Source: Paenibacillus donghaensis (GTDB lineage Bacteria > Bacillota > Bacilli > Paenibacillales > Paenibacillaceae). From it: DNA of 64,000 bases. The stretch lies in contig NZ_CP021780.1 of NCBI RefSeq assembly GCF_002192415.1, forward strand, positions 1,860,001 to 1,924,000, read 5' to 3'. Below, piece after piece: positions 1 through 64,000 of this stretch. Numbering within the stretch: position 1 is the first letter of the stretch; the number at the start of each line of letters is the position of its first letter. Below the pieces are notes generated by a model, which saw only the letters and a list, made by a program, of their open reading frames with translations, was not told the origin of the DNA and did not search any database. The translations under genes were made by a program, and so were the position numbers.

Positions 1-2
1 CC

Positions 3-83
3 CAGCTGATTTATGCCGCTGCGGCGGGAAGCAGGGCGGCGGCAGGCATCAACCTGGAGCTGACAGAAGAAGACTTCGTGTAG
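3..83 (+). CDS. C-terminal end of a probable thioredoxin reductase-like FAD/NAD(P) oxidoreductase (partial)
   Basis: Only the last 26 codons are in the window; the frame is open from the left edge to a TAG at 81-83. The tail has an Ala/Gly-rich helix (IYAAAAGSRAAAGINLEL) that resembles the C-terminal FAD-contacting helix of thioredoxin reductase-like flavoproteins, where a run such as AAGEGxxAAxxIN is usual. The assignment rests on this short helix alone, so the exact family is uncertain. It lies 47 bases upstream of the methyltransferase gene on the same strand and could be co-transcribed with it. Confidence 0.4.
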   Translation, partial: QLIYAAAAGSRAAAGINLELTEEDFV

Positions 84-130
84 GATTTCCGGCAAGGATT
101 ACAGATTTACAATAAGAAGGGATGATTGGA

Positions 131-1024
131 ATGATAACCGATTTGTTCAATACAAACCTCTGGGCACAGGCCTGGAACGAAGACCTCACCACCTCCGTGA
201 ATAAGATGAAGCAAGCCGGTATTGATAGAACGCGTTCCTTCGACAACCGGGCCGATAGCTTCAACAAGCAGGTGTTCAGTGAAGAGGGCAGACAGCGGGC
301 ACGCCGGATTACCCAGTGGCTGACCGGGCAGGGCGTAGCCTTCAAGGATAACACGATCCTGGATATTGGAGCGGCTTCGGGCGGCTTTACAGTTCCTTTT
401 GCCGAGGAAGGAGGAAGGGTTACCGCTGTTGAACCTAATCTGCCGCTTGCCAAGCTGCTGAAGAAGAATACGAAAGACATAACGAACGGGAATGTTGAGG
501 TGGTAGTTGAAGATTTTGAAGAGATTGATGTGGCGGAAAGAGGCTGGGAACAGGCCTTTGATCTGGTGTTCGTCTCGATGTGTCCGGTGATTGCCGACTG
601 GGACAGTGTGGAGAAGGTGCTGAGCTGTGCGCGCAGGTTCTGTTATATCAGTTCGGTTGCAGGTGCCAGAGAGCATAGTCTGCTCAATGAAGTTTGGCCT
701 CTGCTTACGGAAAGGGTGCGGGAACCGGAAATGTCGGAGATGTTTTATCTGACGAACCTGCTGTATCTCAAAGGCTATTCTTTCCAGTCACTGGTGACCC
801 GGGAGATGAAGACTGCTGTGCTTACGAGAGATGCGGCACTGAAGGAAGTCATGGATATGGTAAGACTGTATCAGCTGCCTGCTGATGAACAAGCCAAGCG
901 GATCATTGCCGACTATTTGGAACAGACTTATGTGGACGATAAGGTGGCTGTCCATCAGGGCGGACGTTTCGGTAAGGTATTGATTCAGCTGGAGGACCAG
1001 AAGATGTACGGCGGAGAGCGTTAA
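131..1024 (+). CDS. Class I SAM-dependent methyltransferase
   Basis: A 297-residue soluble protein. The glycine-rich SAM-binding motif I is clear about a quarter of the way in (ILDIGAASGGFTVPFAEEGG), followed by an acidic strand end (VTAVEP) that would bind the ribose of SAM, and a motif IV region (FDLVFVSMCPVIADW). This is the Rossmann-like class I methyltransferase fold; the substrate cannot be read from the sequence. I place the start at 131 (MITDLFNTN) because AAGAAGGG ends nine bases upstream; a second in-frame ATG at 122 overlaps that ribosome binding site and is less likely. A hairpin terminator follows at 1047, so the gene ends its transcription unit. Confidence 0.8.
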   Translation: MITDLFNTNLWAQAWNEDLTTSVNKMKQAGIDRTRSFDNRADSFNKQVFSEEGRQRARRITQWLTGQGVAFKDNTILDIGAASGGFTVPFAEEGGRVTAVEPNLPLAKLLKKNTKDITNGNVEVVVEDFEEIDVAERGWEQAFDLVFVSMCPVIADWDSVEKVLSCARRFCYISSVAGAREHSLLNEVWPLLTERVREPEMSEMFYLTNLLYLKGYSFQSLVTREMKTAVLTRDAALKEVMDMVRLYQLPADEQAKRIIADYLEQTYVDDKVAVHQGGRFGKVLIQLEDQKMYGGER

Positions 1025-1046
1025 TTTAATTAGGAGAATATAGAGC

Positions 1047-1085
1047 AGACTGCCCGTTCCTTGAGGATGGTGCAGTCTATTTTTG
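1047..1085 (+). terminator. Rho-independent terminator after the methyltransferase gene
   Basis: AGACTGC at 1047-1053 pairs with GCAGTCT at 1072-1078, with further CC/GG pairs inside, and is followed by a T-rich run (ATTTTT). Confidence 0.7.
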
Positions 1086-1170
1086 TGGCTTATTCCGGCT
1101 ACTACTTAGGTTCCAGGGAGAATTTAGAGGGTTGCTTGGGACGTTTGGAGCAATTTTAGAAGCGAAGGTG

Positions 1171-1478
1171 GTTACTACTTAGGACTCCTTATAAAAAGAT
1201 TTACGCAGATTCTGTCCCATCTTTAGGGAGCCGAACAATTAGTTGCGAAACTGCATCTATTTAACCGATTTTTTCTGTTTTGGAGGAAATAAGTGCGAAT
1301 ACGCATCTATTTTAGACTTTTGAGCGTTCTAGGAGTGATTTGCTCGAAATTAGTTGCAGATTTGCACTTATTTGCCTGCTAATGGACGTTGCGGCTGAAT
1401 TTAGTTGCAGTTTCGCATCTAATTACTCGGAAGGCTCCAGGGCAGACTCTAAATCCTGGCTGGAACCTAAGTAGTAAC
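1171..1478. mobile_element. Short gene-less mobile element, copy E1 (A-type interior)
   Basis: The left end is GTTACTACTTAGG and the right end is CCTAAGTAGTAAC, a 13-bp terminal inverted repeat. The flanking 8-mers are CGAAGGTG (1163-1170) and TGAAAGTG (1479-1486), 6 of 8 identical, consistent with an eroded target duplication. Inside are four 20-bp dyads of the form TAGTTGC-N6-GCATCTA at 1240-1259, 1290-1309, 1351-1370 and 1402-1421, with different central bases. There is no plausible gene. The interior matches E2 (6096-6342) and E9 (20887). Another GCTACTACTTAGG end at about 1097 suggests older nesting. Confidence 0.7.
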
Positions 1479-1537
1479 TGAAAGTGCAATTAATTTCAGC
1501 TAGATCTCCAGTCAGCGGGAGAATAAGTGCAATTCTG

Positions 1538-2020
1538 GTTACTACTTAGGACCCGGGTCTCGATATAGGTTTGAACGTTCTAAGTCCAAAACCCGTCCTC
1601 CCTAAATCCGCAATTTCAAGTAACAGGGTCTGTAATGAGCATCCAAACTCTGATGTAAGTCCAAATGGGTATGTATTGTGGGGGCGACGTGTGTTTAGGG
1701 ATGTTTAGTGGTACTAACGGACTGCATAGCCTCTATATGGATGAAACAGGCTAATATTACGAATTAACGGACTGTATAGCCTGTATTGAGCTCAAAACCG
1801 CCGAATACAAGGGTGTTTGGAGCACATAAGGGCAGTATAGCCTGTATTGAGCTCAAAACCGCCGAATACAAGGGTGTTTGGAGCACATAAGGGCACTGGA
1901 GTCCGTAACTCCCGCAAAAGTGGCGTCAGCAGCGGAATAAGGGTATCAGAGTCCGTAATTCTCCGAAAGGTGCGCTAGCAATGAACTAGCGGTAGAAATT
2001 CCCTTTCTGGACCTAAGTAC
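1538..2020. mobile_element. Short gene-less mobile element, copy E7 (B-type interior, eroded right end)
   Basis: It begins GTTACTACTTAGGACCC directly after CAATTCTG (1530-1537) and ends near ACCTAAGTAC at 2011-2020. The right flank CATCTATT is the expected second half of the target dyad, but the right 8-mer (CCTTTTTG) no longer matches the left one. The interior carries several AACGGAC-N6-AGCC motifs in both orientations and a 61-bp tandem duplication. Its right-end sequence (ACTAGCGGTAGAA...) is shared with copy E6 at 21.8 kb. No gene is seen in it. Confidence 0.5.
1774..1895. repeat. Two exact tandem copies of a 61-bp unit
   Basis: The segment starting GTATAGCCTG at 1774 is repeated in full from 1835, ending GGGCA at 1895. 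The period is 61 bp and the copies appear identical. The unit includes part of the AACGGAC-N6-AGCC motif. Confidence 0.9.
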
Positions 2021-2120
2021 CCTTTTTGCATCTATTTCCTCCAAAACAGGGGAAGTTAGATGCGGTTTTGCAACTAATTAATGGTTCGAACTTATGAAAC
2101 TCGCTCAATGACTTTACTAT

Positions 2121-2603
2121 TTATATTGTTCGTTCAAGTTTCACTGCAAAATTAGGTTTGGTTACGTATTCCATATAAGTTGTGTTTCCGCTAAAATCCA
2201 GATAAGCTTGAAATCGGGTTCGTATGGCTGGAGCTGTAATCAATTCCAATACTTCATTTTTGTCAACCCAGCGGCTATCTGAAGTTTCATCGGAAGTACC
2301 CAATTCTCCACCCAAGGGCTTGCATGTGAAATCCAGCATTACCTTAGTTGGAACATCGGTCACTCCGTCATGCCATTTATAAGTTGCTGTATTTGAATAG
2401 ACGCCTACTAAAGAAGACACCATGATGTCTATTCCACTTTCCTCTTTAATCTCTCTAACTAAAGCCACTATCAGGTTTTCACCATTTTCTACTTGCCCAC
2501 CAGGAAATACCCAGCCACCATGCTGTGTCTTCACAAGTAGAACCTGCCCTTGTTCATTCTCTACAATACCACCTACTGCTACGATATGTGTTAGCATTGC
2601 CAT
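2121..2603 (-). CDS. Nudix hydrolase
   Basis: A 160-residue protein with a complete Nudix box (GGQVENGENLIVALVREI continuing into KEESGI): the pattern G-x5-E-x7-REI-x-EE-x-GI that binds Mg2+ and cleaves nucleoside-diphosphate-X compounds. The N-terminal strand and the C-terminal half are typical of a small single-domain member; the substrate is not predictable. The start is set at 2603 (MAMLTHIVAVGG) because GGGAGG lies eight bases upstream on this strand; the open frame extends further, but without a ribosome site. The gene is downstream of the LOG gene on the same strand, separated by a decayed coding fragment. Confidence 0.85.
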   Translation of the reverse strand: MAMLTHIVAVGGIVENEQGQVLLVKTQHGGWVFPGGQVENGENLIVALVREIKEESGIDIMVSSLVGVYSNTATYKWHDGVTDVPTKVMLDFTCKPLGGELGTSDETSDSRWVDKNEVLELITAPAIRTRFQAYLDFSGNTTYMEYVTKPNFAVKLERTI

Positions 2604-2643
2604 ACTTAGTACCTCCCAAAAGTTAATTATTTGCGCAGCAGGT

Positions 2644-2895
2644 TCAGCTCTGGCCGCAGCGCCTCCATCCCGTCCAGTACCGGCTATTCGGTACCCACAA
2701 CCCGCTAAGCGCGGTAAACCCCGGTTGATGATCAATAATCTGTTGATAATATTCGCTGTGCCGCTGTAGACTTTCGGTTCTGCCCTCACCAGTGACCCAG
2801 GGTTCATAATCCGTGAACATCGCCATACCGGCGGCACTAGCCTGGAAATCCTGCATCATTTGCGTTTTATCAAGCAGCAGACTAAAGAGTGGCTC
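2644..2895 (-). pseudogene. Unrecognised coding remnant between the LOG and Nudix genes
   Basis: An open frame of about 80 codons on the minus strand, with no start codon of its own, begins at the stop codon of the LOG gene and runs to a stop at 2644. The peptide (for example MMQDFQASAAGMAMFTDYEP) has protein-like composition with several Trp/Tyr residues, but I do not recognise the family. It looks like the leftover of a gene deleted at both ends. Confidence 0.3.
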
Positions 2896-3478
2896 AGGTG
2901 CGGTTCTCGTCGGTTAAATAGGTCTTGACGGCAGGAGGCGCATAGCTGGAGAACTGATCCAGCATCCCCTGTGGAGTGGTGTCGGTCAGCACAATGGAAC
3001 GGTATTTGTCGTGCATAAACTGTTCACCGGTCATGATGTCAAAGTGTGTGATCAAGGAGTCGTAATAATGATTGATGTTCAAGAGTCCGCAAGGCTTTTG
3101 GTGCAGTCCGAGCTGGGCCCAGGTAAAGATCTCGAAATATTCCTCCAGTGTGCCGGGACCGCCCGGCAGGGCGATGAAGCCGTCGGCCAGCTCTGACATT
3201 CGGAGCTTGCGCTCATGCATCGAATCGACCACAATCAATTCCGTCAGGCTGCTGTGGGCAATCTCGCGGCTGTGCAGGAAATGCGGAAGGATGCCGACCA
3301 CCTTGCCCCCCCGTTCCAATACGCCGTCAGCAACGGCTCCCATCAAACCGACACTTGCGCCTCCATAAATCAGGGTAAGGTTTCGTGCAGCGAGCTCATG
3401 GCCTAAAGCGCGGGCGCTTTCTTTATATACCGGGGATGCCCCGTCGCTTGATCCACAGAATACGGCTATACTTTGCAT
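2894..3478 (-). CDS. LOG family protein (cytokinin riboside 5'-monophosphate phosphoribohydrolase-like)
   Basis: A 194-residue Rossmann-fold protein, the usual length for the family. It shows the N-terminal nucleotide-binding segment (VFCGSSDGASP...LIYGGASVGLMG) and the signature PGGxGTxxE as ALPGGPGTLEEYFEIFTW, whose Glu and the upstream Arg (HERKLRM) form the active site. LOG proteins cleave nucleoside 5'-monophosphates to free base and ribose 5-phosphate; many bacterial members were once mislabelled lysine decarboxylases. The start at 3478 has AAAGGAGAG upstream. It is transcribed divergently from the blaI-type gene, with about 160 bases between the two starts. Confidence 0.88.
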   Translation of the reverse strand: MQSIAVFCGSSDGASPVYKESARALGHELAARNLTLIYGGASVGLMGAVADGVLERGGKVVGILPHFLHSREIAHSSLTELIVVDSMHERKLRMSELADGFIALPGGPGTLEEYFEIFTWAQLGLHQKPCGLLNINHYYDSLITHFDIMTGEQFMHDKYRSIVLTDTTPQGMLDQFSSYAPPAVKTYLTDENRT

Positions 3479-3571
3479 GAATTCTCAATCTCTCCTTTAG
3501 GGAAAATAGTCTATGGAACATAGGTTAGTCACGTCATTATATCACAGGGTCTGGAAAATGTGGGAGCCGGG

Positions 3572-3618
3572 TTGTTTTTCGTTTCTACAAGTCGTATAAT
3601 GAAAAACGAGTTGTAGAA
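3572..3618 (+). promoter_or_regulatory. Promoter with overlapping BlaI-type operator dyad
   Basis: TTGTTT (3572-3577) and TATAAT (3595-3600) are spaced by 17 bases. A perfect 8-bp inverted repeat, TTCTACAA (3583-3590) and TTGTAGAA (3611-3618), straddles the -10. BlaI/MecI repressors bind TACA/TGTA dyads, so this is the likely autoregulatory site of the gene that follows. Confidence 0.75.
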
Positions 3619-3640
3619 TCGAAAGGGGTTGAGTAACGAA

Positions 3641-4012
3641 ATGCATATTACTGCCGCTGAAATGGAGATTATGCAGATTCTGTGGAGCACGGCCAACCGA
3701 ATGACAACCAAAGAAATCATGGAGCAATTGCCAGACAAGAAGGCTACAACAATTCTCACGCTTACTGGCAGACTTATCGACAAAGGCGTGCTGCAATCCG
3801 TCAAGCTAGGTCGCTCGCATGCACATGAATATTGGCCGGCTGTCAGCGAAGGCGATTACCGCAAACAGCAGACGCACAGCTTCCTGCATTCCATACACAA
3901 AGGGTCAGCCAAAAGTCTGATTAGCGCCTTATTTCAGGATGAGAATCTGAGCAAAAGCGACATCGACGAGCTTCGCGAATTCATCAACGGAGAGGCGGAG
4001 AAGCATGACTGA
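3641..4012 (+). CDS. BlaI/MecI/CopY family transcriptional repressor
   Basis: A 123-residue winged-helix repressor. The N-terminal half matches the family: ITAAEMEIMQILWS, then the recognition segment TTKEIMEQLPDKKATTILT and a wing (LIDKGVLQSVKLGRSH). The C-terminal half is the dimerisation and protease-cleavage region. An upstream in-frame TTG at 3629 abuts the AAAGGGG ribosome site too closely, so I use ATG 3641. The gene overlaps the BlaR1-like gene by 8 bp, and a dyad overlapping its promoter is the likely operator. By family, a signal sensed by the partner membrane protease inactivates this repressor and derepresses both genes. Confidence 0.88.
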   Translation: MHITAAEMEIMQILWSTANRMTTKEIMEQLPDKKATTILTLTGRLIDKGVLQSVKLGRSHAHEYWPAVSEGDYRKQQTHSFLHSIHKGSAKSLISALFQDENLSKSDIDELREFINGEAEKHD

Positions 4013-5882
4013 CTGGCTGCTCGGCACCACGCTTGCCGGAAGTATCGCAAGTCTGGTGTTGATCGTACTCCGAAGCAGGCTGGCGAAACTCCTGGGCGGC
4101 CGCCGGTATTACGCTCTCTGGCTTATGGTACTGCTGCTGTATCTTATCCCGCTGCAGTTAGATATCCAGGCATTTAGCCCGCAGCGGGAGGTCTATGTTG
4201 AACAAACCGGCGGATATCCGGCTGTCACCCCGGAGACCACAGGCAGTTCTGGCAACATGGAAGCAGCAGCTTCTTCTACGCTTGTGGCTGAGAATCGTAT
4301 ACCGGCTGATCACTTCTCGTTGTCCGCAGACCAGTGGCTGCTAATCATCTGGGCGACCGGCGCTGCCTTAATGTTAGGCCGGTATTTCCTAGGGTATGTC
4401 CGCTTTAAGCAAACCGTAACTCAAACAGTAGTCCATTCTAGCCTTAAAGGGCATATACCCGTAGTGGTCAGCAGCCATATTCACTCACCTATGCTGATCG
4501 GATTCCGGAAGCCGAGAATTGTGATGCCTGATAAGATCGTTGGTTCTTCGGCATACCAGCTCGCGCTGGAGCATGAAAGGATCCATCATCAGCAGAAAGA
4601 CGCATGGATCAAGCTGCTGGCCGTGGTAGTAAACTCCGTGCACTGGTATAATCCGCTGTCTTATCTGGCCTTGTCCTATGCTGCAGAAGCCTGCGAATAC
4701 GCTGTGGATGAGCAGATTACCAGGCAGATGAAGCCGGAAGACAAGAAGCGCTACAGTGAGATGATCCTGTATTATGCCTCACAGAGGGTATATGCCATGA
4801 ACAACAGTCTTGCTCAGCCCAAAAAACAGCTCTACAGGAGGTTTAGCCTAATTATGACCAAGGATAAAAACAGCCCTAAATCAGCTGTCGCTGGTGTGAT
4901 GCTGGCGGTGATTCTCGCTGTAGTTTCAGTCTTCGCTTCCTCTGCGGTGTTCGCAGAGCCGCCCAAAGCGCTTAAATTATACGCAGGTGCCATGAGAACT
5001 TATTACGATCCCACTAAACCGCTTGAGGAAAATGTGCAACATACGTTGGGCCACTATTTTGCCAACAAGATGCGAGTAACTGAAGGTCCCGTGTATATTG
5101 ACGCCAATGGGCTGAAGATAGATTATTATAACCGAACCCAGCCTTACTATAGGATCACCAAGAAGTGGCAGGATAATAACGTGGATATCGCGGACAGTGC
5201 TGCTCTTACGCTTTCGGTGAAAGGGCGCGAGCTCAAGGTGGCTTTTGCCGGCAAGGCAGCCGCGTATAAGAATGATGAAATAATCAAGGAAATGATTGTG
5301 AATCAAATTACTTTTGAACTGGCTAATGATAATCATGCTTTTATCGACGAATTGTTACAGCGCGGGGTATATGTGATAGATGAGGTGGTGGCTGCGAAAG
5401 ACTTTGCTTTTCAAGTCAGGACTGCGAGTAACAACGAAATAATAACATCTAACCCAAAGAATTTTGGTTATGTCGGCTGGAAACCCCTTACCGATTATGA
5501 TGCCAAGAGTGAAACAAGCAAGCTATTCAGTGGGATGGTCACTCTTCCTGCAATCGGGAATACAAGTGACGGCACAGAGGGCAAGGTGATTGGCAAAGCT
5601 CTGGTGCTGAAGAGCGGGAAGACATTAACTATTGATGTGAAGGAAACCACGGACCTTACGCCAACCGTCAGCCTGAGTATTGTGGATCAGACTACAGGTG
5701 AGCTGGTGTACTGGGAGCCGGCGGCTCCAAGCGGCTGGAGGTATATTTATACACCAAGTAAGCCCTATGTCGGACACTCCTTTAAGGTGATAGCCAGCGC
5801 CAGCGGAGAGCAGCAGGATCAGGTGTCAATGGAGATTTTTACGTACAAGATCGGCGAGTGGGAAACGAGTGTAACCCGATAA
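4005..5882 (+). CDS. M56 family (BlaR1/MecR1-like) membrane metalloprotease sensor
   Basis: A 625-residue membrane protein. Hydrophobic segments lie near residues 1-25, 35-50, 105-125 and 300-320. The cytoplasmic zinc-protease domain holds the HExxH motif (ALEHERIHHQQKD) followed by the usual NSVHWYNPLSYLA and EYAVDEQ segment. In BlaR1 the C-terminus is a penicillin-binding domain; here the roughly 300 extracellular residues after SAVFAEPPK show no SxxK/KTG pattern that I can see and are unlike it, so the ligand may not be a beta-lactam. It is translationally coupled to the repressor gene by an ATGACTGA overlap. Confidence 0.8.
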   Translation: MTDWLLGTTLAGSIASLVLIVLRSRLAKLLGGRRYYALWLMVLLLYLIPLQLDIQAFSPQREVYVEQTGGYPAVTPETTGSSGNMEAAASSTLVAENRIPADHFSLSADQWLLIIWATGAALMLGRYFLGYVRFKQTVTQTVVHSSLKGHIPVVVSSHIHSPMLIGFRKPRIVMPDKIVGSSAYQLALEHERIHHQQKDAWIKLLAVVVNSVHWYNPLSYLALSYAAEACEYAVDEQITRQMKPEDKKRYSEMILYYASQRVYAMNNSLAQPKKQLYRRFSLIMTKDKNSPKSAVAGVMLAVILAVVSVFASSAVFAEPPKALKLYAGAMRTYYDPTKPLEENVQHTLGHYFANKMRVTEGPVYIDANGLKIDYYNRTQPYYRITKKWQDNNVDIADSAALTLSVKGRELKVAFAGKAAAYKNDEIIKEMIVNQITFELANDNHAFIDELLQRGVYVIDEVVAAKDFAFQVRTASNNEIITSNPKNFGYVGWKPLTDYDAKSETSKLFSGMVTLPAIGNTSDGTEGKVIGKALVLKSGKTLTIDVKETTDLTPTVSLSIVDQTTGELVYWEPAAPSGWRYIYTPSKPYVGHSFKVIASASGEQQDQVSMEIFTYKIGEWETSVTR

Positions 5883-5892
5883 AATGTGCCAT

Positions 5893-5930
5893 GAACAGTG
5901 GGGCTGCTATGGCAGTTCTGCTGTTTATTT
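5893..5930 (+). terminator. Likely terminator after the BlaR1-like gene
   Basis: AACAG at about 5893 pairs with CTGTT near 5922, with a GCTGC/GCAGT inner stem, then TTATTTG. The stem is imperfect. Confidence 0.45.
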
Positions 5931-6095
5931 GTAAATATAAGAATTTATATGTGGCTCAAAACCAAAATCAGCGGTTGACCCCTTGTGAATGATGCCCGCT
6001 ACGGGTTAGGAGGGTTCTTCCGATCGCTGTTAAAGCCCGATTTCCTTATTGTAACCTGCAGATTCAGTTCCATGATAGTCTCATATGTCCAGTCC

Positions 6096-6342
6096 AAAGA
6101 ATTAGTTGCGAAACTGCATCTATTTAGCCGTTTTTTTCTGTGTTGGAGGAAATAAGTGCGAAAACGCACCTAATTTAGGATTTTGAGTGTAATAAGCTTG
6201 TTTTACTCGAATTTAGTTGCAGATATGCACTTATTATCCTGATAATGGGTGTCTCGGCTGAAATTAGTTGCAGTTTCGCATCTAATTCGACCGACGATTC
6301 CAGGGCAACACTCTAAATCCTGGCTGAATCCTAAGCAGTAAC
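6096..6342. repeat. A-type repeat block E2 (left end missing)
   Basis: This is a diverged direct copy of the interior of E1: the same four dyads (TAGTTGC-N6-GCATCTA type) occur in the same order with the same spacing. It ends with CCTAAGCAGTAAC at 6330-6342. No GTTACTACTTAGG left end is present; the sequence to the left (5931-6095) is unrelated spacer with nothing recognisable. Confidence 0.6.
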
Positions 6343-6352
6343 GAAATGTGAG

Positions 6353-6390
6353 AATAAGCCACTCTTCCTATAGCGGAAGAGTGGCTTATT
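6353..6390. terminator. Orphan 16-bp perfect hairpin
   Basis: AATAAGCCACTCTTCC (6353-6368) and GGAAGAGTGGCTTATT (6375-6390) are perfectly complementary around a 6-base loop. It looks like a bidirectional terminator but sits almost 500 bases from the nearest gene end, just outside repeat block E2. Confidence 0.6.
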
Positions 6391-6468
6391 TGATGAGGTA
6401 TAGGTTACTACGTAAGGCCCTCCGCTCTGTTCACTCGTATAGTCAACCGCTGATTTTTAGATTGAGCC

Positions 6469-6600
6469 TTATATGTTCTACACTATAATTTATCCTTCTA
6501 TTTCTCGCTGAAACGGATACCTGAAAGCGATACGTAGTATCGCTGCTTCGGAAGCATACGCTTTACAGAGGGCGGCGAAGCCGTTTCTACTTGTTACCCC
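6469..6600 (+). repeat. Structured ~130-bp repeat, copy 1 (upstream of the yesN-like gene)
   Basis: It shares sequence over its whole length with 57819-57945. Predicted pairings conserved in both copies are GAAACGG (6510-6516) with CCGTTTC (6581-6587), AGCGATAC with GTATCGCT (6526-6544), GCTT-CGG-AAGC (6545-6555) and CGGC-GAA-GCCG (6573-6583). The last competes with the first for CCG. It could be a small RNA, a leader element or a MITE. Confidence 0.6.
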
Positions 6601-6672
6601 CACAGAAAGTGCTGTGCAGGAGATCGAGTCTAGAACGTAGAACCCTGTTCAACAAGAAAGGCAGGTGCAGAA

Positions 6673-8379
6673 GTGAAAACCTTGATCATAGTAGATGATG
6701 AGCCTTCGGTCCTGAACGGGCTGCGGACTTATGTGGATTGGGCGGCGCTGGGAATTACACTGGCGGGAACTGCAGATGACGGCGATACCGGATTGGAATT
6801 AATTGCAGAGTTGAAGCCGGATATCGTGCTGACGGATGTGCAGATGCCGGCCATGGACGGGATCACGATGGCGGCTGCGATCCATGCGCGGCTGCCGGCC
6901 ACCAAAATTGTGTTCATCAGCGGCCATAATGATGCTGAATACCTCAAATCGGCGCTGCAGATGCATGCGGTGGATTATATCTTTAAGCCGATCAGCCGCA
7001 AGGAGCTGGCTGCGGTAATGGGCAAGGTGTGCGCCGTACTGGAGGCGGAAGATCGGGAACGGCGGCTGGTAAATGAGATGCAGGTTAAGCTGAGCCAGAG
7101 TATGCCGCTGTTGCGCGAGCGGTTTCTGCTGTCTGTCATCAGTGACAGTCTGGATGTGACCCATCTGCAGGCGAAGCTGGATTTCCTCGGCTTGCCGCTC
7201 ACTTCAGCCGGAGGGTATATCCTGATGGTGATTGTGATTGACGATGTGACCCAGGTGATGAACAGCCGATCTGAAAGGGATAAGCAGCTGCTGTCCTACA
7301 CGGTGCTGAACATTATTCAGGAGCTGATTGACAAGCAGATGCGCGGAGTGACCTTCGAGAAGGTGGCGGGTGAATATGTCGGGCTTCTACTGACGCAGTC
7401 TACCCCGCTGGAGGCGGACGCAGGGATCGAAACAGCTGGAGAAGAGCTGTCCGGCGAGCCGGATGCGGAGGAAGGCTGGAATCTGCCGGGTGAATCCCCG
7501 GAGGATGACCTGCTCACGCTGGCGGAATCGATCCGCAGCAATCTGCGGCAATGGCTGAAGCTGAGTGTAACGATTGGGGTAGGCGAGCAGGTGGACAGTC
7601 TGGCCGACATTCCAGCCTCCTATCGTCAGGCCAGGGATGCGGTGGACCAGAAATGGTATCTGGGCAAAAACCGGATTCTGACGATGGACAATATAGAATC
7701 AGCATCGGCGGAGCATTTGGGCTACCGACTGGAGACGGAGCCGGGAGAACGTGTGCTTGCAGCGCTGAAGATGGGTGATCCGGTCCGGCTGAGCCAGGAG
7801 CTGGGCGCGAGCTTCACGCTGCTGGAACGCAGCCGTGAACGCGGTGCGCGTTATGCCCAGAATGTCAGCCAGCATCTGATCCTGCAGTCCAGTCAGGTCC
7901 TGCTGGAGCTGAATGGGATGACGCCGGAATTCGAGCGCCGGGAAGCGGAGGCCTGGAAGCAGGTGCTGCTGCAGGAGACAATCATGGAATTGCTGCAGTT
8001 CACCGAAAGCTATCTGCTGGAGGTCTGTGCTTTCGTGCAGGCGAAGCGTAGCAGCAAGGCCAGTGAGGTAATCGAGAAGATCCGCAGCCTGATTGAAGCC
8101 AGATATGAGCAGAATCTGACCGTGGCAGACATCGCCGAGGGGGTATATCTCAGCCCTACGTATGTCCGGCTGCTATTCAAGCAGGAGACCGGGGAGACCT
8201 TGTTCGAGTATTTGACCCGGGTGCGGATTGAGAAGGCCAAGAGCATGCTTAGGGACCCGCAGAATAAATTGTATGAAATCTGCTATGCCGTGGGCTATTC
8301 CGATCCCAGTCATTTCAGCAAGCTGTTCAAGAAGATTACCGGCTCTACGCCTAGCGTGTACAGGGAGCTGCATAAATAG
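6673..8379 (+). CDS. AraC-type response regulator (YesN-like)
   Basis: A 568-residue two-component response regulator. Residues 1-120 form a receiver domain: the acidic pair VDDE near the start, the phosphorylated Asp in DIVLTDVQMPAMDGI, and the conserved Lys in YIFKPISRKEL. A long middle region follows, and the last 100 residues are a double helix-turn-helix AraC domain (LTVADIAEGVYLSPTYVRLLF and the closing YEICYAVGYSDPSHFSKLFK). The start is GTG 6673 with an AAAGGCAGGTG ribosome site. The histidine kinase gene begins 22 bases after its stop. Such pairs typically control the adjacent CUT1 sugar transporter; the likely target here is the promoter before 10442. Confidence 0.93.
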   Translation: MKTLIIVDDEPSVLNGLRTYVDWAALGITLAGTADDGDTGLELIAELKPDIVLTDVQMPAMDGITMAAAIHARLPATKIVFISGHNDAEYLKSALQMHAVDYIFKPISRKELAAVMGKVCAVLEAEDRERRLVNEMQVKLSQSMPLLRERFLLSVISDSLDVTHLQAKLDFLGLPLTSAGGYILMVIVIDDVTQVMNSRSERDKQLLSYTVLNIIQELIDKQMRGVTFEKVAGEYVGLLLTQSTPLEADAGIETAGEELSGEPDAEEGWNLPGESPEDDLLTLAESIRSNLRQWLKLSVTIGVGEQVDSLADIPASYRQARDAVDQKWYLGKNRILTMDNIESASAEHLGYRLETEPGERVLAALKMGDPVRLSQELGASFTLLERSRERGARYAQNVSQHLILQSSQVLLELNGMTPEFERREAEAWKQVLLQETIMELLQFTESYLLEVCAFVQAKRSSKASEVIEKIRSLIEARYEQNLTVADIAEGVYLSPTYVRLLFKQETGETLFEYLTRVRIEKAKSMLRDPQNKLYEICYAVGYSDPSHFSKLFKKITGSTPSVYRELHK

Positions 8380-8401
8380 CCAGCAAAGGGGGAGATTGGC
8401 C

Positions 8402-10282
8402 ATGTGGAGATCGATGGAGTCCGGATGGAAGCTGCTGGCTGGGCTGCTGCAGGGAATGGTGGCAGCCCGGAAGTGGCTGCTCGCTTACGTCCTGCTCATT
8501 CTGCTGCCGGCTTCAATTATGCTGGCATCCTTCTATCAGCGCTCGAATGATGTGCTGGAGGAGGAGGTGACGCGGACGATGCAGCTGACGCTGAAGCAGG
8601 CGGCGCTGAACCTGACTTATAAGCTGAACCATATCCGGGACAGCAGCAATTCGATTTTTATGAATCAGATTCTATACGACAACCTGCAGCGACAGGATAC
8701 GATTACAGAGCAGCTGAGCCAGATCAAGGAGCTGCGCAATCTGGCCGGGACTGCCCAGGAGAACGGCGATGTGTTTCGGGTGCGCTTCTATGTGGATAAG
8801 AGCCGGCTCTACGGCAGTGACCGGATCAATCTCTATCCATTAGCCGATATGGAGCAGTACCCGTGGTACCCTGCTGTGCAGGAAGCTGGCGGCGGTATCG
8901 TCTGGAGCGGAATCTACACGGAGAACTATATAGACAGCGGCGAACGTGAGGTATTCTCGGCGGCGCGGATTCTGCGCAACCCGCAGCAATATGAAGAGAT
9001 TATCGGGGTGCTTGTGCTGGATATGTCGCAGCAGCTGATTGCTGAGATTGTCTCCGGGCTGAACTTCTCGGAGCAATACGCTCCGTATCTGATCGACGGG
9101 AGCGGTAATGTGATCTACAGTGGGGCGACTGCGGAGGCAGTGGCAGCTGCTGAGCCAGTGGAGCCAGCGGCAGAGCCCGATGCTGAGAGTGTAGTGAAGC
9201 GTCCGGCGAAGCTGCCGGACAATATTATCCGCACCCTGCAGACATCCAGTGAAGGCAGTCTGAAACGGGAGGAAGGCGGGGAGGAGCTGCATCTGGTCTA
9301 CTCCTCCATTGGCACAACCGGCTGGAAGCTGGTCGCCCAGGTATCGAAGGCGGAGATTTCGCACCGCGCCACTGCGCTTAATCAATTCACCAGCATTGCA
9401 GCGCTGGGCGGCATAACGGTGATGTTCCTTGTGCTGGTATTTGTGCTGCTGATGTTCATGGTGCAGGGCATGCAGCGCAGGGTGAAGCTGATCCTGCGGA
9501 TGATCCGCAAGGAGGGCATTGGCTGGCTGGAGGACCGGCGTTCGCTGCCGGACGGTGATTTCCGGCTGCTCGAGCGCAGCGTGGACCACCTGATCCATAA
9601 GGTCAATAACCTGATGGAGGATTCCTATCGGGCGAAGATACAGGAACGGGAAGCCCAGCTGCGGACCCTGCAGGCGCAGATCAATCCCCATTTTCTCTAC
9701 AATGCGCTGGATATGATCAACTGGTCGGCCATCGCCCATGATGCGGAGGATACCAGCCAGATGATTGAAGCGCTGGCCCGCTATTTCCGGCTTAGCCTGA
9801 ACAGCGGCCGGGATAATGTCAGCATTGCCGATGAGCTGAATCTGGCCCGTGTATTCCTGGAGATTCAGCAGAATCGGTTCCCGTCCACCTTCAGCTTCAC
9901 CATTGAGCAGGAGCCGGGGCTGGAGCAATATCTGATCCCGAAGCTGACGCTGCAGCCGCTGGTGGAGAATGCCCTGCTGCACGGCATCCGCAAGAGCAAG
10001 GGCAAGCAGGGAACGATCCGCATCAGGGCAGCGCGTGAGCAGGAGGATCTGCTGCTGACCGTCGCCGATGACGGCATCGGCATGAGCGCGGAGCAGGCGG
10101 AGAGGCTGCTGCTGGAGCCGGAGCCTGGGGTGAAGCAGGAAGGGGACAGCTCTTTTGGACTCTATAATGTCCATGAGCGAATCCGCTACTTCGCAGGCGA
10201 ACGATACGGCGTGTCCATAGAGACGGAACAGGGCAAGGGGACGATCATCAGGATTAAAGTGAAAGCGATTACGGAGGATTGA
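8402..10282 (+). CDS. Sensor histidine kinase (YesM-like, HPK7 class)
   Basis: A 626-residue membrane kinase. The first transmembrane helix is at about residues 24-44, followed by an extracellular sensor of some 300 residues and a second helix around 335-355 (GGITVMFLVLVFVLLMF). A HAMP-like linker leads to the phospho-acceptor box LQAQINPHFLYNALDMI, where His is modified, and then a HATPase domain with the N box (LVENALLHGI) and G boxes (VADDGIGMS, FGLYNVHERI). The start at 8402 is fixed by GGGGGAG eight bases upstream; the frame is open further left but overlaps yesN. It probably phosphorylates the regulator encoded just upstream in response to an extracellular sugar signal. Confidence 0.93.
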   Translation: MWRSMESGWKLLAGLLQGMVAARKWLLAYVLLILLPASIMLASFYQRSNDVLEEEVTRTMQLTLKQAALNLTYKLNHIRDSSNSIFMNQILYDNLQRQDTITEQLSQIKELRNLAGTAQENGDVFRVRFYVDKSRLYGSDRINLYPLADMEQYPWYPAVQEAGGGIVWSGIYTENYIDSGEREVFSAARILRNPQQYEEIIGVLVLDMSQQLIAEIVSGLNFSEQYAPYLIDGSGNVIYSGATAEAVAAAEPVEPAAEPDAESVVKRPAKLPDNIIRTLQTSSEGSLKREEGGEELHLVYSSIGTTGWKLVAQVSKAEISHRATALNQFTSIAALGGITVMFLVLVFVLLMFMVQGMQRRVKLILRMIRKEGIGWLEDRRSLPDGDFRLLERSVDHLIHKVNNLMEDSYRAKIQEREAQLRTLQAQINPHFLYNALDMINWSAIAHDAEDTSQMIEALARYFRLSLNSGRDNVSIADELNLARVFLEIQQNRFPSTFSFTIEQEPGLEQYLIPKLTLQPLVENALLHGIRKSKGKQGTIRIRAAREQEDLLLTVADDGIGMSAEQAERLLLEPEPGVKQEGDSSFGLYNVHERIRYFAGERYGVSIETEQGKGTIIRIKVKAITED

Positions 10283-10441
10283 GCTTCGGCTGGCTGGGAA
10301 CACTCGCCGCCTTACTGGGTGGATTCCCCCGGCTATCCCATATACAGTCGTCTGAGACCAGAAATAATCAGATTACCACCTACACTCCAAACCGGGTTTG
10401 TCAGTATAATCAACTTACAAACAGATGGAGGTGAAGTTGCC

Positions 10442-11407
10442 TTGAGCATGAATGCCACGGATCTGAACCGCAGCCGCCGGATTAAACCGCTGCGCACCCG
10501 CCCTTCCGGCAAGTGGAGACTGGCCTGGAGAAACCGGGATTATTATGTGCTGCTGATCCCTGGCCTATTGTTTCTGCTGCTCTTCAAATACACACCGATG
10601 TATGGCGTGCTGATCGCCTTTCAGAATTTCAATATTTTCGACGGGATCAGGGGCAGTGAATGGGTAGGTCTGGCACAGTTCCACAAGCTGATATTATCCG
10701 AGGAATTCGGACAGGTCTTTATGAACACGCTGCTCATCAGTGTCTACAAAATCGTGCTGCTCTTCCCGGTCCCGATCGTGATTGCACTGGTGCTGAACGA
10801 GGTACGGCGAATGTTCTTCAAGCGGACAGTGCAGACGATTATCTACCTGCCGCATTTTCTGTCCTGGGTGATTATTTCCGGACTGTTCGTCACCATCCTG
10901 TCCACTTCGGGCGGACTGGTGAACAACATCATCCAGTGGTTTGGCGGTGAGCCGATCAGCTTCTTCGTCAGCAACCAGTATTTCCGCAGTTTGGTAGTCT
11001 TTACGGCAGGCTGGAAAGAGGTCGGCTGGAACGCCATCATCTTCATCGCCGCCATTGCCGGGATTGACCAGGAGCAATATGAAGCCGCTGCCATCGACGG
11101 GGCGGGCCGAATCCGCAGAATGCTGCATATCTCGCTGCCAGGGATTCTGCCGACCATTGTGCTGATGTTTATCCTGCGGCTGGGTTCCGTACTGGATGCG
11201 GGCACCGAGCAGATTCTGACGATGTACAATCCCGTTGTCTACGAAACCGCCGATGTAATTGGAACCTTTGTCTATCGGATCGGCTTAGGCAAAATGGATT
11301 ACAGCTTCAGCACCGCAGTCGGCCTGTTTAATTCAGTGGTGGGTTTCATTCTGGTCATCTCCGGCAATTATATCAGCCGCAAGCTGCTGAACCGCGGGAT
11401 CTGGTAG
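10442..11407 (+). CDS. Sugar ABC transporter permease (LplB/UgpA type)
   Basis: A 321-residue inner-membrane permease of the CUT1 family. Six hydrophobic segments begin with YYVLLIPGLLFLLLF; the cytoplasmic EAA loop, which docks the ATPase, reads EQYEAAAIDGAGRIRRM. The start is TTG 10442, seven bases after GGAGGTGA; ATG 10448 is the alternative, but its spacing is too long. It forms a unit with the second permease (24 bases later) and the lipoprotein. No ATP-binding subunit is encoded nearby, as is common in these Paenibacillus loci, which share a general MsmX-type ATPase. Confidence 0.93.
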   Translation: MSMNATDLNRSRRIKPLRTRPSGKWRLAWRNRDYYVLLIPGLLFLLLFKYTPMYGVLIAFQNFNIFDGIRGSEWVGLAQFHKLILSEEFGQVFMNTLLISVYKIVLLFPVPIVIALVLNEVRRMFFKRTVQTIIYLPHFLSWVIISGLFVTILSTSGGLVNNIIQWFGGEPISFFVSNQYFRSLVVFTAGWKEVGWNAIIFIAAIAGIDQEQYEAAAIDGAGRIRRMLHISLPGILPTIVLMFILRLGSVLDAGTEQILTMYNPVVYETADVIGTFVYRIGLGKMDYSFSTAVGLFNSVVGFILVISGNYISRKLLNRGIW

Positions 11408-11431
11408 CTTAGGAAAGGAGCAACTGCAGCT

Positions 11432-12307
11432 ATGAATAAACGAACCAAAGGAGATTTGCTGCTGGACATCAGTGTTTATCTGTTTCTGATCGTGCTGGCT
11501 CTGGTGATGCTGTTGCCACTGGCGAATGTCTTCTCCAAATCGGTCAGTGAGGAATGGGCCATTATCTCCGGCAAGGTGGGCATTCTGCCCATTGGCTTTC
11601 AGCTGGATACCCTGAAGGAGGTTGTTTCCTCGGCGATGTTTCTGCGGGCGTTCGGCATCTCGGTCGGCGTTACGGTGGTCGGCACGGTACTTTCGATTAT
11701 TTTGACAGCGCTTACCGCCTACCCGTTATCCAAAAGAAACCTGCCCGGCATCTCCTTCCTGATGGTGCTGTTCATCTTCACGATGCTGTTCAGCGGCGGC
11801 CTGATTCCGAGCTATCTGCTGATGCGCGAGCTGCATCTGATCAACAATCTGTGGGTGCTGATTCTGCCGGGAATGATCAGTGTGTTCAACATGCTGGTGA
11901 TCAAAAGCTATTACGAAAGCCTGCCCGAGGCGCTTGAAGAATCGGCACGGATCGACGGGGCGAAGACCTATACGGTGCTGTTCCGGATTATTCTGCCGCT
12001 CAGTATGCCGGTGCTGGCGACGATTGCCCTTTTTTATGCGGTGGGCTACTGGAATGATTATTTCGGCCCCATGATTTATATCAATGATACGGCGCTGAAG
12101 ACTCTGCAGCTCTATCTGCAGGATGTGGTGATGGATGCCAGCGCAGCCAATGTGACCAATAAAAGCGTGGATGACCTGATGAACATGTCGCCGGAGGGGA
12201 TACGTGCCGCTACCGTTGTTGCCTCTACTGTGCCGATTCTCTGTGTATATCCTTTTGTGCAGAAGTATTTCATCAAAGGTGTGCTGATTGGCTCGGTCAA
12301 GGGCTGA
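11432..12307 (+). CDS. Carbohydrate ABC transporter permease (YtcP/UgpE type)
   Basis: A 291-residue CUT1 permease with six membrane spans; the first is LFLIVLALVMLLPLANVF. The EAA loop is LPEALEESARIDGAKTYTVLF, and the C-terminal segment (VQKYFIKGVLIGSVKG) is the standard ending of this subfamily. GGAAAGGAG lies upstream of the ATG. It pairs with the permease encoded immediately before to form the transmembrane channel for an oligosaccharide. A 100-base gap without clear structure separates it from the solute-binding lipoprotein gene. Confidence 0.93.
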   Translation: MNKRTKGDLLLDISVYLFLIVLALVMLLPLANVFSKSVSEEWAIISGKVGILPIGFQLDTLKEVVSSAMFLRAFGISVGVTVVGTVLSIILTALTAYPLSKRNLPGISFLMVLFIFTMLFSGGLIPSYLLMRELHLINNLWVLILPGMISVFNMLVIKSYYESLPEALEESARIDGAKTYTVLFRIILPLSMPVLATIALFYAVGYWNDYFGPMIYINDTALKTLQLYLQDVVMDASAANVTNKSVDDLMNMSPEGIRAATVVASTVPILCVYPFVQKYFIKGVLIGSVKG

Positions 12308-12409
12308 TGGCAGATGTGCGGACCGCTTGGGATTGTTGAAGCCGCTTCTTGCCAGAAGCGTTTCATAATAGGCATGGATTCACTCATACGATATTAGGAG
12401 GGTTATATC

Positions 12410-13957
12410 ATGAAATCTGCAAAATGGCTGTCACTTCTGCTGTGCACCGGGCTTGCGCTCAGTGCTGCCGGCTGTGGTTCTTCAGGAAACAATGATCAGC
12501 AGGGGGCTTCATCCGCTCCCGGGAGCACGACGGAGTCGTCGGCACCGGAGGAGGGTGGGGCCAAGCCGGAGCTGCGAATGCTCAATATCTGGTCCAAGGA
12601 CGATTACAACAGCTATCCGGTGGCCAAAGTGATTGAGGAGCAAACCGGCTACAAGGTGAAATATGAGATGCTGCCTGCGGACAAGGCGATGGATAAGCTG
12701 AACCTGCTGATCTCGTCCGCCGAGCCTTACGATGTGATCACGATTGGCGGGGATAAGGCGGTGTATACCGATTATGCCAAAATGGGCGCACTGGTTGACC
12801 TGACACCGCTGCTTGATCAATATGGCGAGCATATCAAAGCAGCCGTTTCGGAAGAGTCGCTGGAGGCGATGAAGGTGGACGGCAAAATCTATGCCATTCC
12901 GAACCGTTCCTCTGAATTCGCCGCGATGAGCCTGTTGATTCGCCAGGATTGGCTCGACAAGCTGGGGCTTGCCGTACCCACTACTACGGATGAGCTGACC
13001 GAGGTGCTGAAGGTTTTTAAAGAGAAAGATCCAGGTGGCACCGGGGATAAAGGCGCACCGATGACCATTGACGGCTCCATTCCGATGATTCCCAACCTGA
13101 CTGGCTCCTTCGGCATCTCGCATGGCTGGGATATCCTGGATGATAAGCTGGTCTCTACCCCGCAGAATCCCGGCTTCAAGGAATACCTGACTTATGTGGC
13201 AGATTTGTATAAGCAGGGGCTGCTGGACAAAGAGTTCGCCGTCAATAAGGATGCTACAGTCAAAGAGAAGTTCACCAGCGGGCGTGCAGGCGTAATTCCG
13301 CTTGGCTGGTATGACATTCCGATGATTGCCGATGCCCTGGCGCAGAATCTGCCAGATGCCAAATACACGTATATTCCGGCACTGAAGGGCAAGGACGGCA
13401 AGCAGGGGCTCGGCATGGGCGGCGGTTTCGACCGGATTACCTTCGTTCCGAAAGCGTCGAAGCATCCAGAGGATGCTGTGAAATGGATGAATGCCAAGCT
13501 GGAGAAGGAAACCTTCAAGCTGATTTCCATCGGAGAGGAGAATAAGCATTATACCTTCAAGGATGGCGTGTACAGCCCGATTCTGCCGATTTTTACGGAT
13601 GAGCGCGGACTTGCGGTCAACTATCTCACAGGTGTAGATGAGCAAAACTATCCGATCTACTGGCAGGCCCGCGTGCAGAAGGATCAGCGTCTATTCGAAG
13701 CCTTCAACTATCTGAACAACGAGCTTCCGGCGGAAGCCCGGGTGGCAGAGCCGCTGGCCATGGCGCCAACGCTGCCGGAGTTCTCCAAGAACAATGCCGC
13801 ACTGGGGCAGATGGTTAATGATTTTGCGGTCAAGGTGATTGTCGGCGAAGAATCGGTTGATGCTGTGGAAGCCTTCGTAGGCAAATACAATGCCGCCGGG
13901 GGAGAAGCAAGCTACAAGGAAGTAAATGATTGGTATTCAGCATCTGCCGCCAAATAG
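12410..13957 (+). CDS. Extracellular solute-binding lipoprotein of the sugar ABC transporter
   Basis: A 515-residue secreted lipoprotein: signal peptide MKSAKWLSLLLCTGLALSAA followed by the lipobox LSAAGC, so Cys23 would be diacylated and anchor it outside the membrane. A Ser/Gly/Glu-rich linker leads into a family 1 type binding fold (LRMLNIWSKDDYNSYPVAKVIEE...YDVITIGGD). The length matches the large LplA-type binders that accompany YesMN. GGAGGG precedes the ATG. It is last of the three transporter genes and is followed 29 bases later by an FAD oxidoreductase. Confidence 0.92.
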   Translation: MKSAKWLSLLLCTGLALSAAGCGSSGNNDQQGASSAPGSTTESSAPEEGGAKPELRMLNIWSKDDYNSYPVAKVIEEQTGYKVKYEMLPADKAMDKLNLLISSAEPYDVITIGGDKAVYTDYAKMGALVDLTPLLDQYGEHIKAAVSEESLEAMKVDGKIYAIPNRSSEFAAMSLLIRQDWLDKLGLAVPTTTDELTEVLKVFKEKDPGGTGDKGAPMTIDGSIPMIPNLTGSFGISHGWDILDDKLVSTPQNPGFKEYLTYVADLYKQGLLDKEFAVNKDATVKEKFTSGRAGVIPLGWYDIPMIADALAQNLPDAKYTYIPALKGKDGKQGLGMGGGFDRITFVPKASKHPEDAVKWMNAKLEKETFKLISIGEENKHYTFKDGVYSPILPIFTDERGLAVNYLTGVDEQNYPIYWQARVQKDQRLFEAFNYLNNELPAEARVAEPLAMAPTLPEFSKNNAALGQMVNDFAVKVIVGEESVDAVEAFVGKYNAAGGEASYKEVNDWYSASAAK

Positions 13958-13986
13958 GCGTTGGCATCTATATGGGAGGTTGAAGT

Positions 13987-15321
13987 GTGGAAACTTACAA
14001 GCTGCAGAGACTAGAGCTTCCGGTCGACGGAGGCTGGGATGTTATTGTGGTCGGCGGGGGACCGGCTGGCTGTACGGCAGCAGCTGCAGCGGCGCGTGAA
14101 GGCGCCCGCACCCTGCTGATCGAAGCCACCGGCAGTCTGGGCGGGATGGGAACCTCGGGGCTGGTCCCGGCTTGGTGCCCTTTCTCCGACAAGGAGACGA
14201 TTATCTACAGGGGACTGGCGATGAAGGTGTTCGAAGAACTGAAGCAGCAGATGCCCCATGTGGATCGGGAGGCGTTGGACTGGGTACCGATTGAGCCGGA
14301 GAAGCTGAAGGTGATCTATGATCAATTGGTGCTGGAGGCGGGGGTTACCGTACTGTTCCAGACCACGCTTGGTTCTGTGGAGACAGACGGGGACGGCCGG
14401 ATCACAGCCCTGATTACCGCCAGCAAAAACGGGCTGCGGGCGCATACCGCCAAGGTCTATGTGGATTGTACCGGGGACGCTGATGTAGCTGCCTGGGCCG
14501 GCGCGGATTATCTGAAGGGGGCGCCCGAGACGGGCGCCCTGATGCCCGCCACCCATTGCTTCACGCTGGGCAATGTCGATGAATATGCCTATCTGAATGG
14601 CCCGCTGCTTCATGGCGACAATAAAAGCAGCCCGATCTATGACATCCTGCGTTCCGGCAGCTACCCGTCCATTCCCGACGCGCATATTTGCAACAATATG
14701 ATTGCACCGCGAACGGTTGGCTTCAACGCCGGACATCTGTGGGAGGTGGACAACACGGACGCCTATTCGGTATCAGCCGCGCTGATGGAAGGCCGGAAGC
14801 TGGCTGCCGTCTACCGGGAAGCTTTGGCGGAGTATATGCCGGCAGCGTTCGGCAGCGCTTATGTAGCCAATACCGGTTCACTGATGGGAATCAGGGAGAC
14901 CCGCAGAATTACTGGTGATTATGTGCTTAGCGTGGACGATTATGTCAGCCGCAGAAGCTTCGCGGATGAAATCTGCCGCAACAGCTATTTCATCGATATT
15001 CACGGGACCGAGCAGGAGGAGAAGCAGGAGGGCGGCAAGCAGGAAGCCATTAAGCGCTACGGCCCCGGGGAATCGCATGGCATTCCGTACCGCTGCCTCA
15101 CCCCGCGCGGTTTGCGCAATGTGCTGGTGGCCGGGCGCGCCATCTCCTGTGCGCGTGAGGTTCAGGGCAGCGTGCGGGTGATGCCCGTCTGCCTGGCGAT
15201 GGGCGAAGCCGCCGGGCTGGCCGCTGCGATGGCGGCGGGCGTGGCGGAGCCGGATGTGCATGCCGTGGATGTGGAGCAGCTGCGCACGCGGTTGCGGGAA
15301 GAAGGGGCTTATCTGCCTTAA
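13987..15321 (+). CDS. FAD-dependent oxidoreductase
   Basis: A 444-residue flavoprotein of the FAD_oxidored (PF12831-like) type. The N-terminal dinucleotide fold VIVVGGGPAGCTAAAAAARE binds FAD, and TLLIEATGSLGGMGTSG completes the motif. The C-terminal FAD contact is also present (NVLVAGRAISCAREVQGSVR, then CLAMGEAAGLAAAMA). GTG is the start, with GGGAGG upstream. Homologues often sit beside LplB/YtcP transporters and are thought to oxidise a sugar or cyclitol substrate; that role is inferred from context. The gene closes the operon; the heptanucleotide array begins about 70 bases downstream. Confidence 0.88.
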   Translation: METYKLQRLELPVDGGWDVIVVGGGPAGCTAAAAAAREGARTLLIEATGSLGGMGTSGLVPAWCPFSDKETIIYRGLAMKVFEELKQQMPHVDREALDWVPIEPEKLKVIYDQLVLEAGVTVLFQTTLGSVETDGDGRITALITASKNGLRAHTAKVYVDCTGDADVAAWAGADYLKGAPETGALMPATHCFTLGNVDEYAYLNGPLLHGDNKSSPIYDILRSGSYPSIPDAHICNNMIAPRTVGFNAGHLWEVDNTDAYSVSAALMEGRKLAAVYREALAEYMPAAFGSAYVANTGSLMGIRETRRITGDYVLSVDDYVSRRSFADEICRNSYFIDIHGTEQEEKQEGGKQEAIKRYGPGESHGIPYRCLTPRGLRNVLVAGRAISCAREVQGSVRVMPVCLAMGEAAGLAAAMAAGVAEPDVHAVDVEQLRTRLREEGAYLP

Positions 15322-15393
15322 GCCCGGGGCTGGGCGGGATTTAGTGCTGCTAGAGCTGAAGAGAACAGGGCATAGTGAGTGCGAGGTGTGACG

Positions 15394-15717
15394 GTGAGGA
15401 GTGACGAGTGACGAGTGACGAGAGCACAAAGTGCATAGAGCAAAGGTCGAAGTGCAAAGTGCATAGGGCAAAGGTTGAAGTGCAAAGTGCATAGGACGAA
15501 GGTTGAAGTGAAAAGTGCATAGGACGAAGAGCGTAGAGCAAAGGTCGAAGTGCAAAGTGCATAGGACGAAGAGCAAAGCGGGAATAGAGCTGGGTGCTAA
15601 GAGCCGAGTGCTAAGAGCTAGAAGCTGAGTGCTGAATGCTGAATGCTGAATGCAGAGTGCTAAGAGCCAAGAGCCAAGAGCCAAGAGCCAAGAGCCAAGA
15701 GCCAAGAGCCAAGAGCT
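15394..15717. repeat. Degenerate heptanucleotide tandem array (about 46 units)
   Basis: The whole segment reads in one 7-base phase: GTGAGGA, three GTGACGA, a long mixed run dominated by AAGTGCA and TAGGACG-type units, three CTGAATG, then seven perfect AAGAGCC from 15662 to 15710. Phase is kept from 15394 to 15717 with no insertion or deletion. It lies in the spacer downstream of the FAD oxidoreductase and encodes nothing convincing on either strand. Confidence 0.9.
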
Positions 15718-15791
15718 AAGTTGCTGGTTCGCCCCAGCGGGTCGTTTAGAATGTTGCTCTGGAACGCTCGGAGTAAATAGATGCGAAACTG

Positions 15792-16090
15792 GTTAATACT
15801 TAGGACCCTGCGACACTCCAAGCCCCTTGAATTAGGTAACCTGCATTCTAGCGGACCGTATAGCCCCTATTTCCTCCTATCTGCGATCTTTTGACGTCTT
15901 ACGGACCGTATAGCCCCTAAGTCGTCAAAACAGGCTCTAAAGCGAGGGTTTTCTGTGATATAGCGGCTCCTGGGTCCGTTAATCCTGCAAAACGGCCTAT
16001 GTACAGCAAATAGAGGCTCCTGAGTCCGCAACCGTCTGAAATCGAAGCGAGGGTTACGAGCGAAGAGGGCTAGGGGACCTAAGTAGTAAC
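15792..16090. mobile_element. Short gene-less mobile element, copy E3 (B-type interior)
   Basis: It begins GTTAATACTTAGG and ends CCTAAGTAGTAAC. It is flanked by a perfect 8-bp direct repeat CGAAACTG at 15784-15791 and 16091-16098. Removing the element and one repeat restores the dyad TAGATG-CGAAACTG-CAACTA. The interior has AACGGAC-N6-AGCC motifs in both orientations. No gene is present. Confidence 0.85.
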
Positions 16091-16260
16091 CGAAACTGCA
16101 ACTAAATTCAGTCAAATCGCGAGCTAGTGGGCGAATAAGTGCTATTCTGAAACTAATTTCGAGTAAAACTGGTCTATTTCGCTCAGAAGTCCAAATTAGA
16201 TGCCTTTTTGCAACTATTTGCTCCAAAACGGTAAAATTTCGCAAATTAGATGCGTTTTCG

Positions 16261-16684
16261 GTTACTACTTAGGACCCTGCGAGGATATAGAAGGTTTACT
16301 TGCGAAGGTTAGGGATCGCACTACCGTAATCCAAACCCTCCCCACCCGAACTTCAGGTAACCTACGTCCTAACGGACCGTATAGCTCCTATTTCCTCATT
16401 TCTGCACTGGTTTGGAATGTAACGGACTGCATAGCCTCTATATCGGAAAAACAGGCCTTACCTAGTGGGTTTCGGCTTGAATAGGGGCTCCTGAGTCCGT
16501 TAGAGCTGCAAAACAGCCTTTGTACAGCAAATAGGGGCTCCTGAGTCCGTTAATAGTCTGAAAGTTAAGCGCTGGTTACCGGCGACAGCCTTCCTTTGTT
16601 ATGCTTAGCCTCCTTGTCGCGCGGTGTGGTATGACAGGCTCGGACGAGTAACACAAGGAACACAAGGGGGCTCTAAGTAGTAAC
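16261..16684. mobile_element. Short gene-less mobile element, copy E4 (B-type interior)
   Basis: It begins GTTACTACTTAGG and ends CTAAGTAGTAAC, flanked by a perfect 8-bp direct repeat CGTTTTCG at 16253-16260 and 16685-16692 within a TAGATG...CAACTA dyad. Four AACGGAC-N6-AGCC motifs lie inside, two in each orientation. It is nearly identical to E5 (21020-21442) in inverted orientation. Open frames inside it are not credible genes. Confidence 0.88.
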
Positions 16685-16778
16685 CGTTTTCGCAACTAAA
16701 TTTTCCGCGAGCGGCCCGGGTCCTAACCATGGACTGCATGGTCGCTTTTGTTTAGCCTGCCTCTAGTCCTCCAAGGAT

Positions 16779-16802
16779 AAAAGACCCCGCAGCGGGGGCT
16801 TG
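16779..16802 (-). terminator. Orphan terminator-like hairpin
   Basis: On the minus strand GCCCCCGC and GCGGGGTC form a tight stem followed by TTTT. No minus-strand gene ends here, so it may be a relic of a lost gene. Confidence 0.5.
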
Positions 16803-17350
16803 ATACATTAACTCGTGACTCTATAGTCACCGGTATGCCATTGCAATCACAGTATCGCTGCCGCCGCTTAGCTGTTGTTTAATGTGGTCGCGCTAACTAC
16901 CATATGCTGCTCTCGCCGCTGCTGGTGATTAGTGGTTGCTATTGCTGCTGTTTTTCCCTACGCCTGTTGCGGACCGTATAGCCTTTTGGAGTAATATAGT
17001 CATTTTGGAGGGTTTAACGGATGCATGGCTCTTATTGATGTGTTTTGCGCCCCAAAGTGAGCGTTTGGGAGTAAATAGGATCGTCTGAGTCCGTTAGCCG
17101 GTTAAAAAGTGTGTAAATCAGCACACTAAGGTCTCCTGAGTCCGCTCGGCCCAGAGTAGTTACTCCTTCGTTCGTTCGTCCCCACCGCCATCTGCGTCGC
17201 CTGCCTTGCCCGTTTGCTCCTACCGTTCGTGATCTCGCAGCAGAGCATATAGGGCGAAGGGGCTAGAAGGCGTCTATAGGATATGTGATGAAGTTAGTAT
17301 GTGTTGGTACAGAAGAAGTCATGCAATGTCTTGCAGGGACGGGCAAAAGC
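16803..17350. other. Spacer upstream of gldA with scattered repeat motifs
   Basis: No gene is seen. Degenerate AACGGAC/GTCCGTTA motifs occur at about 16970-17145, resembling the interior of the E elements but without terminal repeats. Confidence 0.5.
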
Positions 17351-17355
17351 TGGCG

Positions 17356-17383
17356 GGACAAACAGGATAATTATCCTTATAAT
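17356..17383 (+). promoter_or_regulatory. Putative promoter of gldA
   Basis: GGACAA (17356-17361) and a consensus TATAAT (17378-17383) are separated by 16 bases, 40 bases upstream of the gldA start. Confidence 0.45.
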
Positions 17384-17422
17384 GGGAGGGTGAGGATAGA
17401 TACATAAGGAGGTCTTGCGGTT

Positions 17423-18526
17423 ATGGTGCAGGTAATTTATTCACCGTCCAGATATATTCAGGGCGGCGGAGAGCTTCACAAGCTGGGCAATTATTGTAAG
17501 CAGCTGGGGGCGAAGCAGGCGTATGCGATTGTAGATCCATTTATTCTGTCAGGCCATAGGGAGGCTATTGCCGCCAGCTTCGCCGAATGTTCAATTCCGC
17601 TGGAGCTGACAGCAATGCAGGGAGAGTGCAGCCGGGTTCAGGCCGAAGCCATGATTGCTGCTGTGGAGCTGGATCACGTAGATATCATTCTAGGTATCGG
17701 CGGCGGCAAAACAATGGATATGGCCAAGGCCGTCAGCGAATTTGCGGTGCTGCCGGTTATAGTTGTACCGACGGCTGCATCCACGGATGCGGCCTGCAGC
17801 GCTTTGTCCGTTCTGTACACCGAGGCAGGAGATTTCGACCGCTACCTTCCTCTGACCCGCAGTCCGGCTGCCGTCATTGCTGACACTTCGCTCATCGCCA
17901 AGGCGCCGCCCCGGCTGCTTGCCGCAGGGATGGGGGATGCGTTGTCTACCTTTTACGAGGCCAGAGCTTGTCACGCGTCCGGCGCACTCACTTCAGCAGG
18001 TGGTACCGGGTCCATTGCCGCATTAGCCCTTGCCCGCGCGTGCCGTGATACCTTGTTCCTGTACGGTGAAGCGGCGCTGAGTGATGTACGTGCTGGCGTA
18101 TGTTCTCTGGCCGTGGAGCATATTGTTGAAGCGAATATTTACCTAAGCGGCATCGGTTTCGAGAGCGGAGGACTGGCGGCGGCGCACGCTGTTCACAACG
18201 GCTTATCGGTGCTGGAAGAATGCCGTGGGAAGCTGCACGGGGAGAAGGTGGCTTTCGCCACCATCGTCCAGCTTGTGCTAGAGCGGGCAGCGGAGGAGGA
18301 GATCGCCGAAGCTATCCTATTCTGCCGCAGCTTAGGGCTTCCGGTTACATTGCAGGAGCTGGGGCTTGAGGGCATCAGTGTCGACAAGCTGCGGCTGGCA
18401 GCGGCAGCCAGCTGCGCTGAGGATAGCCCGATGGGCAACATGCCGTTTCGGGTGGAGCCGGAGGATGTGCTGGCTGCCATTATAGCGGCGGACAAGCGGG
18501 GCATGGAGACAGCAGGCTCATCGTAA
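17423..18526 (+). CDS. gldA: Glycerol dehydrogenase
   Basis: A 367-residue iron/zinc-type alcohol dehydrogenase, the normal GldA length; it oxidises glycerol to dihydroxyacetone with NAD+. Visible family marks are the NAD-binding loop GIGGGKTMDMAKAVSE, the STDAACSALSVLY segment, the first metal ligand Asp in AAGMGDALSTFYEA, and the His ligands in GFESGGLAAAHAVHNGL and KLHGEKVAFATIVQLVL. AAGGAGGTC sits before the ATG and a TATAAT promoter lies 40 bases upstream. The gene stands alone between inverted copies of the repeat element E4/E5. Confidence 0.93.
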   Translation: MVQVIYSPSRYIQGGGELHKLGNYCKQLGAKQAYAIVDPFILSGHREAIAASFAECSIPLELTAMQGECSRVQAEAMIAAVELDHVDIILGIGGGKTMDMAKAVSEFAVLPVIVVPTAASTDAACSALSVLYTEAGDFDRYLPLTRSPAAVIADTSLIAKAPPRLLAAGMGDALSTFYEARACHASGALTSAGGTGSIAALALARACRDTLFLYGEAALSDVRAGVCSLAVEHIVEANIYLSGIGFESGGLAAAHAVHNGLSVLEECRGKLHGEKVAFATIVQLVLERAAEEEIAEAILFCRSLGLPVTLQELGLEGISVDKLRLAAAASCAEDSPMGNMPFRVEPEDVLAAIIAADKRGMETAGSS

Positions 18527-18670
18527 GAGCGGTACCGGAACAGGGCAGGTTGCTTCTACTTAACATCGGGAGGGCTTATTGTTAATAATTGCGCTGGCCG
18601 GCGGGTACATATTTATCCTTCATGATCCCAACAATGAGAGCAAGGATTACACATGAAGGAGGAGAAGCGT

Positions 18671-19558
18671 ATGCTGCACAGCTGCTCGAGAATGAAACGT
18701 GACAGTTTGTTGGCTCTGATTGCCCTGCTGATCGTTACAGTGCCTGGCGGTTCTTCCGCTGCCGCCCGATCTGCGGCTGTCCCTGCCGCCAGCGGACATC
18801 ACGCCGCCGAAGGCATTCAAGGCCAAACAGATTCGCGGGTTAAAGACAGCAGAACCCGCCGTGTGGCCCTGATCATTGATGATTTCGGCAACGGGATGAA
18901 AGGGACGGACGAGATGTTTGATCTGCCGGTGAAGATTACGGTTGCAATCATGCCATTCCTGTCCACGACGGAGCAGGATGCGCGCCGTGCACATGAACGC
19001 GGCTTCGATGTACTGCTTCATCTGCCGATGGAGCCGCGTCACGGCAAGCCGCAATGGTTGGGGCCGGGAGCGGTGCTGGCGAACATGAGCGATGCCGAAA
19101 TCCGCCAGCGGGTGCAAGCCGCGCTGGATAATGTCCCTTATGCGATTGGCATCAACAATCATATGGGCTCCAAGGTGACAGGGGACAAACGGATCATGGG
19201 TATCGTACTGGCGGTGTGCAAGGAGCGGGGACTTTTTTTTGTGGACAGCCGCACCAATTACCGTTCCGTCGCCGGGACCATGGCGGAAGCAAGCGGACTG
19301 CCGCGTGTGGAGAATGATATCTTTCTGGATGATGTCCACACCACCCAGCATGTGCTTAAGCAGATGCTTCTGGTCGGCGAGCATGCCCAGAAGCACAGGT
19401 ATTGCGTTACCATCGGCCATGTAGGCATCCAAGGCAAAGTAACCGCCGCAGGCATCCGCGGCGGCATTGCAGAACTGAAGGACCAAGTTGAATTCATCGG
19501 TATCTCGGAACTGGTCAAGGCGGAGTGGAACTGGAGCGCCGGTCCTACACTTCCATAA
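18671..19558 (+). CDS. Divergent polysaccharide deacetylase family protein (YibQ-like)
   Basis: A 295-residue exported protein. MKRDSLLALIALLIVTVPGG is a signal peptide, cleaved probably near SSAAARSA. The mature part has the divergent deacetylase core: RVALIIDDFGNGMKGTDEMF with the catalytic DD pair, VTVAIMPFL-type strand, LLHLPMEP with its His, NNHMGSKVT and FFVDSRTNYRS. The fold is that of NodB-type carbohydrate esterases, though enzymatic activity of YibQ proteins is not well established. The start at 18671 follows AAGGAGGAG; the ATG at 18653 overlaps that site. It converges with the amidase gene, their ends overlapping by 14 bases. Confidence 0.85.
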   Translation: MLHSCSRMKRDSLLALIALLIVTVPGGSSAAARSAAVPAASGHHAAEGIQGQTDSRVKDSRTRRVALIIDDFGNGMKGTDEMFDLPVKITVAIMPFLSTTEQDARRAHERGFDVLLHLPMEPRHGKPQWLGPGAVLANMSDAEIRQRVQAALDNVPYAIGINNHMGSKVTGDKRIMGIVLAVCKERGLFFVDSRTNYRSVAGTMAEASGLPRVENDIFLDDVHTTQHVLKQMLLVGEHAQKHRYCVTIGHVGIQGKVTAAGIRGGIAELKDQVEFIGISELVKAEWNWSAGPTLP

Positions 19559-20312
19559 GATATGCGATGATGCCATCGGCTATCGCCTCGGCAATCCGCT
19601 GCTGGCCCTTCGAGCTGCACAGCTGGGCCCGGTCGACTGGGCTGCTGATGAAACCCGCCTCGACAATTACTGTTGGGGCGGTTATTTTGTTGAGCAGATA
19701 GAACGGCTTGCCTGGTCTGGTCAAGGCGTCCGTCTGATAAAGACGGTTCAGCTGTTCTTGCAGCGACTGGGCCAGTAGAAAGCTGCGGCCTTCCTGTCGG
19801 TAGAGCACCAGGGGACCGTGCTTCGCAGGTGAAGGCGCCCAGTTGATGTGGATACTAACCACCACCGCTGCCTGAATCGTCTCGGCCAGCTCCTTGCGCT
19901 GGGCCAAATCCCGCATATGGCGGGAGGAGCTGCGCAGCCAGCGGTTGTCGTCGCTGGGCGCATAGTCGCCAAGCCGGTTCAGAATGGCGCCGAAGCCGTC
20001 ACTGCGCAGCATCAGGAACAGCTTGCGCGAGATCCCCAGCGTAATATCCTTCTCCAGAATGGAGCCATAGGAGGTACCGCCGTCAATCCCGCCATGTCCG
20101 GCGTCGATCAGAATCATCCGCTGGTCATGCCCCAGCAGATGCTGCCGTTCCGCCGGGACTGCGCCGGTACTGGGCGGAACGCCCGCCCCCTGGGCATAAC
20201 CCGCTGACAGCAGCCAGCCGGCTGCGGCCAATCCGGGCAGAAGGCAACGCAGAAGTCTGCGCCAGGGTGAAGCAGCCGGTATAATCCGGCAGAGCAAGAT
20301 CTTTTTCAACAA
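19545..20312 (-). CDS. N-acetylmuramoyl-L-alanine amidase (CwlD-like)
   Basis: A 255-residue Amidase_3 enzyme that would cleave the peptide stem from MurNAc in peptidoglycan. The zinc ligands are visible: His in LIDAGHGGIDGG, Glu in ILEKDITLGIS, His in VVSIHINW; the catalytic Glu is in PTVIVEAGFIS. The N-terminus (LLRCLLPGLAAAGWLLSAGY) is a signal or membrane anchor. The length fits CwlD, which makes muramic lactam in spore cortex. The start is a TTG at 20312, eight bases after GGGGAGG; this places it outside the ATG frame that overlaps it. yqzE is divergent from it. Confidence 0.9.
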   Translation of the reverse strand: MLKKILLCRIIPAASPWRRLLRCLLPGLAAAGWLLSAGYAQGAGVPPSTGAVPAERQHLLGHDQRMILIDAGHGGIDGGTSYGSILEKDITLGISRKLFLMLRSDGFGAILNRLGDYAPSDDNRWLRSSSRHMRDLAQRKELAETIQAAVVVSIHINWAPSPAKHGPLVLYRQEGRSFLLAQSLQEQLNRLYQTDALTRPGKPFYLLNKITAPTVIVEAGFISSPVDRAQLCSSKGQQRIAEAIADGIIAYLMEV

Positions 20313-20478
20313 TCATCGAACCTCCCCACATATTATTCACGATTAGGTTGCGCTGCAAGAGGACAACCTATACGAAATAAACGCTCATAGTTTAGCGGCC
20401 GGCTTAACGGTGCACACTAAGAATAAATATCGATGGAGCTTAAGCAGCAAGTGGGAATGAATAAGAGGAGGTGGCCTT

Positions 20479-20667
20479 ATGGCTTCCGGTGGAGATGAGC
20501 TGGTGAAATACATTACGGAAAAAGTGGTTGTATATATAGAAGATCCGCGTGGCAGGCATGCGCGCAGAGAGGCTGTCAAGCAGCCTTGGTCACAGCGATG
20601 GTTCGGCATGCTCCCGCTGGGCTGGTCACTTTGGTGCAGAAAGTGGATGGGCAGATTAAAGAGGTAG
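20479..20667 (+). CDS. yqzE: YqzE family protein
   Basis: A 62-residue basic protein. The family pattern is visible: DELVKYITEKVVVYIEDPR at the N-terminus, a run of Arg/Lys, then WSQRWFGMLPLGWSLW near the C-terminus. In Bacillus yqzE lies by the comG competence genes and its function is unknown; here the competence genes are not in the window. GAGGAGGTGG precedes the ATG, so translation is well supported. Confidence 0.8.
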   Translation: MASGGDELVKYITEKVVVYIEDPRGRHARREAVKQPWSQRWFGMLPLGWSLWCRKWMGRLKR

Positions 20668-20886
20668 CCGTTTATTCACTGAACGTACAACAGGGCAGCA
20701 CCGTGTGAATGGGTTGTTAAGCGGACGGATCAAGGTAAGGAGATTTTCGGGAGCAGCAAGAGTATTTGCTCAAAAGGCATCTAATTTCGCCGCTTATGCA
20801 CGCTTTACATTTGCAGAGAGATGGTTAAACAGAATGAGCACTTTACCACTTACAGCTTCATCAGGCCGGAATAATTGTAGAAACTG

Positions 20887-21553
20887 GTTACTGCTTAGGT
20901 CTCCTTATAATAAGAATTATACCGACTTTGTTACCTAATTAGGGAGCCAATCCATTAGTTGCGAAACTGCATCTAATTAGCCTATTATTTCCGTTTTGGA
21001 GGAAATAAGTGCGAATACGGTTACTACTTAGGCCCCCTTGTGTTCCTTGTGTTACTCGTCCGAGCCTGTCCTACCACACCGCGCGACAAGGAGGCTAAGT
21101 ATAACAAAGGAAGGCTGTCGCCGGTAACCAGCGATTAACTTTCAGACTATTAACGGACTCAGGAGCCTCTATTTACTGAAAAAAGGCTGTTTTGCAGTTC
21201 TAACGGACTCAGGAGCCCCTATTCAAGCCGAAACCCACTAGTTAAGGCCTGTTTTTCCGATATAGAGGCTATGCGGTCCGTTACATTCCAAACCAGCGCA
21301 GAAATGAGGAAATAGGAGCTATACGGTCCGTTAGGACGTAGGTTACCTGAAGTTCGGGTGGGGAGGGTTTGGATTACGGTAGTGCGATCCCTAACCTTCG
21401 TAAGTAAACCTTCTATATCCTCGCAGGGTCCTAAGTAATAGCCGAATACGCATCTATTTTGGACATTTGAACGCTTCAGGTGTGATTTACTTGAAATTAG
21501 TTGCAGATTCGCACTTATTCGGCTGATATCTAGCAATTTGGATTGCACTTTCG
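20887..21553. mobile_element. Short gene-less mobile element, copy E9 (A-type), carrying E5 and cut by E6
   Basis: It starts GTTACTGCTTAGGTCTCC and follows the E1 sequence. E5 is inserted in its second TGC-N6-GCA dyad and E6 in its fourth, so only the parts at 20887-21019 and 21443-21553 belong to it. Its right terminus is missing. No gene is present. Confidence 0.65.
21020..21442. mobile_element. Short gene-less mobile element, copy E5 (B-type), inverted relative to E4
   Basis: It begins GTTACTACTTAGG and ends CCTAAGTAATAGC. It is flanked by a perfect 8-bp duplication CGAATACG at 21012-21019 and 21443-21450. The corresponding uninterrupted site AAGTG-CGAATACG-CATCTA exists in E1 at 1291-1309. 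It is a near-identical inverted copy of E4. Confidence 0.88.
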
Positions 21554-21832
21554 GTTACTACTTAGGACCCCAGCCATCCCCAAGTAGGTTTGCACCTTCG
21601 GAGTAGTACAACAGAGGTGTCTATGGGGAAAAACTACCGTTAATACCTGGCTCATGCTCGATTGTCGTGGCTTATAGGGAAAAGTGACCACTACATCGTC
21701 CATTTAGGGCTTTTCGGAGCGGATAGGACTTCATTAGTGATAAAAATTCACTATCAGTTCACCAGAATGCCCAACTTTCGTCCAACTAGCGGTAGAATTT
21801 CCCTATCATTCCTCACTGGATAAGTAGTAATA
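21554..21832. mobile_element. Short gene-less mobile element, copy E6
   Basis: It begins GTTACTACTTAGGACCCC directly after CACTTTCG, in the fourth dyad of E9, and ends with TAAGTAGTAAT near 21830. A matching right duplication is absent. The right-end sequence resembles that of E7 at 1.98-2.02 kb. Confidence 0.55.
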
Positions 21833-21877
21833 CATCAAACAGCGCTTCCCAATAAGTGGGGAAGCGCTGTTTGGTGT
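21833..21877 (-). terminator. Strong hairpin, terminator of the minus-strand gene at 21913
   Basis: CATCAAACAGCGCTTCCC and GGGGAAGCGCTGTTTGGTG form a long stem around AATAAGT. On the minus strand it lies just after the stop of the anchored-protein gene and ends in GTTTGATGT. Confidence 0.7.
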
Positions 21878-21912
21878 ATGGTAAGGGTAAAGCGATCAAA
21901 GACAGCGGCAGC

Positions 21913-23037
21913 TTATTGCTCCTCCGGCGGCTGGAGCCGGAAGCCAACCACCGCTGGCCCTTGCAGCGGCAGCAGATGCAGGCTGCCGGCCTGCTGCAGC
22001 ACAGCCAGCGGCAGATAGCGCCTGCCGCCCGGCCCGGTGGCAGCGTACATCACCGCTGCGCTGACGGCAGGCTGCCCGGCGCCGGTGCTCCAGCGCTGCG
22101 AGCCGGTGATCATGAACGGCGAGCCCAGGCTGTCATTACGCCCGGCAGCTTGATAGGCCAGGCTTCCGCCAGGCGGAATGGCTGACACCAGCCGCTCGGC
22201 CATGGCAGCGCTAAGCTTGGGCGCCGACAGCCAGGAGAGGTCGGCATAGGGATCATCCGGTCCGCCGCTGCGGGTCGAGCGGACCGGGGCGGCATCCGGC
22301 TGGAAGCTGGTTATTGCCGGTGCAACCACTGTCTGCGCACCCAGCCTTTTAGCAGCCTCTTGTTCACCCCAAGGCAATACCTGAGGGACCGCAGCATGAA
22401 TGTATAAAGTTTCTGTACCAAGCTTTATTTTCCAGACTGGCAGCAAAGGGCCATAGAGAGCCGTTACGTCCAGCGTTCCCGAATAAGAGGAAGGAATAAG
22501 TGCGCTCTGCACCAGATAACGGCGCAGATCGGTCATGCTGTAAGGGAGGCCTTCGGTTCCGGCCCCGTATTCGCTTAGCACGTAGCCGCCATCGGCAGCA
22601 GCGGAAATAATCAGGTAGCCGACACGTTGCCCGCCGTTCATCACATTCACCAGCCAGCTGTGCGTGCCCGGCCCCAGCGGATAAGTCTCCAGCTGCGCGT
22701 TCTTCCAGCTGCTGAAGGGGGCATCAGCAGCCAGCTTGTCCACGCTGCTCCGGGCAAATTCCGCCGCAGTGGCAGGAGGCGCGACTGTTGCCAGCACCGG
22801 CCCGGAATCCGCCGCAGCGTTTGTGCTGAGCGTCGCTGTAGTTCCCGACCCTGTTGCAGACAGCTGCAGCGAGAAGCTAAGGCTTAACGCTGTCAATCCT
22901 GCGCAGAGCATCAGGGCAATCTTGCCCATGGGCAGGCGCTTCAGCCTATGCTTCCAGCTCTTGACGGTCCTCTCCTCCAGCACAGGTTGCGTCCCCCTCA
23001 CAGAACTGTACCCTCTCGTAGTTCTGTTCCCCTTCAT
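21913..23037 (-). CDS. Membrane-anchored protein of unknown function
   Basis: A 374-residue protein I cannot assign. A basic N-terminus (KSWKHRLKRLPMGK) precedes one transmembrane helix (IALMLCAGLTALSLSFSLQL), so most of the chain is outside the cell. The extracellular part starts with a Ser/Thr/Ala-rich linker and has several Gly/Pro-rich stretches; no catalytic motif stands out. I set the start at 23037 because AAGGTG lies eight bases upstream; the frame stays open to a GTG at 23112 without a ribosome site. It lies downstream of yqhG on the same strand after a 190-base gap. Confidence 0.6.
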   Translation of the reverse strand: MKGNRTTRGYSSVRGTQPVLEERTVKSWKHRLKRLPMGKIALMLCAGLTALSLSFSLQLSATGSGTTATLSTNAAADSGPVLATVAPPATAAEFARSSVDKLAADAPFSSWKNAQLETYPLGPGTHSWLVNVMNGGQRVGYLIISAAADGGYVLSEYGAGTEGLPYSMTDLRRYLVQSALIPSSYSGTLDVTALYGPLLPVWKIKLGTETLYIHAAVPQVLPWGEQEAAKRLGAQTVVAPAITSFQPDAAPVRSTRSGGPDDPYADLSWLSAPKLSAAMAERLVSAIPPGGSLAYQAAGRNDSLGSPFMITGSQRWSTGAGQPAVSAAVMYAATGPGGRRYLPLAVLQQAGSLHLLPLQGPAVVGFRLQPPEEQ

Positions 23038-23228
23038 AGGTGCATCACCTTCATCAAGTCGATCACTTTCATCAGTGTTCTCACCTTTCCACGCTCCATT
23101 CCCGTCCGGCACTAGGCTCTACAGCCCATTGTAGAGGACAAGCCCTAAAAAGGCTGTTGCTTGCTGTCGTGCGGGACGCAGGATCAGCGGCTGTTTTTTT
23201 GCCTGCTTTTAGCGAGCAGGGTCAGATT

Positions 23229-24287
23229 CTACAGGCTGCGCAGATGAAACAGCCCATACGTAACCGCAGAAACTGCAATCTGCGGCTCATACTGCCAGGA
23301 GGTCTCCTGGCGGCGGCGGTTATACTGCTCCTCCACACCCTGGCGTTTCTCCTCATCCGGCTCCTTCAGCAGCTCGCTGTAGTATATGTCGATGATGGTC
23401 AGCTCCAGCTTCAGCCGTTCGCGGGCTTCTTCCGCCCAGCTGTAGTCCAGCTCCGCTAGCTGGGCGGTCAGATGAGCTTCCAGCAGGTCGGTCGCCGCAC
23501 TCACAGACATCTCGTAAGGCTGGATATGGACATTGCCGGGCAGCCGGGGCGTTAGTGTGAGCGAATCCAGCCTGCTGCTGAAATCGCCGTCAATGCTTCC
23601 TCTGGTCAGCGAGATTCCGATATAATGCAGTTCCTCACGCTTGAGGTCGCAGGTCATCTCGACCTTGTAGCAGACGCCCAGCCACGGCTCATAGGCTGCT
23701 GAGAACAAGGTGTTGCGCTGCTTGCTGTTCGCTTCCTCGAATAGATACAGCGCTTTGCCTTCATCCTTGGCCGCGCTCCAGATCTGGCGCAGCCGCTTGC
23801 TGCCGTAAGTAACATCCTCGCGCCGGATCATGCCCGGCCCGATGCGCGGCAGCACCGGCATCACGCCGAAATAGCGGGCCAGAATGCTGTCCTCTGGACC
23901 GTTATACCCACCGGGCGCTCCATTCTCTCCATCCGTACCTGCAGAAGCTCCCGGCTCAGCTCCCGCTTCCATCTCACCGGAAGCACCTGGAGCGGCAGCG
24001 CCAATCACTGCGCCCGACGTCCCGGCGTTGCTACGGACAGGCGGTGCTGCTGCAGCCAGGCTGTCATACTGCTCCGGATCAAACACGAACGTGAATGACA
24101 GCGTCTCGGGATCCACGCCGGTGCGTTCGACGAATCCCCAGTAATAAGGGCGGTCCGTCAGCAGCCGGTCGGCACGCGGCGAGAGCTTCACGGTAACATG
24201 GAGCGGGGACACCTCCAGAATGGTGCATTCCGTCGCTTCCAGATAATCCATTACATGCTTGCGGACCTGTGCTGTGGAGAGTGTCAT
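23229..24287 (-). CDS. yqhG: YqhG family protein
   Basis: A 352-residue protein of the YqhG family, known in Bacillus beside the SNF2 helicase yqhH and here in the same pairing. Characteristic stretches are RPYYWGFVERTGVDP near residue 45 and the block YFGVMPVLPRIGPGMIRRED. A Gly/Ala/Glu-rich insert at about residues 85-125 separates two conserved parts and is longer than I would expect. Its function is not established. The ATG overlaps the helicase stop by 4 bases (ATGA), so the two are translationally coupled. Confidence 0.85.
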   Translation of the reverse strand: MTLSTAQVRKHVMDYLEATECTILEVSPLHVTVKLSPRADRLLTDRPYYWGFVERTGVDPETLSFTFVFDPEQYDSLAAAAPPVRSNAGTSGAVIGAAAPGASGEMEAGAEPGASAGTDGENGAPGGYNGPEDSILARYFGVMPVLPRIGPGMIRREDVTYGSKRLRQIWSAAKDEGKALYLFEEANSKQRNTLFSAAYEPWLGVCYKVEMTCDLKREELHYIGISLTRGSIDGDFSSRLDSLTLTPRLPGNVHIQPYEMSVSAATDLLEAHLTAQLAELDYSWAEEARERLKLELTIIDIYYSELLKEPDEEKRQGVEEQYNRRRQETSWQYEPQIAVSAVTYGLFHLRSL

Positions 24288-26029
24288 GTGGCCGCCCCGC
24301 TTTCTCTGGTGATATCTGCCGTCAGCTCTGTGAGCGATTCACCGATATGGTCCAGCCCGCTGCGCAGCTCTTCGTCGCTTTTTGCCTCCAGCATGATCTT
24401 GATCAGGCTTTTCTCGAGCGACTCCTTTTTCTCAAAACGTTCCAGAATCACATCCAGACCACCGATGACCATCTCGAACATATTGATTTTCTCATGCAGC
24501 AGATGCAGGATATGCTCCTCAATCGTACCTTCGGTAGAGAGGTTGTAGATCACAACGTCATGCGCCTGGCCGAGCCGGTGGACACGTCCGATCCGCTGCT
24601 CTACCCGCATCGGGTTCCAGGGGAGGTCGAAGTTGATCATGTGGTGGCAGAATTGCAGATTGATGCCCTCGCCGCCGGCTTCGGTAGCGATCATCACCTG
24701 GGCGCGGCCACGGAAGAGGTCCATCATCCAGTCTTTCTTACTGCGGCTCATCCCGCCGGAATAGGCGACGCAGAGCATTCCGTTGTCGCGGAAATATTGC
24801 AGCAGATACTCCTGGGTCGCGCGGTATTCCGTGAAGACGATGACCTTCTCATTCATTTCCTGAATCAGCCTCAGCGTAGTTTCGGCCTTGGTGTTGGTCT
24901 TGACGGTGCGGATCGTCTGCAGCAGCTCCATCATGCGGTCGCGTTTCGGCGAATCGGCGGGCAGCTTTTTGATCAGATTAACCAGTGTTACGAATACCGC
25001 ATCACGGCTGCTGCACACCTCCCGCTGCAGGGTGACGAGCGACAGCATACTGGTGAGATTGCCCCCGGATTCCTGGTATTGGTCTTTGACAAAAGCGGTC
25101 ACGCCGTCATATAATACTCTCTCTTCGGGAGAGAGGGTCAGCGGAATATTGCGCACCTTGCGTTTCGTGAAATTCATCGCCCCTTCACCGCGCCGGTTGC
25201 GGATCATCACCTTGGACAGCTCCCCGCGCAGCTGCTCCTCATTCTTGGGCTGACGCTTGTCCACCACGAAATTGGAGGCGAAATCGCCCTGGTTCCCCAG
25301 CTGGCCCGGCTTCAGAATCGTGATCAGGTTAAACAGCTCGCCCATGTCATTCTGCACAGGAGTGGCGGTCAACAGCAGACAGTATTTTTTGCGCAGCTGC
25401 TGTACGAACAGATAATTAGTTGATTTCTTATTCTTCAGCTTGTGGGCCTCGTCGATAATCAGCATGTCGAATTCACTGGCCAGCAGCAGCTCTTTATGCG
25501 GGTCGCGTTTGGCCGTATCCATGGAAGCCACCACGATGTCGTTGCCCCAGGAATAAGCTTTCTTCTGGGCGACCGCCGCGATGCCGAATTTGGCATTCAG
25601 CTCTCTGACCCATTGCAGCACCAGCGAGGCGGGAACGAGAATCAGCACTTTGCGAACCAGTCCGCGCACCAGATATTCTTTGAGCACCAGCCCGGCTTCG
25701 ATGGTTTTGCCCAGACCGACTTCGTCCGCCAGAATGGCCCGTCCCGACATCTCGAACAGAACCTTGTGGGCGGTATCCAGCTGATGGGGCAGAGGAGACA
25801 GGCCGGACAGATGCTTCATGCACTGCAGCTCATCGAAGCTGGTTACCAGCCCGGATTCTTCGCCCTGCACAGCAAGCCGGGACAACCGCTGGTCACCCCA
25901 AGGTCCTCCCTTATCCAAACGGAGTTCAAGATCCTGCAGCCAATTCCGGTCAAAAGAGAGCGGGACAGGCAGCAGCGGTGCAGATTTCGCCCCTTGCGCT
26001 TTTAGAGAATTGCGGAATAATTGCGTCAT
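24284..26029 (-). CDS. yqhH: SNF2-type DEAD/DEAH box helicase (YqhH)
   Basis: A 581-residue SWI2/SNF2-type ATPase, probably a DNA translocase acting on protein-DNA complexes (RapA-like). The motifs appear in order: Walker A LADEVGLGKTIEAG, motif II MLIIDEAHKLKN, motif III LLTATPVQND, and in the second RecA lobe IATEAGGEGINLQFC and the arginine-finger motif RVEQRIGRVHRLGQ. The start is 26029 (MTQLFRNSLK) with AGAGGAGG seven bases upstream; the longer frame has no ribosome site. It is first in a unit with yqhG and divergent from nrdJ. Confidence 0.92.
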   Translation of the reverse strand: MTQLFRNSLKAQGAKSAPLLPVPLSFDRNWLQDLELRLDKGGPWGDQRLSRLAVQGEESGLVTSFDELQCMKHLSGLSPLPHQLDTAHKVLFEMSGRAILADEVGLGKTIEAGLVLKEYLVRGLVRKVLILVPASLVLQWVRELNAKFGIAAVAQKKAYSWGNDIVVASMDTAKRDPHKELLLASEFDMLIIDEAHKLKNKKSTNYLFVQQLRKKYCLLLTATPVQNDMGELFNLITILKPGQLGNQGDFASNFVVDKRQPKNEEQLRGELSKVMIRNRRGEGAMNFTKRKVRNIPLTLSPEERVLYDGVTAFVKDQYQESGGNLTSMLSLVTLQREVCSSRDAVFVTLVNLIKKLPADSPKRDRMMELLQTIRTVKTNTKAETTLRLIQEMNEKVIVFTEYRATQEYLLQYFRDNGMLCVAYSGGMSRSKKDWMMDLFRGRAQVMIATEAGGEGINLQFCHHMINFDLPWNPMRVEQRIGRVHRLGQAHDVVIYNLSTEGTIEEHILHLLHEKINMFEMVIGGLDVILERFEKKESLEKSLIKIMLEAKSDEELRSGLDHIGESLTELTADITRESGAAT

Positions 26030-26230
26030 GTGGTAGCCTCCTCTGGCGCGTATATATATCGGAAATACGTAGAAATAGTATGTGCGTAAACAAGAGATTT
26101 CATAACCTGATATTTTTCGAGCTGTTTGCAATTGCCGTGGATTTTGGACAAAATAAGGAGAAAACATAATGAAATCTGCTCTTTTTGCTCATTTTTCGCT
26201 GCTGGCTCCTATTTTCGAAAAAGACCTGCG

Positions 26231-26279
26231 ATACAATATGTGGTATAGTTTAAAAGCTGACGAACACAATATATTGTTA
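26231..26279 (+). promoter_or_regulatory. Two NrdR-like boxes upstream of nrdJ
   Basis: ATACAATATGTGGTAT (26231-26246) and ACACAATATATTGTTA (26264-26279) match the known NrdR box ACACWATATATWGTGT at 12 and 14 of 16 positions. Their centres are 33 bp apart, about three helical turns, as in known NrdR-controlled promoters. The rest of 26030-26464 holds no gene and no cobalamin riboswitch that I can see. Confidence 0.7.
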
Positions 26280-26464
26280 CAAAAGCTTGAAAAGTTGCTT
26301 AAAACCTGCTTTTGCCGGTTATTTGATATTGACAAGATAAACTTCCGTGATACCTTCAGCCCGGCTGAGGCTGGCGCAGGGAGTTTATGCTGTGGGTATC
26401 AAATCAAGGCCCACATTTAAAGGAACGGAAATATTATCTATCACACCCGCGGGAGGTTATTTTA

Positions 26465-29152
26465 TTGAGTACAATGGAGCCTAAACAGCGACTGGAAGGC
26501 CTGAGCGAAAAAATATTCCTGGATCGTTACGCCTGGAAGGATGCGGACAGCAACAATGCCAAGGTGGGCGATGTCGTGCTAGTCCTGACCAAGGATGATC
26601 CGAAGTTCCCGACCAAGGAAGTCGGGGAGATCGTGGAGCGTACAGGCCGGATCGTAACCGTGAAGACACGCAGCGGCGAACTGGTGAAATCCGATGTGGA
26701 GAAGCTGACGCTGAATATTGAGAAGACTCCTGAGGAGATGTGGGACCGTCTGGCTACCGCGATGGCTTCCGTAGAGAAGACCCCGCAGCTGCAGCAGGAA
26801 TGGACCGGCAAGTTCCGTAGCATTCTAGATGACTGGAAACTTGTTCCCGGCGGACGGATTGCCGCAGGTGCAGGGGCTAGCGAAGAGCTGACCTTGTTCA
26901 ACTGTTATGTCGTACCTTCTCCAAAAGACAGCCGTGGCGGCATCATGCAGACGTTGTCTGAAATGACCGAGATCATGGCACGCGGCGGCGGTGTGGGCAT
27001 CAACCTGTCCTCCTTGCGTCCGCGCCGCGCCATTGTGCGCGGAGTGAACGGTTCCTCCAGCGGTTCTGTGTCCTGGGGCGGACTGTTCAGCTATACAACC
27101 GGCTTGATTGAGCAGGGCGGCAGCCGCCGAGGTGCGCTGATGCTGATGATCAATGACTGGCATCCTGACGTTGTTGATTTCATCACTGTGAAGCAGACGA
27201 TGGGACAGGTTACGAATGCCAACCTTTCGGTATGCGTCAGCAACAGCTTCATGAAGGCGGTCAAGGAGGATCTGGACTGGGAGCTGGTATTCCCGGATAC
27301 CACCGATCCTGACTATGACGAGATCTGGGACGGCGACCTTGACAAGTGGAAGGCGGACGGACGTGCAGTAATCCCTTACCGTACAGTCAAGGCGCGCGAT
27401 GTGTGGAAGACGATTATCGAATCGGCTTGGAAATCGGCAGAACCGGGTGTCGTGTTCATGGAATATTACAACCAGATGTCCAACAGCTGGTATTTCAACC
27501 CGATTATCTGTACGAACCCTTGCGGTGAGCAGGGACTGCCGGGCTGGGGCGTCTGCAATCTGTCGGCGGTCAATCTGTCCAAGTTCTACGATGAGAAGAA
27601 CCATGATGTAGACTGGAGCGATCTGGCTAGAACGACTCGTTATTCCGTGCGTTTCTTGGACAATGTTATTGACAAGACACCTTATCATTTCCCGGAAAAT
27701 GAAGCGAACCAGAAGAAGGAACGCCGGGTGGGCCTGGGCACCATGGGGCTGGCCGAGCTGATGATCAAGCTGAACATCCGTTATGGCAGCCCGGAATCAC
27801 TGGAATTCCTGGACAAGCTGTATGGCTTCATGGCCCGCGAAGCTTACCTGGCCTCGGCTGAAATTGCCGGCGAGAAGGGTTCCTTCCAGGCGTTCGACAC
27901 CGAGAAATATCTGCTGAGCGGCTTCATGAAGAATATAACCGAAACCTATCCTGAGGTAGGCGAAGCCATTCGTGAACACGGCATGCGCAACGTTACCGTG
28001 ATTACCCAGGCGCCGACAGGCAGCACAGGGACCATGGTGGGAACCTCGACGGGAATCGAGCCTTATTTTGCCTTCAAATATTACCGCCAGAGCCGTCTCG
28101 GTTATGACGAGCAGTTCGTCCCGATTGCCCAGCAGTGGCTGGAAGCGAACCCGGGCCAGGAGCTGCCGGAATATTTCGTTACCTCGATGGATCTGTCGGC
28201 CAAGGATCATATCCGCGCCCAAGCCGCCATTCAGCGCTGGGTGGACAGCTCGATCTCCAAGACTGCGAACTGTCCGGCAGACTTCACCGTGGAAGAAACG
28301 GCTGAGCTGTACGAAATGGCCTTTGATCTCGGCTGCAAAGGCGTAACCATCTACCGCGACGGCAGCCGTGATGTGCAGGTGCTGGATACGAAGAAAAAAG
28401 AGGATACCAGCGCAGTCGAAGCAACGGCTCCGGCAGTAGAAGAAACCCCGGCGGCGGAAGCTGTGGTTACAGCACAAGAAACAACTGCGGTTACAGCACA
28501 AGAAACGTCCACCGCAGTAGCGGCGAGTCCTGCACCACAGGCTCCGGCTGTGATGGACAAACAATACAAGAAACGCCCGCAGGTGCTGCGCGGCGCTACC
28601 TATAAGATCAACACGCCGTTTGGTATGGCGTATATTACGATCAACGACCTGGACCGTACACCGGCGGAGATCTTCCTGAACGTGGGCAAAGCCGGTTCCG
28701 ACGTGTTCGCGATGGCGGAAGCCCTGGGACGTGTCTGTTCCCTGTTTCTCCGTTATGGAGACCATGGCGAGAAGGTTGAGCTGCTGATCAAACATCTGAA
28801 GGGCATCGGCGGCTCCGGCGCCATTGGCTTCGGAGCCAACCGCGTCGAATCGATTGCCGACGCCGTTGCCAAGGCACTGGAAACCCATGTGCTGAACAAC
28901 GCCCAGGATGATCACGATCATGTACCCGCACCGGTAGCTGCTACGCTGGAGCTTGATTTCAACGACGCGCTGAATGCCGAACTGAAATCTAGTGTACCTG
29001 CCCCGGCTGTAGATGACAGCCGTGGCGGTCATGGCTCCCATAGCCACGCGGATGCGTCACGCGATCTGTGCCCTTCCTGCGGCGGTGCATCACTGATCAA
29101 TATCGAAGGCTGCAAAACCTGCGGCAATTGCGGGTATAGCCGGTGTGGGTAA
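26465..29152 (+). CDS. nrdJ: Adenosylcobalamin-dependent ribonucleotide reductase (class II)
   Basis: An 895-residue class II ribonucleotide reductase, making deoxyribonucleotides with adenosylcobalamin. Visible are the substrate-site segment LFNCYVVPSPKDSRGGI, the Cys and Glu loop NPIICTNPCGEQGLPGWGVCN and the phosphate-binding APTGSTGTMVGTSTGIEP. After an Ala/Glu/Thr-rich linker at about 640-700 comes the C-terminal domain with a Cys cluster (LCPSCGGASLIN...CKTCGNCGY) that re-reduces the active site. The start is TTG 26465, eight bases after GGGAGG. Two NrdR-like boxes upstream suggest repression by NrdR. Confidence 0.95.
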   Translation: MSTMEPKQRLEGLSEKIFLDRYAWKDADSNNAKVGDVVLVLTKDDPKFPTKEVGEIVERTGRIVTVKTRSGELVKSDVEKLTLNIEKTPEEMWDRLATAMASVEKTPQLQQEWTGKFRSILDDWKLVPGGRIAAGAGASEELTLFNCYVVPSPKDSRGGIMQTLSEMTEIMARGGGVGINLSSLRPRRAIVRGVNGSSSGSVSWGGLFSYTTGLIEQGGSRRGALMLMINDWHPDVVDFITVKQTMGQVTNANLSVCVSNSFMKAVKEDLDWELVFPDTTDPDYDEIWDGDLDKWKADGRAVIPYRTVKARDVWKTIIESAWKSAEPGVVFMEYYNQMSNSWYFNPIICTNPCGEQGLPGWGVCNLSAVNLSKFYDEKNHDVDWSDLARTTRYSVRFLDNVIDKTPYHFPENEANQKKERRVGLGTMGLAELMIKLNIRYGSPESLEFLDKLYGFMAREAYLASAEIAGEKGSFQAFDTEKYLLSGFMKNITETYPEVGEAIREHGMRNVTVITQAPTGSTGTMVGTSTGIEPYFAFKYYRQSRLGYDEQFVPIAQQWLEANPGQELPEYFVTSMDLSAKDHIRAQAAIQRWVDSSISKTANCPADFTVEETAELYEMAFDLGCKGVTIYRDGSRDVQVLDTKKKEDTSAVEATAPAVEETPAAEAVVTAQETTAVTAQETSTAVAASPAPQAPAVMDKQYKKRPQVLRGATYKINTPFGMAYITINDLDRTPAEIFLNVGKAGSDVFAMAEALGRVCSLFLRYGDHGEKVELLIKHLKGIGGSGAIGFGANRVESIADAVAKALETHVLNNAQDDHDHVPAPVAATLELDFNDALNAELKSSVPAPAVDDSRGGHGSHSHADASRDLCPSCGGASLINIEGCKTCGNCGYSRCG

Positions 29153-29193
29153 GAGGTTACGGAACGTGGAGGAATTACTCAATGAGTGTGATT

Positions 29194-29252
29194 TTTCATT
29201 TTAAATGAGAATTGTTTCATTTTAAGAGAGAATAATTCGTTTTAAACGAGAA
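29194..29252. repeat. Three tandem 18-bp sites (TTTCATTTTAAATGAGAA type)
   Basis: Sites at 29194-29211 (TTTCATTTTAAATGAGAA), 29215-29232 (TTTCATTTTAAGAGAGAA) and 29235-29252 (ATTCGTTTTAAACGAGAA) repeat every 20-21 bp. The same site occurs in reverse orientation at 53626, 55036 and 55087. They lie 42 bases after the nrdJ stop, where the GC-rich backbone gives way to AT-rich accessory DNA. Confidence 0.8.
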
Positions 29253-29345
29253 TAAAACTTTATTATTCATCAGTGTGTATATTTATACATTGAATTGCAG
29301 CAAGTTTCACGATTTTACTTTTAAAGCCGGCAAGCCTTTATGGTC

Positions 29346-29809
29346 ATACCCCTGTCAAGTGGACAGATGAAAAAAGCTAAACACCCAGCGCGTGCCGATA
29401 TTCGACCGGCGCGCGCTGTTTGAGTTTTGCCTGAAAACGTTGGTAGTTATAAAAATAGATATATTCCTCGACGGCTTGATGAATCTCTGCTTCTGACTTA
29501 CACTGGTGAAGGTACAACTTCTCTGTCTTGAGATGCGAAAAAAAGGATTCAATGCACGCGTTATCCAGGCAGATTGCTTTGCGAGAGTGGCTGCATTTGA
29601 CGCCGAATGCCTCTAATCGTGTGTTGTACGCCTGAGACGTATATTGGAAGCCCTGATCCGAATGGAGCACGGCTTCTGAGACGTCTCTTTTTCGTGTCCA
29701 TTGCTCTACCGTATCCAGTACTAACTTTACATCATTACGCTCGGACAGCTGCCAAGCGACGATCTCGTTGTTAAAGAGATCCTGAATCGCGGACAGATAA
29801 GTGAGTATG
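29346..29809 (-). mobile_element. IS3-family (IS150-like) remnant, 3' part of the transposase
   Basis: The minus-strand frame ending at 29377 encodes the C-terminal integrase half of an IS3 orfB: QDLFNNEIVAWQLSERNDV, then VLHSDQGFQYTSQAY with the second Asp and DNACIESFFSHLKTEKLY with the catalytic Glu. The 5' part is cut at a poly-G junction near 29809, so the gene is dead. The IS end (CCCCTGTCAAGTGGACAG) lies at about 29350. Confidence 0.85.
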
Positions 29810-29849
29810 GCGGGGGGGATTAATCAAATCGCTTTATTCTGGGTTTTAG

Positions 29850-30074
29850 AAGGGAGACACCAAGAGCCTGATGATGTACAGCACCGTCATCGGTATGTGG
29901 CTCATTCGCGTCATTGGAGTATATGTTTTAGGTATTAAGCTGGATATGGGAATCGTCGGTATATGGCTATCAATTGCCATTGATATGGCCATGCTGGCGG
30001 TATTTTTATTTTTCCGTTTCCGGAAAAAAATCGCTGACATCAGTAATTTTGCAAAGAACCTGACATCAAAGTAG
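29850..30074 (+). pseudogene. C-terminal fragment of a MATE-family efflux transporter
   Basis: About 75 codons resemble the end of a MATE multidrug exporter: KSLMMYSTVIGMWLIRVIGV, a Gly-rich turn, GIVGIWLSIAIDMAMLAVFL, then RFRKK. An upstream stop and the IS3 junction at 29809 remove everything before it. It lies between two insertion sequences and cannot be functional. Confidence 0.6.
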
Positions 30075-30088
30075 TCAGGGAATATTTA

Positions 30089-31446
30089 CAAAAAAAAGAG
30101 ACTCCAGTATCGTAGAAGTATACCCACACCTACGGAAAGGAGATCTCTTGACTACTAAATTAGCTGAACAAGGGTTGTTATGTCAAGTCACCACGTGGTT
30201 AAATCGTCAAGCTTCGTTGCTGTTTGGCGACCGTTATGCCAAAAAACTCAAGTGGGGCAGCACCGTGTTTCTCTTTTTAGAAGCGATTCTTAGCGGTCGA
30301 ACAGGGACACAAGCGATAGTGGATCATTTACTGAGCTCTCCCTGGCTGCAAAAGTGTACCGGCATCGAATCCATTCACCAGTCGTCTCTCAACCGCAAGC
30401 TGGGCGATCTGCCTCCGGAGGTGTTAGGTGAGCTATACCTCTCTGTTCTCCAGCATTTGCTGGAGCAGAAAGGACCGGCGCCCCCCAAGAAGCTGCAAAA
30501 GTTGGGCCCGCTCGCGGTGCTCGATTCCACCAGCCTGACACTGGGGAGGGTTCGCGGTAAATGGGCTTACCTGCAATCTGGAAAGAACGCCGTCAAGATG
30601 CATACCTGTTTGCACCTGACTGGCGAGCACACGGCGATTCCCATGGCCCCGGTGCTCTCGACAGCGGCGGTGGCGGATTTGGATACCGAGGTGGTGGATG
30701 CGCTGGTTCCGGACAAAGGAGTCACGTGTTTAGTCGACCGGGGCTACATTCACTATGCTCAATATCTAAAGTGGCAGGAGGAGGGCATCCATTTTGTCGC
30801 CCGTCTGAAGCAGAATAGTCAAGTGAAGGTGCTTCGAACGCGGAAGGTCACGGCAGCAGAGCTGGTGCTGGATGCGGATGTGGAACTGAAATGTCCGAAG
30901 ACGGGAAAGACGGGTGTGTTTCGGCTGGTAGAGTACCTGTATACGGACAAAAAAGGGAAGCGTCACCGGGTTCGCGTCCTCACTAATCGCTGGGATGTCA
31001 AGGCGATGGAAGTCGCTCAGTTGTACCGCTACCGCTGGAAAGTGGAACTCTTTTTTAAATTTATGAAATCCAGCCTGCATCTGAAAAAGATCTACAGCAG
31101 CCGAACTTCCGAGGCCGTATGGAACCTGATCTACCTTAACTTGATTGCGTATGTGCTCTGCGAAGAGCTTCGTCTGCGTTATGCACCCCAGGAACGGATC
31201 GGGCGGGTGCTGGCCGTGTTCCGACTGTACCTCTCGGGGACGTTGGCGGATTTCCTGAAGCATCTGAATCGAGCCAAAGAGCGAACGAGCAAAGGACGAA
31301 GGAACAAGGGGGGAAGGCCACAGACTCGCGCGAAACGGTTGAAGCCCCAGCGTATCCTGTTCCATAGCGTCATGAACAACTGAAGCTAGACCAATCCAAA
31401 AAAAATGAGGTGTGGGAAGACTGAAGTGGAGGTGGGCTTTTTTTTG
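30089..31446 (+). mobile_element. IS4-family insertion sequence
   Basis: Outer ends are an identical CAAAAAAAAG (30089-30098) and its reverse complement (31437-31446), and the inner part of both ends shares CCCACACCT. No target duplication is evident. The single transposase gene inside is intact. Confidence 0.8.
30148..31383 (+). CDS. IS4-family transposase
   Basis: A 411-residue DDE transposase. The catalytic residues are in place: Asp in AVLDSTSLTLG, Asp in CLVDRGYIHYA and Glu in the IS4 signature YRYRWKVELFFKFMKSSL (Y-x2-R-x3-E-x6-K). The start is TTG 30148, after GGAAAGGAG. The gene is full length with no frameshift, so this copy may still be active, unlike the other insertion sequences in the island. 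The basic C-terminus (KGRRNKGGRPQTRAKR) probably binds DNA. Confidence 0.9.
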   Translation: MTTKLAEQGLLCQVTTWLNRQASLLFGDRYAKKLKWGSTVFLFLEAILSGRTGTQAIVDHLLSSPWLQKCTGIESIHQSSLNRKLGDLPPEVLGELYLSVLQHLLEQKGPAPPKKLQKLGPLAVLDSTSLTLGRVRGKWAYLQSGKNAVKMHTCLHLTGEHTAIPMAPVLSTAAVADLDTEVVDALVPDKGVTCLVDRGYIHYAQYLKWQEEGIHFVARLKQNSQVKVLRTRKVTAAELVLDADVELKCPKTGKTGVFRLVEYLYTDKKGKRHRVRVLTNRWDVKAMEVAQLYRYRWKVELFFKFMKSSLHLKKIYSSRTSEAVWNLIYLNLIAYVLCEELRLRYAPQERIGRVLAVFRLYLSGTLADFLKHLNRAKERTSKGRRNKGGRPQTRAKRLKPQRILFHSVMNN

Positions 31447-31641
31447 CCTTTTTGGAGTAGGCCCCAGCTGAATTCACCTGGGGCCAAGGCAAGGAAACAA
31501 GATTAGGCCCTGCTCCAAACGTAACTCTTGGCACATAAGCGGGCATGCCCTACCATGTTAGGTTTTTTGCAAAATTTCTGCGCTGACATCGAAAATACGA
31601 CCGCGCACATTAAAGGGAGAAGGGAGGCGACAAAGGAACTG

Positions 31642-32283
31642 ATGCTTACACGTAAGATTGCTGCCGGGATCTTCTATCTGGCCCTGCTCGGTTTGATATA
31701 TGCCCTCAGGGATAAACTGCTTCCTTGGCTGGACAATCTGGCACCCGGCAGCTGGCCGATCATCCTGTTCATTTCTGCTGTACTCGCAATGGTCCCAGTT
31801 ATCCCTTTTATGGTGGTATCGGGCATTCTAGGCATTAAATACGGGATATGGGGAGGGGGGGCGATGAGTGTGGTGGCATCGACACTGGCTGCGGTTCTTA
31901 CCTATTGGATATTTGCTGCGGGAGACAGAGCAAATTACAATCCAGGTACCAGACACAGGTTGGAAATATGGAATGAGCATGTCCAGCAGCGCACATTTCT
32001 GTTCGTTTTAATTGGGCGGATGCTCCCGTTTATCCCCGCCGCGTTAATCAACGGATATGCAGGATGGTTTAAGCTTTCGTTCATTCAGTACGTTAGTGCT
32101 ACCATCCTCGGCAAAATTCCGACGATGCTCGTTTTCGCTTATGTTGGTGTCTCCGCAGTATCCGGTTCCCAATACTGGTTACCGATATTGTTGATTTATG
32201 CTGTTTTTTTAAGCGTTGTCTATCTGATCTATAGCCGTTTGTTCCCGAATGTGAGAGGCACTCTACGCGTAGACAATGAGTAG
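31642..32283 (+). CDS. TVP38/TMEM64 (DedA-type, VTT domain) membrane protein
   Basis: A 213-residue polytopic membrane protein. Hydrophobic helices start with IAAGIFYLALLGLIYAL, and the VTT-domain core is visible: VIPFMVVSGILGIKYG, then IGRMLPFIPAALINGYAG with the conserved Arg and Pro, and LGKIPTMLVFAYVG. Family members act in lipid scrambling or membrane homeostasis; the bacterial role is unclear. I place the start at 31642 (MLTRKIAAG), after AAAGGA, giving the usual length; the frame remains open upstream. Confidence 0.8.
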   Translation: MLTRKIAAGIFYLALLGLIYALRDKLLPWLDNLAPGSWPIILFISAVLAMVPVIPFMVVSGILGIKYGIWGGGAMSVVASTLAAVLTYWIFAAGDRANYNPGTRHRLEIWNEHVQQRTFLFVLIGRMLPFIPAALINGYAGWFKLSFIQYVSATILGKIPTMLVFAYVGVSAVSGSQYWLPILLIYAVFLSVVYLIYSRLFPNVRGTLRVDNE

Positions 32284-32578
32284 AAAGGTAAGTAATTAAA
32301 TGCAGCAAATATATCGAAATCGGAGGAGGAACAATTATGATAATTAAGCTATCTGAAGGTAAATTTGATCGTCTGCTCAAATTCCAACAGCAATGGATAT
32401 ATTGTGGATACTACCATTGTTCAGAGGGGCTTCTTATTCAAATTATTTAGATCCTGAACTTCGTTCCATTTCTCCCTCTTCTCTTTTTTAATATGATTTC
32501 GGAAAAATTCGACCATTCAATTTTACGGTCGAGGCAGTTTTTTTAAACCTACAAGTATGCTGTACTTTTTAGCGGTGG

Positions 32579-32998
32579 AGCGAATTGATGTCAACATCAA
32601 AGGAGTGCTATATGCGATTGCTGCTGACTCCCGTTGATGAGAGAACGTAAATCGGGTCATATCATTAATCTTTCTTCTGTAGCCGGCCATAACATTTATA
32701 CGGGCGGAACAGTATATTGCGGCACCAAACATGCAGTTTGAGCAATCTCTATAGGGCTGCGTCAAGAAGAGGACATTAGCGGTTCGAATATTCGTGAACT
32801 TATGTTTCTCCAGGGGCTGTCACCAGTGAGTTGGTAGAAACGACTTCAGATGAAGAGACCAAAGCAGGGCTCGACGAATTCTACAAAGTAGCTATAGAAT
32901 CTGACAGTATTGCTCGTGCCATTACCTTCGCCATAGAGCAACCGTCAGATGTGGGAATCAATGAAATGATTATCCGCCCAACAGTTCAAATTGGATAA
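32579..32998 (+). pseudogene. Decayed short-chain dehydrogenase/reductase
   Basis: The 3' part of an SDR gene can be read across frames: [24 protein letters not shown], the active-site region VYCGTKHAV followed by a stop, then VSPGAVTSELVETTSDEETK and a normal end EMIIRPTVQIG. It resembles the intact SDR at 43484. At least two frameshifts and one stop are present. The stretch 32284-32578 holds no readable gene. Confidence 0.75.
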
Positions 32999-33031
32999 GT
33001 TGATTCATTTAGCTGCCCCAGTTATTTGAAG

Positions 33032-33885
33032 TACACCCCTTATAGTGGACATAGGAAAAACACCCTGGTGTTAAACCGATGAAAACTGTAGGGGGTGTTT
33101 TTCGCATGTCGAAGAAAGGTCAACAATATGAAACATACAGCGAAGAACTGAAGAAAAAAGCGATTGAAATGCGACTTCAGGGAATGACTAAGGCAGCAGT
33201 GGCAGAGGCACTAGGAATCAAGAACATAGGCCGATTGAAAGTCTGGATGAGGAAATACAGACAATCCGGCATATTTGGGTTCATGGATCACCGGGGACGG
33301 CGTCAGCACTACATAGACCAAGAACGGTATATCAAACGGTTGGAGATGGAGAACGCCGTGCTGAAAAAGTGGTTGGACATTACGAAGGGGGAGGTGTATC
33401 GGAGAAATATCGCGTCATTGAAGAACTACGGGGAGATTCCCCCGTAAAGATGCTCTGTGAGCAATTGGCTTATCTAAAAGCGGATTCTACGCCTACTTGA
33501 AGCGTAAGAAACAGGAAGCCGAGGATCCCCATCGTTCTCTTGTAGAAGCTACATATTACCGCTATGAGGGCAGATATGGGTATCGCCAGCTTCAGCTCTT
33601 TATCCATCAGGATCATGGGGTATGGCTCAACCACAAGAAGGTGCTTCGGCTCATGCAGTCCTTAAACATACGCTCCCGCATTCGGCGTAAGCACCGTTGT
33701 AACTACATCTCCACCGTAGGTGGACGAGTCGCTGGGAACTTGCTGCAGCGCCAATTTCAGGCGGACAAACCGAATAAAAAGTGGGTTACGGATGTGACTC
33801 AGTATCGTGTGGGAGACATTTGCTCTACCTTTCAGCAATCAAGGATTTGTTTAACAACGAGATTGTGGCCTACCACATAAGAAGG
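33032..33885 (+). mobile_element. IS3-family (IS150-like) element, frameshifted and truncated
   Basis: The left end TACACCCCTTATAGTGGACA resembles the end at 29350. orfA (33106-33447) is intact, with a helix-turn-helix and a coiled coil (RLEMENAVLKKW). orfB starts KYRVIEELRGDSPVKML, shifts frame near 33480, and shifts again near 33825 after KKWVTDVTQYRVGD; the rest, including the last two catalytic residues, is missing. Confidence 0.82.
33106..33447 (+). CDS. IS3-family transposase subunit OrfA
   Basis: A 113-residue DNA-binding subunit. The helix-turn-helix is in YSEELKKKAIEMRLQGMTKA and AVAEALGI, and a leucine-zipper-like segment follows near the C-terminus. In IS3 elements OrfA acts with a frameshifted OrfAB fusion; since orfB is broken here, the product can have no transposition role. 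Confidence 0.75.
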   Translation: MSKKGQQYETYSEELKKKAIEMRLQGMTKAAVAEALGIKNIGRLKVWMRKYRQSGIFGFMDHRGRRQHYIDQERYIKRLEMENAVLKKWLDITKGEVYRRNIASLKNYGEIPP

Positions 33886-33975
33886 AGGCGGAGCTAAACT
33901 CCGTCAGGTAAGTGCGAATGGAGACGAATACCCGTGAACCGTCGATTACGTGTAAATAGCAGGGATGTCATCAAA

Positions 33976-35310
33976 GGGTCTGTCAATAATTTTGTGTAAA
34001 CTCTTTTAAGCACAGATTCCCCCGAGGGGGAGTCGCGATTTATCGCAAGTGTTGACCGACCCGATCTGGGAAAAATACCGAAAGCTGGAGGAGCATCTGT
34101 CCCCAGTTTTGGACACGGCCTGTCCATTTCCGAGTGACATCGACCGTGGCGAGATAGAGCATTTTAAGCAGCACCTCATCCGTCGGGAAGATACTTTTTC
34201 CCTTTGTCACCTTACGCAGCTGGCGGTGGTAACTCTCAATCATATTTGTCGTGTAGATGAGTTTGCGGATCTCAGGTGGGTACTTGAAACAGGTAGCTAA
34301 TTCGTCCCAATTATTCCGCCAGGAACGGAGTGTAAGTGGATATTTGACTCCCCACATCTCTTCAAAACGGTCGAGTTCAAGAAAGGCTCCTTCTTCTGTA
34401 GCTGCCTTGTAAATGGGCTTTAAATCGGCGGTGACCTTCTTCAGATCCTTGTACGAAACGTACCGTGTGGAGCTGCGGATTTGGTGAAAAATACACTTCT
34501 GGATTTCCGTTTGGGGGTAGCAGGCGGCAAACGCTTGAGAGAACCCAGACAGGTTGTCCACACAGATGATGAGGATGTCCAGAACCCCCCGATTCTTCAG
34601 TTCATTCAGGACACTAAGCCAGAACTTAGAGGACTCGTTCTCACCGATCCACATGCCCAGCACATCCTTGTTTCCATCCAGATCGATGCCAATGACCATG
34701 TAGGCTGCTTTGTTGATAATAGCCCCATCTTGAAGTGGATGGCATCCAAATAGACTACGGCGTAAACACCTTGTAAGGGGCGATTCTGCCACTCTTTAAT
34801 GAGGGGAACAATCTTATTAGTGACATTGGAAATGAGTGTAGGCGAGACCTCAATCCCGTACATATGCTATAGATGATCTTGGATATCTCTCGTGCTGACG
34901 CCGCCACAATCTGCTCCTCAATGCCCGTTACATTCGATTGATGCTTCTTGATGACCAAAGGCTCAAACTCGCCCAAACGGTCTCGGGGGATAACGATTTT
35001 CTGCTCACCGTACTCACTGACTACTGTTTTGCGACTTTTTCCATTGCGACTGTTTGGAGTGAGTTTCGCCTTCACTTCATGCTTTCCGTAACCCAAATGG
35101 GTATCCATTTCGGCTTCCAGCATCTCCTGAATCGTCTTGGCAAATAAGTCCTTTAAGGCATTCTGTGCATCCTGTGCGCTGACCAAGTTGTTTTCCTTTA
35201 TGAATTCCCGTAGTTGCTGTTTTGTCCAAAGTCCCATGTGTTCTCCCCAACCTTTCTCTTACTTCCATTTTAATGGGTTTGAGAGTTTGCACAATATATT
35301 TTACAGACTC
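33976..35310 (-). mobile_element. IS256-family insertion sequence with 8-bp target duplication
   Basis: The ends GGGTCTGTCAATAATTTTGT and (reverse complement of the right end) GAGTCTGTAAAATATATTGT are inverted repeats. The element is flanked by identical 8-mers TCATCAAA at 33968-33975 and 35311-35318. The transposase gene runs on the minus strand and is frameshifted. Confidence 0.88.
34040..35237 (-). pseudogene. IS256-family (mutator) transposase, two frameshifts
   Basis: The reading starts at 35237 (MGLWTKQQLREFIKENN), continues to ASAREISKIIYS, shifts near 34866 to MYGIEVSPTLISNVTNKI, and shifts again near 34735 to GAIINKAAYMVIGIDLDG. All three catalytic regions are readable: YLDAIH, CVDNLSGF and TNMIESYHRQLRKVTKG. 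The two single-base shifts make it inactive, although its intact target duplication suggests a fairly recent arrival. Confidence 0.88.
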
Positions 35311-35633
35311 TCATCAAAACCAGATTTGCGTTGTTGATCTGATCCTAAAATGTGGAGGGGAAATGAATATAATAATTCAATGATTATTTTCATTGTTTGA
35401 CTTTATTCAGACTAAGCGTGGTGTTTAGGCTTGATCTTTTGGGCCTGTGTGATAATTTTTAATCATGAGGGACATTTTTTTCTGGAGCTTGTTTTTGTCT
35501 TTCTTTTTTTCGCTCCACTTTTTTTACTAGTACCACCAAAGTTAATCTTTAGTAAGAACATTGTTTTTTTGTCTGCAATCAGTTTTCTTTCTATTCCGAT
35601 ATTTATAACTGTAATTGCATTAAGTCAATTCCG

Positions 35634-36178
35634 TTGGGAGAGCAGCAGCGGTATATAATTAATCAGACTTCATTAAGCAAGTTAATTGAAGATCGGGATA
35701 GCTACATTCACAAACATGAGGCTGCTTCCATCCTTGGAATTACAAAAGAGTCGATTGTACATTTGATTAAAGAAGAAATTCTTATGGAAAGTGCTCCATA
35801 TGAATTACATAAAATGATACCAAAAAGAGAGGTGGAAGATTTACTTCTAGAATGCTGTGGACCTTACCAACGTTCCTTTCGTGGGATTTCTTTTCACGAT
35901 GCATTAATAAAGTACTTCGTTAATGGTCTTAAGCTGATGTTTTGTATTCTGAGTATGAATTGGAACTCTGTACTACAAAGTTGAAAAAAGAAAGACAGGA
36001 AATAAAATGATTTTATTTTTCCGAAATAATGAAGATATTGCATATTGGGGAGAAAAACTGAAATTGTTACTTCAAGATAAGGGAATTATGTCTGATCAAA
36101 CGGTTATACTTAGGGATGGGAGAAAAAGATATCTATTCACTCAGGTGAAAATAGAAGAAATACAGAGTGCCTTGTGAT
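35634..36178 (+). pseudogene. Degraded DNA-binding protein, possibly a TniQ/TnsD-like transposon target selector
   Basis: A readable segment has a helix-turn-helix (YIHKHEAASILGITKESI), a basic stretch and the end FRGISFHDALIKYFVNGLKL, which after a one-base shift continues ADVLYSEYELELC. HTH followed by such a segment recalls the C-terminal part of TniQ/TnsD proteins, but the match is by eye only. A further frame to 36178 (GEKLKLLLQDKG...KRYLFTQVKIEEIQ) may belong to the same decayed gene. The upstream sequence (35319-35633) is AT-rich and encodes only a hydrophobic stretch that I do not recognise. Confidence 0.3.
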
Positions 36179-36242
36179 AGAACTTAGAATTATAGTTATT
36201 GGCGTTTAAAACGGCTTTAGCCAGATCAGAGGAGTAACGAAT

Positions 36243-36365
36243 ATGGATTCTAAAGTATATGTCTCTATAAATGGGTTAGTAAAAGAAGCAATTGGTCCAC
36301 AGTCGGAAAATGCTTTGCTTTTCGCAGCCTCACGGAAAAGTGCTGAAACGGTAATAAAAGAATAA
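36243..36365 (+). CDS. Small unknown ORF (40 codons)
   Basis: A short frame starting ATG with CAGAGGAG upstream encodes MDSKVYVSINGLVKEAIGPQ and 20 more residues. Good ribosome site, but no recognisable family; probably the start of a gene whose remainder (to about 36784) has decayed. Confidence 0.3.
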   Translation: MDSKVYVSINGLVKEAIGPQSENALLFAASRKSAETVIKE

Positions 36366-37153
36366 AGGGAGCAGCGACATATCTAAAGCAACGTTTTGCA
36401 GAAGCGTTTAAGAGATGTGTCTCTTTAGTTAAAAATAGAGGAGAATAAAGTCTACTCCAATTTCTAATAGATTTTAGGTGTTGGTATTGAGTATCAAAGT
36501 GCTGGAGTAAACGGAGCACCAAAAAGATCGCAAATCCAAGGGATTTCATAATCGAAAAGGACAAGTATTGAGCAATAAGCGCATGAACTAAAAGTACTTC
36601 TGAACTTTCATCTCCTATGACGCTTGAAGCAGAAGTGGCAGTCATAATTGTGGGGAGTATGCATTTAGGTAGTAGAGTTATTATCAATCATGACAGACTT
36701 AATTTGGTGTAAAATGGAGATTCATTAGCTGTAATTGATCCGGAAACAGCATATAGAGCAGATGCAAAGATAACCCAATCTAAGTAACAAGTAAATATAT
36801 CGTTGAACTGATGGGATACGGGAGTTTAAACAGCAACAGTGATAGACGTAATTTTTTCGTCAATAACTGCTGCTGTTTTTTTATATCAATCATGCTTGAG
36901 CCGTATGGTTTAGCCTGCTCCTTTAACTGGTGATTGAAACAGAGCAGATTCTCGAACGATTGGTACTGTGGGATGGTCCGTTCGCCATCCAGAGACTGCA
37001 GGGAGAGATGGAGCAGGACTCGTTCGAATGAAGGTCCTCTGATAAAAAAAGTTGCTAAGCTGCTTGTTCTGAATGAACACACAGTATGTTATACAATCAG
37101 TTTGAAATAAAAAGCCGCTGCTTTGACTCAGATACTTTAAGCGAAACTTTGCA
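36366..37153. other. Decayed coding DNA
   Basis: Short protein-like stretches in shifting frames are readable, for example GDSLAVIDPETAYRADAKI ending near 36787 and ILERLVLWDGPFAIQRLQGE near 36940-37020. Families are not recognisable. No repeats of note. Confidence 0.4.
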
Positions 37154-38029
37154 TTATTCATCATTCATCATTTCACTCATGTAAGTGTTTTTTAAAAAAT
37201 GTATTGCGGATTCTTTGTTTTTTGAATAAGAAATTTTATATACACAAGAATAAATCACATTTAAGACGTACTCAAAAGCAATTTGCGATGAAAAGGTACC
37301 GATCTTAGCATGTTTCTTTTCGTCGTTGGGCACCTGGATAAGGATAGGACTGAGATTTGCCAATTGACTTGTATGGATAGCTGTGATTGTGATGAAAGGT
37401 ATCTTTTCTTGTCTGAAATGTTGGGCAACTCTTAAATAAATCTGAGACTTTCCGTGGTAAGTCAAGAAAATAGCGCAATCTTCTTCAGTAAGATTTAATG
37501 TATGATGAGCCCATTCGGACAGTTCGGTGGCTATCACTACGTATTTGTTGATTTTTATTAACTTATTCTGAAAGCTTCTCGCCCGAATTTGGGAATCCCC
37601 TAAAGCATAGATAAAGATCCTTTTCGCCTGGTCCAGCATCTTGGCTGTTTGTGACAAAACATCATTATCCATGAATGTAGAAGTTTTGTCGACCGTTTCT
37701 TTGATTAATTCTGCGATTTCTTTCGCCACTTGAAGTGATGATTCATCCAGACCAAACGGATAATTAGGATCAACGCTAGAAGTATTCTGGGTATGTTGCT
37801 GGAATTCCGTAGCAAGTTTTATAATGAAGTCCTTGAATCCGGCTAGCCCGAGTTTATGTATTAACCTATTAATCGCTGAATGTGAAGTAAAGGTTTCCTT
37901 TGCAAGTTCCTGGATACTGAAATGCAACATACTTTCCTTATTTAACAAGATATAGGCAGCAATACTTTTTTCATTTGGTGTAAAGTTTTGCATTTCCGAT
38001 AACTGCATTAGTATTTTCAGCAGATTCAC
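37154..38029 (-). CDS. MurR/RpiR family transcriptional regulator
   Basis: About 291 residues. The N-terminal RpiR helix-turn-helix is clear (FTPNEKSIAAYILLNKE, then IQELAKETFTSHSAINRLI), and the C-terminal half is a SIS sugar-phosphate-binding domain (RIFIYALGDSQIRARSFQNKL, FLTYHGKSQ). Such proteins sense sugar phosphates and control nearby catabolic genes. The start is uncertain: GTG 38029 (VNLLKILMQLSEM) gives the usual family N-terminus, ATG 38008 is the alternative. It is divergent from two Gfo/Idh oxidoreductase genes, the likely targets. Confidence 0.87.
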   Translation of the reverse strand: MNLLKILMQLSEMQNFTPNEKSIAAYILLNKESMLHFSIQELAKETFTSHSAINRLIHKLGLAGFKDFIIKLATEFQQHTQNTSSVDPNYPFGLDESSLQVAKEIAELIKETVDKTSTFMDNDVLSQTAKMLDQAKRIFIYALGDSQIRARSFQNKLIKINKYVVIATELSEWAHHTLNLTEEDCAIFLTYHGKSQIYLRVAQHFRQEKIPFITITAIHTSQLANLSPILIQVPNDEKKHAKIGTFSSQIAFEYVLNVIYSCVYKISYSKNKESAIHFLKNTYMSEMMNDE

Positions 38030-38145
38030 CCCTATTAGATTAAAGTCTAGTTTAATCAAGAAAGCAATGTAATAAACATTTTGATCAAAAAAAAACGCCA
38101 TATATACAGATAATTGGTCGATTGTACCGTTTTGTCGGCAAAGCC

Positions 38146-38173
38146 TTTACGCTCGACTAAGTTGGTCTATAAT
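38146..38173 (+). promoter_or_regulatory. Putative promoter of the Gfo/Idh pair
   Basis: TTTACG (38146-38151) and TATAAT (38168-38173) are spaced by 16 bases, about 30 bases before the first oxidoreductase gene and within the divergent region that the RpiR regulator would bind. Confidence 0.45.
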
Positions 38174-38203
38174 GAGTGAAAACGAATCTGAGGAGGAATT
38201 AAA

Positions 38204-39223
38204 ATGCTTACCATCGGTTATATAGGGAATGGCAAAAGCACAAATCGTTATCATCTACCTTTTTCATTGAACAGGGATCATTTAAAAGTGAAGACAATAT
38301 ACGCCCGTAATCCAGAAAAAGGAGAATGGGGAAAGGCTCCAGGCGTTCTATACACAGAAGATATTGATACGTTAATGAACGATGAGAAGATCCAATTAAT
38401 CGTTGTTTGTACTCCTCTAGAGTCCCATTATGCTTTTGCCAAAATGGCACTAGAACACGGAAAGAATGTGCTTGTTGAGAAGCCCTTTATGATGACCAAA
38501 GCTGAAGCTGTGGAGCTTTTTGATTATGCCAAAGAGAGAAACTTGATCATACAATGCTATCAGAATAGACGTTACGATTCGGATTTCCTCACAACAAAGA
38601 AAGTGATTGAAACAGGCAAGCTTGGTGAATTGCTGGAAGTGGAGATGCACTATGATTATTACCGCCCGGAGATCCCAAATTCGGTCAATCATTTTTCCAA
38701 GTATAACAGTTATTTATACGGACATGCTATTCACACTATTGATCAGGTTCTTTCATATTTTGGAAAACCGGACAAGACTCATTACGATGTTCGTCAATTG
38801 CTGGGAAGCGGCAGAATGAATGATTACTTTGATATGGATTTTTATTATTCATCACTCAAAGTATCTGTTAAATCAAGCTTCTTCCGTTTAAAAGCACGAC
38901 CAAGCTTTGTAGTATATGGTAAAAAGGGGATATTCGTTAAAGAAACAAAGGACCGCCAGGAGGAACACCTTAAATTATTCTACATGCCTAAGGAACACGC
39001 CGATTTTGGTATAGACTCTCCAGAACATTATGGCACTCTAACATATTTGGATGATGAAGGAATATATCATGAAGAAAAAGTGGTCTCGGAGAAGGGAGAC
39101 TATGCTCGGGTATATGACGATATGTATCAAGCCATATTACACGGCAAAGAAAAAGTAATCAAAGATGAAGAGACAATAACTGCTATGGATATATTAGAAC
39201 AAGGCATAAAGGAGTGTAATTAA
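38204..39223 (+). CDS. Gfo/Idh/MocA family oxidoreductase
   Basis: A 339-residue NAD(P)-dependent sugar or polyol dehydrogenase. The N-terminal Rossmann domain has TIGYIGNGKSTNRYHLP, the shared CTPLESHYAFAKMALEHGKN and VLVEKPF with the conserved catalytic Lys. The C-terminal alpha/beta domain binds substrate (YGHAIHTIDQVLSYFG holds the usual His). Its substrate is unknown. GAGGAGG precedes the ATG. The next oxidoreductase gene begins one base after its stop, so the two form a tight operon under the divergent RpiR regulator. Confidence 0.9.
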   Translation: MLTIGYIGNGKSTNRYHLPFSLNRDHLKVKTIYARNPEKGEWGKAPGVLYTEDIDTLMNDEKIQLIVVCTPLESHYAFAKMALEHGKNVLVEKPFMMTKAEAVELFDYAKERNLIIQCYQNRRYDSDFLTTKKVIETGKLGELLEVEMHYDYYRPEIPNSVNHFSKYNSYLYGHAIHTIDQVLSYFGKPDKTHYDVRQLLGSGRMNDYFDMDFYYSSLKVSVKSSFFRLKARPSFVVYGKKGIFVKETKDRQEEHLKLFYMPKEHADFGIDSPEHYGTLTYLDDEGIYHEEKVVSEKGDYARVYDDMYQAILHGKEKVIKDEETITAMDILEQGIKECN

Positions 39224-39224
39224 T

Positions 39225-40235
39225 ATGCGATTGGGAATTGTCGGAGCCGGTATGATCGTAGAAGATTTATTAAGCTTTATCCATGAGATCCCTAGCATTT
39301 CACTTGTTGCAATCTGTGCCAGACCCGTCGAGCAGAAGAAATTACTTGACTTGCAAACCAAACATGGGATTTCTCAAATCTATGTGGATTACAACGAGAT
39401 GCTGTTGGATGATTCAGTGGATACTATCTATATCGGTTTGCCTAATCATCTTCACTATGACTATTCGAAAGAAGCCATAATCCGTGGCAAGCATGTGATT
39501 TGTGAGAAACCTTTTACTTCCAATTTGAATGAATTTTTGGAGTTGAAAGAACTTGCACAGCAAAACCAACTTATACTGGTGGAAGCGATTACGAATCAAT
39601 ATTTAAAAAATGCTCTGACGATGAAGGAATATCTGACTAAGCTTGGTGAGATTAAAATAGTAGAATGCAACTATTCCCAATATTCATCGAGGTACGATGC
39701 TTTCAAAGCTGGAGAAACCCCACCTGCATTCAGTGCTGAAATGTCTGGAGGAGCATTGATGGATATTAATATTTATAATATCCATTTGGTGGTTGGATTC
39801 TTCGGGAGTCCTAAGAAGGTTGAATACTTCGCAAACATAGAGCGGGGAATTGATACCTCAGGTGTACTGCTGCTTGATTATGGTGACTTCAAGTGCGTCT
39901 CTATTGGTTCAAAAGATAGTACGGCCCCAAATAGCGTGAACATTCAGGGTAGAAAGGGGTATATACACATGGCAAGTTCAGCAAATGTATGTGACTACTT
40001 TGATTACACCCTCAATAAGGAAATTCCAATCCGGGTGGACTATAAAAATCATTTTCACCGGATGTATGATGAATTTATTGAATTTGATCGTATGATACAG
40101 AAAAAAGATATGGAAAAAGCCGCGAATATGCTTGAGCACAGTGAGAGAGTCATGCGTGTGATTGATATTGCCAAGCAATCCGCCAATCTTATATTTGGTT
40201 CGGACAGCTCAACGGCAGCATCTCAAGGTATTTGA
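39225..40235 (+). CDS. Gfo/Idh/MocA family oxidoreductase
   Basis: A 336-residue member of the same family as its upstream neighbour but not a close copy. Visible are RLGIVGAGMIVEDLLSFI at the N-terminus, IGLPNHLHYDYSKEAII, and the EKPF motif (GKHVICEKPFTSN) carrying the catalytic Lys. SGGALMDINIYNIHLVVGFF supplies the substrate-side His. Both genes probably act in successive steps on one sugar derivative; this is inference from the arrangement. The following 190 bases hold no gene. Confidence 0.9.
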   Translation: MRLGIVGAGMIVEDLLSFIHEIPSISLVAICARPVEQKKLLDLQTKHGISQIYVDYNEMLLDDSVDTIYIGLPNHLHYDYSKEAIIRGKHVICEKPFTSNLNEFLELKELAQQNQLILVEAITNQYLKNALTMKEYLTKLGEIKIVECNYSQYSSRYDAFKAGETPPAFSAEMSGGALMDINIYNIHLVVGFFGSPKKVEYFANIERGIDTSGVLLLDYGDFKCVSIGSKDSTAPNSVNIQGRKGYIHMASSANVCDYFDYTLNKEIPIRVDYKNHFHRMYDEFIEFDRMIQKKDMEKAANMLEHSERVMRVIDIAKQSANLIFGSDSSTAASQGI

Positions 40236-40429
40236 TGATTTCGAGGAAAATGTAAAAATGTATAGAAACAAGGAGCTGATCATATGATTAGCTCCTTGTT
40301 TCGTAGTACGCCAAGTATGGATGGAATCTATAGGTTTGAGATAGATAGTAGTAATTACTATCTTAGGCAGGAGCAAAGGCATGTAAGAGAAGATGAAACA
40401 GGTGAATGTATTGGAAGATAGCGTGATTA

Positions 40430-40849
40430 CTATATCTTTACTTCAGGCTTTGCGGTATCCCATTTACTAGGGTTTGTACTATCAGCAACTTGATTTGTTA
40501 TGATTTTTTCATAGAGTGTCAACTTATCATCTAAAAATTTAATGCGATTTTGAACTTCAATTAATTGTTCAGCGGTACTCTTTTTTTGATTCATGATGAT
40601 TTCCCAGCGTTTCTCAATCGTTTCATTACCAATTAAGCACAACTCATTGTACTCGCGAATATCGCTTAGAGACATACCACAATTTTTAAGGTATCGAACG
40701 CCGATTAACCAATTTACAGAAGTCTCATCCAACAGACGATTGTTATGTTTGTCCCGTTGAAGACTTGGTACTAAGCCTTGATCTGTATAATATCGAATAG
40801 TGTGTTTAGACATACCTAACATTTCTGAAACATCATTTACTGTATACAT
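40430..40849 (-). CDS. MerR family transcriptional regulator (AdhR-like)
   Basis: A 139-residue regulator. The winged HTH is typical: MYTVNDVSEMLGMSKHTIRY then YTDQGLVPSLQRD. A coiled-coil dimerisation helix follows (MNQKKSTAEQLIEVQNRIKF); there is no Cys-rich metal site, as in the aldehyde-responsive AdhR group. The start is set by GAAAGGAG upstream of ATG 40849. It is divergent from the aldo/keto reductase remnant and alcohol dehydrogenase genes, whose promoter has the 19-bp spacer and dyad this family needs. A similar dyad lies in its own leader. Confidence 0.88.
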   Translation of the reverse strand: MYTVNDVSEMLGMSKHTIRYYTDQGLVPSLQRDKHNNRLLDETSVNWLIGVRYLKNCGMSLSDIREYNELCLIGNETIEKRWEIIMNQKKSTAEQLIEVQNRIKFLDDKLTLYEKIITNQVADSTNPSKWDTAKPEVKI

Positions 40850-40869
40850 ATTGGAAACTCCTTTCATCA

Positions 40870-40973
40870 TTCAAGTAACTCGAATACATATTTTAAAATA
40901 GACAATAATAATATGAAAGTCAACTTTATTCCGAAAAAAACATTGACTTCGAGTAGCTCGAATCCTTTAGAGT
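40870..40973. promoter_or_regulatory. MerR-type operator-promoter and autoregulatory site
   Basis: On the plus strand TTGACT (40943-40948) and TAGAGT (40968-40973) are separated by 19 bp, the long spacer typical of MerR promoters, with the dyad TTCGAGTAGCTCGAA inside. A variant dyad, TTCAAGTAACTCGAA, lies at 40870-40884 in the merR leader. Confidence 0.75.
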
Positions 40974-41010
40974 ATTATATGACTTTAGGATAAGGGAGGG
41001 GGAAGGTTAC

Positions 41011-41219
41011 GTGAATATTGTTGTGAATTTCATGGTTTAAAAAGTTTCAGCAATCGGACTCGGTTGTCCGAATATGAATGATTTTAGGATATGGTCCAGC
41101 TTATACGCATAGGGTTTGATTAATTTTATGTTTTAAGCAGTTGATGGTAGTGTTACTTTTTTGATACAGCGGAAGCATACGGATCATATATCGAAGAATT
41201 AGCTGGTGTTGGACTTTAA
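41011..41219 (+). pseudogene. Collapsed aldo/keto reductase remnant
   Basis: Directly behind the MerR promoter a short frame start is followed by VSAIGLGCPNMNDF and, after shifts, FFDTAEAYGSYIEELAG, the N-terminal hallmark of YhdN-type aldo/keto reductases (FFDTAxxYG). More than three quarters of the gene is gone. The remaining spacer to 41377 encodes nothing. Confidence 0.6.
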
Positions 41220-41377
41220 TAAAACCTAAAAAAGTAGTTTTGACTACAAAAATAAACGGTTAGAAGAGATTCATTGGTAGATTTCATTTTTATAAATTTA
41301 ACATGATTGGCTGTTTTATGTTAGGTGATTAGGAGCATAGAGTACTTTTAATGTTGTCAAAAAAAGGAGGATGTTTT

Positions 41378-42436
41378 ATGAAAGGATATGCATTAATTGG
41401 GAAAAATAAAACTGAGTGGCGGGATTTTTCCATGCCTAAAATAAATCCTTATGGAGCAATTATTGAAACCAAAGTAGTTTCTCCTTGTACAACGGATATT
41501 CATTTGCTTGAAACTGGGGCAGTAGATAATCCTTCATTAATTGGTAAACCAATGGGACATGAAATGGCTGGAATCGTGATAGAAGTAGGGTCAGAGGTTA
41601 AGGAATTCAAGGTTGGAGACCGAGTATTAGTATCTGCTACTCAAGCTAACTTTAGAAGTCTGGAAGCACAAGCAGGGATGTCTAAGTTAGCCGATACCAA
41701 TCAATATTGGATGGATGATCCAGAGCGCGGCGGAACATTCGTGGAAAAATATTATTTGCTTGATGCAGATATGAACTTAGCTCACATTCCAGATTCTGTT
41801 ACTTGGGAACAAGCTGTAATGACTCCTGATATGATTCTTACCGCTTTTGAAGGCGTCAGAGAGGCTAATATTGAATTTGGTGATTCAGTAGTATTTATCG
41901 GTGTTGGTCCTGTTGGACTTATGGGCGTTCAAGCTGCTGCTATTCGTGGTGCTGGAAAAATATTTGCAGTAGGTTCACGTCAAGTTTGTTTTGATGTAGC
42001 AAAAGAATTAGGAGCAACCGATACGATTGACTACCATGATAGTGATTATGTGGAAGAAATATTGAAACGCAATGGTGGTCCTGTTGACCGTGTAGTAATT
42101 TCTAGCGGTACGGAAGACTCCCTTTCAATTGCACTAAAACTTGTTAAACGCGGTGGGATTGTTTGTAACCTTGCCTCATATTTTGGACATAGTTCTATTT
42201 CAATTGATCTTGAAGCATGGGCATTTGGAGCCAGCGATAAAACAATTGTTTCTCCTTTATGTCCTGGTGGAAGATTACTAATGGATAAAATGTTGAAGTT
42301 AATTGAGAATGGACGTATTCACCCAGAAAAAATTATTACACACAAATTTTATGGAATGGAAAAAATAGAGGATGCAATGCAATTATTCATCAATCGAGAT
42401 AGATCATTAATCAAACCAGTAGTTTTCTTTGACTAA
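41378..42436 (+). CDS. Zinc-dependent alcohol dehydrogenase (secondary-alcohol/TbADH-like)
   Basis: A 352-residue medium-chain dehydrogenase, the normal length for the Thermoanaerobacter-type NADP secondary-alcohol dehydrogenases. Catalytic zinc ligands appear as Cys in VVSPCTTDIHLLE, His/Glu in GKPMGHEMAGIVIEVGSEV, and Asp in TPDMILTAFEGV. The Rossmann motif is GVGPVGLMGVQAAAIRGAG; AVGSRQ suggests NADP preference. The structural-zinc Cys cluster is absent, as in that group. AAAGGAGGATG precedes the ATG at 41378. It is downstream of the MerR promoter and probably reduces aldehydes or ketones. Confidence 0.9.
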   Translation: MKGYALIGKNKTEWRDFSMPKINPYGAIIETKVVSPCTTDIHLLETGAVDNPSLIGKPMGHEMAGIVIEVGSEVKEFKVGDRVLVSATQANFRSLEAQAGMSKLADTNQYWMDDPERGGTFVEKYYLLDADMNLAHIPDSVTWEQAVMTPDMILTAFEGVREANIEFGDSVVFIGVGPVGLMGVQAAAIRGAGKIFAVGSRQVCFDVAKELGATDTIDYHDSDYVEEILKRNGGPVDRVVISSGTEDSLSIALKLVKRGGIVCNLASYFGHSSISIDLEAWAFGASDKTIVSPLCPGGRLLMDKMLKLIENGRIHPEKIITHKFYGMEKIEDAMQLFINRDRSLIKPVVFFD

Positions 42437-42502
42437 TTTTCTATTATCTTATTAAGTAAGGAACTGCCTATAGAAAATATTTTACCAGGAGGAATTGAGA
42501 TT

Positions 42503-43348
42503 ATGGAGACAATTACTTTAAGTAACGGGGTTAAGATGCCAATTTTGGGCTATGGAGTTTATCAAATTAGTGATCTTGAAGAATGTGAACGCGTTGTAAG
42601 TGAAGCGATTGAAGTAGGGTATCGTTCTATAGATACTGCACAGGCCTATGGAAATGAAGCGGCTGTTGGCAATGCAGTTCGTAAAAGTGGTATACCACGT
42701 GAAGAGTTCTTTATTACAACAAAGGTTTGGATTTCCAATGCCGGTTATGAAAAAGCAAAAGCATCAATTGATGAGTCTTTACGTTTACTACAAACTGATT
42801 ACGTTGACTTAGTGTTAGTACACCAACCATTTAATGATTACTATGGAACTTATCGTGCAATGGAACAATACTACAAAGAAGGGGATATTAAAGCGATTGG
42901 TGTAAGTAATTTTTATCCAGACCGTTTTATTGATATCGCTCAGTTTAGTGAAATTAGTCCTATGGTAAACCAAGTTGAAACTCATGTGTTTAACCAACAA
43001 AAACAAGCACAAGAAATTATGGCGAAATTCGGTACACAGATTGAGTCTTGGGGACCTTTTGCGGAAGGGAAAAATGATTTCTTTGCGAATGAAACCCTAA
43101 AAAAAATTGGTGAGCAATATGGGAAATCGGTTGCTCAAGTTGCTCTTCGTTACTTAATTCAACGAAATGTTGTTGTCATTCCTAAAACAGTGACAAAAGA
43201 ACGAATGATACAAAATTTTGATATCTTTGGTTTTGCCTTAACGAACGTAGATGTGGAAAAAATTTCTAAATTAGATCAAGAACAAAGTCTGTTCTTCTCA
43301 CATTACGATCCAGAAACAGTTGAATTTTTAACAGGACTAGGAAAATAA
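42503..43348 (+). CDS. Aldo/keto reductase (AKR5-like)
   Basis: A 281-residue TIM-barrel NADPH oxidoreductase. The family signatures are present: GYRSIDTAQAYGNEAAVG with catalytic Asp and Tyr, the active-site Lys in FFITTKVWISN, VDLVLVHQPFND with the His, and the NADPH site VVVIPKTVTKERM. AGGAGGAATTGAG precedes the ATG. It lies 66 bases after the alcohol dehydrogenase in the same direction and is probably part of the MerR-controlled carbonyl-detoxification group. Confidence 0.92.
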   Translation: METITLSNGVKMPILGYGVYQISDLEECERVVSEAIEVGYRSIDTAQAYGNEAAVGNAVRKSGIPREEFFITTKVWISNAGYEKAKASIDESLRLLQTDYVDLVLVHQPFNDYYGTYRAMEQYYKEGDIKAIGVSNFYPDRFIDIAQFSEISPMVNQVETHVFNQQKQAQEIMAKFGTQIESWGPFAEGKNDFFANETLKKIGEQYGKSVAQVALRYLIQRNVVVIPKTVTKERMIQNFDIFGFALTNVDVEKISKLDQEQSLFFSHYDPETVEFLTGLGK

Positions 43349-43483
43349 TCAGGAATACTGCTTATCCCTCTCCGGTATTAACAACGGGATTGATAGGTAG
43401 AGGCATAACAATGGGACTAGAATAGTTTTTGTATAAAGAGAACATATCTGATTGAAATAAAATTTGAAAGAAGTGATCGTAAA

Positions 43484-44227
43484 ATGGAAAACTCGAAAGT
43501 TGTTGTAATTACTGGTGCTTCAAGTGGTATTGGTGAAGCTACTGCAAAAATCTTAGCTAAGGATGGTGCGAAATTAGTATTAGGCGCTCGTCGTGAGGAT
43601 CGCTTGCAAGACCTTGTAAAAGAAGTGGAAGAACTAGGTGGCGAAGCAATGTATATTGTTACTGATGTGACTAAAGTAAACCAAGTTGAATCACTTGCAA
43701 AACTTGCTGTCGATACATTTGGTCGCATTGATGTTTGGTTAAATAATGCAGGTATCATGCCGCAATCATTATTGAAACAAAAGAAAATTGATGATTGGGA
43801 TAGTATGATTGATATCAATATAAAAGGAACTTTATATGGTATTGGTGCAGCAATACCATATATGGAAGAACAAAAAGCTGGACACATCATCAATATTTCA
43901 TCTGTAGCAGGTCACTTTGCTCATTCAGGTGGTTCTGTCTATTCTGCGACTAAATGGGCAGTTCGTGCAATAAGTGAATCATTACGTGAAGAGATGGCGG
44001 AAGATCAAACCAATGTTCGTGTTACCATCATTTCACCAGGAGCAATCAATACTGAATTATTAGAATCTGTAACTGATAAAGGGTTCCAAAGTAATTTCGA
44101 AGATTTCTATGAGACATTTGGGATTTCCTCGGAACGTGTCGCTTTGACTATCAAACAAGCTATTGATTTACCAGATGATGCGGCATGGAACGAAGTTATT
44201 ATTCGTCCAACAAAACAAGTAATGTAA
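43484..44227 (+). CDS. Short-chain dehydrogenase/reductase
   Basis: A 247-residue classical SDR: cofactor motif VVITGASSGIGEATAKIL, LNNAG at about residue 87, the catalytic Ser in INISSVAGHFAHSGG and the Tyr-x3-Lys in VYSATKWAVR. ARRED after the second strand suggests NADP(H). The C-terminus (EVIIRPTKQVM) matches that of the decayed SDR at 32579, so the island once had two related copies. It ends the carbonyl-metabolism cluster. Confidence 0.92.
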   Translation: MENSKVVVITGASSGIGEATAKILAKDGAKLVLGARREDRLQDLVKEVEELGGEAMYIVTDVTKVNQVESLAKLAVDTFGRIDVWLNNAGIMPQSLLKQKKIDDWDSMIDINIKGTLYGIGAAIPYMEEQKAGHIINISSVAGHFAHSGGSVYSATKWAVRAISESLREEMAEDQTNVRVTIISPGAINTELLESVTDKGFQSNFEDFYETFGISSERVALTIKQAIDLPDDAAWNEVIIRPTKQVM

Positions 44228-44467
44228 TCACTGCAATAACTGAAGAGTAAGATTAAAAAGGGAGTAGTTTTGTTCGCTTCCTTTTTAATTATTGAAATCT
44301 AAAGTACGGTGTAATAAAGGGGAACTGGTTTGGATAGACTTTTATTCGTAAACCACCATTCCATTACTCAACAAGAGCCGTTGCCACAGTTCTGAAGGTA
44401 AGAAGAGGGATTAAACAAAGCGATTTATTAATTATTTGTTGTACTGTGTAGAATATCGTGATATCAT

Positions 44468-44485
44468 AAGGTAAGCGTTAACATT
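44468..44485 (+). promoter_or_regulatory. Catabolite-responsive element (cre) upstream of licT
   Basis: AAGGTAAGCGTTAACATT agrees with the published cre consensus WWTGNAARCGNWWWCAWW at 17 of 18 positions. CcpA binding here would repress the beta-glucoside genes during growth on glucose. Confidence 0.7.
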
Positions 44486-44490
44486 ATATC

Positions 44491-44567
44491 GGGTTGTAAC
44501 TGTTAAATCAGGCAAAGCCGTGTACCTTGTGAAATGGGGTGGCTTGGTCTTTTTTTGTACATTGGAG
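44491..44567 (+). terminator. RAT sequence and leader terminator upstream of licT
   Basis: GGGTTGTAACTGTTAAATCA followed by GGCAAAGCC matches the ribonucleic antiterminator bound by LicT/BglG proteins. It overlaps the left arm of a hairpin (AAGCC...GGCTT) that is followed by seven T residues. Binding by LicT would block termination. Confidence 0.75.
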
Positions 44568-44575
44568 TTGATAAC

Positions 44576-45415
44576 GTGAAAATCGAGAAGGTACTTAATA
44601 ACAATGCTGTAGTTGCAATGAATGGCGAGCAGGAAGTTATTATCATTGGCCGGGGGATTGCTTACCAGAAGCGGCCCGGGGATATAGTTTCTGAGCAGCA
44701 TATCGATAAGATGTTTACTTTACAGAATGAGGATATCCAAGAAAATTTCAAAACATTAGTCTCAAGTATTCCTCTTGAATATATGAAGATATCAGAGGAA
44801 ATCATTGCTTATGCCAAAGTGAAACTTGGCAAGAAATTGAATGAAAGCATTTACCTTCATCTGACAGATCATATTCATTTCGCAATTGAGCGGTATCGCA
44901 AGGGTCTGCCGATTAGAAATGGACTAATTTGGGAAACGAAGCAGTTATACAAAGAAGAATACGATGTAGGGCTAGAAGCACTGAACATGATCTGTGATCA
45001 ATTTGGTGTCATCTTGCCTGAGGACGAAGCCGGGTTTTTAGCACTTCATTTTGTTAATGCCGCTTTGAATGAGGAAATGCCTAATATTAAGAGCATGACA
45101 CAGGTCATGCAGGAAATTCTAACAATCATTAAGTATCATTTCAAGATTGATTTTGATGAAAATTCGTTGGCATTTTATCGATTTGTGTCGCATTTAAAAT
45201 TTTTTGCTCAACGTTTGGTTAAGGGGAAACATTACAAGAGCAACAATGATGAGGAACTGTTTTTGATTATTCAGCAAAAATATCCTGTAGCGTATAAGTG
45301 CTCGGAGAAAATCAAAAAGTTTATTGAAAGTAACTACACGTATCAACTGACTAACGAAGAAATGATGTATTTATCCATTCATATTGAGAGAGTTGTAAAT
45401 GCAACAACAGAATAA
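44576..45415 (+). CDS. licT: BglG family transcription antiterminator (LicT-like)
   Basis: A 279-residue antiterminator, the usual LicT length. The N-terminal RNA-binding CAT domain (KIEKVLNNNAVVAMNGEQEV...GRGIAYQKRPGD) is followed by two PRD domains with the regulatory histidines (LTDHIHFAIERYRKG; DEAGFLALHFVNAA; LSIHIERV). PTS phosphorylation of these histidines controls activity. The start is GTG 44576 after GGAG. It is preceded by a cre site and a RAT/terminator and followed by a second RAT-like leader before bglP, so it controls itself and the transport operon. Confidence 0.93.
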   Translation: MKIEKVLNNNAVVAMNGEQEVIIIGRGIAYQKRPGDIVSEQHIDKMFTLQNEDIQENFKTLVSSIPLEYMKISEEIIAYAKVKLGKKLNESIYLHLTDHIHFAIERYRKGLPIRNGLIWETKQLYKEEYDVGLEALNMICDQFGVILPEDEAGFLALHFVNAALNEEMPNIKSMTQVMQEILTIIKYHFKIDFDENSLAFYRFVSHLKFFAQRLVKGKHYKSNNDEELFLIIQQKYPVAYKCSEKIKKFIESNYTYQLTNEEMMYLSIHIERVVNATTE

Positions 45416-45432
45416 ATCCTGTTAGAAAAATT

Positions 45433-45660
45433 GGATTGTAACTGTTGAATCAGGCAATTCTGACCATCCATGTCAGTAGAATGGACGTAACTTATTTTAT
45501 TTTAAACTTGTTAGTTTAACAATCTCATATAACTTTTTACAGTCTTACAGTCTTACAGGGTTGCAACCAAAAGGCAAAACCTGAATTGCTGAATAACACG
45601 ACTTAATCCGGACTCCGGTATGTTGTGTACGTTCAGTGGTTCAGGTTTTCTTTGTTTCAT
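45433..45660 (+). promoter_or_regulatory. Second RAT-like leader and terminator before bglP
   Basis: GGATTGTAACTGTTGAATCA plus GGCAATTCTGACC (45433-45465) resembles a RAT. A second partial one (GGTTGCAACCAAAAGGCAAA) at about 45560 overlaps AAAACCTGAA, which pairs with TTCAGGTTTT near 45645, followed by CTTTGTTTC. The second RAT would switch this terminator. Confidence 0.6.
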
Positions 45661-45693
45661 AACGTGCGATTTTACACAGGGGAGGAAATTACA

Positions 45694-47604
45694 ATGAATT
45701 ATGATCAATTGGCCAAGGATATATTATTGCGTATAGGTGGGGCTGGGAACGTGAATAGCGTAGTCCACTGTGTTACTAGACTACGCTTCAAGTTGAAAGA
45801 TGAAAGTATAGCTAAAACCGAGGAACTTAAAAATTTACCCGGAGTAATTACCGTCATGCAGACCGGGACACAGTATCAAGTTGTCATCGGCAATGAAGTG
45901 ACAGGTGTATATAAAGCACTAGTTAAAGAGGGGGGTATCAGATCCGAAGATCTGGTTCCAGAAGATCAGGAGGTTTTAGGAGAAAAAGGAGGCTTCCTAA
46001 GCCGCTTAATTGATCTGATTTCCGGTGTTTTCGTTCCTGTTCTTGGGTTGATGGGAGCTGCTGGAATGATCAAGGGCTTGAATGTCATGTTTGTTTCGTT
46101 TGGCTGGATAGAAGCTACTTCGGGTACTTCTCAGCTGTTAAACGCAGCTGGTGACTGCATGTTCTACTTCTTCCCTATTTTCTTGGGATTTACTGCAATG
46201 AGAAAGTTTGGGGGTACACCGTTTCTTGGTATGGGAATTGGTGCAGCCCTAGTTTATCCAGCTCTTTCAGGAATTACAACGGGGGCTCCCCTCTACACGT
46301 TGTTTCAAGGCACATTGATTGAGTCACCAATTCATATCACGTTCCTCGGCATACCGGTGATTCTGATGTCATATTCATCATCCGTTATCCCAATTATTTT
46401 GGCCAGCTTATTCGCAGTGCGTGTTGAGAGGTTTTTCAATAAGGTGATTCCAAGTGTAGTTAGAACGTTCTTGGTGCCATTCTTCGCAATGCTAATTGTA
46501 GTCCCTATTACTTTTCTGGTTATTGGCCCTATAGCTACATGGACGGGGCAAGTGATTGGTGCCGGAGTGTCTAGTATTTATGATTTTAGTCCTATTATTA
46601 CAAGTATTATCTTGGCTGGATTTTGGCAAGTATTGACTCTCTTCGGATTTCAATGGGCTTTTGTTCCCATCGTACTATTGAACTTGTCAACAGTAAAGTC
46701 AGATCCTTTCTTGGCGATTGTTTTACCGGCTACTTTCGCCCAAGTCGGAGCGGTACTTGCAGTTATGTTGAAAACCAAAAATAAGAAAATGAAGGCGCTG
46801 AGTCTTCCGGCTATAATTTCGGGAGTCTTCGGAGTAACTGAACCTGCGATGTACGGTATCACTCTTCCTTTGAAAAAGCCGTTTATTATGGGCTGTATAG
46901 CAGCTGCTGTTGGTGGAGGTATTATAGGACTTTCAGGAACAAAAGCTTATGTTCTTGGTGGTCTGGGAATCTTCGCTTTACCAAACTATATAAATCCGGA
47001 GACGGGCATCGATTTAAAATGGTATTTCTTAATCTTAGCGTTGGTTATCGCATTTGTTCTTGGATTCATTCTTGTGCTTATCACTGGATTCAAGGATTCT
47101 GTGGAAGTAACACCAGCACCAGCGCCTGTACTTGATCTAAACCCGAACAACAGATTTGAAGTTTTCAGTCCAATGGCTGGAGAAGTGGTTGAATTGAAAG
47201 AAATTAATGACGTTACATTTGCAGGAGAGCACATGGGGAAAGGAATTGCCATTCGTCCAACCAGCGGCAGAGTGGTCTCGCCGATTAATGGGGTTGTGCA
47301 AACGGTGTATCGTACTAAACATGCGATTGGTCTTGTAACCGATCAAGGTGTTGAGATGCTAATTCATATCGGTCAGGATACCGTGCAACTCAAAGGCCAA
47401 CATTTCACAGCACATGTGAAAGATGGCGACCGCGTTAGCATTGGCGATCTGATTGTGGAATTCGATCTGCAAGCGATCAAGGATGCCGGTTATGAGACGG
47501 TTACCCCGATTATTATTACAAACACCTCCGCTTATCTGGATGTCGTAGGCACGAACAACGCTAATGTTAAAGAAAAAGATAAATTGATCACTGTTATTGG
47601 TTGA
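45694..47604 (+). CDS. bglP: Beta-glucoside PTS transporter subunit EIIBCA
   Basis: A 636-residue PTS permease with all three domains in order. EIIB (1-90) has the phosphorylated Cys in NSVVHCVTRLRFKLKD. EIIC (about 105-470) has many membrane helices and the GITEP-like segment (GVFGVTEPAMYGITLPLKK). EIIA (about 495-636) has FSPMAGEVVELKEI and the phosphorylated His in EMLIHIGQDTVQLKG. It imports and phosphorylates aryl-beta-glucosides or cellobiose-type sugars. GGGGAGGAA precedes ATG 45694. The phospho-beta-glucosidase gene follows 35 bases later. Confidence 0.95.
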   Translation: MNYDQLAKDILLRIGGAGNVNSVVHCVTRLRFKLKDESIAKTEELKNLPGVITVMQTGTQYQVVIGNEVTGVYKALVKEGGIRSEDLVPEDQEVLGEKGGFLSRLIDLISGVFVPVLGLMGAAGMIKGLNVMFVSFGWIEATSGTSQLLNAAGDCMFYFFPIFLGFTAMRKFGGTPFLGMGIGAALVYPALSGITTGAPLYTLFQGTLIESPIHITFLGIPVILMSYSSSVIPIILASLFAVRVERFFNKVIPSVVRTFLVPFFAMLIVVPITFLVIGPIATWTGQVIGAGVSSIYDFSPIITSIILAGFWQVLTLFGFQWAFVPIVLLNLSTVKSDPFLAIVLPATFAQVGAVLAVMLKTKNKKMKALSLPAIISGVFGVTEPAMYGITLPLKKPFIMGCIAAAVGGGIIGLSGTKAYVLGGLGIFALPNYINPETGIDLKWYFLILALVIAFVLGFILVLITGFKDSVEVTPAPAPVLDLNPNNRFEVFSPMAGEVVELKEINDVTFAGEHMGKGIAIRPTSGRVVSPINGVVQTVYRTKHAIGLVTDQGVEMLIHIGQDTVQLKGQHFTAHVKDGDRVSIGDLIVEFDLQAIKDAGYETVTPIIITNTSAYLDVVGTNNANVKEKDKLITVIG

Positions 47605-47609
47605 AATAA

Positions 47610-49082
<1,473 letters not shown>

Positions 49083-49187
49083 TTCCTAATACAAAAGAGG
49101 TCGCTTGAAGGTAAGCGCTGTTCTGTTAAAAAGGGGAATACTTTTACATTCGTTTAACCAGAAAATACATTCTGTTGTAAAAGGAAT

Positions 49188-49220
49188 AAGCCGTTCTGAG
49201 TGCTAGAACGGCTTGTTTGC
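49188..49220 (+). terminator. Rho-independent terminator of the bgl operon
   Basis: AAGCCGTTCT (49188-49197) and AGAACGGCTT (49205-49214) form a perfect 10-bp stem followed by GTTTG. Confidence 0.7.
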
Positions 49221-49445
49221 GTGTGAGTTTATAACTTTGATCTAGAGGACCAGCACACGGCGATGATCATTAAGGTAAATTTGTCATCAAAAAGAAGATT
49301 ATTGTTTTTTCACCATTCCATATTTAGTGAATAATTCTTTATCCATATAATCGGTAAGCTTAAGAAAACTTAGCCATTTAGTTAACAATAGAAATAATAT
49401 TGTAAGTCCCTGTTCAAAAAATGATATTAAAGTTACCAGAATCTA

Positions 49446-49476
49446 TTGACTTCGTGTGACTCGAAGGTGTTAATCT
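49446..49476 (+). promoter_or_regulatory. Second MerR-type operator-promoter
   Basis: TTGACT (49446-49451) and TAATCT (49471-49476) are spaced by 19 bp around TTCGTGTGACTCGAA. It is almost the same sequence and geometry as the site at 40943, so the MerR protein at 40430 may act here too. Confidence 0.7.
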
Positions 49477-49601
49477 GAATATAGTTCAAGTCCGCTAACC
49501 TGTAAATCTTTGAATTAAGAGATCTAAATATGAGCAAAGTACTAAGTGACTTGGCGCAATAATTAACAACCTAGGAGGTTTTCATTTGGCAAAAAGTAAT
49601 T

Positions 49602-49952
49602 GTGAATAAAGGTGTTGAGATTCCTATACTCAACTTTGGTATTTATCAAATTTAGTAACTTTCAATTGGACCATCTGGTGGATTTAATTACTCATAACAA
49701 AACTGTTCCTGCGTAAATTAGATTGAAATGTATTCTTTCTGGCAGCAAATAGAAAGCACATACTCATGAAAAGTAACAATGCTTAAATTAAATATTAAGC
49801 AGCTTTTACATCAGGAAGAAACAACATCTTTCAAAATGAAGTTGTAATGTCATTTGCTGAAAAGCACAATAAATCTGTTGGATAGGGATCTTACGTTGGT
49901 TGACTCTAAGAGGAGTCGTTGTGATCCAAAGTCTGTTCGTAAGGCATGAATA
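49602..49952 (+). pseudogene. Decayed aldo/keto reductase behind the second MerR promoter
   Basis: An AGGAGG site at 49573 precedes fragments of an AKR close to the intact gene at 42503: KGVEIPILNFGIYQI, and later, across frameshifts, NNIFQNEVVMSFAEKHNKSV and WLTLRGVVVIQKSVRK. Most of the middle is deleted. The rest of 49083-50066 contains only the terminator and the promoter described separately. Confidence 0.75.
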
Positions 49953-50066
49953 GAATAAAATAAATAATCAATTATACATAGATGTAATTGACTACATCTT
50001 GTAAATCTACAGCAAATATAAGTTTCGGCTAGACTAAATTTTGTTTGGAAGGTGAGGATGAATTTA

Positions 50067-51053
50067 ATGGAATATACAAAACTCGGTAACACTGGATTGG
50101 ATGTATCTCGCATTTGTCTTGGATGTATGAGCTTTGGTGTTGGAGAACGAGGGGATTTTCCTTGGGCTCTTAATGAGGAATACAGTCGTCCAATGATTAA
50201 AAGAGCTCTTGAATTAGGTATTAATTTTTTTGATACTGCAAATATCTATTCCGACGGGACAAGTGAAGAAATTACAGGCCGGATTCTTAAAGACTATGCC
50301 AATCGAGATGAGATTGTCCTTGCGACGAAGGTTTATTTCCGTGTTCGTAAAGGCCCAAATGGCGCCGGACTTTCTCGGAAGGCTATTTTGAGTGAAATTG
50401 ATAAAAGTCTCAAGAGGCTTGGAACAGATTATGTGGATTTATATCAAATCCATCGCTGGGATTATGACACTCCGATCGAGGAGACAATGGAGGCATTGCA
50501 TGATGTAGTGAAAGCTGGTAAAGCAAGATACATTGGTGCTTCCTCCATGTATGCTTGGCAGTTAATGAAGGCAAACCATGTAGCTGTGCAAAATGGATGG
50601 ACAAAATTCGTATCAATGCAGAATCATCTCAATCTACTCTACCGTGAGGAGGAAAGGGAGATGATTCCTCTTTGTCAGGAAGAAAACATCGGTATAATTC
50701 CATGGAGTCCGCTGGCTGCAGGAAGATTGGCACGGCCATGGGGCGAAAGTGATAATCGTTCTAAAGTAGATGAAATAGGAAATGCGATTTATTCTGCAAC
50801 AGCAGATTCTGACTGTAGGGTTGTTGAACGTGTTGCACAAATGGCTGAAAAATACAGTGTACCAATGTCTCAAATCGCACTTGCCTGGTTACTACAGAAG
50901 GAACCGGTAGCAGCACCGATTGTCGGTACTACAGAAATTTCTCATATTGAACAAGCAGTAGACGCTCTTTCAATTAAATTGACTCCTGAAGAAATGGTGT
51001 TATTGGAAGAACCATATGTTCCGCATCCCGTACTTGGTATGTTCCAGAATTAA
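50067..51053 (+). CDS. Aldo/keto reductase (voltage-gated K+ channel beta-subunit type)
   Basis: A 328-residue AKR of the longer YhdN/IolS type. Residues seen are YTKLGNTGLDVSRICLG at the start, NFFDTANIYSDGTSEE with catalytic Asp and Tyr, the Lys in VLATKVYFRVRK, DYVDLYQIHRWD with the His, and PWSPLAAGRLARPWG plus the cofactor segment APIVGTTEISHIEQ. I use ATG 50067 because GAGG lies nine bases upstream; starts at 50058 and 50052 are in frame. It lies downstream of the second MerR-type promoter and the collapsed AKR, and is followed by an NmrA-like gene. Confidence 0.88.
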   Translation: MEYTKLGNTGLDVSRICLGCMSFGVGERGDFPWALNEEYSRPMIKRALELGINFFDTANIYSDGTSEEITGRILKDYANRDEIVLATKVYFRVRKGPNGAGLSRKAILSEIDKSLKRLGTDYVDLYQIHRWDYDTPIEETMEALHDVVKAGKARYIGASSMYAWQLMKANHVAVQNGWTKFVSMQNHLNLLYREEEREMIPLCQEENIGIIPWSPLAAGRLARPWGESDNRSKVDEIGNAIYSATADSDCRVVERVAQMAEKYSVPMSQIALAWLLQKEPVAAPIVGTTEISHIEQAVDALSIKLTPEEMVLLEEPYVPHPVLGMFQN

Positions 51054-51099
51054 GATAACGAAGGTATATTTACTGAGCAAATAATGAAAGGAAAAAGGA

Positions 51100-51687
51100 A
51101 TGAGTAATGTATTGATTATTGGGGCAAATGGGTCAATAGCACGTCATGTTATTGATTTATTCCTGAACGAAACGGATCACTATTTGACGCTTTATCTCCG
51201 TAACTCTAATAGACTAATAAACATGGAACCTAATCGCATAAAAACAATCGAAGGAGATGTTTTAAATATTGAAAAATTAAAAGAAGCCATGGTTGGACAG
51301 GATGTGATATATGCTAATCTTGCGGGTGGTCTAGAGCAAATGGCAAAAAGCATTGTGGAGGCAATGGACGCGACAGGCATTAAACGTCTAATTTGGATTA
51401 GTTCAATGGGGATTTATGATGAAGTCCCAGGAGAAAAGTACGGAGGTATATTGGATCCATATCGAAAGTCAGCTAAAATTATCGAAGACACAGACCTCGA
51501 TTATACTATTTTGAGACCGGGTTGGTTTACCAATATTGATGAAATTGATTATGAGACAACTCAGAAAGGTGAACCATTTAAAGGACATGAAGTATCTCGC
51601 AAGAGTGTTGCAGATTTGATTGTTAAACTAGCTCAATCGCCAGAAATGGAAGTTCGCTGCAGTGTGGGAGTAAATAAACCCGAGTGA
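51100..51687 (+). CDS. NAD(P)H-binding protein (NmrA/atypical SDR)
   Basis: A 195-residue atypical SDR. The Rossmann start NVLIIGANGSIARHVIDLFL binds the dinucleotide, AGGLEQMAKSIVEAMDATGI and RLIWISSMGIYDEVPG follow the fold, and LDYTILRPGWFTNIDEIDYE is the usual C-terminal motif of the YwnB-like group. These act as redox sensors or quinone/carbonyl reductases; the role here is unknown. GAAAGGAAAAAGGA precedes the ATG. It lies 47 bases after the aldo/keto reductase, probably in one unit with it and with the broken alcohol dehydrogenase that follows. Confidence 0.85.
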   Translation: MSNVLIIGANGSIARHVIDLFLNETDHYLTLYLRNSNRLINMEPNRIKTIEGDVLNIEKLKEAMVGQDVIYANLAGGLEQMAKSIVEAMDATGIKRLIWISSMGIYDEVPGEKYGGILDPYRKSAKIIEDTDLDYTILRPGWFTNIDEIDYETTQKGEPFKGHEVSRKSVADLIVKLAQSPEMEVRCSVGVNKPE

Positions 51688-51763
51688 TAGGAGAGACATT
51701 GGGAATTGAATTGTGTGTTTCCAAATTATTTAGAGTTAATAAGAAAGGATAGTTTCGCCTATC

Positions 51764-52808
51764 ATGTGTAGTAATCATAAACATTTCGGTTCGTGCGCTA
51801 AGTGAACCTAGTGCCAAAGCACCCTTTGAACAGACTATATTGAGCGTAAAGATTTGAGATTAAACGATATTTTAGTAGATATTAAATACTGCGGTATTTA
51901 TCACTCCGATATTCATCATGTGTTTAATGATTGGGGTAGCGGAATCTACCCTATGGTTCCTGGTCAAGAAATTGCTGGAGTCGTGACAGCATTAGGAACA
52001 GGGGTGACAAAATATGCTGTTGGCGATCGTGTTGGAGTTGGTTGCTTTGTGGACTCATGCGGAGAATGCGAATATTGCATCCGTGGTGATTAGCACGAAT
52101 GGTGTCGTCGTGGTTTTTAATTCATTAGACTCTGAAGAGAATCTTAAGTACGGAGGGTATAGTCAAAAAATCGCTGTGATATAGAATTTTGTTGTCCGCA
52201 TTCCTGATGATATGGAATAGATGTGGCAAGCCCGCTATTGTGTCCAGGAATCACTACGTATTCTCCTTTGAAATACTGGAATATTGGTCCAGGTAAGAGG
52301 GTTACCATTGTCGGGATGGGAGGTCTTGGCCACCAAGCAGTCCAATATGCGCATATAATGGGTGCTGTAGTTATAGTCTTGAGTCAGACTATAAGTAAGA
52401 AAGATGAAGCCCTGAAAATGTGCGTAGACCATTACTTTGCAACTAGTGATCCCGCTATGTTCACGGAGTTGTCTGTCGATTCGACTTCTTCTTAAACACC
52501 GTGTCATCTAATCTTGACGTTGATATGTATTTATCCCTGCTTCGTGTGGATGGAGCGCTTGTCAATGTCGGTCTTCCAGCTCAGCCAGAAAAGTATAATG
52601 TGTTTTCTGATTCACGGACCGTCTCAACATGGCAGGTTCAAATGTTGGAGGAATATGGGAAACACAAGAGATGCTTGATTTCTCCGCAGAGCACAGTATT
52701 GCTCCAAAAATTGAAGTGATCCGTACTGACCAGGTTGATGAAGCATATAATCGCGTCCTTCGTAGTGACGTTCGATATCGGTTTGTTATCGATATGTCTA
52801 CACTGTAA
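51764..52808 (+). pseudogene. Broken zinc alcohol dehydrogenase (cinnamyl alcohol dehydrogenase type)
   Basis: An almost full-length MDR gene with several lesions. Readable parts: [18 protein letters not shown], where the usual catalytic Cys before HSD is a Tyr; [20 protein letters not shown], where Gln replaces the expected His; the structural-zinc segment [11 protein letters not shown] followed by a stop; GKRVTIVGMGGLGHQAVQYA; and the end [20 protein letters not shown]. Frames change near 52090, 52220, 52495 and 52650. Loss of two zinc ligands suggests long decay. Confidence 0.85.
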
Positions 52809-52825
52809 TTCACTAGATTTAATGA

Positions 52826-52864
52826 AGATGGGTCAGCTAATTCGATAAGTTGACCCATCTTTAT
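52826..52864 (+). terminator. Hairpin terminator after the broken dehydrogenase
   Basis: AGATGGGTCA (52826-52835) pairs perfectly with TGACCCATCT (52851-52860), followed by TTATG. Confidence 0.65.
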
Positions 52865-52919
52865 GTTCAGCGGATCAAATTGCCAGCATGCTGACATACA
52901 AATCACTTAAGTAATCGAT

Positions 52920-53240
52920 CTTCAATTCTGGGAATTTATGATGATGTTTCAGGTGCCTTCTGTGGATGGAACAAACGCATGATTAGTGGTAGCAGCTGCA
53001 CAACTTCTTGAGTATATCTAATTTTGATAATAACATGATTTTGCAACCAAGAAGGTAAAACGGAATATATGCTCAATCAAAGGGAGATCCTTTTAAATGT
53101 AGAAGTTATACGTCGAGCAGTTACTAAATTAATTATGGATATCATTGGGCAAAACTTTATTTTATTAAATGTATGTTGACACAATCAGGCTCAAGTTTTC
53201 AGGAAGCTACAGCAAAGGAATTAGCATCTTTAATGTAGCT
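52920..53240 (+). pseudogene. Probable second NmrA-like remnant
   Basis: Across several frames one reads LGIYDDVSGAFCGWNKRM, NNMILQP, QSKGDPFKC and TAKELASLM. The order recalls the ISSMGIYDEVPG...DYTILRPGW...KGEPFKG...layout of the intact gene at 51100. Identification is weak. From 53241 to 53584 there is only a 69-codon frame (53313-53522) of unknown nature. Confidence 0.4.
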
Positions 53241-53584
53241 TTCTGAATTTAGTAAATATTGAGGCGCTTATAAGTACGATTGTTCAATCGCCAAAATGCT
53301 GGTTTTCCTTAGATGTGTATGTTCTTTTTTTTTGAAACAATTAATATAACAAGTGATTTCAACGAAAAATTTTTGCTAATAAAATTGATAGTATTTGCTT
53401 TAGATGTCAATTTGGAAATACGTGAATGGGCTACAAATGTACTTGAAAATAAGGAAGTTTTCTCGCTAGATATAAGTACTGGTGAATACGTGTCATTTTT
53501 TCAAGACGTTATCGAGTTATAAAAAATGTAGTTGGATCGTTAGTATGGTGAGAGTCTACAGTAACCGATGAAATTTAATGAAAT

Positions 53585-53690
53585 GTATATTATGAATAAT
53601 TGCTGTATAACCCCAATAGCGATTTTTCTCATATAAAATGAAATATTAGAGGGGGCAGGCCGGATGAACTTTGATTTCTCATCAATTGTC
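53585..53690. repeat. Direct repeat, copy 1 (with one 18-bp island site)
   Basis: This segment aligns imperfectly with 54985-55104: both contain AATGTATA-TATG, TGTATAA, a GCG, then TTTTTCTCA-n2-TAAAATGAAATATT and GAGG. The site TTCTCATATAAAATGAAA at 53626-53643 is the reverse complement type of the triplet at 29194. Confidence 0.6.
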
Positions 53691-54320
53691 GAAATGTTTG
53701 CGTCATACTAACGAACGTGTATTTATCACAAGTGAGGCGGGAGATGGGAAAACTACTTTAAGCCATCGAGTTGCTTATCATATATCTTGCTATGCCCAAC
53801 AATCTGGTTCTATAATAGTTCCTATTTACGTGAGCCGCTTAAGAGGGATACCTTTCGACCTGCCATCAGCATTGCAGATGTCTTGTGAAGAACTGGGTGT
53901 TCGGACATTCCCACGTCTATTTAAACCGCATTTACGAACAAGTCATGTCATTTTAATAATAGATGGCCTTGACGAACTTTCAATCTATGATAGGAAAATG
54001 ATTACATCTCCTAAATATTGGAAATAAATTCAAGAGATGTTGGGAATTTAAGTGTTTTACTTACTTCTAGGCCAATGGAGTCTTCATTTAACGAATTGAT
54101 GCAAACATTTCGAACAGGGATCATACGAGAACTTAATATTAAAGAACTGTCATTGGTTCTAAATACATACTTAACAGATGGAGAACATATTCGACAAATA
54201 CATGAGATATTTAAAAATATACGTCGCTCTCCACTTTTAGCTTTATTGCTTATTCAGAATGTGCAAAAAGGTATTTTATTGGACGATTTATCATTTGTTC
54301 CTGGAAGGAGTGAAAACTGA
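53664..54320 (+). pseudogene. Broken NACHT-type NTPase
   Basis: Two frames join near 54030 to give an ATPase core: P-loop VFITSEAGDGKTTLSHRVAY, Walker B with two acids VILIIDGLDELSIYD, and the sensor segment NLSVLLTSRPMESSFNEL, then RELNIKELSLVLNTYL and a winged-helix-like part with RRSPLLALLLIQNV. This order (GKT, DGLDE, TSRP) is that of NACHT/STAND ATPases, several of which are bacterial antiphage proteins. An ATG at 53664 with GAGGGGG upstream opens into a frame with an early stop, and no effector or repeat domain can be recovered downstream. Confidence 0.7.
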
Positions 54321-54984
54321 AGCATTCTGGAATAATTACAGGATGGACAAATAACTGGTGATTTTTTGACGTTGTTTTCTGTAATAAAATACAGACTGAG
54401 TTGAAGTCATCTCACAAATAGTTATTCAATTACAAGAATGTGCCGAAAACAGTGACTCAATTTGCTTATAGGCCCCAGATATGAGCGCGAAGTTGCTAAT
54501 CATTTCAAAGGAAAATGTATTCTTTTTAATTGGCTGAATTCTCAAATTCCCGATGCTGATGAAATTTAAAGATATTCATTCAAGATTAAAACCACCTTCC
54601 ATAGTGGAGAAATATCGGGTGGCAATACAAGTTCAAAGACTGTATCAGATGCTTCCCGAATTATGGATGCATCTAGTGTAGCGGAATCTGGAGACTCGGA
54701 TGATAAACACAACCAGTACTCCGGCTTCAAACGAAAATCTGAGTAAATCCTCCGAACATGAAGACTCATCAAATCATGCTGAGACACCATCTAATAACTT
54801 AATCAGGAATTATTTAAGACAAATTCGCCCAAGCTACGTATACCCAACGGCAACTAACGAATGTGTCCAGTGGATTTTATTCTACCCTGCAGAAACAGTA
54901 ACGAATATAGAGATCGATATTAATGGTAAGGTGCATAATTTCCTTTCATTCGTATTGACTAAAATATCCTGTTTTAACTACATT
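54321..54984. other. Decayed DNA downstream of the NACHT remnant
   Basis: Short peptides are readable (KFKDIHSRLKPPSIVEKYRV at about 54560-54620 and a 95-codon frame at 54700-54987 rich in Ser, Asn and Glu), but no family is recognisable. They may be the lost C-terminal part of the NACHT protein. Confidence 0.35.
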
Positions 54985-55104
54985 TAAACGAATGTATAGT
55001 ATGCATAAATGGTGTATAAAACAGAAATGCGTTTTTTCTCAATTAAAATGAAATATTTGAGGTGGTCTACTAGACGGAACTCTATTTTCTCATTTGAAAT
55101 GAAA
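54985..55104. repeat. Direct repeat, copy 2 (with two 18-bp island sites)
   Basis: It aligns with 53585-53690. It carries TTCTCAATTAAAATGAAA (55036-55053) and TTCTCATTTGAAATGAAA (55087-55104). The latter, reverse complemented, differs from the site at 29194 at one of 18 positions. Confidence 0.65.
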
Positions 55105-55360
55105 CACTTCCCCTTATTGTATAAGGGTTTTCTAACAGGGAATTCTCAATCCCAATGAAAAATCACAATGAGTGTTGAGGGATCATTGAAGCTGCGAAAT
55201 TCGCTACAAATTATAACATTCATCATTTTGCATGAATATTCAAAACTAAATATTTATTCATTTTCATGAATCAATATTCTCGTTGTGTTCCACGATAAAG
55301 TGTTTGAATGAACTTTGTACAAATAGTAAAAATAAAATTGTGACTAAGCGTAGTCATTGG

Positions 55361-55417
55361 AAACAAGCGATCTTCGAGACGGCAGCCAAACCGTTATCTC
55401 GAATGATCGCTTGTTTT
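55361..55417 (-). terminator. Hairpin between island edge and the agrC-like gene
   Basis: AAACAAGCGATC...TCGAGA and TCTCGA...GATCGCTTGTTT form a long, slightly interrupted stem. It lies just after the stop of the minus-strand kinase gene. Confidence 0.55.
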
Positions 55418-55448
55418 GGTAAGGGAACTTTCACAGACACGGTCATTC

Positions 55449-56144
55449 CTATAGAGGCAAGACCACACTGGTTTCAAATTGATTATCTGTGGCGTTCAGC
55501 TTAAGGTGTCCTCCATATTTCTCAGCTGTCTTTTGAATATTCAAAAGTCCTATCCCATGAAATTCGGGGTCTTTCTTCAGAGTTTTTTTTACAGGCCCAC
55601 AAGGTTTTTGATAGGTATTCATGACCTGCAGCATTAAAGAGTGGTGATTGGAAATAATATAGATTTCGATACTCCTGTTCGTACCTGGCGGTACCGCCGA
55701 TGCGCTTTCAATTACATTTTCAAGCATATTGCCGAGAATAACACACAGATCGTATCCTTCCATTGTGATATCTTCTGCAGAAATGTTAATCGAATGTTTT
55801 GACTCAATGTTATGTTCATAGGCGGGGCGCAAGGCATTACTAACTAGAGCATCGATAACCAAATTGCCGGTATTCACTCTTTTATAGGAGCTTTCTATTC
55901 TTTCAAACATATTATGTATGTGTTGTATGGCTTCACGTTTTTTGATAATTGCATTCCTGGTAATCATATAATAAGAAATGATCTCAGCAGTGAACCCCAA
56001 AACAAGGTGAATAACAGAGTATATAGCCCGGGCTTCCAGGCGTGACGGATACAAGGATGCAATAAGAAAGGCGCTGAGCAAATTCAACAGGCTCGTGATG
56101 AAAAGGTAGGTTACATATTTATGCTGTTCACCCTCAATATTCAA
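55449..56144 (-). CDS. AgrC-like sensor histidine kinase, short N-terminus
   Basis: A 231-residue protein with the GHKL ATPase domain of quorum-sensing kinases: LCVILGNMLENVIESASAVP is the N box and FHGIGLLNIQKTAEKYGG the G box. Before it come a dimerisation helix and only two membrane segments (YVTYLFITSLLNLLSAFLIA and VIHLVLGFTAEIISYYM), whereas AgrC normally has six or seven; the sensor part appears lost. The expected phospho-accepting His is not obvious. Its start (TTG 56144) lacks a good ribosome site, so truncation is likely. It is divergent from the agrB-like gene. Confidence 0.7.
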   Translation of the reverse strand: MNIEGEQHKYVTYLFITSLLNLLSAFLIASLYPSRLEARAIYSVIHLVLGFTAEIISYYMITRNAIIKKREAIQHIHNMFERIESSYKRVNTGNLVIDALVSNALRPAYEHNIESKHSINISAEDITMEGYDLCVILGNMLENVIESASAVPPGTNRSIEIYIISNHHSLMLQVMNTYQKPCGPVKKTLKKDPEFHGIGLLNIQKTAEKYGGHLKLNATDNQFETSVVLPL

Positions 56145-56214
56145 GCATCCGTACCCATTTTACTCCATATATGCTTGGTTATGCTATAGTAAAAATCTGT
56201 AAGGAGGTGGGAGA

Positions 56215-56786
56215 TTGATAGACCAAATCGTATATCATGTTTCCAGAAAAGCTGTGGGTTACGGTGTTATTGAGGACAAGGATTTACCGGTATTCCGTTA
56301 CGGATTGATATCGATCCTGGAAATATTCATGATCATGTCGACGATGCTGTTTATTTCCATCGGAATGAATTGCCTTATTGAAGCCGCTATGTTCGTGGGC
56401 ATAATTTCCGTATATAGAAGCTTTGGCGGAGGTTATCATGCGAATACCTTCAAAAGCTGCTATTTCATTTCATTATTGATTTTTGTAGCTGGATTGACGG
56501 TAATCAAATGGCTTCCTGTAGAACTGTACGATATTGCCAACTGATATGCGCTGTAGGGGCAGCTGTTCTAACCGTAAAAATTCCGTTGTCCGGAAGCAAG
56601 AACAGGCAGCTGGATGAAAGCGAACGCTATGTTTTCCGGAGAATCCATTACGTCCTGAACGGTGCATATCAAGTATTCATACTATCGGCAATCTGTCTGG
56701 GGATCAGGAACGATGTGTTCCTTACCTGTTCCTTGGGCGTATTGGTATCACAATTGTCCAGACTATTCCAGAATAAAGGGGTATGA
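56215..56786 (+). pseudogene. AgrB-like peptide-processing protease, frameshifted
   Basis: The start is TTG 56215 after AAGGAGGTGG. The first frame encodes the AgrB core: YRSFGGGYHANTFKSCYFIS holds the catalytic His and Cys of this membrane cysteine protease, which trims and cyclises the AgrD peptide. It stops at 56544 (VELYDIAN). The downstream frame resumes with QLICAVGAAVLTVKI and runs to a normal end at 56786. A single-base shift near 56530 joins them into about 190 residues, the normal AgrB length. Either the gene is broken or this is a recent error. Confidence 0.8.
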
Positions 56787-57157
56787 CCATGCGAATCTCC
56801 AGATCCTTATGCAAGCTGCTGTCCTTGTTCACATTTTTTGTTGCTTTTACCAGTGCCAATACCATGTGTCCCCCTCTCGAATTGATGGTTGTGAAAAAAG
56901 GAACAAAGGTAGAGCTTTTCCAGGAAGGCGAGTTGCAGATCCGTTTTGCAGGCAGCCGGGCATTCTATGCCTGCGGCTATAGCAATCAGCTTCAGTGTAT
57001 GGAAGACGGCGCCAGGTCAGAAATATCGATCCGCTACACCAACTCCGCTTGGGAGGATCAGTCCCGCTTGATGTTCTCCGGAGCAGAACTGATCCAGGTG
57101 CCAGCTGGCGAAGGGATGCTCTTGAATATTACCCATTCTCACGTGAGTGTAGGTTAA
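56783..57157 (+). CDS. Possible AgrD-like precursor with an unusual C-terminal extension
   Basis: A 124-residue protein overlapping the agrB stop by 4 bases (ATGA), the normal position of agrD. The N-terminus (MRISRSLCKLLSLFTFFVAF, then TSANTMCPPLELM) is an amphipathic leader followed by a Cys-containing segment after SAN, as in AgrD peptides. But AgrD is usually only 40-60 residues; here about 90 further residues follow with two more Cys and no recognised domain. It could instead be a secreted protein with an ordinary signal peptide. The name rests mainly on position. Confidence 0.5.
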   Translation: MTMRISRSLCKLLSLFTFFVAFTSANTMCPPLELMVVKKGTKVELFQEGELQIRFAGSRAFYACGYSNQLQCMEDGARSEISIRYTNSAWEDQSRLMFSGAELIQVPAGEGMLLNITHSHVSVG

Positions 57158-57280
57158 GTTTGTGCTGAGGGGGAGCTGCAATTTCGATGAATGGACTAAA
57201 TTTTTGAGCAATAAGGAATTATATAATTTCTAAAGAATATGCTGATTTACAGGAATTTTTCAGGAAAGGAGAGTGCCGCA

Positions 57281-57748
57281 TTGCCTCAAATCACAAAAGG
57301 CGGCAAGTTTGTTTTTGGTTGGTCTGTTGTGCGCTCTAATGGTCAAGTCAGACTGCCTGATATGGCTGCTGAGGAATATAACATTGCTTCGGAAGGTAAG
57401 GTGGTCTTGTTTACCGGAAGTGCAAAGACGGGTGGCTTTTGTGTTACCCGCCATGGTTTATTGCAGGAATCGCCGTTGGGAGTCCTTCCGGACAATCCGG
57501 ATTTGGCCAGCTATGAGCGTCCAGAGGGACATTTTGTCAGCTATAAAGGAAGAAAATACTGCTGGCTGACCATCTCCGAAGACAGGACATTGACGCTGAC
57601 CGAAGAGATGCTGAAGATTCTGGACATTGGACCGGGTACCCGGCTGCTGTCCATCCGCGGTAGCTGTTATGCCTTTGTTATGGGAGCCAAGGGACCGCTG
57701 CTTGAACGGGCAAACCGCTATGAAGGAGAAGTTGACTGTTTTGTTTGA
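57281..57748 (+). CDS. Conserved protein with AbrB/SpoVT-like segments, function unknown
   Basis: A 155-residue soluble protein. The first half (KFVFGWSVVRSNGQVRLPDM, then AAEEYNIASEGKVVLFTGS) and the second (LTLTEEMLKILDIGPGTRLL) both look like the swapped-hairpin beginnings of AbrB-type domains, suggesting two copies in tandem. I do not know its function. The start is TTG 57281, eight bases after AAAGGAGAG; an upstream ATG at 57239 has no such site. It follows the agr-like genes in the same direction and ends at a strong terminator. Confidence 0.55.
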   Translation: MPQITKGGKFVFGWSVVRSNGQVRLPDMAAEEYNIASEGKVVLFTGSAKTGGFCVTRHGLLQESPLGVLPDNPDLASYERPEGHFVSYKGRKYCWLTISEDRTLTLTEEMLKILDIGPGTRLLSIRGSCYAFVMGAKGPLLERANRYEGEVDCFV

Positions 57749-57753
57749 GACCA

Positions 57754-57803
57754 GATGCAAGGATCTCCACTGCCGATACCGGAAGTGGAGATCCTTGCAT
57801 TTT
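57754..57803 (+). terminator. Strong Rho-independent terminator
   Basis: TGCAAGGATCTCCACT and AGTGGAGATCCTTGCA form a perfect 16-bp stem around a short loop, followed by TTTTTT. Confidence 0.92.
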
Positions 57804-57818
57804 TTAAAATATGGGAAT

Positions 57819-57945
57819 TTATATGTTTTAAGCTATAACTTATCCCTATATTTCTCGCAGAAACGGATACCTGAAAGCGATACGGAGTATCACTGCTTCG
57901 GAAGCATAGGCTCCCTAAAAGGACGGCAAAGCCGTTTCTTCTTGA
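57819..57945 (+). repeat. Structured ~130-bp repeat, copy 2
   Basis: It matches 6469-6600 throughout. GAAACGG (57860-57866) pairs with CCGTTTC (57932-57938); the inner AGCGATAC/GTATCACT, GCTTCGGAAGC and CGGC-AAA-GCCG hairpins are also kept despite changes in loops. Confidence 0.6.
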
Positions 57946-58015
57946 TGAAAGGAGTGCAAAAGGAGAAAATGTATATTTATATACTCTGAAATATAAGAGA
58001 CTGATGAATTAATAC

Positions 58016-58159
58016 ATGAAGAAAGAAACACTAATGGAACAATTTTATATTGCCCAAGATATTGTTCAGCGGATATTCGTGTTGAATCAATTAATCATCC
58101 TTCATGAGAAGAGTAGAGCAGAGCAGATAAAATGGTGTTCAGAAGAGTATTTTAAATGA
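58016..58159 (+). CDS. Small unknown ORF (47 codons)
   Basis: A frame beginning MKKETLMEQFYIAQDIVQRI and ending EEYFK has protein-like composition but no clear ribosome site and no recognised family. It could be a gene fragment. The rest of 57946-58321 shows nothing. Confidence 0.25.
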   Translation: MKKETLMEQFYIAQDIVQRIFVLNQLIILHEKSRAEQIKWCSEEYFK

Positions 58160-58321
58160 ACGGTGACCAAAAATGCTGGTGGAGATGAGAATTTGAAAAA
58201 TCAATTTAAACCATAACCATAAAAGGATATACACAGTCGCATTTGACTGATTATTATCTTGTAGAGGGAATGACTACACCTCCACAGCCAAATATTTATT
58301 TAGCACCATAGGTTAATATGG

Positions 58322-58376
58322 CAAATAGCGGTAGCCATGGACGAGAAAATAATGTCCTAGGCTGCCGCTGTTTTAT
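58322..58376 (+). terminator. Hairpin next to the 3' end of the group II intron
   Basis: CAAATAGCGGTAGCC (58322-58336) pairs with GGCTGCCGCTGTTTT (58360-58374) with one mismatch, then ATT. The intron begins about 10 bases further on. Confidence 0.6.
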
Positions 58377-58385
58377 TGAACTAAC

Positions 58386-61005
58386 GGTAGCAATAGGTAA
58401 GCCTTTGATACGATCTCCAGCTTTTCCCCTGCTCCACACGGAGCGTGCGAGTTTCCCCGCACTCCGCGTTCCCTCTAACAAAATGTACTAGATCATAAGT
58501 TCCTCGTTACTCATAGATTTGGGAAGGTTAGACTGGTTCTAGTCCGTATTTATTACGGTACTGATTGATTTTGATTTTCATCAAGTCAGTGATACCCCGT
58601 CTATTTATGAGTACTTCGATCGTCTCTTTGTGAGTATGGTGGATAAGCTCATATACCTCTTTGTGGAGAATGCGCAGATTGTTGAATTTGTCGCTTCCAC
58701 CGAGATATAATGGCATATAGTGGTGACAGTAGACGTCTGATGCGAAAAGATACATCCCTGTGATTTCGCATTTCCCCATCTTCATACTGTACCGACTTAT
58801 ACGATTATCCATATACTCCACACTCTGGCTCGGGATGCTGGATTCCATCAAAGAAAGTATTTCTTGACGTATATCCGGACGAAGCTTTTTGTATATTTGT
58901 TCTCTTCCTGCCGTTGTATAAAGTGAAAGACTTTGACTGAAGTTCATCGTGTTCTTTGTTTTCACGTTGGCAAGAGGATATAAGTATACACCTGCTACTT
59001 TGAACGTTCTGTAACCCCTGCTGTAGAATTTGTTGTATGTTGGTGGCGGGTTAGTAGGATGTTCGTATTTCCCGATTTGTTTCAGACGATTATACATGAA
59101 GGCTCGCAGGTCATAGGCAAGACGTGAGAACTCAACACTGACATGGGTTGCCCGACTGAAGTAGTTGTGGATTCCCAAAACAAAGCTATTAAAGAGTGCT
59201 GCATTTAGGGCAATTGGAGACGATCTCAACTTCTGAATGCGCTTTTTGGCTTCCATCTTGATCTTCTGCTTTTTGTTATTTCTAATGCCTGTATGCGCTA
59301 CTCTCTTTTCACCCTTTACATTCGCTCGGATCGTGAATCCTAGAAATTCAGATTCTCGCTTTCGTAAATTTACAATTTGCGATTTCTCTGGCGAAACTTC
59401 CAGTTTCAGACGATATTTTAAATAGGAAACGACAGCATGATACCACTTGTAGGCAGTCTTGTAGTCTCGACAGATGATTTTGAAGTCATCGGCGTAACGC
59501 ACCATATATCCTTCTTTGAGGGAAGTGCGATTTTTCGTATACAATTCACCACTTCTTGTCTTGTGAGGTTGAGTCAGGGGGAAGAATTCCCATTGACCAG
59601 CCACCCAATGATCCAAGTCATTGAGGACGACATTTGAAAGTAATGTCGACAACAGACCCCCTTGAGGTACACCCTTTGTAGGTATACCTTATCCATCGAT
59701 TTCTGCTTTCAGCATCTTGGAGATGCACGCTAACACCTTTCTATCCTGAATCCCCATGTTCCATAGCTGCTTCAATAGCAACGTGTGATTCACATTGTCG
59801 AAGAACCCCATGATGTCGATATCTACCACATAGTGCATTTGTGCCCGATTCACAAGAAATTGTATTCTTGCCATCGCGTGGTGTGTAGACCGTAGTGGTC
59901 TGAAACCATAACTATGTTTGTAGAAATGAGCCTCAGCTATGGGTTCAAGCACTTGCTTGAAGCATTGCTGAATGATTCGATCCAGTATACAAGGAATGCC
60001 GAGCGGTCGCCATTTTCCGTTGTCTTTTTCTATAAATTCCCGTCTGACTTTCTTAGGGCGATACCATTTTAGATTGTTTTGGATTTCACTTACTAGTTCA
60101 TCTTCGGACGATTTTTCAATGTCTGTGATGGTTTTTCCATCTGTTCCTGGCGTCTTTGATCCTTTATTCGATTTCATTGTTCGATAAGCCAGCCGAATAT
60201 TTTCTCTAGATGTGATTAGATCGTAGAGATGCGAGAAAGATTCATGATTGCCAGCTCTTTCGTGCAAATCTGTGAAAGGTTCCGTCATGCCGTAGTACTC
60301 CCAATTTCGCAAAGCTTGCACTGTGGCATCAATCCTTTTGAGGTGATGTTCCCACATTCTTACCCGACCGGCGCAATTCACGTTTGGAAAATGATCGTTC
60401 TTATCTGTTAGACTTGGGGCTGTTCTTCCACTCCCATTACAGGAGATTCATCAGTCGTGCCCCTGCCCTCACAAAGCTTAATGCATTTCGGCCCGTGCCT
60501 TATTGCAACCGTCTTGGGTAACAGCCCTTGTTGCGACGTGCCTTGCTTTCCAAGTCCCTTACAACCTAGCCTTTTTTTTTTTGTTCTGGACTTAGGTGCT
60601 TCCTCTGGGCCTGTGAGCAGGATGCCTCCTTAGTTTGGCATAGCGTATTTCATAGGGAAAATTTTTACTTTACGCCACTCACCCCATCGTAGGATGGTAC
60701 ATAAGTTTCCTTATGCTCTAACTATAGACCTGTACATTCGGAAGTTCGTCAGTTCTTTTCTATGAACATTCTCACCATATCCAGCTTTTCAGCCACGCGG
60801 CATATCCGTCAGCATACCTTTTCTATTCGAATGGCTCTAGCCTTTGTTCTGCCGAATCTACCTGTACTTCAAACCCCATAACCTGTCAGTCATGACGCAT
60901 GCAGGAGTATTGGTGGGATGGTTTCGGGATACATGGTTCCGTCATTCCCATCCTCGGTTGTAAAGTTAGGATTCTATGAGACTTTGAATCCCCTGTTTTT
61001 CGCAC
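58386..61005 (-). mobile_element. Group II intron
   Basis: A retroelement on the minus strand. The likely 5' end is GTGCGAAAAACAGGGG, beginning at 61005. The 3' end lies near 58386 after GGCTTACCTATTGCTACC (domain VI). A domain V hairpin at about 58431-58471 has the form CGCGGAGTGCGGGGAAACTC and CGCACGCTCCGTG. The stretch 60382-61005 is the structured 5' RNA (domains I-III) and encodes no protein. Boundaries are good to a few bases only. Confidence 0.75.
58528..60381 (-). pseudogene. ltrA: Group II intron-encoded protein (LtrA) with one internal stop
   Basis: The multifunctional intron protein (reverse transcriptase, maturase, HNH endonuclease), about 617 codons in one frame. The N-terminal part ends at a TAA at 59689-59691, exactly at AEIDG-stop-GIPTKGVPQGG, where the family has a Glu or similar residue; reading continues in the same frame. 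Downstream are the RT active site YMVRYADDFKIICRDYK, the maturase domain and an HNH motif (CEITGMYLFASDVYCHHYMP). RT0-4 precede the stop (KRIDATVQALR..., RPLGIPCILDRIIQQ). A single base change restores it. Confidence 0.9.
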
Positions 61006-61087
61006 TATGTAGTGCTTATACAGAACTTGTCATACTTCCCCTGTTAGTGAAACAAATTACTCCTGGTAAGGTTTTCTGTATTACTTC

Positions 61088-61368
61088 TTATTGTTGCGAT
61101 TTATCTTTTAGAAATTTGACAACCTCTTCATGGGCTATTTGCGCAGGTTCCTTTTGGAGTTGGTAGATGTAATCATGAGGCAAGTTATTTCCACTACCTG
61201 TCCAATAGACACTCGTAATGTCAACACCCCGATCAGGAAGGCTATAGTACTTAGTGTGATTCCGGTTTTCTTCCCAATCCTAAATTTTTTAATTGATTTG
61301 TTAGACCCATCAGTAGACTGATTGCTCTGTTCTTGTTTCAGGGTATCCTCCTTAATATCCGTCTCCAA
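61088..61368 (-). pseudogene. Fragment with one membrane helix, possibly from an anchored hydrolase
   Basis: The frame from 61368 (METDIKEDTLKQ...) has a charged N-terminus and one hydrophobic helix (GITLSTIAFLIGVL). A frame change near 61230 leads to DITSVYWTGSGNNLPHDYIY and a Lys-rich end at 61088. It lies directly downstream of the alpha/beta hydrolase remnant and may be part of the same broken locus. I do not recognise a family. Confidence 0.35.
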
Positions 61369-61389
61369 TTCTCTTTTATCCTCTCTGAA

Positions 61390-62132
61390 TTACTTCACAG
61401 TATGCTCTATAAAAGCTTTCATCTTAACAAGGTTTTCTTTGGCAGCTGTTGACGTTCCATTTGTATACATATGCTCTTCTCCCTCAGCGATATTTAATTC
61501 AGCAGGAATCCCTAGCTCCAATAACCGGTTGTACATATCTGTTGCTTGGTCAGAGAATGATGAAACAGTACCATCGTTGATAAACGAGGGGGATAGTTTG
61601 CAGTCACGTTAGAGATAAAATTCGCTGATTGAATATAATTTTTGTCTACATCCTTTAACAAACTATCCTGCATATAAGCACGTATCATCTCTCCGAAAGC
61701 AAAGTCGACAATAGCATTACCTGTTTTGTGTGCACGCATTGAATCAAAAAGTGCACTATCAAAAATAGCAGCTTTCAATTCATTGTTCGTTAGTATCGGC
61801 TCGATACCAACTGCTTGACTATAGGCCGGATTCGTTTGTATCGCTGCGAATTTCCCGATAATATTTCCGCCTGCACTCCCACCACTAATCACAACTTTAG
61901 CCATATTTAAATTGTATTTTTCAGCATTCTCTTGTAAAAATTTAACGGCCTGTGTCATTTGAATGACTGGTACTGGATAAGCATACTCTGGTGAGAATGC
62001 GTAGTTGATAGCAACGAGATTATAACCTAAATCAAAGAAAATTTGACGATATGCAGGTATGCCAGCCGTAGCACCATTCGGATCCCCTAATGCTTTATCT
62101 CCAGCTAAAAAACCGCCACCATGAACAAACAT
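61390..62132 (-). pseudogene. Alpha/beta hydrolase, 5'-truncated and frameshifted
   Basis: The readable part starts at MFVHGGGFLAGDKALGDPNG, with the oxyanion HGGG motif, and continues to the nucleophile elbow VVISGGSAGGNI, as in BD-FAE/esterase-type hydrolases. After NVTANYPP a run of five C (six needed) shifts the frame; the other frame then reads SFINDGTVSSFSDQATDMYN and GEEHMYTNGT, which supplies the His. The 5' end stops abruptly at 62132, where unrelated DNA begins. Confidence 0.85.
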
Positions 62133-62133
62133 C

Positions 62134-62319
62134 GTGGACCGCTTTGCCGAGAAAAAGGGCTACCTTCCCTTACTGACCTCCCACCTTGAAAGCGGCGACT
62201 TCCAGGTGCTGTCCGAAGAATCGTTTGATTTAGGAAAAACTAAGAAACGCCATGGCAGAATCCTTCCTATTACTGCTGAAGAAGGCAGTCATCTTCTGAA
62301 GGCGTTCGGCGACGATTAA
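62134..62319 (+). pseudogene. C-terminal fragment of an unrecognised gene
   Basis: A 61-codon open frame reading VDRFAEKKGYLPLLTSHLES and ending KAFGDD starts exactly at the junction with the hydrolase remnant and runs the opposite way. It looks like the tail of a native GC-richer gene whose front was removed by the rearrangement. Family unknown. Confidence 0.4.
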
Positions 62320-62349
62320 TCCTGATAACTAAAATACCAAAATATGAAG

Positions 62350-62394
62350 AGGGTATTCTCCAAGCTAAGAAATATAGCTTGAGAATGCCCTCTG
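62350..62394 (-). terminator. Terminator of the GH35 gene
   Basis: GAGGGTATTCTC and GAGAATGCCCTC pair, with AAGCTA/TAGCTT inside. On the minus strand it lies 30 bases after the beta-galactosidase stop and is followed by CTTCATATTTTGG. Confidence 0.65.
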
Positions 62395-62423
62395 TTCATG
62401 TGGTCCGGCACAAACTCAGTTCA

Positions 62424-64000
62424 TTATACTTGCGGGAATATTGCTGCTTTATAATGAGGAATTGCCTGAATATTATGGAATTCCGCAACTTCAATACCTT
62501 CAAAGACTTCGATAAAAGCCTGATTCACATAGCTGTGTGTAGTGCCTTTGCGAAGCGGGGAAATGGTCAGGTGTAGTTCTTGATTCTCCAGCTCATCTTT
62601 GAATTCCTTGAGTCCAATATTCCACGGATGACCATAATGAATATGATCCGTAAGCAATCGGCCTGACAGAAATGCGTTCGCTACATCTCCATCGTAATTA
62701 ATTTGGAGCGACACATTTTCTACCTGCTCAGGCCACTCTGAATCAATATTCAGCAGAGCTGCGCGATCAGATGGATAAGTCACATTCACTTGAGGTGTGT
62801 ATTCCGCTACACTGATGCGGTAAGTGAGGAACACACCGTCTTGTTCTGCCGCGTCAATCGAACCAGTGCGGAGTGACATCTGGAAATCCGGGGCTGGATA
62901 GATAGAGGCTGTGAATTCTGCTGCATCCGGGGAATTACATATCAATTGGTTAGACTGAGTAAATAAATGCAAACCCTTGTTTCCGTTGTCAGCAATGACT
63001 AATCGTTCTTGTCCCCAGAGGGAGAAGAGATAGGTGCCGAGAGCCTCCTTACGGGTTAAGGTGAGGAGGGTAAAGGTTCCCCCATCCTTCAGCGTGATAT
63101 TAACCTGATGGCTTTTTCCCACCGCAGGGGTAATGATCCATTGATCCAAGGTTAGTTCCGCAGACCCTGCGCCTGCATCGATGCTTTGAATCTCTTCAGC
63201 ATGGAGAATAATTTCTGCCTTCATCCCCTCATGCGCAAAGAAAACAACGGTGGTATGCGCACCATCCTTCAAGCGGGTGAGCAATTGGGTTGTGGCGCTG
63301 ATGAGCTGCAGTCCGTCCAAATTCAGATTGAAGGGAAGCACGACACCTAAATCTTTTCCCAGTTTAATAGAGCCGCTGTGTGGGAAACTAACGGGTCCTC
63401 GTTTGGTAAGCAGCTCGATACGCAGATCCCGTTCAGGCATTTCCAGCTGATCCTGGAAATTGTTCAGGAACACAAAACCGGAGTCATCTCTTTGCCGCAA
63501 ACACCAGCGGAGAGAAGTGGTATCTTCTGGCTTAAGTTCATTTTGACCTTCAGGAATAACCGTCCCCATGGGAGCCAAGATGTCACCAAAGGCCTCTAGA
63601 AAGAGAGAAAGTGTGCGAATGCGGTGATAAGAAGGGCCAACTCGTCCAAATTCACCAAGTGGCGATTGATAATCATATGTGATCTTAGGCAGGGAAGTTT
63701 CATTCATATAAGAATGTTTACCCACCGGATTAGAGCCGCCATGATACATATAATAGCCCAGCATATTGCTGCCACTGGCCAATTTCACCAAGGTCATGGC
63801 TTCAATGCTGGCTTCAGGCACAAATGGACGCGCGTGGTAGCTGACCTGCATGCCACCAGCCATTTCGCAGTACGCTACCGGATATTCCGTCGTTTCGAAA
63901 TCCAGCGGTTCCACCGGGGTATGGTGAAGATCCTGATAGATGAATTCCCTGCTTGGCGGTTGATTAGGAATCCATGAAGTATAAGCATAACCTGCAAGCA
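62424..64000 (-). CDS. Glycoside hydrolase family 35 beta-galactosidase (5' end outside the window)
   Basis: The frame is open from the right edge to a stop at 62424, at least 525 residues. The visible part covers the end of the catalytic barrel (PVAYCEMAGGMQVSYHARPF, in which the Glu is the likely nucleophile, then MLGYYMYHGGSNPVG) and the beta-rich C-terminal domains with the GH35 linker YDYQSPLGEFGRVGPSYHRI. These enzymes release terminal beta-galactose from oligo- or polysaccharides. No signal peptide can be judged as the start is missing. Base composition is again that of the GC-richer backbone. Confidence 0.88.
   Translation of the reverse strand, partial: LAGYAYTSWIPNQPPSREFIYQDLHHTPVEPLDFETTEYPVAYCEMAGGMQVSYHARPFVPEASIEAMTLVKLASGSNMLGYYMYHGGSNPVGKHSYMNETSLPKITYDYQSPLGEFGRVGPSYHRIRTLSLFLEAFGDILAPMGTVIPEGQNELKPEDTTSLRWCLRQRDDSGFVFLNNFQDQLEMPERDLRIELLTKRGPVSFPHSGSIKLGKDLGVVLPFNLNLDGLQLISATTQLLTRLKDGAHTTVVFFAHEGMKAEIILHAEEIQSIDAGAGSAELTLDQWIITPAVGKSHQVNITLKDGGTFTLLTLTRKEALGTYLFSLWGQERLVIADNGNKGLHLFTQSNQLICNSPDAAEFTASIYPAPDFQMSLRTGSIDAAEQDGVFLTYRISVAEYTPQVNVTYPSDRAALLNIDSEWPEQVENVSLQINYDGDVANAFLSGRLLTDHIHYGHPWNIGLKEFKDELENQELHLTISPLRKGTTHSYVNQAFIEVFEGIEVAEFHNIQAIPHYKAAIFPQV

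Follow-up and report, generated by a model that had tools for sequence, protein, structure and literature searches.

The short gene-less elements in the stretch of Paenibacillus donghaensis DNA analyzed here (64,000 nucleotides, referred to as the window), namely E3, E4, E5 and their kin, are, judging from their terminal sequences, miniature elements (MITEs) of the IS66 family, ISBst12 group. It is likely, in our judgment, that these MITEs are moved by IS66 transposases, are targeted to the centers of dyads, nest in copies of their own family, and carry an array of four dyads that is a separate module with a protein reader. The mobile-element reading of the initial annotation was borne out, while the dyad-center targeting, the nesting and the four-dyad array had been overlooked.

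Elements and hosts in the window

The elements, their hosts and the arrays located in the window are listed below.

1093..1169, minus strand: right-end "tail" of type A, matching profile positions 255-330
1171..1478, plus strand: E1, unbroken type-A MITE of 308 bp, its TGC-N6-GCA dyads beginning at 1244, 1294, 1355 and 1406
1538..1591, plus strand: E7, left end of C type, inserted after CAATTCTG in a dyad center of the A fragment 1480-1537
1759..1978, plus strand: degenerate B-motif array with one duplicated segment
6056..6359, plus strand: type-A element with four dyads and a degenerate left end
15745..16715 (right limit approximate), minus strand: remnant of an older type-A MITE split by E3 and E4; profile matches at 15745-15791 and 16091-16260
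15784..15791, no strand: 8-bp target duplication of E3, left copy, CGAAACTG (repeated on the right at 16091-16098), lying at the center of dyad 4 in the host A copy
15792..16090, plus strand: E3, B1-type MITE of 299 bp with a four-dyad array (CGGAC at 15852 and 15902, GTCCG at 15974 and 16024)
16253..16260, no strand: 8-bp target duplication of E4, left copy, CGTTTTCG (repeated on the right at 16685-16692), lying at the center of dyad 1 in the host A copy
16261..16684, plus strand: E4, B2-type MITE of 424 bp (CGGAC at 16373 and 16423, GTCCG at 16495 and 16545)
16958..17146, plus strand: bare B-motif array without MITE ends, with a small deletion in one dyad
20887..21553, plus strand: E9, type-A MITE host in two parts (20887-21019 and 21443-21553), split by E5 and ending abruptly at E6
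21012..21019, no strand: 8-bp target duplication of E5, left copy, CGAATACG (repeated on the right at 21443-21450), lying at the center of dyad 2 in E9
21020..21442, minus strand: E5, B2-type MITE of 423 bp, in the orientation opposite to E4 (CGGAC at 21154 and 21204, GTCCG at 21276 and 21326)
21554..21830, plus strand: E6, MITE of C type that inserted behind CACTTTCG (21546-21553), which is the center of dyad 4 in E9; no right duplication

E3, E4 and E5 had been described as delimited elements with perfect 8-bp duplications, and identical 8-mers were indeed read directly on both sides of each. E3 and E4 were inserted in one older type-A copy (dyads 4 and 1, respectively), and E5 and E6 in another (dyads 2 and 4). 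Most of the copies that had been called eroded (E1, E6, E7 and E9) are accounted for by such nesting, the right duplication of E6 having gone together with the right part of its host E9; the ends of E1 are intact and its flanks match at 6 of 8 positions.

The 13-bp end was found 14 times in the window versus 0.83 times in shuffled sequences, allowing up to 2 mismatches. Exact copies in the P. donghaensis genome numbered 307 (142 + 165, with 0 + 0 for the backward control), and 264 + 268 copies were found with up to 1 mismatch (control 10 + 10). In 1.2 Mb of this genome plus the window, facing ends 60-2500 bp apart, each with up to 2 mismatches, were paired, and the flanking 8-mers matched at 7 or more of 8 positions in 24 of the 68 pairs, 14 of them at all 8. 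When the 8-mers were shifted outward by seven offsets (1-32 bp), the count was 0 at each, and swapped flank partners gave 2.2 matches on average and 7 at most in 200 shuffles. The elements were 157-521 bp long, with terminal inverted repeats (TIRs) and a target duplication, and had no ORF except in A, B or C copies with another IS inside.

IS66 elements as candidate helpers

Three intact IS66 elements of about 1.6 kb were found in the same genome, with ends differing from the MITE ends by at most 1 mismatch and with 8/8 duplications, and hence a full-length element that carries a transposase between MITE ends, which had been suggested as something to look for, is at hand as a helper. Four more intact IS66 elements with MITE-type ends (up to 1 mismatch) and 8/8 duplications were found in other species. 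The copies of P. donghaensis are 1602-1627 bp long and contain a single open frame of 509-518 codons, leaving no room for more genes (tnpA/tnpB). The PF03050 transposase domain was present in all three (two were scanned against all Pfam), and NF033517 was matched in the IS66 copies of three relatives. The published element ISDge4 of the ISBst12 group terminates in GTGACTACTCAGCA / GTAACTGCTCAGCA and duplicates 8 bp of its target (PMC12898284). The claim that no known element shares these ends is thus not supported, since they are ends of ISBst12-group IS66 elements, as the seven intact copies and ISDge4 illustrate. The description of gene-less mobile elements with 13-bp inverted ends and 8-bp duplications stands, and so, as a prediction, does the helper in trans: given the shared ends, the duplication and the intact genes, the ISBst12-group transposases of the same genome would move the MITEs in trans.

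At 929946-931672 of the genome lies a 1.7-kb element that was considered as a second helper and rejected, as it belongs to type C and contains an IS256-like gene (family assigned by eye) that is broken. One A copy, split at 499722-501267 of the genome, contains an IS4-like transposase gene, as judged by eye.

Insertion at the dyad centers

Of the type-A breakpoints in 1.26 Mb, 36 adjoined an element end, and every one of these lay in one of the four dyad centers, the junctions falling on 32 of the about 299 positions of the type-A profile. The three intact IS66 copies of this genome were also all placed in dyad centers. A strict A half-dyad adjoined 48 of 134 TIR ends and 34 of 63 exact TIR ends, against a background of 0.00033 per position; 77 of the 134 ends adjoined no tested half-dyad, many of these being host ends or loose matches. 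Paralogous empty sites were found for E3, E4 and E5. Orthologues of the flanking gene reached 71% identity at most, which is too distant for a base-exact comparison with orthologous empty sites. Statistically, the data show that in this lineage insertion favors one exact target, the center of TAGWTGC-N6-GCAWCTA, or of its TAAGTGC variant, and duplicates C-N6-G.

None of the 40 listed TIR ends of relatives adjoined an A half-dyad (inspected by eye; some places are listed twice and some are chance 13-mers), and the array-less MITEs of one genome (G027) insert at other sites. Targeting is therefore specific to the lineage. No foreign TIR adjoined any B or C fragment boundary and a single TIR end looked D-like, indicating that an array alone does not suffice as a target.

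Every new type-A copy would supply four more insertion sites within non-coding DNA. Since each type-A MITE carries four target dyads and nesting is observed, the family may grow by self-nesting, with a feedback of insertion upon insertion. This is a bacterial case of a MITE family that bears the site favored by its own transposition system, a simple route of multiplication that spares genes.

The four-dyad array as a separate module

Each of the MITE families A, B and C contains four dyads of about 20 bp spaced by 50/61/50 bp, two forward and then two inverted. An IS3-family MITE of another genus (9 of 17 copies at a dyad center) and a repeat of about 520 bp in a third genome carry such an array as well, and many arrays stand bare, without any element. 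The four-dyad array is thus a module of its own. The spacers are unrelated in sequence and fixed in length. At least four motif families occur in the P. donghaensis genome, and one motif family was present in 68 of 149 other genomes, with zero hits for the backward control. A motif-blind scan gave 74 hits, at least 4 of which were other repeats; high scores at 50/57/50 are arrays read off-center, and those at 45/61/45 are tandem repeats.

The array itself was also considered as a TIR transposon, and this was rejected. Direct repeats with a shared offset were absent from the surroundings of 86 bare arrays, and inverted flanks of 10 bases were confined to the IS3-type MITE and a single stray case. 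An autonomous form, in which a gene splits the array, was not found with halves 200-8000 bp apart in about 890 kb of loci plus 1.26 Mb, the exception being the E3/E4 sites near the bare array at 16958-17146.

The proposed reader of the array and competing explanations

The array motif varies between families and yet changes jointly across the four sites (mutual-information test, without correction for ancestry). The likeliest reader is therefore a sequence-specific DNA-binding protein and, given the fixed spacing, this putative protein probably assembles on all four sites. We hypothesize that the transposases are drawn by this protein or by the DNA at its site.

One competing explanation is that the arrays are host nucleoprotein or chromosome-organizing sites, similar to BIMEs, which mobile elements exploit or of which they captured copies. 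We consider it unlikely. Strict geometry and joint motif change suggest a function, bare arrays were intergenic in 20 of 20 cases examined in the P. donghaensis genome, only 4 of 69 overlapped an ORF in the named genomes, and there divergent flanking gene pairs were underrepresented (6 of 55; convergent, 20). However, the number of copies varied between 0 and 173 among congeneric species, and one genome (G006) lacked this kind of array over 400 kb. No gene recurred beside the arrays, the commonest Pfam family accounting for 3 of 104 nearest ORFs (112 in total, 8 short ones dropped). A scan of 29 loci orthologous for one gene yielded no array, a weak argument, as the scan caught the array of E4 and overlooked the degenerate bare one next to that gene.

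Equally doubtful is a purely structural targeting, in which palindromes extrude or bend and different transposase families insert at the axis without any reader protein. Dyad centers are used by both IS66-type (8-bp duplication) and IS3-type (6-bp) elements, and ISRm22 inserts at the axis of palindromy of REPs (PMC1525189). But in the P. donghaensis genome A dyads, with mismatches in their arms, are used, whereas clear use of the perfect D palindromes TTCCTGC-N6-GCAGGAA was not seen (1 D-like end in 134), and pairing within dyads showed no covariation beyond expectation.

That the arrays act as RNA, either as a set of four hairpins or as one long transcript folding back on itself, is very improbable: each dyad can be folded on paper into a stem with a loop of 6 nt, and sites 1-4 and 2-3 are inverted, but covariation links equal positions of the repeats, same-strand repeats included, and not the inside of stems, the spacers keep length and not sequence, and no relevant structured RNA family was matched in Rfam (whole window; also 15700-22000 at E≤1). 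A mere piling up of insertions in A copies through regional tolerance, as gene-disrupting insertions would disappear, can be dismissed in view of the exact register of the 36 junctions.

With respect to the protein-read module that we favor, the array is a widespread repeat of Paenibacillaceae whose geometry and joint motif change call for a DNA-binding factor, and no matching repeat was found in the searched literature on REPIN/RAYT in Firmicutes or on palindromic intergenic repeats of Paenibacillus. We raise tentatively, with more doubt than confidence, that it represents a new class of dispersed element, a fixed array of four jointly evolving protein-binding sites that rides on MITEs of unrelated transposases and supplies its own landing platform. 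If so, each insertion would make four new safe sites, and the several motif families would imply cognate, diverging binding proteins.

Comparison with known systems

Four known systems come closest. The ISBst12-group IS66 elements (ISDge4; ISBst12) have the same type of ends (GTNACTRCTYAG), an 8-bp duplication and a single-ORF PF03050 transposase, whereas the MITEs here have no ORF, and in the lineage studied insertion favors a dyad center, a preference that no IS copy observed in relatives displays. MITEPsy1-type bacterial MITEs are likewise short and gene-less, with the ends of an autonomous IS and a target duplication (PMC3189936); unlike them, the present MITEs have as interior an array module common to unrelated elements, which in type A is the preferred target of their own transposition system.

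REP-targeting insertion sequences (ISRm22, ISPsy8, IS1397) also insert base-exactly into a dispersed intergenic palindrome (PMC1525189). That paper reports them for the IS3, IS110, IS4, IS256 and IS5 families and does not contain the word IS66, the family involved here, where in addition the mobile element itself carries the target.

REP, REPIN and BIME sequences are abundant intergenic imperfect palindromes with a higher-order layout and lineage-specific sequence families (PMC2817692, PMC3116915), and the arrays share with them the many intergenic palindromic units. In terms of the presence of Y1 genes, a REP/RAYT system was not supported: 5 of 8 array-rich genomes had no match to a Y1 transposase (G001, G059, G052, G096 and G099), and matches were found in G007, G003, G121 and G000 (in G000, four of 133 aa, the size of IS200, and one broken). 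Unlike REP doublets, which are inverted, the arrays consist of four sites spaced by 50/61/50 bp, a forward pair followed by an inverted pair, and they lie within MITEs of DDE transposases.

Ends, duplications and helper elements

Direct reading of the window located E3, E4 and E5, gene-less MITE copies of type B, with their ends and 8-bp duplications where the initial annotation had placed them. The 13-bp end (TIR) was matched 14 times in the window with at most two mismatches, versus 0.83 in shuffles. In the whole genome of P. donghaensis (G000, a single contig of 8.54 Mb), the exact 13-mers numbered 142 + 165 (control 0 + 0) and those with one mismatch 264 + 268 (control 10 + 10), while the exact 13-mer was present in 18 of 149 other genomes with a maximum of six per genome. 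The flanks were scored in a contiguous 1.2 Mb (positions 1-1,200,000) plus the window, which make up 14.8% of the genome. The predicted identity of the flanking 8-mers was borne out: 24 of 68 facing end pairs matched at 7 or more of 8 positions, 14 of them perfectly, whereas seven outward offsets of the same pairs gave 0 each and swapped partners averaged 2.2, at most 7. Fragments of the MITE families A, B and C together occupy 27 kb of 1.26 Mb. Two other features were observed in the window:

15600-15720, bordering the E3/E4 cluster on its left, a run of short repeats in near-tandem order (gaatgctgaatgc..., agagccaagagcc...)
58387-58471 and 60786-60970, minus strand, Rfam group II intron matches RF00029 (domains 5-6 type) and RF02004 (D1-D4 type), possibly one intron or two

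A helper transposase elsewhere had been postulated, and intact IS66 genes with these ends were found in G000. Three of its six PF03050 matches lie in full-length elements of 1602-1627 bp, with none or one mismatch at each end, and 8/8 duplications (CACTTTTG, CAAAAAGG and CGATATCG). Their open frames span 509-518 codons (two of three frames scanned). In relatives, end pairs about 1.6 kb apart are also IS66 elements, four with perfect duplications and a fifth with a broken gene and a duplication of 7/8; three open frames from these elements, 488-495 aa long, have matches to PF03050, DUF6444, zf-IS66 and NF033517. A reading in which no known element shares the ends is not supported, given these copies and the three in G000. 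A lone ORF that leaves no space for tnpA/tnpB corresponds to the layout of the ISBst12 group. A member of that group, ISDge4 of Deinococcus, is described in excerpts of PMC12898284 with the ends GTGACTACTCAGCA / GTAACTGCTCAGCA, a transposase of 449 aa and the 8-bp duplication CCTCGATG. Since two of the G000 copies are 99.6% identical over 1603 bp, the IS66 elements look recently active. BLAST aligned no stretch of at least 60 bp between the MITEs and the G000 IS copy inside the sample. In another genome, G027 (L050-L053), 184-bp MITEs have the same IS66-type ends and perfect 8-bp duplications in 3 of 4 cases; they carry no array and lie outside dyads.

Insertion at the centres of A dyads

In G000, insertion favours A dyad centres with single-base precision. 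The duplicated 8-mers form the middle of an imperfect dyad that is dispersed and reads TAGWTGC-N6-GCAWCTA or has the TAAGTGC variant. The 1.2 Mb contain 125 A-type dyads with a 6-bp centre, versus 0 or 1 for each centre length of 2-5 and 7-12. They occur in groups of four, spaced at 50, 61 and 51 bp, which form the interior of MITE family A (about 308 bp, e.g. E1); 1 of the 125 and 0 of 12 in the window lie outside A copies. G000 has 376 A dyad sites, versus 0-2 in 119 other genomes.

A profile search for family A in 1.26 Mb returned 85 fragments with 81 internal breakpoints. A TIR (3 or fewer mismatches) abuts 36 of these, and all 36 are at dyad centres (profile positions 92-99, 142-149, 203-210 and 254-261); the 45 without an adjoining TIR are scattered, nine also being at dyad centres. 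A count made from the TIR ends gives 48 of 134 next to a strict A half-dyad, and 34 of 63 for the exact ends; the chance rate is 0.00033 per position. All three intact IS66 copies are in A-type dyads. One of them lies in an element of about 308 bp, apparently an A copy, which in turn occupies an A-type dyad. Within the window, one A copy hosts E3 in dyad 4 and E4 in dyad 1; E9, another copy of type A, hosts E5 in dyad 2 and the C-type MITE E6 in dyad 4. For a paralogous empty-site comparison, one duplication copy was removed from each host and the remainder aligned to the uninterrupted E1. No gap appeared where E3, E4 and E5 had inserted (83% over 211 bp for one host; for the other, 76% over 225 bp and a single gap at a different place).

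A general targeting rule is doubtful, because none of 40 listed TIR ends of relatives (by eye) and none of the array-less G027 MITEs adjoins an A half-dyad, no foreign TIR was found at a B or C boundary in 1.26 Mb of G000, and 77 of its 134 TIR ends lie next to none of the half-dyads that were tested. The targeting is a trait of the P. donghaensis lineage, mainly of motif A.

The four-dyad array

The B and C arrays have the layout of A, two forward and two inverted, with different dyads: about AACGGAC-N6-GCCYCTAT in B (E3, E4, E5) and TTARCGGT-N6-TCCCTAT in C (E6). Eleven B and three C arrays in 1.26 Mb have a degenerate setting or no recognisable MITE ends around them, and they preserve motifs and spacing with unrelated spacers. 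A motif-blind scan gave 74 hits, at least four being other repeats, and revealed a further family D, TTCCTGC-N6-GCAGGAA, at seven places. Among same-strand pairs of single B sites 20-130 bp apart, the 50-bp spacing was found in 22 of 23 in G000 and 7 of 15 in another genome, G001; for inverted pairs, both genomes show maxima at 76, 126 and 176 bp.

The consensus of 88 non-redundant arrays (of 103) is cTAACGGAC-N6-GnC(G/C)(T/C)TATTT, in which the five CGGAC bases follow from the search pattern itself. Spacers show weak A-/T-tracts, and there is nearly no conservation outside the array. With kinship ignored, the strongest mutual information mostly links equal positions of different repeats, and same-strand repeats are also linked, through identity and not complementarity. 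Pairing within dyads equals expectation. Covariation between equal repeat positions, with none beyond expectation within dyads, therefore speaks for a putative sequence-specific protein reading the array rather than an RNA fold.

The pattern CGGAC-N45-CGGAC-N67-GTCCG-N45-GTCCG (at most one mismatch) was found in 68 of 149 other genomes, with up to 173 copies, and its backward control gave zero in all genomes. An exact scan of named genomes returned at least 119 stretches; the 80 listed are mostly Paenibacillus, and include Fontibacillus, Cohnella, Gordonibacillus and Anaerobacillus arseniciselenatis. In 400 kb each, G001 has 24 arrays of at least three motif families and G006 gave only two hits, both other repeats. 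Two contigs classed as viral (L162, L163) have one exact array each, and Paenibacillus sp. MAHUQ-63 (L223) has directly tandem arrays with a period of 254 bp (sites 2603, 2857, 3111 and 3365).

No gene family recurs beside arrays (the commonest in at most 3 of 104), and Y1 transposase is absent from 5 of 8 array-rich genomes searched. For the Fe-ADH gene of the window, a scan of 29 orthologues gave no array, though the scan also misses the degenerate bare array, one without MITE ends, beside the gene in the window.

The array rides in different vehicles, and the four-site array is common to unrelated MITEs. In G134, of another genus, it is present in 17 of 17 distinct examined copies of a 284-bp MITE. 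IS3-type genes lie within two longer end pairs, of 1.65 and 1.8 kb (OrfB has rve and HTH_21; OrfA was recognised by eye). Perfect 6-bp duplications flank 7 of the 17 copies. Nine are centred on a dyad resembling CTAACGGAC-N6-GTCCGTTAG, versus 0.4% of random positions, and eight are not, three of these through a one-base shift (by eye). In G003, 37 of 40 scored matches are at least 87% identical over at least 173 bp and belong to a repeat of about 520 bp, in which no TIR was visible by eye. This repeat (L378-L407), which contains an array, is dispersed, and in many copies an A-run and a hairpin resembling a terminator adjoin its right end (by eye). Arrays in G099 have scarcely any conserved flank, and no recurring duplication or TIR was found around 86 bare arrays.

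Proposed mechanism and known systems

The IS66-type ends with their duplications, the intact helper genes in G000 and the nesting are established. We infer that the IS66 transposase of G000 would move the MITEs in trans, and that the motif may be read by a putative protein. Because every A insertion brings four new targets in harmless DNA, a positive feedback would result. The A profile also detects tails of about 73 bp in tandem runs (G000 48843-49075; window 1093-1169), the tail being the right end of a type-A MITE from dyad 4 outward. These may record that dyad 4 was hit repeatedly and that the nested copies then recombined with each other.

Among the matches listed from the open-licence IS66-MITE, ISBst12 and Paenibacillus-repeat literature, no title or abstract opening concerns these elements; the IS66/MITE literature compared comprised excerpts of PMC3189936 and PMC9769881. 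REP-targeting is described for IS3, IS110, IS4, IS256 and IS5 elements in excerpts of PMC1525189, in which the term IS66 does not appear, and the insertion point of ISRm22 is there the palindromy axis of REPs. Judging from excerpts of PMC3116915 and PMC2817692, the nearest repeats to the four-dyad arrays are REPINs and BIMEs.
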